Part shown: positions 1 to 24,053 of the stretch, one piece after another
Layout of the letters: every line of letters starts with the position of its first letter
Numbering within the stretch: the stretch's first letter is position 1
IMG/VR virus record: IMGVR_UViG_3300020463_000130
Coordinates: 1-24,053 of that record
Source of the DNA: a virus
Length of the DNA: 24,053 nucleotides
Strand: one strand, 5' to 3'
Made by a program: the position numbers and the translations under genes
Notes under the pieces: model-generated
Seen by the model: the letters and a program-made list of their open reading frames with translations, nothing else
What the model was told of the DNA's origin: nothing
Databases searched by the model: none

Positions 1-166
1 TGCTACCGCAACCGCTTCGCGGATTCTCCGCTATCTCCCGCTTCGTTCCTAGTGCGAGGAGTTTTTTGGAGCAACAGAATTGTGGACTTCGCTAGTTCTA
101 ATGTAGCTCGTGACTACATCTCAAAGCGGATCGAGCCTCCCCGATCAAACAATGTCCGTATATTGC
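1..166. other. GC-rich structured intergenic segment
   Basis: No convincing gene is seen here. The first 150 bases are about 52% G+C (60% in the first 60), against roughly one third in the rest of the window. Several perfect short inverted repeats are visible: 12-15 with 19-22 (loop TTC), 19-23 with 27-31 (loop TTC), 101-106 with 114-119 (7-base loop) and 129-133 with 142-146 (8-base loop). The first two share the bases 19-22 and so exclude each other. A terminator-like stem at 35-67 is listed separately. The segment lies downstream of the GIY-YIG gene on the minus strand, so it could be the end of an unseen plus-strand transcript, a structured RNA, or recently acquired DNA. No known RNA family was recognised. 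Confidence 0.5.
35..67 (+). terminator. Rho-independent terminator-like hairpin
   Basis: Bases 35-41 (CTCCCGC) pair with 54-61 (GCGAGGAG) as seven base pairs with one bulged A at 57. The loop is 12 bases, and six T follow directly at 62-67. The T-run is on the plus strand only, so the element would end a plus-strand transcript entering from the left, beyond the window. Read on the minus strand, the same stem is not followed by T, so it would not be a canonical terminator for the gene 47-46 transcript. A frame open from 1 to 180 runs through it, which argues against that frame being a gene. Confidence 0.5.
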
Positions 167-589
167 CTATATTTTTTTAAGTGCTTCTTTAAGAATTTTT
201 GAACTGCCTACCCGCACATTGATAATACCGTTATAGTAATCATCTGTTTCTAATACTCTGCGGTCAAATTGTTCCTTAGCCTCTAAATAGCTCATCAAGC
301 CTCTACTTTCACACATATAAAGTATTTCTCGTGTGAAATTGTCTTCACCTAGTTTTTCTACGTCTGCAATTAAATGATCTGAGGAACCCCAGTAATCTCG
401 CCAATCGCTTTCAACTTTGCTTCGCCTTTTATTTTTCTTGCCTTTAAGTGGAGGTCTTGTTTTTTTGAATTTTGCTAACTTTTTGCCTATGTACTTACGG
501 TTATTAGTAGTATTTGTTATAAGATATACAAATCCTTCTATATTCTCAGGTAATTCTTCTATATTTTCACCTTGGTAAGTCCATCGCAT
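167..589 (-). CDS. GIY-YIG family nuclease (possible Seg-like homing endonuclease)
   Basis: This 140-residue protein has a GIY-YIG nuclease core. The sequence VYLI at residues 21-24 and KYIGKK at 32-37 are the two halves of the signature, giving Tyr22 and Tyr33 as the expected active-site tyrosines. A basic linker and the stretch WRDYWGSS follow, then a helix with LEAKE that could supply the metal-binding Glu, and a C-terminal DDYYNGIIN segment. Such stand-alone nucleases are common in T4-like phages, where the Seg enzymes act as mobile homing endonucleases; whether this one is mobile is not shown. The ATG start at 587-589 has only a weak ribosome site. The gene follows the small basic gene by 18 bases and is probably last in the gene 47-46 transcript. 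The protein is short for a homing enzyme and has no obvious C-terminal DNA-binding module, so it could also be a repair-type or domesticated nuclease. Confidence 0.75.
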   Translation of the reverse strand: MRWTYQGENIEELPENIEGFVYLITNTTNNRKYIGKKLAKFKKTRPPLKGKKNKRRSKVESDWRDYWGSSDHLIADVEKLGEDNFTREILYMCESRGLMSYLEAKEQFDRRVLETDDYYNGIINVRVGSSKILKEALKKI

Positions 590-607
590 ATGGATACTTA
601 CCGTGGA

Positions 608-808
608 TCACTCTGATGGGACGTTCGTTTTGGAATTATGCTTATAGTGTATCTCATCCATGCGTTCTTTTGCTAGTCTTCGTATCTCTCTTAGCCATTT
701 GCGACTTTCTCTGTGTGTTCGTACAGAGTTTCTAGCTTCAAATGCCTCGTTAGCTTTGAAGTATTGCATGTATGCCTTTGTCAATAAATCATGAGTGTCA
801 TCATTCAT
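608..808 (-). CDS. Small basic hypothetical protein coupled to gene 46
   Basis: I do not recognise this 66-residue protein. It looks largely helical and strongly basic in the middle (the THRESRKWLREIRRLAKERMDE region), with no signal peptide or membrane segment. I start it at the ATG at 806-808, not at the more upstream in-frame ATG at 845-847. The chosen ATG has a GGAGGT ribosome site five bases upstream, and it overlaps the stop of gene 46 in the eight-base string ATGAATGA. That arrangement predicts translation coupled to gp46. A small basic protein made together with the gp46/47 nuclease could bind DNA or its partners, but this is position-based inference only. Confidence 0.65.
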   Translation of the reverse strand: MNDDTHDLLTKAYMQYFKANEAFEARNSVRTHRESRKWLREIRRLAKERMDEIHYKHNSKTNVPSE

Positions 809-2576
809 TATGTACCTCCACATCATTCTCATATGATGTAAAGCCATTTTCCTTGACTACCTTTAGAACGTGTGTTACTCGTCCTACCAATTCGTCTTTG
901 TGTGATATCAAATATACGTTCTTAGATCTTTCTCTCCCCATCTTTTTAAGTATTGCTAAACTGTTTTCAACGCCACTAATATCCATACCTGAATCAACAA
1001 GCTCATCAATGAACAGCAGATTAATATTCTGATATAAACTCTCCCACACATCACGGAAGGCAAAACTCATACCAAGAATTAATCTGTTACGCTCACCTCT
1101 GGAAAGATTATCAAAATCAAGATCCTGCCCATACTGTGTAATTTCAACAGATAAGTCATTTATAAAAACAACTTGATGTGGCAAGCCCAGTTTGTCAAGA
1201 TAATGTGTGAGCCTGTTGTTCAGATATGCCAAGTTTTGATCAATAATTTTTTTACGTATGAAACTGTCCTTATTTGTGAGCAGTTTCAACAAGAACTCTT
1301 GATGTTCTTTCAAATCGTTGAACTGATTGATTGTTGACCAATCAATCTCTTGGATCCCTGTGTTTTTTAGTTCGTCAACTTGTTCTTGATAAGGATCTGA
1401 TTCTGTTTCAGAATTCTCAAGAGCTGTTTTAAGTTGTTGAACGTTTTGTTTGTGATCATAAACTTCTTTCAGTGTTTCGTAAAATGTTTCTGGTCTTCCG
1501 TTTATATCACCTATTTGATCTAACTGATCATTCGCTATTTTTAACTTTTCATTTATTTCACTTTGATATAATACTGCATCATCATATTCTTTTTGTTTTG
1601 TTTTTTCTATTTCTTTTTTCTTTTCTTCTTGTAAGTCTTGACCACAAGCATAACACTTTGCATCAGCAAGACCTTCAATGTCCTTTGATACTTTGTCTAC
1701 AGATTTATCTGCTCTTAGTAAAGCAGAGTCAAGAGTAGAAGTTTCTTTTCTCAAATTGGAAATTTTTGTGTTTAGTTCTTCCCAATTTTGTAATTGTTCA
1801 TGTTTTTCAATTTCTTTATCAACATCAAGGTGTTCAAGTTCGTCTATTCCTTTTTGCAGTTTGACTAAATTTTCTTTTCTAGTTGATTCCCATGCACTTT
1901 GTTTAAGTTGCAAACTGTTTATAGTTTCGCCAATTCTTTCATTACTTTGTTGTTGTGCAGTTAGCTTTGCATTTTCTTCTACTATGGCATCTTTAGTTTG
2001 TTTAATTTTTTCTTTTAAGTTTTCTGCCTTTTCAGAAAGTATTGTAATTCCTAAAAGTTGTTCAATGATATCCTTTTGATCATTTACTTTCATGCTTAAA
2101 AAAGGTTCGGTATATGTATTCAATGCAAGTATATGTTTGAACATATTATGACTCATACCTAAAAGTTCATTGATAGTTTCTTGTGTTTTCCTGCTATCAC
2201 CTTGACTTTCATCAGTGAGTTCTTGTTCTTGCTCGTTAATAAAAAACTTTAGCAAGTTAGGACCACGTCCTCTTTCAACTTTGTAATTAACATTATCTTT
2301 TTCAAATGTCAAGGTTACTAACATACCCTTGTTATTTGTTTTGTTTATAAGATTATTTCTTTTGATGTTTGTTAATGCTAGTCCATACAAAGCATAACTT
2401 AATGCATTTACAATAGTTGTTTTACCGGTACCGTTTCTAGACCCCATATCATCACCACCCTGATCTAGATTTTCACCTAGCACAAGAGTCAGCTGTTGTT
2501 TATCGAAGTCAATAGCTTGTGTTTGATTACCTACACTCATAAAGTTTTTTACTGTAAGGTTTTTAATTTTTATCAT
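801..2576 (-). CDS. gp46: Recombination endonuclease subunit gp46 (Rad50/SbcC-like ATPase)
   Basis: This 591-residue SMC-type ATPase is the T4 gp46 homologue. With gp47 it forms the phage Mre11-Rad50 complex, which resects DNA ends for recombination-dependent replication and repair and takes part in host DNA breakdown. The order of parts is complete: N-terminal Walker A with NGTGKT at residues 48-53, a long charged coiled coil, a zinc hook CYAC at 308-311, a second coiled coil, the ABC signature LSRGE around Ser492, and Walker B LLFIDE ending in Asp524-Glu525. A switch-region His follows (ISHKDE). The length is close to T4 gp46 (about 560). Its ATG overlaps the gene 47 stop in ATGA, so the two subunits are probably coupled in translation. 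All key residues are present, and I see no frameshift. Confidence 0.96.
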   Translation of the reverse strand: MIKIKNLTVKNFMSVGNQTQAIDFDKQQLTLVLGENLDQGGDDMGSRNGTGKTTIVNALSYALYGLALTNIKRNNLINKTNNKGMLVTLTFEKDNVNYKVERGRGPNLLKFFINEQEQELTDESQGDSRKTQETINELLGMSHNMFKHILALNTYTEPFLSMKVNDQKDIIEQLLGITILSEKAENLKEKIKQTKDAIVEENAKLTAQQQSNERIGETINSLQLKQSAWESTRKENLVKLQKGIDELEHLDVDKEIEKHEQLQNWEELNTKISNLRKETSTLDSALLRADKSVDKVSKDIEGLADAKCYACGQDLQEEKKKEIEKTKQKEYDDAVLYQSEINEKLKIANDQLDQIGDINGRPETFYETLKEVYDHKQNVQQLKTALENSETESDPYQEQVDELKNTGIQEIDWSTINQFNDLKEHQEFLLKLLTNKDSFIRKKIIDQNLAYLNNRLTHYLDKLGLPHQVVFINDLSVEITQYGQDLDFDNLSRGERNRLILGMSFAFRDVWESLYQNINLLFIDELVDSGMDISGVENSLAILKKMGRERSKNVYLISHKDELVGRVTHVLKVVKENGFTSYENDVEVHNE

Positions 2577-3583
2577 AGTTCGTCGTATATCCTTAACAGT
2601 AAATTCTTATCATAATTTTCAGTATCAATTGCAGTAATTTCTTTAGTTACGATTTGATCTACACTTTCAAATTGTGTTATATCAATATCTGTATTAATTT
2701 CTTCGTCTTGTTGACTAGGAATAAGTGTAATCTCTCTACAGTCATAATCGTTTACAAATGTTTCTTTTATGAAACTTGCTTCTTCATAAGAAATAGGAAG
2801 ATCTAGTGTCACTCTAAGATACATTTTGCTTTTTAACAACTTGTCTTTTTCATCTAATAGCTTAGATAACTTTATTGTTCTATATTTCGGACAATCGTCC
2901 CAGTTTATATAATGAGGTTCTTTATTATTTTCCTTATCAAGAATCATCATACCCCTATCATCATCCCATGCGTCTGCATAGTTATGAGGAAAAGCATTAC
3001 CTAAGTAATGTATTCTTCCTTGTATTTGTCGCTTATGAAAGTGTCCAGAGAATACATAGTCTTGATGCTTAAAATGTTCTGCTTTTAGTTCGCCTGTGTC
3101 AGGCATCTGTACCATAGCGTTCATATAAAAGTTTGGAAGTTCAAAGTGACCAAACATATACTTGGTTTTTATTTTAGATATCTTTTTCCATTCGTCACCG
3201 ACCAACCAAGGAATAAGTGCAACGTCATCTTCAACTAATATTTCATCAACATAAGTGATACCAGGAATGTGTTTACCAAATTCAACACTATAGACATCAC
3301 GTTTGTCTTTGTAATATAAATCGTGATTACCAGCAAAAAAATAAAATTTTTCAAATGCCTTGCCTAGTTTTTCTAAACAACGAGTTGTACTATCTAATGT
3401 CTGAACATTAATTGTATTTCTATTATGATGCCAGTCGCCACAGAAGATTCCAGTTTCACAACCGTTTTCTTTCGCCGTAGCGATAAACCAATCAACGAAT
3501 TCTTCGCAATCTTGCAAATGTATTTTACTGTTAGACTTCAATCCAAGGTGGATATCAGTAAAAACCGCCGCTTTCTTAAACAA
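2573..3583 (-). CDS. gp47: Recombination endonuclease subunit gp47 (Mre11/SbcD-like nuclease)
   Basis: This 336-residue metallophosphatase is the nuclease partner of gp46. The five phosphoesterase motifs are in order: D10-x-H12 (TDIH), GD at 49-50 followed by HH, GNHD at 85-88, GH at 145-146 and GHFH at 180-183. These residues bind the two catalytic metals of Mre11-type enzymes. The length matches T4 gp47 (about 340). The start must be TTG at 3581-3583. No ATG lies between the in-frame stop at 3602-3604 and the first catalytic motif, and an AAGG ribosome site sits eight bases upstream of this TTG. A perfect sigma70 promoter lies just ahead, with a predicted leader of only about 14 bases, so expression is probably early and by host polymerase. 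The gene heads the 47-46-small protein set. Confidence 0.95.
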   Translation of the reverse strand: MFKKAAVFTDIHLGLKSNSKIHLQDCEEFVDWFIATAKENGCETGIFCGDWHHNRNTINVQTLDSTTRCLEKLGKAFEKFYFFAGNHDLYYKDKRDVYSVEFGKHIPGITYVDEILVEDDVALIPWLVGDEWKKISKIKTKYMFGHFELPNFYMNAMVQMPDTGELKAEHFKHQDYVFSGHFHKRQIQGRIHYLGNAFPHNYADAWDDDRGMMILDKENNKEPHYINWDDCPKYRTIKLSKLLDEKDKLLKSKMYLRVTLDLPISYEEASFIKETFVNDYDCREITLIPSQQDEEINTDIDITQFESVDQIVTKEITAIDTENYDKNLLLRIYDEL

Positions 3584-3603
3584 ACTATAATCCTTCCAAG
3601 TTT

Positions 3604-3632
3604 ATTATAATATACTTCACTGAATATGTCAA
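3604..3632 (-). promoter_or_regulatory. Consensus sigma70 promoter for genes 47-46
   Basis: On the minus strand a perfect -35 box TTGACA (3632-3627), a 17-base spacer and a perfect -10 box TATAAT (3609-3604) are present. Transcription would begin near 3597, right at the ribosome site of gene 47, giving a leader of about 14 bases. The last seven spacer bases plus the -10 box (AGTATATTATAAT) are identical to the gene 55 promoter. Confidence 0.9.
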
Positions 3633-3641
3633 GTAGTTTTT

Positions 3642-4484
3642 TTACTTTTTGGTAGAAACTGTTGTTGTTTTTTCACCATGACGTTCTTTTCCTCGTTCCC
3701 ATTCTCCTTGGGCCTGTCTGGTATAACTAGGATTCATATTGTTCATTTCTAAGATATCATCTCGTATATTTTGATTTCTTTTTTCAATGTTTATTACTCT
3801 AACAAACGAATTAGTCACTGCCGCAGTATAGTATGCAAACGGATTATTTGATTTTGACTCGTCAAATTGTAAACCAATTTGTGAAAGTTGCAATATTGCT
3901 TGTCCTCTCATTTCGTCATTATATGTATATCCTCTTACATTACCACGAGTAGCATATCTATCACAAAGTTTCATCCACATCATTGCTAATTTATTTGTAG
4001 CTTGTCCATGTCCTTTGTCAAAATAACCATTTTCCATACCACCTTGCCAATGACTCTTACCAACGCATGACATTTTGTTACTTTCGTCAAATCTAAAATG
4101 TTGAAATGGTGGAAAATTTAATTTTGTTTTTGTATCTGCTACTGTTTTAGGATTTTTCTTTCTACCAGGTTCCTCAGGTATATGATCATACATCATAATT
4201 CTAAATACCAGGTCTTCTTTTTTTACTTTCCTATAATCTATTTCAAATTCTGCCAGTTTTACTCGCTTGCCTTGTGCTTTTGCCTGTTCAAATGCTTTCT
4301 GTTGTAGTCTTTTTGCCTGATTTCTCTTGGCTTCTGCAATAGTTCTGATATTAATTTTGTCAATACTTGGTAATATAATGTCATACACGGCATAATCGTT
4401 ATCGGTATAACTGCAAAAGGTGTTTTTGGACTTGGCAATTTCAGCTAATATGTCCTTATTGTTCAGATAATTTATTCTTTTCAT
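3642..4484 (-). CDS. gp55: Late-transcription sigma factor gp55 (T4-like), with N-terminal extension
   Basis: This 280-residue protein is the likely gp55 homologue, the sigma factor that directs host RNA polymerase to phage late promoters. The supporting part is a sigma region 2-like block at about 163-243, with NKLAMMWMKL, then EMRGQAILQL, FDESKSNNPFAYY and TNSFVRVINIEKR, which resembles sigma70 region 2 and the matching part of T4 gp55. T4 gp55 is only about 185 residues. Here about 110 N-terminal residues (with a basic KR-rich helix near 50-75) have no function I recognise. The C-terminus is basic (ending TVSTKK) and lacks the hydrophobic/acidic sliding-clamp-binding tail known from T4 gp55. 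The ATG has a GGAG site five bases upstream and its own consensus early promoter. It is divergent from the baseplate operon it would activate. Confidence 0.85.
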   Translation of the reverse strand: MKRINYLNNKDILAEIAKSKNTFCSYTDNDYAVYDIILPSIDKINIRTIAEAKRNQAKRLQQKAFEQAKAQGKRVKLAEFEIDYRKVKKEDLVFRIMMYDHIPEEPGRKKNPKTVADTKTKLNFPPFQHFRFDESNKMSCVGKSHWQGGMENGYFDKGHGQATNKLAMMWMKLCDRYATRGNVRGYTYNDEMRGQAILQLSQIGLQFDESKSNNPFAYYTAAVTNSFVRVINIEKRNQNIRDDILEMNNMNPSYTRQAQGEWERGKERHGEKTTTVSTKK

Positions 4485-4507
4485 GTTTTCTCCAGTTTAC
4501 ATACCAC

Positions 4508-4536
4508 ATTATAATATACTCTGATAATTTTGTCAA
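4508..4536 (-). promoter_or_regulatory. Consensus sigma70 promoter for gene 55
   Basis: On the minus strand TTGACA (4536-4531), a 17-base spacer and TATAAT (4513-4508) form a perfect match to the bacterial housekeeping promoter. The predicted start near 4501 gives a leader of about 17 bases containing GGAG (4493-4490). The -35 box ends exactly where the candidate late element of the opposite strand begins (4537), so the two promoters probably compete. Confidence 0.9.
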
Positions 4537-4543
4537 CTAAATA
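4537..4543 (+). promoter_or_regulatory. Candidate late promoter element (CTAAATA) of the baseplate operon
   Basis: CTAAATA differs at one position from ATAAATA, the core of the T4 late promoter (TATAAATA), which gp55-polymerase recognises. It lies 19 bases before the first late gene. The predicted start would fall near the AAAGGAG ribosome site (4548-4554), which makes the leader very short. This is a plausible but imperfect site; support comes mainly from its position at the head of the operon. Confidence 0.4.
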
Positions 4544-4562
4544 ACATAAAGGAGTTAACCAA

Positions 4563-5486
4563 ATGCCAGAAATTTTTTCAGGGGGCGTTCCAAAACAAGG
4601 AACCAATGGAAGTGGACAAAATGTATCTAGTGGGAACAAGCCGTCATTCTTTTCACAAGCGGTAGAAAAAGGCAAAGATATTGCACAGGATATATTTTCT
4701 GGTGCAGAAGATCTAGCAGACAAATATGTGTCTGGAATGCGTGGAAAAAATTTACCAAAAGGATTAGATGAAAAAACAGTTCCTGGAGGTACAGCAACTT
4801 GGGGATATGGTGATATTGAAGGTAAAGATTGGCGAGTATCGTTAAGTCTTCCTAGAAACGCACAATTCACTTCTTCCAAACTTCTTAATCCTTTAACGCA
4901 TACTGGTAATAGATTAGTGTTTCCGTATACACCAACCATTATACTCAGTCATACAGCAAATTATAATCAAATACAGCCTATACATAATAATTATCCCTTT
5001 TTTGCTTATCAGAATTCACAAGTGGATCAGCTTGTTATTACAGGACAATTCTATAATCAAAACTCAATTGAAGCACAATATTGGATTGCCGCTTTACACT
5101 ATCTAAGATCAGTTACAAAGATGCAATATGGATTAGGAGCCGCAGATCCTGGAGCACCTCCTCCTATTGTTAAGCTAAACGGATACGGAGATTATGTATT
5201 TAAGGACACACCTGTAATTATTACAAACTTTACAGTTGATATGCCTTCAGAAGTTGATTATATAGCAACTGGTATTGTTGGTTCGGAAGGCGAACCCAAA
5301 ATAGATTACAGTGATTTTGCGGCTCCAAAAGCAACACAAAAAGGTAACCAAATGGATATTACTTGGGCACCTGCAGAATCACAGTTTACAGTCACTTGCC
5401 AACCTATCTACAGCAGAAATAAAGTGGAGGCTTTCAATTACAGTAGTTTTGTAAATGGAGAAGGAATTAAAGGAGGATATGTATAA
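4563..5486 (+). CDS. gp48: Baseplate tail-tube cap/initiator (gp48/gp54 family)
   Basis: This 307-residue protein opens the late baseplate operon and lies directly before gene 53. The central part (about 115-235) has the features I associate with marine T4-like tail-tube cap proteins: FPYTPTIILSH, then YNQIQPIHNNYPFFAYQNS, ITGQF, AQYWIAALHYLRSVTKMQYG, and PPPIVKLNGYGDYVF. In T4, gp48 and gp54 are related proteins that sit on the central hub and start the tail tube. Only one such gene is present here, and I cannot tell from sequence alone which of the two it matches best; gp48 is the usual label in this context. The N-terminal 75 residues are Gly/Ser/Lys-rich and less typical. The ATG has AAAGGAG eight bases upstream. 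The stop overlaps the next start (TAATG). Confidence 0.7.
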   Translation: MPEIFSGGVPKQGTNGSGQNVSSGNKPSFFSQAVEKGKDIAQDIFSGAEDLADKYVSGMRGKNLPKGLDEKTVPGGTATWGYGDIEGKDWRVSLSLPRNAQFTSSKLLNPLTHTGNRLVFPYTPTIILSHTANYNQIQPIHNNYPFFAYQNSQVDQLVITGQFYNQNSIEAQYWIAALHYLRSVTKMQYGLGAADPGAPPPIVKLNGYGDYVFKDTPVIITNFTVDMPSEVDYIATGIVGSEGEPKIDYSDFAAPKATQKGNQMDITWAPAESQFTVTCQPIYSRNKVEAFNYSSFVNGEGIKGGYV

Positions 5487-5773
5487 TGTCTAGTCCTTAC
5501 GCAAGAACTCCTTTTAGATCAGACGGAACTTTAGGAGTATTAAGCATAAGACCGGTGCCAGGCTATGCAGATGATCCGTTGTATACTGTTGAGCCACAGT
5601 ATCATCAAAGACCAGATTTACTTGCACATGACATGTATAACGACAATAGATTGTGGTGGATTTTTTGCCAAAGAAATATGGATACTATGGAAGATCCTAT
5701 TTACGATCTCAGAGCCGGTACACAAATTTATTTGCCTCAGATAGATAAAGTAAAAGAAATCTTAGGAGATTAA
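5486..5773 (+). CDS. gp53: Baseplate wedge subunit gp53
   Basis: This 95-residue protein matches the C-terminal half of T4 gp53, a wedge subunit that helps hold neighbouring wedges together around the hub. The LysM-like part is clear: LYTVEPQYHQRPDLLAHDMY, then NDNRLWWIFCQRN, DPIYDLRAGTQIYLP. T4 gp53 is about 196 residues, so this is a short form with a reduced N-terminus, and nothing suggests truncation by mutation. It overlaps the preceding stop in TAATG and has a strong AGGAGG nine bases upstream, inside the end of the previous gene. The next gene starts one base after its stop. Confidence 0.88.
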   Translation: MSSPYARTPFRSDGTLGVLSIRPVPGYADDPLYTVEPQYHQRPDLLAHDMYNDNRLWWIFCQRNMDTMEDPIYDLRAGTQIYLPQIDKVKEILGD

Positions 5774-5774
5774 T

Positions 5775-8558
5775 ATGGCATACGCCTATGAATCACACGA
5801 TCATTATGTTAGAGATAGTAAAGGAAATGCTGTCAAAGATAGCAAAGGCAATCCTGTTAAAACTAGCAAGGCGTTAAAGGAAGATCAAGAACCTAAAAAG
5901 CCACCTTCACCAGAGGAACAGCGTAAAGGCGCAGAGATGTGGAATTCCTTTATGGGTAGTATGGGTAAAGATAATATGAAAGTCCCTGTACCTGGAGTCG
6001 CTGAGAATAATAAAAATATTAACACAAACGCTACTGTAAAAGAAGAAAGTGCAACAGTAAACGAAGATACACCTGTTTATACTGACAGTATAATGAGGAT
6101 TGCAAAAAATACCACAAAGATACACAATTTTGGTCTTGGCAAAATTCCATTTGAAAACGAGCTTGAAAAATTTGCATCAGTAAATCATATATTTGCTTTA
6201 GGTACAATTAGCACATATGAGTCAAATTTTCCTGATAAAACATATATGAAGAACGGCATAAAACAAAATCAATTAATTTTAAGGAGTAACGGTACTTCAC
6301 AGGCTAAGAAACCAAGAACTTTCGGAGAACAGTATTACGATATTAACACACAATATTTTATAGATGAACTAGAAATAAAAACTATTATTGCACCCAATCA
6401 AAAAACAAGAGGGTCCAATGCTTTTGGATTTAGTTTTAAAATTACTGAGCCATATAGTATGGGCATGTTACTACAAACTATGCAATTATGTGCCAAGAAT
6501 GCAGGTTACTCTGATTACCTACAAGCACCATATGTTTTAATATATGAACCAATAGGACATCTCGATGATGGTACAACAACAACAGGACCAAAAAGATATT
6601 TTCCTTTGAAAATTTACAAAATGGATTTTAATGCAAGTGCAGGAGGGTCAGTATATGACGTACAAGCAAATGCTTGGAATGATGATGCACTAGCTGATAC
6701 TTTTCAAACATTAAGAACAGATGTTACTATTTCGGGAAGAAACTTAGAGGAAATATGTCAATCTGGACTTAACAGTCTAAGCACAGCTATTAACACAAAT
6801 TTAATTAACAATAGAATTAAAAGTGCAAAAGATAAAAAGACAAAAATGGTAGATACTGATGAATACATAATTTTGTTTCCTAAGGAAATAGCAAGTGACA
6901 AGTTTGATTATGAAGTGTCGAGATTTGATAATAAAGCAATTGAAGGTGATCTTGAATTTAAAGAGTTCACTATTGACGAAGCATTTGGGTCAGCGGATAC
7001 CGAAACATTAGCCGGCACAGGTTACACACCTAATTATACAGGGCATCCGGCAAGTCGACCGACAGATACTGCATTGAAGCGTGAATATATTCAAGGTAAG
7101 GGAGGATATAGCGTTAAAAGATCTAATCTTAGTGAAGGAATAAAAGCCAAGTACACAGGTGCGGCAGGAGAAATAGGAGAAATAGGTAAACAAAGAATTA
7201 TACCACCTAGTGCTTTCGCCAAAGGAGCCGTTCCGTTTGGTAGAGGTAATTTTGCTAAAACACAGGAAACAGGAATTATTGTTAGAGGCGCAACCACTAT
7301 CAATAAAGCCGAAAGAACTATCAATTTCCGTGCAGGAACTAAAATTACAAAGATTATAGAAGAACTAGTGTTATTAAGTGACTACGGAAAAAGAATTACT
7401 GATGAAGGTGTTGCTTCTGATAAAAGCGGAATGGTTGATTGGTTTAGGATACAAACTCATGTTTATACACTAGATGGTGAATCTACAGAAAAGGTTATGG
7501 GAAGGAAGGCAAGAATATATGTATATAGGGTTATTCCTTACAGAGTTCATAAAAGTATTTTTCAAATGCCTAACGATGCTCCTATAGGATATGATCAACT
7601 TCGTGCAAATGCAGTAAAACATTACAACTACATATACTCAGGATTAAACAAAGACATTTTAGATTTTAATTTAGAATTTAATAATGCATTCTTTAATGCA
7701 CTAGCAATGGATAAGATGAATGAATCTGCTTCTAATAGATTGTCTGAAAAAGGTGGAGGTTATCCTAATCCAGAGAAGGAAGAAGTCGTAAACGAACCTA
7801 CGTCAATAGATGGACAAACAGCTGAACAAATCAAAGAAAACTCTGGGTCGCAATCTGCAGGTGCTACAGAAGAAACTCCTGCACTAAGAATTGCTAGAAA
7901 CTTTAATGAAGCATTGATGAATAGTGCAGTTGATTTATTAACCTGTGAAATGCGTATAATGGGAGATCCTTATTTTATGGCAGATAGTGGAGTAGGAAAT
8001 TTTAATTCTGATGGCACTACATTTATGAATTTAAAAGCCAATGGCGCAATAGATCATGAGAGTGGTGAAGTAGATATCATTTTAAATTTTAGAACTCCTG
8101 TTGATATTACCGCTGAAGGACCTCAATTCGACGGACGCACAATAGGAGTAAAAGATTTTAGTGGATTATACAAGGTTTGGCAGGTAATCAACAATTTTTC
8201 CGGTAACGAATTTACACAGGACGTAAGCATGATTAGAAGAAGAAATCAAAAACAAACTGCTGGTAAGGTAACAAACAGTAGATATCAAGATAAGGAAGCA
8301 TATGAAAAACGAGTAAAGGCCGCCGAGGAAACTGGAGATCCATATTTGATTGCTTTCGCTAAAGCTGACCTTAATGGAGATGGTATATTAGATGAATGGG
8401 AAGAAACAGCAAAAGGCGGATACTATGCAGATTTGACAGACCAAGATATTAAGAATGCACAAATACAGGCACAAGGAAAAGCCAATGCAGAGCGGACTAA
8501 AACTAAAGAAAATGAAGAAAAATATATTAATAACCAGAATCTCCAAGGAATACAGTAA
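5775..8558 (+). CDS. Probable baseplate hub protein (gp27 position) with EF-hand-like loop
   Basis: This 927-residue structural protein lies between gene 53 and gene 5. I cannot identify it by a diagnostic motif. The position directly before gp5 and a core with RIYVYRVIPYRVHKS and HYNYIYSGLNKDILDFNLEFNN suggest the hub that carries the spike, the role of gp27 in T4 (391 residues); this is inference. The N-terminus has a tandem DSKGNxVK repeat in a Lys-rich stretch (residues 10-25). Near the C-terminus DLNGDGILDEWE (865-876) fits a 12-residue EF-hand calcium loop, with Asp1, Asn3, Asp5, Gly6, Asp9 and Glu12. A Gln/Asn/Lys-rich tail follows. AGGAG lies six bases before the ATG. The stop overlaps the gp5 start (TAATG). 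Confidence 0.6.
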   Translation: MAYAYESHDHYVRDSKGNAVKDSKGNPVKTSKALKEDQEPKKPPSPEEQRKGAEMWNSFMGSMGKDNMKVPVPGVAENNKNINTNATVKEESATVNEDTPVYTDSIMRIAKNTTKIHNFGLGKIPFENELEKFASVNHIFALGTISTYESNFPDKTYMKNGIKQNQLILRSNGTSQAKKPRTFGEQYYDINTQYFIDELEIKTIIAPNQKTRGSNAFGFSFKITEPYSMGMLLQTMQLCAKNAGYSDYLQAPYVLIYEPIGHLDDGTTTTGPKRYFPLKIYKMDFNASAGGSVYDVQANAWNDDALADTFQTLRTDVTISGRNLEEICQSGLNSLSTAINTNLINNRIKSAKDKKTKMVDTDEYIILFPKEIASDKFDYEVSRFDNKAIEGDLEFKEFTIDEAFGSADTETLAGTGYTPNYTGHPASRPTDTALKREYIQGKGGYSVKRSNLSEGIKAKYTGAAGEIGEIGKQRIIPPSAFAKGAVPFGRGNFAKTQETGIIVRGATTINKAERTINFRAGTKITKIIEELVLLSDYGKRITDEGVASDKSGMVDWFRIQTHVYTLDGESTEKVMGRKARIYVYRVIPYRVHKSIFQMPNDAPIGYDQLRANAVKHYNYIYSGLNKDILDFNLEFNNAFFNALAMDKMNESASNRLSEKGGGYPNPEKEEVVNEPTSIDGQTAEQIKENSGSQSAGATEETPALRIARNFNEALMNSAVDLLTCEMRIMGDPYFMADSGVGNFNSDGTTFMNLKANGAIDHESGEVDIILNFRTPVDITAEGPQFDGRTIGVKDFSGLYKVWQVINNFSGNEFTQDVSMIRRRNQKQTAGKVTNSRYQDKEAYEKRVKAAEETGDPYLIAFAKADLNGDGILDEWEETAKGGYYADLTDQDIKNAQIQAQGKANAERTKTKENEEKYINNQNLQGIQ

Positions 8559-11254
8559 TGCCAGAAATTAAAAGATCAGTAGGAGATGTACCAGCTAGAA
8601 TGCCCATGGGGCCATTTGAAGCAAGAGTAGTTAGTCATCTAGATCCAAGAAGAAGTGGAGACCTTAGAGTTGAACTTTTGTCAAATGTAACAAGTGGTAA
8701 TGACAGAGGATTTGAACCAGGACAATTATTTACTGTTAGATACTGCATGCCTTTCTATGGCGTAAACAATATAGAAAGTAATGATAAAAATAAAACTTAC
8801 CAAGGTACACAACAGAGTTACGGATTTTGGGCTATTCCACCTGATCCTGGATCTAAGGTTTTAGTAATATTTGCAGAAGGACAATCTAATCAAGGATATT
8901 GGATAGGATGTATTCAAGACGAGTTTATGAACTATATGGTTCCACAAGGCCAACCAACTGATCGTGCAAATAACATTATTCAAGAGGGATTGCCTGACGA
9001 TTTGAAAAATAAAAATCTTCCGGTAGGTGAGTACAATAAAAAGAATGCAATTAATCTAAGTGACCCAGATCAAGAGCCTAGACCATATAATCCATTATAC
9101 ACTAGATCATTAGCCGCACAAGGACTTATCGATGATGTTAACAGAGGACAATCAAATGCTAGTGCAAGGAGGGATATTCCTAGTACTGTATTTGGAATGA
9201 ACAGTCCAGGACCTTTAGATAGACGAGACGGAGCACCTAAAGGAAATTACGGACCCAAGGGAGAATCTGTACAACACTTTAGAAGCAGACTAGGTGGGTC
9301 TAGTTTCGTAATGGATGACGGAGACGGAGAAATATTTAGACAAGGTCTTGCAGGTACAACAGGATCTGTATATTATGACATAGGAAAAGAACCTAAAAAT
9401 AATTCAAAGGTTGACAAAACATTACCATATGGAGATTCATTAAGATTTAGAACACGTACAGGTCACCAAATATTAATGCACAATTCAGAAGACTTGATAT
9501 ACATAGGAAACTCATCAGGTAGTGCTTGGGTAGAATTAACTTCAAATGGTAAGATAGATATTTACGCTAGTGACAGCATAAACATTAGAACTGAAACAGA
9601 TCTTAATATAACAGCTGACAGAGATATTAATATTAGAGCAGGCAGAGATTATAATTTAACAACCGGTAGAGATAAGAAAGAAAATATAGGAGTAAACAAT
9701 GATGTGATCATTGGTCAAAATGATACAAAAAATGTTGGAGTAAACCAAGATGTTAGAGTAAGTGGTAATAGACAAAAAGCAATTGGCGGAAACGAAGACG
9801 TTCAAATTGCTGGAACACAAAGGTCAACCATAGCTGGAGATTATAACTTACAGGTAAGCCAAGATGGACACATTGCTGTAAATGCCAACCTTCACAGCAA
9901 GGTTGTAGGAGATTATAGACAAACTGTAAATGGTGCTTTTAATCTTAATACTGTAGGTGATAATAAATTAACAAGTGGAGCAAATACACAAATCAAAAGC
10001 GGTACTGACACAATAATAGATTCAACGAGAAATACATCTGTTCTATCTGGAGTAGTTCATAAAGAAACTGCTACACAAATACATATGAATACTGCGGCGT
10101 TTACAGCAAACGCATCTGATACAGCAGATTCAATTGGAGATACATTTACAAAATCAGCTACCAATCAGGCAGTAGATGATAGCGATCAAGTTTTAGACAA
10201 AGACGGAAATCCTATTGCAGACTTACGTGTTACAGCAGATGCCACAAGAGCAGTAGAAGCCAAGGAAGCAAACACTCCAAGACGTGTTCCGTTACATGAA
10301 CCTTGGTCTGGACATGAAAATTTAAATCCAACTGCACACACTCCAAGTGGTACAGAAGCTATAATCCAATCATCTCCGTCATTAAGAAGATCATCACCAA
10401 CGTTAGAGAAAGAATCAGATATGCCTGAACGTAATAGCACTTCTGGTGTGTTTAGAGCAGGAGATACAGATCCAGCAGTAGTAGATATAGATAAAGTATA
10501 TAAAACTAACGATGATGGTACTGTTGGAACACAACCAGCTGAACCAGTATCAAGACGGGAGTCACAAAGATTTTTCCTTAATGAACTTATAAAAGGTTTA
10601 GGACTAGATCCTGTCAAAGCATTACAAAGCGGAGCAGTTGAAGGTGGAGCCGGCGAAGCATTGGCTATGGCGTGTGCCCAGATAAAAGCAGAAAGTAACT
10701 ATGAACCTCAAAGTGAAAATTTAAATTATAGTGCTAAAGGATTAAGAGCTACATTTAAAATGTTTAAAAAGCCAGGAGGATTTGAATTGTCTGAACAGTT
10801 ACACAGAAAGCCTGTTGAAATAGGTAGTGTTGTTTATGGAAGTAGAATGGGCAATGGAGGACCTGAAACTGGAGATGGCTATAGATACAGAGGACGTGGA
10901 TTAATACAATTAACTGGCACAGATAATTATAAATTATACGGAGGATTTGCCGGTGTAAATATTTACAAAAATCCAGAGTTAGCTAATGATCCTAAGGTTG
11001 CTTGTAAACTAGCAGTAGCTTATTTGACTCAAGGTCCTAAGGCAAGATTTATTACTTGGACTGACACTAATTTTACTAGTTTAGGAAAACAGTTTCAAAA
11101 TGCTGTTGGTTATGCTAACGCATCAGCAAAAACCCCACAAAGGGTAGAAATAGCACAAGGAATTTGGCAACAAATTAAAAATGGTGATCTAACACCGTTA
11201 ACTGATGTAACATCACCAACACCAGTAGGTACAGGAACAGGACAGGTTATATAA
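8558..11254 (+). CDS. gp5: Baseplate central spike gp5 with C-terminal GH19-like lytic domain
   Basis: This 898-residue protein is the cell-puncturing spike. Residues about 14-125 form the gp5 OB-fold (FEARVVSHLDP, then FTVRYCMPFYG, SYGFWAIPPDPGSKVLVIF). Residues about 300-500 are a VgrG/gp5-like beta-helix of short repeats (INIRTETDLNITADRDINIRAG and similar). T4 gp5 carries a GH24 lysozyme between OB-fold and helix. Here that position has only a Pro/Asn/Asp-rich linker. Instead residues about 668-885 look like a GH19 chitinase/endolysin domain: AQIKAES with candidate catalytic Glu712, ENLNYSAKGL, VYGSRMGNGG, and YRYRGRGLIQLTG at 775-787. The lytic domain probably cuts peptidoglycan during tail contraction. 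Both ends overlap the neighbouring genes in TAATG. Confidence 0.9.
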   Translation: MPEIKRSVGDVPARMPMGPFEARVVSHLDPRRSGDLRVELLSNVTSGNDRGFEPGQLFTVRYCMPFYGVNNIESNDKNKTYQGTQQSYGFWAIPPDPGSKVLVIFAEGQSNQGYWIGCIQDEFMNYMVPQGQPTDRANNIIQEGLPDDLKNKNLPVGEYNKKNAINLSDPDQEPRPYNPLYTRSLAAQGLIDDVNRGQSNASARRDIPSTVFGMNSPGPLDRRDGAPKGNYGPKGESVQHFRSRLGGSSFVMDDGDGEIFRQGLAGTTGSVYYDIGKEPKNNSKVDKTLPYGDSLRFRTRTGHQILMHNSEDLIYIGNSSGSAWVELTSNGKIDIYASDSINIRTETDLNITADRDINIRAGRDYNLTTGRDKKENIGVNNDVIIGQNDTKNVGVNQDVRVSGNRQKAIGGNEDVQIAGTQRSTIAGDYNLQVSQDGHIAVNANLHSKVVGDYRQTVNGAFNLNTVGDNKLTSGANTQIKSGTDTIIDSTRNTSVLSGVVHKETATQIHMNTAAFTANASDTADSIGDTFTKSATNQAVDDSDQVLDKDGNPIADLRVTADATRAVEAKEANTPRRVPLHEPWSGHENLNPTAHTPSGTEAIIQSSPSLRRSSPTLEKESDMPERNSTSGVFRAGDTDPAVVDIDKVYKTNDDGTVGTQPAEPVSRRESQRFFLNELIKGLGLDPVKALQSGAVEGGAGEALAMACAQIKAESNYEPQSENLNYSAKGLRATFKMFKKPGGFELSEQLHRKPVEIGSVVYGSRMGNGGPETGDGYRYRGRGLIQLTGTDNYKLYGGFAGVNIYKNPELANDPKVACKLAVAYLTQGPKARFITWTDTNFTSLGKQFQNAVGYANASAKTPQRVEIAQGIWQQIKNGDLTPLTDVTSPTPVGTGTGQVI

Positions 11255-11457
11255 TGCATAAGTTTGTAGTCATGAAGGACTTTGAATTGTACACATACAC
11301 AGAGTATGAAGATATACCATCTGACTTTGATCATGTGATTGAGTTTAATGTTTCAATACCAGAAGGACCCCATACTCAAGAACAACATGAAGAAATCGAA
11401 AAATGGCCTGCAAAATTAGAAAAATTAATGGAGATAGAACGTGCCAGCAGTAACTAG
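11254..11457 (+). CDS. Small acidic hypothetical protein between gp5 and PAAR protein
   Basis: I do not recognise this 67-residue protein. It is acidic, with a central segment of aromatic and acidic residues (YTYTEYEDIPSDFDHVIEF) and a charged helical C-terminal half (EEIEKWPAKLEKLMEIERASS). There is no signal peptide or membrane segment. Its ATG overlaps the gene 5 stop (TAATG), and its last 17 bases overlap the GTG-initiated PAAR gene. Being sandwiched between the spike and its tip protein with overlaps on both sides suggests a role in spike assembly or in handling the tip protein, but that is context only. Confidence 0.7.
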   Translation: MHKFVVMKDFELYTYTEYEDIPSDFDHVIEFNVSIPEGPHTQEQHEEIEKWPAKLEKLMEIERASSN

Positions 11458-11731
11458 AATTGGAGATGCCGACGTTGCTCACTGCTCAGGAATGACAAGA
11501 GCAGTAGGTAGTCCAAATGTATTTGCAAACGGAATATCCGTCAGTAGACAAACAGATGTAAACACTTCACATGATGAACCTGGAGATCCTTGTCCGTCAC
11601 ATGCGGCTCCTATAGCAGTTGGAAGTCCAACTGTATTTACTAACCAGTTAGGTACAGGTAGAATTGGCGATGCTATAAGTGGTTGCACAAGTGTTGCCGC
11701 AGGATCACCTAACGTATTTGCGGGTCCATAA
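11441..11731 (+). CDS. gp5.4: PAAR-motif spike tip protein (gp5.4-like)
   Basis: This 96-residue protein has the PAAR pattern: an opening MPAVTRIGDADVAHC, then repeated short turns GSPNVFANG, GSPTVFTNQ and GSPNVFAGP, with conserved His and Cys (His14, Cys15, His44, His54, Cys80) that could bind the metal ion of PAAR tips. PAAR proteins form a sharp cone on the end of the gp5 or VgrG spike; T4 gp5.4 plays this role. It follows gene 5 closely, as expected. The start is GTG at 11441-11443 with GGAG seven bases upstream, overlapping the previous gene by 17 bases. It has no C-terminal effector extension. Confidence 0.9.
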   Translation: MPAVTRIGDADVAHCSGMTRAVGSPNVFANGISVSRQTDVNTSHDEPGDPCPSHAAPIAVGSPTVFTNQLGTGRIGDAISGCTSVAAGSPNVFAGP

Positions 11732-11748
11732 TTAAGGTAAATATTAAT

Positions 11749-12183
11749 ATGGCACAGAATTTATACAAAGAAATAACATTAAAACCAAGAAGACAACCTA
11801 AGCCTCCTGTAGCACAGAAAGCCTATAGAGGATTTAGCACGGTAAATGAAGAAAGTAACTCATTTCAAATGTATGATTTGAACCTAATTAAGCAAGATTT
11901 GATTAATCATTTTAACATTAGACAGGGTGAAAAATTAGCTGATCCAACATTTGGTTGTATTATTTGGGACGCATTGTTTGAACCACTTACAGATGTATTG
12001 AAAGATGCCATTGTAAAAAACGTAACAAGGATTATAAACACCGATCCACGTACAAGTGCTTCGGAAGTGCAGGTTACCGAATTTGAATCTGGATTACAAA
12101 TAGAATGTACGTTAACATATCTAACATATAACATAAGTGAACAGCTAAGATTAAGGTTTGACAAGGCTACTGGTATATTGTGA
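11749..12183 (+). CDS. gp25: Baseplate wedge subunit gp25 (GPW/gp25 family)
   Basis: This 144-residue protein matches the lysozyme-like-fold wedge protein gp25 of T4 (132 residues), which is conserved in contractile tails and type VI secretion systems and joins gp6 and the sheath-proximal ring. The central block is typical: DLNLIKQDLINHFNIRQGEKLADPTFGCIIWDALFEPLTD, then IVKNVTRIINTDPR and a C-terminal strand LTYLTYNISEQLRLRF. In spite of its fold the family is not an enzyme. The ATG follows the PAAR gene after 17 bases with an AAGG site about 11 bases upstream. A 64-base gap with the gene 6 promoter follows. Confidence 0.95.
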   Translation: MAQNLYKEITLKPRRQPKPPVAQKAYRGFSTVNEESNSFQMYDLNLIKQDLINHFNIRQGEKLADPTFGCIIWDALFEPLTDVLKDAIVKNVTRIINTDPRTSASEVQVTEFESGLQIECTLTYLTYNISEQLRLRFDKATGIL

Positions 12184-12187
12184 TAGA

Positions 12188-12230
12188 ATTAACTACTAGG
12201 TTAATAAAAAATCATAAATACTCGTAGTAT
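12188..12230. repeat. Paired inverted repeats in the gp25-gp6 gap
   Basis: ATTAAC at 12188-12193 pairs with GTTAAT at 12200-12205 around a six-base loop. ATACT at 12218-12222 pairs with AGTAT at 12226-12230 around CGT. The second repeat overlaps the last bases of the late promoter element and its predicted start. Neither stem is GC-rich nor followed by T, so neither is a standard terminator. Confidence 0.45.
12213..12220 (+). promoter_or_regulatory. T4-type late promoter element (CATAAATA) for gene 6
   Basis: CATAAATA matches the T4 late -10 box TATAAATA at seven of eight positions and lies in one of the few gaps of the operon. Transcription would start near 12226, giving a leader of about 22 bases with AAAGGA (12236-12241) six bases before the gene 6 ATG. 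It fits recognition by the gp55 encoded at 3642-4484 and would boost genes 6 and 7. Confidence 0.75.
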
Positions 12231-12247
12231 AAATTAAAGGATTTTAG

Positions 12248-15200
12248 ATGTCATCTACCGATAGACAAAATAGACTATTATTAGCAGAAGACTGGACAAA
12301 GGTCTATCAAAGTTTTAGAAACGCCGAGTTTGCTTCATACGACTTTGATACCCTACGTAGGGCAATGATTAATTATCTGCGTAATAATTATCCAGAAGAT
12401 TTTAACGATTATATTGAAACATCAGAATATCTTGCACTTATAGACTTAATTGCCTTTTTGGGACAAAATATTGCATACAGGGTCGACCTAAATGCAAGAG
12501 AAAATTATTTAGAACTTGCAGAAAGAAGAGAATCTGTTTTAAGACTTGCAAGATTACTGTCATATAATCCAAAACGTAATCAAGCCGCTAACGGTTTATT
12601 AAAATTTGAATCAGTATCAACAACAGAATCAATAATTGACAGCAACGGAACTAATTTAGCTGAACAAACTATTGTATGGAACGATCCAAGTAACACAAAT
12701 TGGGCAGAACAGTTTAAAAGAGTACTCAATGCCGCACTTCCAGAAAATAATACCATTGGCAAACCAGGAAAGTCTACAAGAATTAATAGTGTTTTAACAC
12801 AAACCTATAGATTTCAATCAAATAATACTGACGTGCCTGTTTATACATTTTCAAAAGGAGTAAATGGTATATCAACAGTATTTGAAATGGTATCAACAGA
12901 TATTAATTTAGATAATTCTACACTAGAAGAAGAAATGCCATTACCAGGCAATAACCTGCAAATGATTTATAGAGAAGATGGAAGAGGAAATGGTAGTGCT
13001 AACACAGGATATTTTTTACATTTCAGACAAGGTAATTTAACAACAGGTGATTTTGAAGTAGCAAGTCCTCAAGCTAACCAAAGGATTAATATTGAAGCTG
13101 AAAATATTAATGATTCAGACGTTTGGTTGTTTAAATTAAACACAAGCGGAGTTGTAGAAAAAATTTGGACAAAGGTTCCTGCTACCGAAGGTAACAATGC
13201 AATTTATAATGCATTGTCTAAAGGAGTAAGGGATTTTTATACAGTACAAACTAGAGGTAATGATGAAATAACCTTAGTATTTGCAGATGGTACATTTGGT
13301 AATTTACCAAGTGGTAATTTTAGAGCATTTTATCGTACTAGTGCAAACAGAACTATGCGTATTAATCCGCAAGAGCTTACAGACATAAATTTCACTTTTG
13401 ATTATTTAAGTAGAACAGGTAAGACAGAAACTATGACAGTATCTGTCGAACTTAAAGACACTATTACAAATTCAAGTGTTTCAGAAACAAGTGCTAGTAT
13501 TAGAAATTACGCACCGCAAACTTATTATACACAAAATAGAATGGTTACAGGAGAAGATTACAACGTTTATCCTTTAACTTCTAATCAGGAAATTATTAAA
13601 GTAAAAGCAACTAATAGAATTTCAAGTGGTATAAGTAGATATTTTGATTTGAAAGATGTAACAGGAAAGTATTCAAGCACCAATTTATATGGTTCTGATG
13701 GTATACTTTATAGAGAATCTTACGAGGCTAAAAAAACTTTTAGTTTTGCAACACAAACTGATATTGAAGGACAAATAGAAAATACCATTTTACCAACAAT
13801 ACAAAGTCGTGCGATTAGTAATTTTTATTTTAGTAATTATGCAAAAATTATTGTTAGTGATTTGAATGCAACATGGGTACAATCTACTAAAGGGACAAAT
13901 ACTTCAACAGGATATTTTACCAATGCAAGTAACGTAGCTTTCCAAGTTGGTATATTTACTGGAGGTTCCTTAAAATATATAGAAGCAGGAGCATTGTTAA
14001 AATTTAAACCACCGGCAGGATTTTATTTCATTGGCGAAGGAAATTTAACATCCGATGCTACAGCCAAAGGTGCAAGTTCATACAAATGGGTTAAGGTTAT
14101 AAGCGTCGACGGTGCAGGTACATCAGTAAATGCAACGACAGGTGTAGGACCTATTGTTTTTAACGAGACGTTAGCAAACAATAGTATTTTAGAAGAAGTA
14201 AAACCAAAGTTAGTAAAAGATTTAACAGCAGACGTTAGGTCACAAATAATTGATCAAGTATTTGCTTACAAAACGTTTGGTTTACGTTTTGACCAAGTAA
14301 ACAGAATTTGGCGTGTAATTATTAATGAAAATCTAAACATAAACGATGCATTTAGTAATGGTAAGACAGGCGACGTAACAAATAACAAATTAGATGCAAG
14401 TTGGATATTATTATTTCAGACTAATGGTGAAAAATATACAATTACAAATAGAGGCCTGCGTTATATATTTGAAAGTGATACGGAACTATCGTTTTATTTT
14501 GATAATCAAAATAAAATTTATGATTCTTCAACAGGACAACTTGTTAAAGATAAGATAGGCATAATGAATTTTAATACTCAACCAGATGCTTTAACAAATT
14601 TTAATAATGATATTGATTGGGAAATAGTTAAAGATTTTAGGAATGCAGACGGTTATGTAAATAGTAAAAAAGTTGAAGTTAGCTTTTTTGATTTGAATGA
14701 TGACGGGTCAGTAGACGATCCAGACATTTTCGATAATGTTGTTGCACCAACAGTAAATTCGACTAGTAAATATATTTTTCTAAAAAAGATTTTAACAGAC
14801 CAAGGATTTAGCAAATACAATTATCTAGCTACAGGTTCGTCTATTGTAGTTAAAAACACAGAAACTGAAATAGGTGCCTACAGCCAATATAGCAACGACC
14901 CTACAATATTTTATATTGTAGATCAAAACAATTTTAAAATATTGAGCGGAGGTAGTTTATCACTAACAAGTGATTACCAAGCACACATTGGAAGAGACAA
15001 CCTGAAATTTCAGTACGTACATAGTGCTGACGAATCAAATAGGATAGATCCGAGTGCAAGTAATATTATAGACGTTTACATGTTAACACAAAGTTATGAT
15101 ACACAGTTTAGAAAATATCTTGCTGGCACTTTATCAACTATGCCTTTACCGCCAAGCGTTGATAATTTATTCCAACAGTATGGACAAAATATTAATAATG

Positions 15201-15817
15201 TAAAGGCAATCAGTGATGAAGTGATTTATCATCCTGTAAAGTATAAAGTACTTTTTGGTTCTCATGCAGAGGAAAATTTACAAGCTACTTTCAAAGTTGT
15301 TAAAAATTCTGAGAATGTTATAAATGACAACGATATTAAAGTTAGGATAGTTGAAGCTATCAATAGGTATTTTTCATTACAAAATTGGGACTTTGGTGAA
15401 ACATTTCACTTTACAGAATTAGCAACATACGTTATGAATACACTTGCACCTGATTTAGTAAATATTTTAATTGTTCCTAAACAAGGAACACAAAGTTTTG
15501 GTAGTTTGTACGAGATTAAAAGCGAGAACGATGAAATTTTTGTAAGTGATGCGACAGTTACAGATGTTGAAGTCATTGACTCAGTAACTGCCTCTAGGAT
15601 ACAAGCATCTGGAACTGTTCTTACTGCATCTACACAACAGAATACTGGTATTCAAAGTCAAGCATTGACTGTTTCCTCCACATCTGCTACAACAACAACC
15701 ACTAGTTCATCTTCGTCAACATCTTCATCTACATCAAGTAGTTCAAGTAGTTCAAGCAGTGGTAGTGGTTCTTCAGGATCTGGAGGTTCTAGCGGCGGTG
15801 GAGGTTACGGTTACTAA
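12248..15817 (+). CDS. gp6: Baseplate wedge subunit gp6, enlarged, with Ser/Gly tail
   Basis: This 1,189-residue protein is the gp6 homologue, which forms the inner ring of the baseplate. The N-terminal block is diagnostic: EDWTKVYQSFRNAEFASYDFDTLRRAMINYLRNNYPEDFNDYI, then EYLALIDLIAFLGQNIAYR and RESVLRLARLLSYNP. A baseplate J-like core (about 440-460, VTGEDYNVYP) and a C-terminal dimerisation-type part (about 960-1100) follow. T4 gp6 is 660 residues, so about 500 extra residues are inserted. DLNDDGSVDDPD at 815-826 resembles an EF-hand calcium loop. The last 50 or so residues are almost only Ser, Thr and Gly, ending GGGGYGY. It starts with AAAGGA six bases upstream behind a late promoter; its stop overlaps the gene 7 ATG (TAATG). 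Confidence 0.92.
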   Translation: MSSTDRQNRLLLAEDWTKVYQSFRNAEFASYDFDTLRRAMINYLRNNYPEDFNDYIETSEYLALIDLIAFLGQNIAYRVDLNARENYLELAERRESVLRLARLLSYNPKRNQAANGLLKFESVSTTESIIDSNGTNLAEQTIVWNDPSNTNWAEQFKRVLNAALPENNTIGKPGKSTRINSVLTQTYRFQSNNTDVPVYTFSKGVNGISTVFEMVSTDINLDNSTLEEEMPLPGNNLQMIYREDGRGNGSANTGYFLHFRQGNLTTGDFEVASPQANQRINIEAENINDSDVWLFKLNTSGVVEKIWTKVPATEGNNAIYNALSKGVRDFYTVQTRGNDEITLVFADGTFGNLPSGNFRAFYRTSANRTMRINPQELTDINFTFDYLSRTGKTETMTVSVELKDTITNSSVSETSASIRNYAPQTYYTQNRMVTGEDYNVYPLTSNQEIIKVKATNRISSGISRYFDLKDVTGKYSSTNLYGSDGILYRESYEAKKTFSFATQTDIEGQIENTILPTIQSRAISNFYFSNYAKIIVSDLNATWVQSTKGTNTSTGYFTNASNVAFQVGIFTGGSLKYIEAGALLKFKPPAGFYFIGEGNLTSDATAKGASSYKWVKVISVDGAGTSVNATTGVGPIVFNETLANNSILEEVKPKLVKDLTADVRSQIIDQVFAYKTFGLRFDQVNRIWRVIINENLNINDAFSNGKTGDVTNNKLDASWILLFQTNGEKYTITNRGLRYIFESDTELSFYFDNQNKIYDSSTGQLVKDKIGIMNFNTQPDALTNFNNDIDWEIVKDFRNADGYVNSKKVEVSFFDLNDDGSVDDPDIFDNVVAPTVNSTSKYIFLKKILTDQGFSKYNYLATGSSIVVKNTETEIGAYSQYSNDPTIFYIVDQNNFKILSGGSLSLTSDYQAHIGRDNLKFQYVHSADESNRIDPSASNIIDVYMLTQSYDTQFRKYLAGTLSTMPLPPSVDNLFQQYGQNINNVKAISDEVIYHPVKYKVLFGSHAEENLQATFKVVKNSENVINDNDIKVRIVEAINRYFSLQNWDFGETFHFTELATYVMNTLAPDLVNILIVPKQGTQSFGSLYEIKSENDEIFVSDATVTDVEVIDSVTASRIQASGTVLTASTQQNTGIQSQALTVSSTSATTTTTSSSSSTSSSTSSSSSSSSSGSGSSGSGGSSGGGGYGY
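15676..15814 (+). repeat. Low-complexity Ser/Thr/Gly-coding tract at the gp6 C-terminus
   Basis: The tract uses mixed TCA/TCT/AGT/AGC serine codons and GGT/GGA/GGC glycine codons, so it is an imperfect repeat; the clearest unit is AGTTCAAGT near 15737-15760. The glycine end contains GGAGGTT (15800-15806), which can serve as ribosome site for gene 7. Length variation between relatives is likely. Confidence 0.8.
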
Positions 15818-18800
15818 TGGCACAAGACGAAAAACCAATTCCAATTAACGGTCAAGATGACAACAAACGCAGTTCATCTGATTTACTGCCTCGTTATTTC
15901 CGCAGTACTGCAAATAATAAATTTTTAAGTAGTACATTAGACCAACTTATGCAACCTGGCGTGGTTGAAAAGGTAGATGGATTTATCGGACGTAAAGACG
16001 CTAAAGCCTGGAATGCTAAAGACAATTATCTATCAGACGTTACAACTGATAGAGAAAGCTATCAATTAGAACCTGTAGCAACAATTACAGATGATATTGG
16101 AAATACCACATTATATAAAGATTATAGAGACTATTTTAATAGTGTTAGAATACGCGGTGGAGACGTTTCTAATTTAAGTAAATTAAGTAGACAAGAATAT
16201 TATGCTTGGGATCCACATATCAATTGGGATAAGTTTGTTAACTTTAGAGAATACTATTGGTTACCTATGGGTCCAGAAACTATTCCTGTATACGGAACAT
16301 CTAGGGAAATAAAAAGCACATTAAAAGTTCGCAGACAAGATAATATAGATAATGACGCATACATATTTACAGAAGACAATCCTGTAAGTAATCCTACACT
16401 AACATTATACAAAGGACAAACTTATACCTTTGATATAGATGCAGAGAATATGCCGTTCACCCTCAGAACTTCAAACAGTATTGATGATGATACAAATTTA
16501 TATTCAACAGGAGTAAGTCAACAAAGTGTTGAAAAAGGTACAATAACTTGGAAAATAGATTTAGAAGCACCTGATACTTTATATTATGTCAATTCAAACG
16601 ACATAGAAGGGTCTGGATTAATCGTTATCAAAAATATAATTGATAACACTTACCTAAATGTTGAAGAAGATATACTTGGTAGAAAAAATTACACCATGCA
16701 AAATGGCTATGAATTAGCCAATGGCATGAAAGTAGAATTTTACGGAGTAATTACACCTACAAAATACGCTACAGGAAAATGGTATGTTGAAGGTGTAGGC
16801 GACGAGATTAAACTTATTTCAGAAGACGATATAGGAATCAGTGCAAGTTATCTCGAAGATGTTACTACACAATTTGATGGCAACTCTTTTGATGCTTTAC
16901 CCTTTGACGATGCTATATCTTATGCAAACAAAAAAGACTATCTTGTAATTAATAAAGCAAGTAAAGATAGAAATCAATGGTCAAGATATAATTTATGGAC
17001 AAATAAATCTGTTATCGAAACAACTGCAAAAATTAATAATACTTCTGTAACTATTGATCAAGCATTTAGAGCCACTAGACCAATCATCGAATTTGAAGCA
17101 GGTTTAAAACTTTATAATTTTGGAACAGAAGCAAAAGCTAATGTAGACTTGATTGATACTGTTACAACTGATGTGTTTTCAGAAATTGAGGGACAAGAAG
17201 GATACTTTGTAGACGGCACACAATTAGTCACTGGTATGAGAGTTTTATTTACAGCAGATCCAGATACATTGGTTGCAGGTAAAATTTATGACGTCACATT
17301 TATTACACAAAATAATAAGACACAAATAGCTCTTAAAGAAGCAACTGATACAACACCATTGACTAATGAAACTGTGCTTGTGAAAGCAGGAACTAATTAT
17401 AAAGGTAAAATGTTTTACTATACAGGAACTGCATGGAAGCAAGGACAAGACAAAATTTCAACTAATCAGCAACCTCTGTTTGATTTATACAATGATGCAG
17501 GTACATCCTTAAATGCATTATCAGGTAGTACATTTGTTGGTACACAAATATTTTCTTATAAAACAGGGACAGGAACAGCTGATACAGAATTAGGATTTGC
17601 TTTATCATATAGAACAATAGAAAATAGCGGTGATATTACTTTTGATTTCAACTTATTAGGAGATACATATCAGTATGATGTTTCTACCACTGTTGTTACA
17701 GTAAGAACTGATACTGCTTTACTTAGAAAATATACTGGTAGGACAACATATTCCAGTGTTTCAGGTTGGACAAAAGCTCCAGAAAAATCATATCAACCAG
17801 TTGTACAGCATATTAAAACAGGTCCTAGAACAAACAATTTTATTATAGACGTTTATATTAATAGTGGAGATTTAAATGATCTTGGTGTAAAGGTATACGT
17901 TGATAGTAAAAGGAAAGTAGAAAACGTAGATTATACAATAGATAGAATCAACAAATATGCTTATGTGAGATTTTATACTGATTTAGAAGTAGATCAAAAA
18001 GTAGTTTTAGAAACAACAAGTGCAACGCCAAAGAATGCACTTGGATTTTATAAATTTCCTATAAACTTTGAAAAAAATCCTATGAACGAAAATATCACGG
18101 ATTTTACTTTAGGGGAAGTATTAGATCATGTTGATAGCATAGTAGATAATGCTCCTGGTTTTACAGGACAATTTCCTGGAAAAAGTAATTTAGGAGACTT
18201 AGGTTTAGTTTCAAAGTATGGTTTAAGATTCGTTCAACATTCTGGCCCAATCAATCTTGCACTTTTTAATCTTACTGATAAAGATTATGATTTAATAGAA
18301 TCAATTAGATTTTCAGGTAGAGAGTATATCAAATTTAAAAGAGAATTTTTAAGAGTTGCTAATGATTTAGGTTTTGAAGCAGAAGATAAACAGCATGTTG
18401 ATAAAGTCCTTTTAAGTTTGAGCGAACAAAAAACAAATCAAGATCCTTTTTATTTTAGTGACATGGTTCCTTTTGGAGGTGATACACTTTTAGATTATGA
18501 AATAGAAGACGCATCACAAACTATATTTTCTTTAACAAGAGCAGTTAGCTATACAGAACTTAATGAACATGCAGTTCTTGTATATCTTAACGAGAAGCAA
18601 CTTATTAAAGACAAAGAATATACGATTAGTACAGATGGGTTTATAACTATAACAAAACCTGTATCAGCAGGACAAAGATTAAAAATATACGAATACGAAA
18701 CAACCGACGGTTGCTGGATACCTCCTACGCCTACTAAATTAGGACTGTATCCTAAATATGAACCACAGGTATGTTTAGACGATACGTATGTCAATGCAAT

Positions 18801-21800
18801 ACCAGACTCAACAGGCCCATATAAAATTTATGGAATAGACGAAACATCAGGAAAACCTTATACTGATAAACTAGGTTGGTTTTATCCGTTGTTTACTGAT
18901 GAACAATCTGCACAGGCATATGACAAGTCTAAGGGCGGTACTGGACTAGCTCACACACATGTTTTCAAAGGGGACAACAGAATCTTCTTTATGCCAAGTG
19001 GTTCAATGAATCATGCAACATATGATACAAATAATTTTATTGTTTGGCCGTCTTCTAAGCCTGTATTACAAGGACACGATGGGTCATTATGGAGTTGCTT
19101 TGGTGATTATAGAGATTTACTTTTATTAGACTTAGAAAAAAGAATTTATAATAATTTAAAATTAGCATATGATGAAAATGTTGTTGATATTGTAGATTTT
19201 ATTGGAAGTAGATCTAGAGATACCGGATTTAATAGAGATCATATATCTTCACTTATGCAACCTGAATTCAACGATTGGTCTCAAGCTGTTGCTAATCCAG
19301 ATTATACAACCAATAGTGTATTTTCGAGAAGCAATGGTTTTAGTTATAATTATTCTTTTGCGGCTGATTATAACAATAAGAAACTATCAGGATTTTGGCG
19401 ATCAATGTATAAAGACTTATATAACACAGATAGACCGCATACACATCCTTGGGAAATACTAGGTATAAAATTAAAACCTACATGGTTTGATAGCGTATAT
19501 GGTACTGCTCCTTACACTAAAGATAATTTATTACTTTGGGAAGATATGAGTAAGGGCATTGTAAGACAACCTAATACGAAAATTACATACAGAAACAAAT
19601 TTAAAAATCCGGATATTTACAAATATATTCCAGTTGACTCCGACGGATATTTGGTTCCACCAAATATTACAGGTTATGCACTTTATTCTCCTGATGCAGA
19701 ATATCAAAATGATTTCGTCTTTGGTGATGAAGGCCCTGTAGAAACAGCATGGAGAAGAAGTTCCCATTATCCTTTCGCTTTAATCAAAGCATGGGCTTTG
19801 AGTGAACCTGCACAATTTATAGGTTTGGCATTTGATAGAAGTAGAATCAAAAGAAATGCCGCTAATCAATTAGTATACGCAGACACATCAAAGCGTATAG
19901 AATTAGATCAAATCAAATTTCCTAATAGCTCGTCTGACACGACTAGAGTAAACACAGCTGGTTTAATAAATTATATGCAAGGATACCTTGCGTCGAATGA
20001 AAGTTTAAGATTTACAGAATATCAAACTAAATTAAAATCCTTGGAAAACAAACTAGGAAGCAAGATAGGAGGCTTTACACAGAAAAGTAAATTTAAATTA
20101 ATACTTGATAGTAGAACACCAACGAATGAAGGAAACATTTTTGTTCCTGAAGAAAACTATAAAATTGTGCTTACAAAAAGTGTACCGACCAATGTATATA
20201 CCTACAGTGGAGTTATTGTTGAAAAATTAGCACGTGGATTTAAAATATCAGGATATGATAAAAGTAATCCTAAATTTAAAATATTTCCAACATTAAAAAA
20301 AGGAAACGATCCTGTTGTAAATGTAGGCGGAGTTAGTGAAGATTTTGTAAACTTTTCTTCTTCACAAACATACGCTCCGGGAGAGATTGTAAAATTTAAT
20401 AATGCTTTTTATCGTGTTAAGATTACTAATACAGGAAACTTTGTAGCAAGTAATTTTCAAAAAATGGTTGAGCTTCCAGTGGTAGGAGGTGTATCAGCAA
20501 CGTTTACAAATAATTATGAAACTGTAGCAACAACAGTCAACTATGGAACTGTTTATACAGATGTACAAGGTGTTGTTGATTTCTTATTATGTTATTCTAA
20601 ATATTTAGAAACAGTAGGTTTTACATTTGAAAAATACAACGAAACTTTAAAAGAGATTGAAAACTGGCAACTATCAGCTAAAGAATTTATGTTTTGGGCT
20701 ACACAATCCTGGGAAGCAGGAACAGTTTTAACACTAAGTCCTAGTGCTAGAGAAATTGCATTTGAAAAGAAATATAATGTAGTAGATAATATATACGATA
20801 ATTTTTATGATTACAGCTTATTACAAGCAGACGGTAAAAGATTATTGGCTGATTTTGCAACTACAGAAAGAGATAATACAAATAAGTTTGGATTAAAAGT
20901 AAAAAATACACAAGAAGGTATATATCAACTTAAACTTCCTATAGCACAAACTGAACACGCTATACTAATAGATAACCAAACGGTATTCAGTGATAAAATT
21001 TATAATAGAGCTCAAGGATACAGACAAGAACGTATTAAAGTGAAAGGTTATAGATCAAGTGATTGGAATGGTTCCCTAAATGTTCCAGGTTTTATCTTCC
21101 AAGATTCTGTCATTATGGAATGGACAGCTTGGCAGGATTATAAAATAGGAGATCTTGTAAAATACAAACAATATTACTATGTTGCAAAAAATCCTGTAAC
21201 AGGGTCTAACAAATTTGATGATAATCAGTTTGTTATATTACCTGATAAACCAAAACAGGGATTGTTACCAAACTTTGACTACAAAGCAAAGCAGTTTGGA
21301 GACTTTTATGACTTAGACAGTGATAATTTTGATACTGAACAACAAAAACTAGCACAGCATTTAATCTCATATCAAAAGAGAAAATATCTTGAAAATATTA
21401 TTCCTGACGAAGTAAGTCAATACAAATTTTTTCAAGGAATGATTCAAGATAAAGGTACAAAAAATGTCCTAAACAAATTGTTTGATAAATTAGGAAGTGC
21501 AAATAAAGATAGCTTAGAATTTTATGAGGAATGGGCTGTTAGAGCAGGTCGTTATGGTGCTACTGAAGGTGATGATGTATTTGAAGTTTTATTAGATGAG
21601 TCTAAATATAGATTAGATCCTCAACAGGTTGAATTAGTTGATAGTGTAAATCCACAGGATACTTCTTTAATTTATAAATTAGATAGAAATAGTGTCTATG
21701 TAAAATCTAAAGATTATAATCACAAACCGTTTCCAACAAAATATTTTAATGATGATAATTTTTACGTTCCTTCGGCAGGTTATGTAAATTTAACAGATGT

Positions 21801-24053
21801 TTATACAAGTATTTTAAATTATAATTTATTAATAAATGAGGATATTACTTTATTACAGCAAGGATCCTATATTTGGACAGCAAAAGATAAATCGCAACTT
21901 ACATGGGGTGTATACAAATATAAGCCTACAGATTTAAAAATAACCAGTATCACTGCAAGTAGTGCCGATGTATTCACAGTTACATTAAACAAATATTTTG
22001 CATTTGAAAAGGGCGATGTAATAGGAATAAATGATGTCGCAACAGGAACTGATGGATTCTATACTGTTAATAAAGTTGAGTTAAATGTATTATCTCTAGA
22101 TTCAGTTACAGATGTTCCAGCAACGGAAGATACTTATACAGCAAATACAGGATTTGTAACAAGATTCAAAGCAGTAAGGGTTGTAAATTTAACTGAAGCT
22201 AATAATAATATACAAAGAGATGACCAGCAACTTGAATTCACCATAGCCGGTACAAATTCACAAAGTGATACTATCTGGGTAGACGACGATGATACAGGTC
22301 AATGGGTAGTTTTAAAAAGCAAACAAGTTTTTGAACTAAAGCCAGAAATAATTAACAAAACAGCAGGCATACTAGACAGTACAGAAAAAGATTTTGGATC
22401 TAGCATCAGTGTTACTGAAAATAATAACTTTTTATCTATAACTGCACCAAAAGATCTAAACGGAACTGTTTACGTATTCACCAGACCAAGTGATAATACG
22501 GAATTTAATCAATTACAACAGATTGACGAAACACTCAATTTGTATGATTCAAATGGTGCATTTGGTACAAGTGCAGTTTTGAGTCCTGATGGAAAATATC
22601 TAGCAATAGGATCGCCTAATGCATCAAACGTCAAGTCTAAACTCAGGGGTGATTATCGTGCTTCAATAACTTATAACACAAATGACGTTGTATTTTACAG
22701 CCAGCAATTATGGAAAGCCAAGAGACAGGTTTCAGCAGAAGAAGTACAAACATTTTTCAATCATGCATCTAATCAACAAAGTAAAGGCGATGAATATAAT
22801 TCTGCATCAACACCAAGATATCCTGATGTTCCATACATAATGAGAGGAAATCCCTCAATTCCTTTAGCGGCTACAGATCACATATTGATTAGAGCAGAAA
22901 AAGAACAATACGAAGGTACAAAACCTGGCGATATTTTAACTCTGAAATGGAATAGATATACCACGTCAACACTTGCAGGAATATCACCTTTCAACGGAGA
23001 TTCAGTTTTGACTGAAGCATTAATAAACGGCCAACATACAATAGTAGGAAAAGTTGATGTTGTCTTGAAAATTATTAGTGCATTAGCTACACCAGATGTG
23101 GGAGATCAAGTTACAACCTCTACTGGTAGGGCAACCGTACAGCATAGATTTATAGATAATGACAATAACTTACAGTTATATATTAATAACATAAATGGTT
23201 CTATTGGTACAACAGGTACAATTTTATTAGGTGATATTACAGTAGGTGATTATACTAAGGAACAAAACATTACAGATAATTATCATGCAGGTTGGTGGTA
23301 TGTAAATGTTGGAACTTCTTTCAACTCAACAAATATCTATGAATACAATGCTAATCTTGTAGTGCAAAACATTACAATTCAAGGAGACTCTGTTAATAAT
23401 CCTACTTTTACAAATATTTTAGATGCAAAGCAAAACGAAGATGTAGTTACAAATCCTACTAGAGTTTCATATTTTGGAGTGTTAAGTCATGTTCAAGGAT
23501 CTACTCAAACAAACATAGTAGATTCAAGATGGGTACTTAGGTCCCCAGCAGGACACGGAGCAAGTTTACAAATAGGTAACAAATTTAGATTTTGGTTAAA
23601 CGATTTGTATGTAAATGATATTAGACAAGATCCTTCAGCAATAGGATTAGATTTCACCTACTTGAATAATACAGAGTTTACAGTCAATGATAAATGGAAT
23701 GGTTGGACAGTAGCTAGATTAACAAATTTTGATCTTAGTGGTGAACCGTTTTTGCCCACAGTAGGACAATTAGTAACAGATACAAATACAGGATCAACGG
23801 CTACAGTAGCATTTATAGAAAGATCATTTGCTACAGCAAGATTTTATTTAAAGAATAAAAGCGGGTCTTGGGCAAAAGGTAGTGATTTTGGAGAAGCAAG
23901 TAATTTAACTTTTATTGAGAATGACTCTACTGTTAGAACTGTTGGGCCTATTAATAATACACATGTAGAAGATAGTGTTTCAGGACCTTTGTTGGTTGTA
24001 GATAAAGGAGTCAATATTCCAATACCAACTACTGACTTTTTACAAGACTTAGA
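15817..24053 (+). CDS. gp7: Giant baseplate wedge protein gp7 (partial, runs off the right edge)
   Basis: The frame opens at the ATG in the gene 6 TAATG overlap and has no stop before the window ends, so more than 2,745 codons are visible. T4 gp7 is 1,032 residues. The position after gene 6 and the opening DLLPRYFRSTANNKFLSSTLDQLMQPG, with YYAWDPHINWDKFVNFREYYWLP, suggest the marine form of gp7, a peripheral wedge protein. Modules seen: a cupredoxin-like domain at about 196-272 without copper ligands; carbohydrate-binding-like motifs at about 1519-1546, 1769-1809 and 2280-2300; and FG-GAP-like repeats at about 2192-2215 and 2248-2275. Base composition and codon use match its neighbours. A fusion with another wedge or fibre protein beyond the edge cannot be excluded. 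Confidence 0.82.
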   Translation, partial: MAQDEKPIPINGQDDNKRSSSDLLPRYFRSTANNKFLSSTLDQLMQPGVVEKVDGFIGRKDAKAWNAKDNYLSDVTTDRESYQLEPVATITDDIGNTTLYKDYRDYFNSVRIRGGDVSNLSKLSRQEYYAWDPHINWDKFVNFREYYWLPMGPETIPVYGTSREIKSTLKVRRQDNIDNDAYIFTEDNPVSNPTLTLYKGQTYTFDIDAENMPFTLRTSNSIDDDTNLYSTGVSQQSVEKGTITWKIDLEAPDTLYYVNSNDIEGSGLIVIKNIIDNTYLNVEEDILGRKNYTMQNGYELANGMKVEFYGVITPTKYATGKWYVEGVGDEIKLISEDDIGISASYLEDVTTQFDGNSFDALPFDDAISYANKKDYLVINKASKDRNQWSRYNLWTNKSVIETTAKINNTSVTIDQAFRATRPIIEFEAGLKLYNFGTEAKANVDLIDTVTTDVFSEIEGQEGYFVDGTQLVTGMRVLFTADPDTLVAGKIYDVTFITQNNKTQIALKEATDTTPLTNETVLVKAGTNYKGKMFYYTGTAWKQGQDKISTNQQPLFDLYNDAGTSLNALSGSTFVGTQIFSYKTGTGTADTELGFALSYRTIENSGDITFDFNLLGDTYQYDVSTTVVTVRTDTALLRKYTGRTTYSSVSGWTKAPEKSYQPVVQHIKTGPRTNNFIIDVYINSGDLNDLGVKVYVDSKRKVENVDYTIDRINKYAYVRFYTDLEVDQKVVLETTSATPKNALGFYKFPINFEKNPMNENITDFTLGEVLDHVDSIVDNAPGFTGQFPGKSNLGDLGLVSKYGLRFVQHSGPINLALFNLTDKDYDLIESIRFSGREYIKFKREFLRVANDLGFEAEDKQHVDKVLLSLSEQKTNQDPFYFSDMVPFGGDTLLDYEIEDASQTIFSLTRAVSYTELNEHAVLVYLNEKQLIKDKEYTISTDGFITITKPVSAGQRLKIYEYETTDGCWIPPTPTKLGLYPKYEPQVCLDDTYVNAIPDSTGPYKIYGIDETSGKPYTDKLGWFYPLFTDEQSAQAYDKSKGGTGLAHTHVFKGDNRIFFMPSGSMNHATYDTNNFIVWPSSKPVLQGHDGSLWSCFGDYRDLLLLDLEKRIYNNLKLAYDENVVDIVDFIGSRSRDTGFNRDHISSLMQPEFNDWSQAVANPDYTTNSVFSRSNGFSYNYSFAADYNNKKLSGFWRSMYKDLYNTDRPHTHPWEILGIKLKPTWFDSVYGTAPYTKDNLLLWEDMSKGIVRQPNTKITYRNKFKNPDIYKYIPVDSDGYLVPPNITGYALYSPDAEYQNDFVFGDEGPVETAWRRSSHYPFALIKAWALSEPAQFIGLAFDRSRIKRNAANQLVYADTSKRIELDQIKFPNSSSDTTRVNTAGLINYMQGYLASNESLRFTEYQTKLKSLENKLGSKIGGFTQKSKFKLILDSRTPTNEGNIFVPEENYKIVLTKSVPTNVYTYSGVIVEKLARGFKISGYDKSNPKFKIFPTLKKGNDPVVNVGGVSEDFVNFSSSQTYAPGEIVKFNNAFYRVKITNTGNFVASNFQKMVELPVVGGVSATFTNNYETVATTVNYGTVYTDVQGVVDFLLCYSKYLETVGFTFEKYNETLKEIENWQLSAKEFMFWATQSWEAGTVLTLSPSAREIAFEKKYNVVDNIYDNFYDYSLLQADGKRLLADFATTERDNTNKFGLKVKNTQEGIYQLKLPIAQTEHAILIDNQTVFSDKIYNRAQGYRQERIKVKGYRSSDWNGSLNVPGFIFQDSVIMEWTAWQDYKIGDLVKYKQYYYVAKNPVTGSNKFDDNQFVILPDKPKQGLLPNFDYKAKQFGDFYDLDSDNFDTEQQKLAQHLISYQKRKYLENIIPDEVSQYKFFQGMIQDKGTKNVLNKLFDKLGSANKDSLEFYEEWAVRAGRYGATEGDDVFEVLLDESKYRLDPQQVELVDSVNPQDTSLIYKLDRNSVYVKSKDYNHKPFPTKYFNDDNFYVPSAGYVNLTDVYTSILNYNLLINEDITLLQQGSYIWTAKDKSQLTWGVYKYKPTDLKITSITASSADVFTVTLNKYFAFEKGDVIGINDVATGTDGFYTVNKVELNVLSLDSVTDVPATEDTYTANTGFVTRFKAVRVVNLTEANNNIQRDDQQLEFTIAGTNSQSDTIWVDDDDTGQWVVLKSKQVFELKPEIINKTAGILDSTEKDFGSSISVTENNNFLSITAPKDLNGTVYVFTRPSDNTEFNQLQQIDETLNLYDSNGAFGTSAVLSPDGKYLAIGSPNASNVKSKLRGDYRASITYNTNDVVFYSQQLWKAKRQVSAEEVQTFFNHASNQQSKGDEYNSASTPRYPDVPYIMRGNPSIPLAATDHILIRAEKEQYEGTKPGDILTLKWNRYTTSTLAGISPFNGDSVLTEALINGQHTIVGKVDVVLKIISALATPDVGDQVTTSTGRATVQHRFIDNDNNLQLYINNINGSIGTTGTILLGDITVGDYTKEQNITDNYHAGWWYVNVGTSFNSTNIYEYNANLVVQNITIQGDSVNNPTFTNILDAKQNEDVVTNPTRVSYFGVLSHVQGSTQTNIVDSRWVLRSPAGHGASLQIGNKFRFWLNDLYVNDIRQDPSAIGLDFTYLNNTEFTVNDKWNGWTVARLTNFDLSGEPFLPTVGQLVTDTNTGSTATVAFIERSFATARFYLKNKSGSWAKGSDFGEASNLTFIENDSTVRTVGPINNTHVEDSVSGPLLVVDKGVNIPIPTTDFLQDL

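Follow-up and report, generated by a model that had tools for sequence, protein, structure and literature searches.

The early promoter of the late sigma factor gene gp55 in a T4-like phage is interlocked with a divergent T4-type late promoter and with an 18-bp dyad element, and the anatomy of this arrangement is conserved, with fixed spacing between the dyad and the late -10. The stretch of DNA analysed, here called the window, is a virus contig of 24,053 bases representing a fragment of a T4-like phage with an incomplete genome, and the arrangement is carried by a group of large, uncultured, marine giant phages. On balance we favor a reading in which the gp55 early promoter is half of an interlocked early/late pair, a dimeric factor probably binds the dyad and gp55 is shut off; the layout points to a possible compact, DNA-based switch between the early and late phases of infection. 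The features concerned are shown in Table 1.

Table 1 Promoters, dyad elements and associated genes in the window
Feature	Position	Strand	Basis or remarks
Early sigma70-type promoter of gp55	4508..4536	-	TTGACA 4536-4531, 17-bp spacer, TATAAT 4513-4508; exact match
Early sigma70-type promoter of gp47	3604..3632	-	Exact match; spacer not conserved in relatives
T4-type late promoter -10, CTAAATA, divergent baseplate operon	4537..4543	+	Predicted start near 4549
Dyad element ATAATATACTCTGATAAT, 18 bp, at gp55	4511..4528	+	Spacer conservation, dyad centre test, 8-bp spacing to late -10
Second dyad ATTAACTACTAGGTTAAT, before gp6	12188..12205	+	More symmetric than gp55 copy
Late -10 ATAAATA before gp6 gene (12248)	12214..12220	+	8 bp after second dyad
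gp55-like late sigma factor, 280 aa, ATG start	3642..4484	-	PHROG 12791, 8e-78
gp47-like SbcD nuclease subunit, TTG start	2573..3583	-	PHROG 100, 3e-66; start context conserved
gp54-like baseplate/virion protein, first gene of divergent late operon	4563..5486	+	PHROG virion structural protein
gp6-like baseplate wedge subunit, 1189 aa	12248..15817	+	Same family as L209:5741-9253

The leftward genes of the window are gp46, gp47 and gp55, and the rightward baseplate operon contains gp54-like, gp53-like, hub, PAAR, gp25-like and gp6-like genes. The gene names are upheld by PHROG matches to a late sigma factor (8e-78) and to SbcD/gp47-like and SbcC/gp46-like proteins, and the window gp6 was assigned to its family (PHROG 10646, baseplate wedge) by its N-terminal sequence. 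The gp55 product has a sigma2 core-binding region homologous to that of T4 gp55 (7d7c_F; sequence match 9.8e-9, together with a fold match), as in the T4 gp55 family. Compared with T4 gp55 it has some 120-130 additional residues ahead of sigma2. A hydrophobic C-terminus, which in the T4 gp55 family forms the clamp-binding epitope, is not evident, the poorly conserved C-terminus ending in TTTVSTKK. The extra region follows an N-terminal helix and is confidently modelled, with no fold match of its own. The best cultured relative of this gp55 (46 % identical) occurs in PA5oct-like Pseudomonas jumbo phages, and two contigs filed under a Neomarinimicrobiota MAG (L434, 335 kb; L439, 153 kb) encode it at 73 % identity; these are probably phage contigs binned with bacteria, or may be a hint of the host. 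A TTG or GTG start of gp47 (TTGTTTAARAAAGC; position 3583 in the window) is found in nearly all relatives, which suggests selected weak initiation. An open frame of at least 2745 aa (15817-24051) begins on the last base of gp6 and runs off the record, and a SegE-like GIY-YIG homing endonuclease (167-589) adjoins the recombination genes.

Two sites on the minus strand of the window (3632-3604 and 4536-4508) match the sigma70 consensus at 12 of 12 positions with 17-bp spacers, exactly as the original prediction described, and the identical string AGTATATTATAAT is present in both. The pair exceeds chance expectation: first-order Markov sequences like the window contained a mean of 0.02 perfect sites and none of 1500 had two; the 7-base identity between the spacers has a p of about 1e-4 by composition, for a string chosen after the fact. 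Transcripts are predicted to start near 4501 for gp55 and near 3597 for gp47, giving leaders of about 14-17 nt ahead of the ATG-started gp55 (4484) and the TTG-started gp47 (3583). Both sites have the hexamers and the 16-18 bp spacing of bacterial sigma70 promoters, lie upstream of a gene and are kept in relatives, and they are almost certainly real early sigma70-type promoters. Two perfect sigma70 promoters elsewhere (G005:2602-2630 and G008:82369-82397) contain a CTAAATA late motif within the spacer on the same strand, and are possible tandem early/late promoters.

Exact matches to TTGACA-N10-AGTATATTATAAT were obtained in at least 119 viral contig stretches, most by far lying upstream of gp55 orthologs, where the match extends to TATTTA(G)TTGACA. 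The upstream regions of 157 gp55 orthologs gave 107 distinct sequences, which share a conserved, sharply bounded 37-bp block that begins with TATTTAG and ends with TATAATA, the flanks falling to about 0.3 bit; TTGAC[A/T]-N17-TATAAT is present in 97. The 17 spacer bases of the gp55 promoter average 1.2 bit/base, against 0.35 bit/base for the gp47 spacer in the same genomes, so that the proposal of an additional conserved element in the spacer half holds at gp55 and fails at gp47. The hexamers and spacing of the gp47 promoter do persist in relatives, partly by construction since gp47 sites were picked by hexamer score. With the gp47 spacer free to vary, and AGTGTAA at its end in the closest relative (95 % gp55 identity), the string common to both window promoters is largely coincidence, a property of gp55 with a chance resemblance at gp47. 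Within the gp55 block, the three bases after TTGAC are AAA or TTT in 104 of the 107 distinct sequences, with almost no intermediates, and the three bases preceding TATAAT are TAT or GTT in 105.

The early-promoter family sharing an AGTATAT spacer, as originally envisaged, was not recovered. The two sites already described are the sole perfect TTGACA-N17-TATAAT sites in the 24,053-base record, and a genome-wide family was rejected on ten long relatives of 73-236 kb, which have only 1-8 TTGAC-N18-TATAAT sites per genome and in which GTATATTATAAT is confined to gp55. The accompanying idea of strong promoters that compete for host polymerase overlooks what matters most here, the overlap of the gp55 promoter with a divergent late promoter and a dyad.

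The minus-strand TATTTAG of the conserved block reads CTAAATA on the opposite strand, about 20 nt before a baseplate gene. In the window and six long relatives (genes of the long relatives were called by a simple script), the top 7-mer found de novo before genes was ATAAATA (86 versus 3.3 expected), CTAAATA was also enriched (28 versus 4.6 expected), and the positions of both peak 15-30 nt ahead of gene starts; an ATAAATA-like -10 thus recurs within a fixed range before late genes, as in T4-type late promoters. TATTTAG adjoins TTGAC in 100 of the 107 distinct gp55 upstreams, and in four others the junction is one base shorter and yields ATAAATA, still a late motif, so that the early gp55 -35 abuts, or overlaps by one base, the divergent late -10. 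The predicted early start (about 4501) and late start (about 4549, placed by T4 numbering) diverge from points 48 bp apart, a spacing at which two polymerases would not be expected to be bound together, given an overlap of predicted footprints that is based on E. coli polymerase sizes. In every distant phage examined, the homolog of the gp54-like gene and gp55 point away from each other, and the order of gp55 divergent from gp54-like and gp53-like genes is kept in PA5oct, Atu_ph07, Vibrio 2.275, Munch, CBB, SCTP-2 and several metagenomic lineages; Phosso and Atu_ph07 have an additional gene adjoining gp55. Another divergent region with a fused TATTTAG-TTGAC (G004:88903-88948) has a different gene pair.

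In early-promoter coordinates the gp55 dyad (4511-4528) runs from -27 to -10, and in those of the late promoter from about -38 to -21, with its centre at about -29.5. A motif built from the gp55 spacer finds other, mostly intergenic sites that have no TTGACA, and these are dyads, roughly ATTAANTRCGYANTTAAT. Of all dyad centres tried, positions 16/17 after the TTGAC start gave the best mean complementarity in gp55 spacers, with values of 0.94-0.98 at two outer pairs and imperfect inner pairs, the window copy being among the less symmetric ones. In seven records of the clade, 14 of 25 upstream matches are found precisely 8 bp ahead of [AC]TAAATA, and gp55 accounts for about half of these 14. Across all loci fetched, with the gp55 locus excluded and offset 1 set aside, offset 8 has 61 sites versus a mean of 0.41 at other offsets, although the 61 are not independent and the offset-7/8 set is dominated by 47 orthologous gp6 promoters. 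The 13 sites at offset 1 belong to gp55 and are read toward that gene, some phages having ATAAATA right after the -10. Other genes behind dyad sites encode the baseplate hub, a gp54-like protein and a 767-aa protein, with the tail tube in long genomes. The motif was trained on gp55 sites, and the independence of the result comes from the offset spacing holding at other genes. Intergenic dyads outside gp55 numbered 26 versus 2.1 in shuffles (maximum 5), and the ratio of genic to intergenic dyads was 12/34 versus 20/6 in the reversed control.

The dyad is a property of a subset of late promoters. The average late promoter has no upstream element, which excludes the dyad as an element of all of them, and when late motifs were tested for palindromes without regard to sequence, offset 8 did not stand out as a peak: only a minority of late promoters have the dyad, and the arms of the dyad are imperfect. 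The lack of an upstream sequence element that marks T4 late promoters is true of the average and not of the dyad-bearing subset, which is therefore classed as a variant T4-type late promoter. A 115-aa early gene (L202:17412-17759) was considered as having a second dyad-controlled early promoter and was rejected, its dyad not being conserved in relatives, and, judged by eye, the dyad did not match a CtrA-type site. No published description of a dyad element in such late promoters was found in a limited literature search, which is weak evidence of novelty.

A set of 57 gp55-divergent regions from outside the motif building, many of them from one clade, was scored for the best 18-mer of 40 possible offsets, and this lay 7 bp upstream of the late motif in 44 and 8 bp upstream in four. 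The position agreed elsewhere in Phosso (score 6.8), Atu_ph07 (14.3) and a MAG-derived clade (7-13), and also, with poor scores, in PA5oct and Vibrio 2.275; CBB and Munch have no dyad 7-8 bp upstream in the gp55-divergent region. Scanning eight named phages for the exact N8 and N7 patterns added no convincing sites; the matches in Phosso and Atu_ph07 precede unnamed genes or fall at their edge. In several distant lineages the early promoter is placed elsewhere relative to the late one, so the dyad travels with the late promoter, and it is in the clade of the window that the early promoter has been built into the late one.

In the proposed switch, host sigma70 polymerase would early in infection read TTGACA-N17-TATAAT leftward into the late sigma gene gp55, and gp47 would be transcribed from its own promoter. 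Later, gp55-polymerase would read the abutting CTAAATA rightward into the baseplate operon, and the overlapping predicted footprints would allow one promoter to be occupied at a time. A putative dimeric DNA-binding factor probably binds the dyad and aids late initiation of tail and baseplate genes and, by occupying the early promoter from -27 to -10, would together with polymerase competition turn gp55 off. We infer the binding of the dyad by a protein, activation, repression, their timing and the direction of regulation. A broader form of the proposal, in which uncultured T4-like jumbo phages have a bipartite class of late promoters (an 18-bp dyad 7-8 bp before ATAAATA) served by an undescribed dimeric phage factor and gp55, with the single site at the gp55 locus also repressing the early gp55 promoter as negative feedback, is a serious possibility that falls somewhat short of being probable.

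A 95-aa protein (L200:8084-8371), present in PA5oct-like, Agrobacterium, Sinorhizobium and Salicola phages, was considered as a candidate dyad factor and is kept as a lead only: the dyad-like letters upstream of its gene partly form an RNA hairpin, and its model (pLDDT 77) matched no known fold. The leader hairpin, about 45 nt before the gene (L458-L537; orthologs of L200:8084-8371), takes forms such as ATATGCGTA...AAAGGA...TACGCATATG; its loop contains the ribosome site, and the start codon falls at the 3' arm. Its arms covary (ATATACGTA/TACGTATAT, ATATGTGTA/TACACATAT), and it is found in most of 80 relatives.

Three other explanations were weighed against this switch. Polymerase competition alone, with overlapping promoters mutually exclusive, no extra factor and the spacer kept for promoter strength, agrees with the overlap of the predicted footprints, has a precedent in the competition demonstrated at bidirectional E. 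coli promoters (PMC12825309) and fits the closeness of early and late promoters in several lineages despite their differing geometry. It leaves the same dyad, at 7-8 bp spacing, at the gp6, hub and tail-tube promoters unexplained, and we consider it rather unlikely. Less likely again are two ordinary strong early promoters whose spacer likeness reflects coincidence or an AT-rich preference of sigma70, with the late promoter merely near. The perfect consensus of both sites agrees with such a pair, as do the AT-tracts at -17 to -23 that stimulate some sigma70 promoters (PMC7229825) and the occurrence of GAGTATATAAT also at an early gene of unknown function, but the conservation of the gp55 spacer is base-specific, unlike that of gp47 in the same genomes, and the dyad keeps a fixed distance from the late -10 where a sigma70 promoter is absent.

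It is very improbable that the dyad is an RNA element of upstream transcripts, such as a 3'-end or processing hairpin, rather than a DNA site. The gp6 dyad does sit just after the upstream gene, and a conserved leader hairpin of similar sequence does occur at a different gene in these phages; the gp55 dyad, however, lies between divergent starts and in neither predicted transcript, with its spacing to the late -10 unchanged.

The switch with a dyad-bound factor may work like those of phi29 A2/A3 or SoxR. In phi29, p4 together with p6 acts as repressor of the early A2b/A2c and as activator of the late A3 (PMC10899789), and the arrangement proposed here, with the dyad as candidate shared site, would similarly have one factor repressing the early and activating the late promoter; phi29 uses p4/p6, whereas the late promoter here would be read by a phage sigma, and the early target would be the gene of that sigma. 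At PsoxS/soxR, a dimeric factor sits between promoter elements, where it activates transcription on one side and hides the start of the divergent one (PMC12825309), but that system is bacterial and of the MerR family, and the factor here is only putative. The T4 late promoters are simple and have no -35 region (PMC2988020, Geiduschek and Kassavetis review, and work cited there). The window shares with them an ATAAATA-type -10, a late sigma with sigma2 homology to 7d7c_F and late virion genes downstream; it differs in that a subset of promoters carries the 18-bp dyad near -29.5 where T4 has no -35 element. In T4 middle promoters the MotA box is positioned near -30, which places this additional element roughly as far from the start as the dyad here. 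The box (TGCTTtA; PMC9004378) is not a dyad and works with a sigma70 -10, whereas the -10 here is late; the window element did not have the character of a MotA-dependent middle promoter, being ATTAANTRCGYANTTAAT-like and paired with ATAAATA. In CBB and GAP32, an ATAAATA late motif precedes structural genes and an RpoD-like promoter precedes gp55 (PMC5259590), as here, but CBB has a TGAAACG-type -35 at its gp55 promoter, and neither CBB nor Munch has the 7-8 bp dyad.

T4 provides the classic example of late promoters pared down to a -10 element alone. A fixed-distance dyad in distant jumbo lineages would imply an extra regulator and a distinct class of tail and baseplate late genes, and the overlap of the dyad with the early promoter offers a concrete and testable way in which widespread marine phages may end early gp55 expression. 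Cultured Agrobacterium and Sinorhizobium phages with the same element at the gp55 locus make the proposed mechanism accessible.
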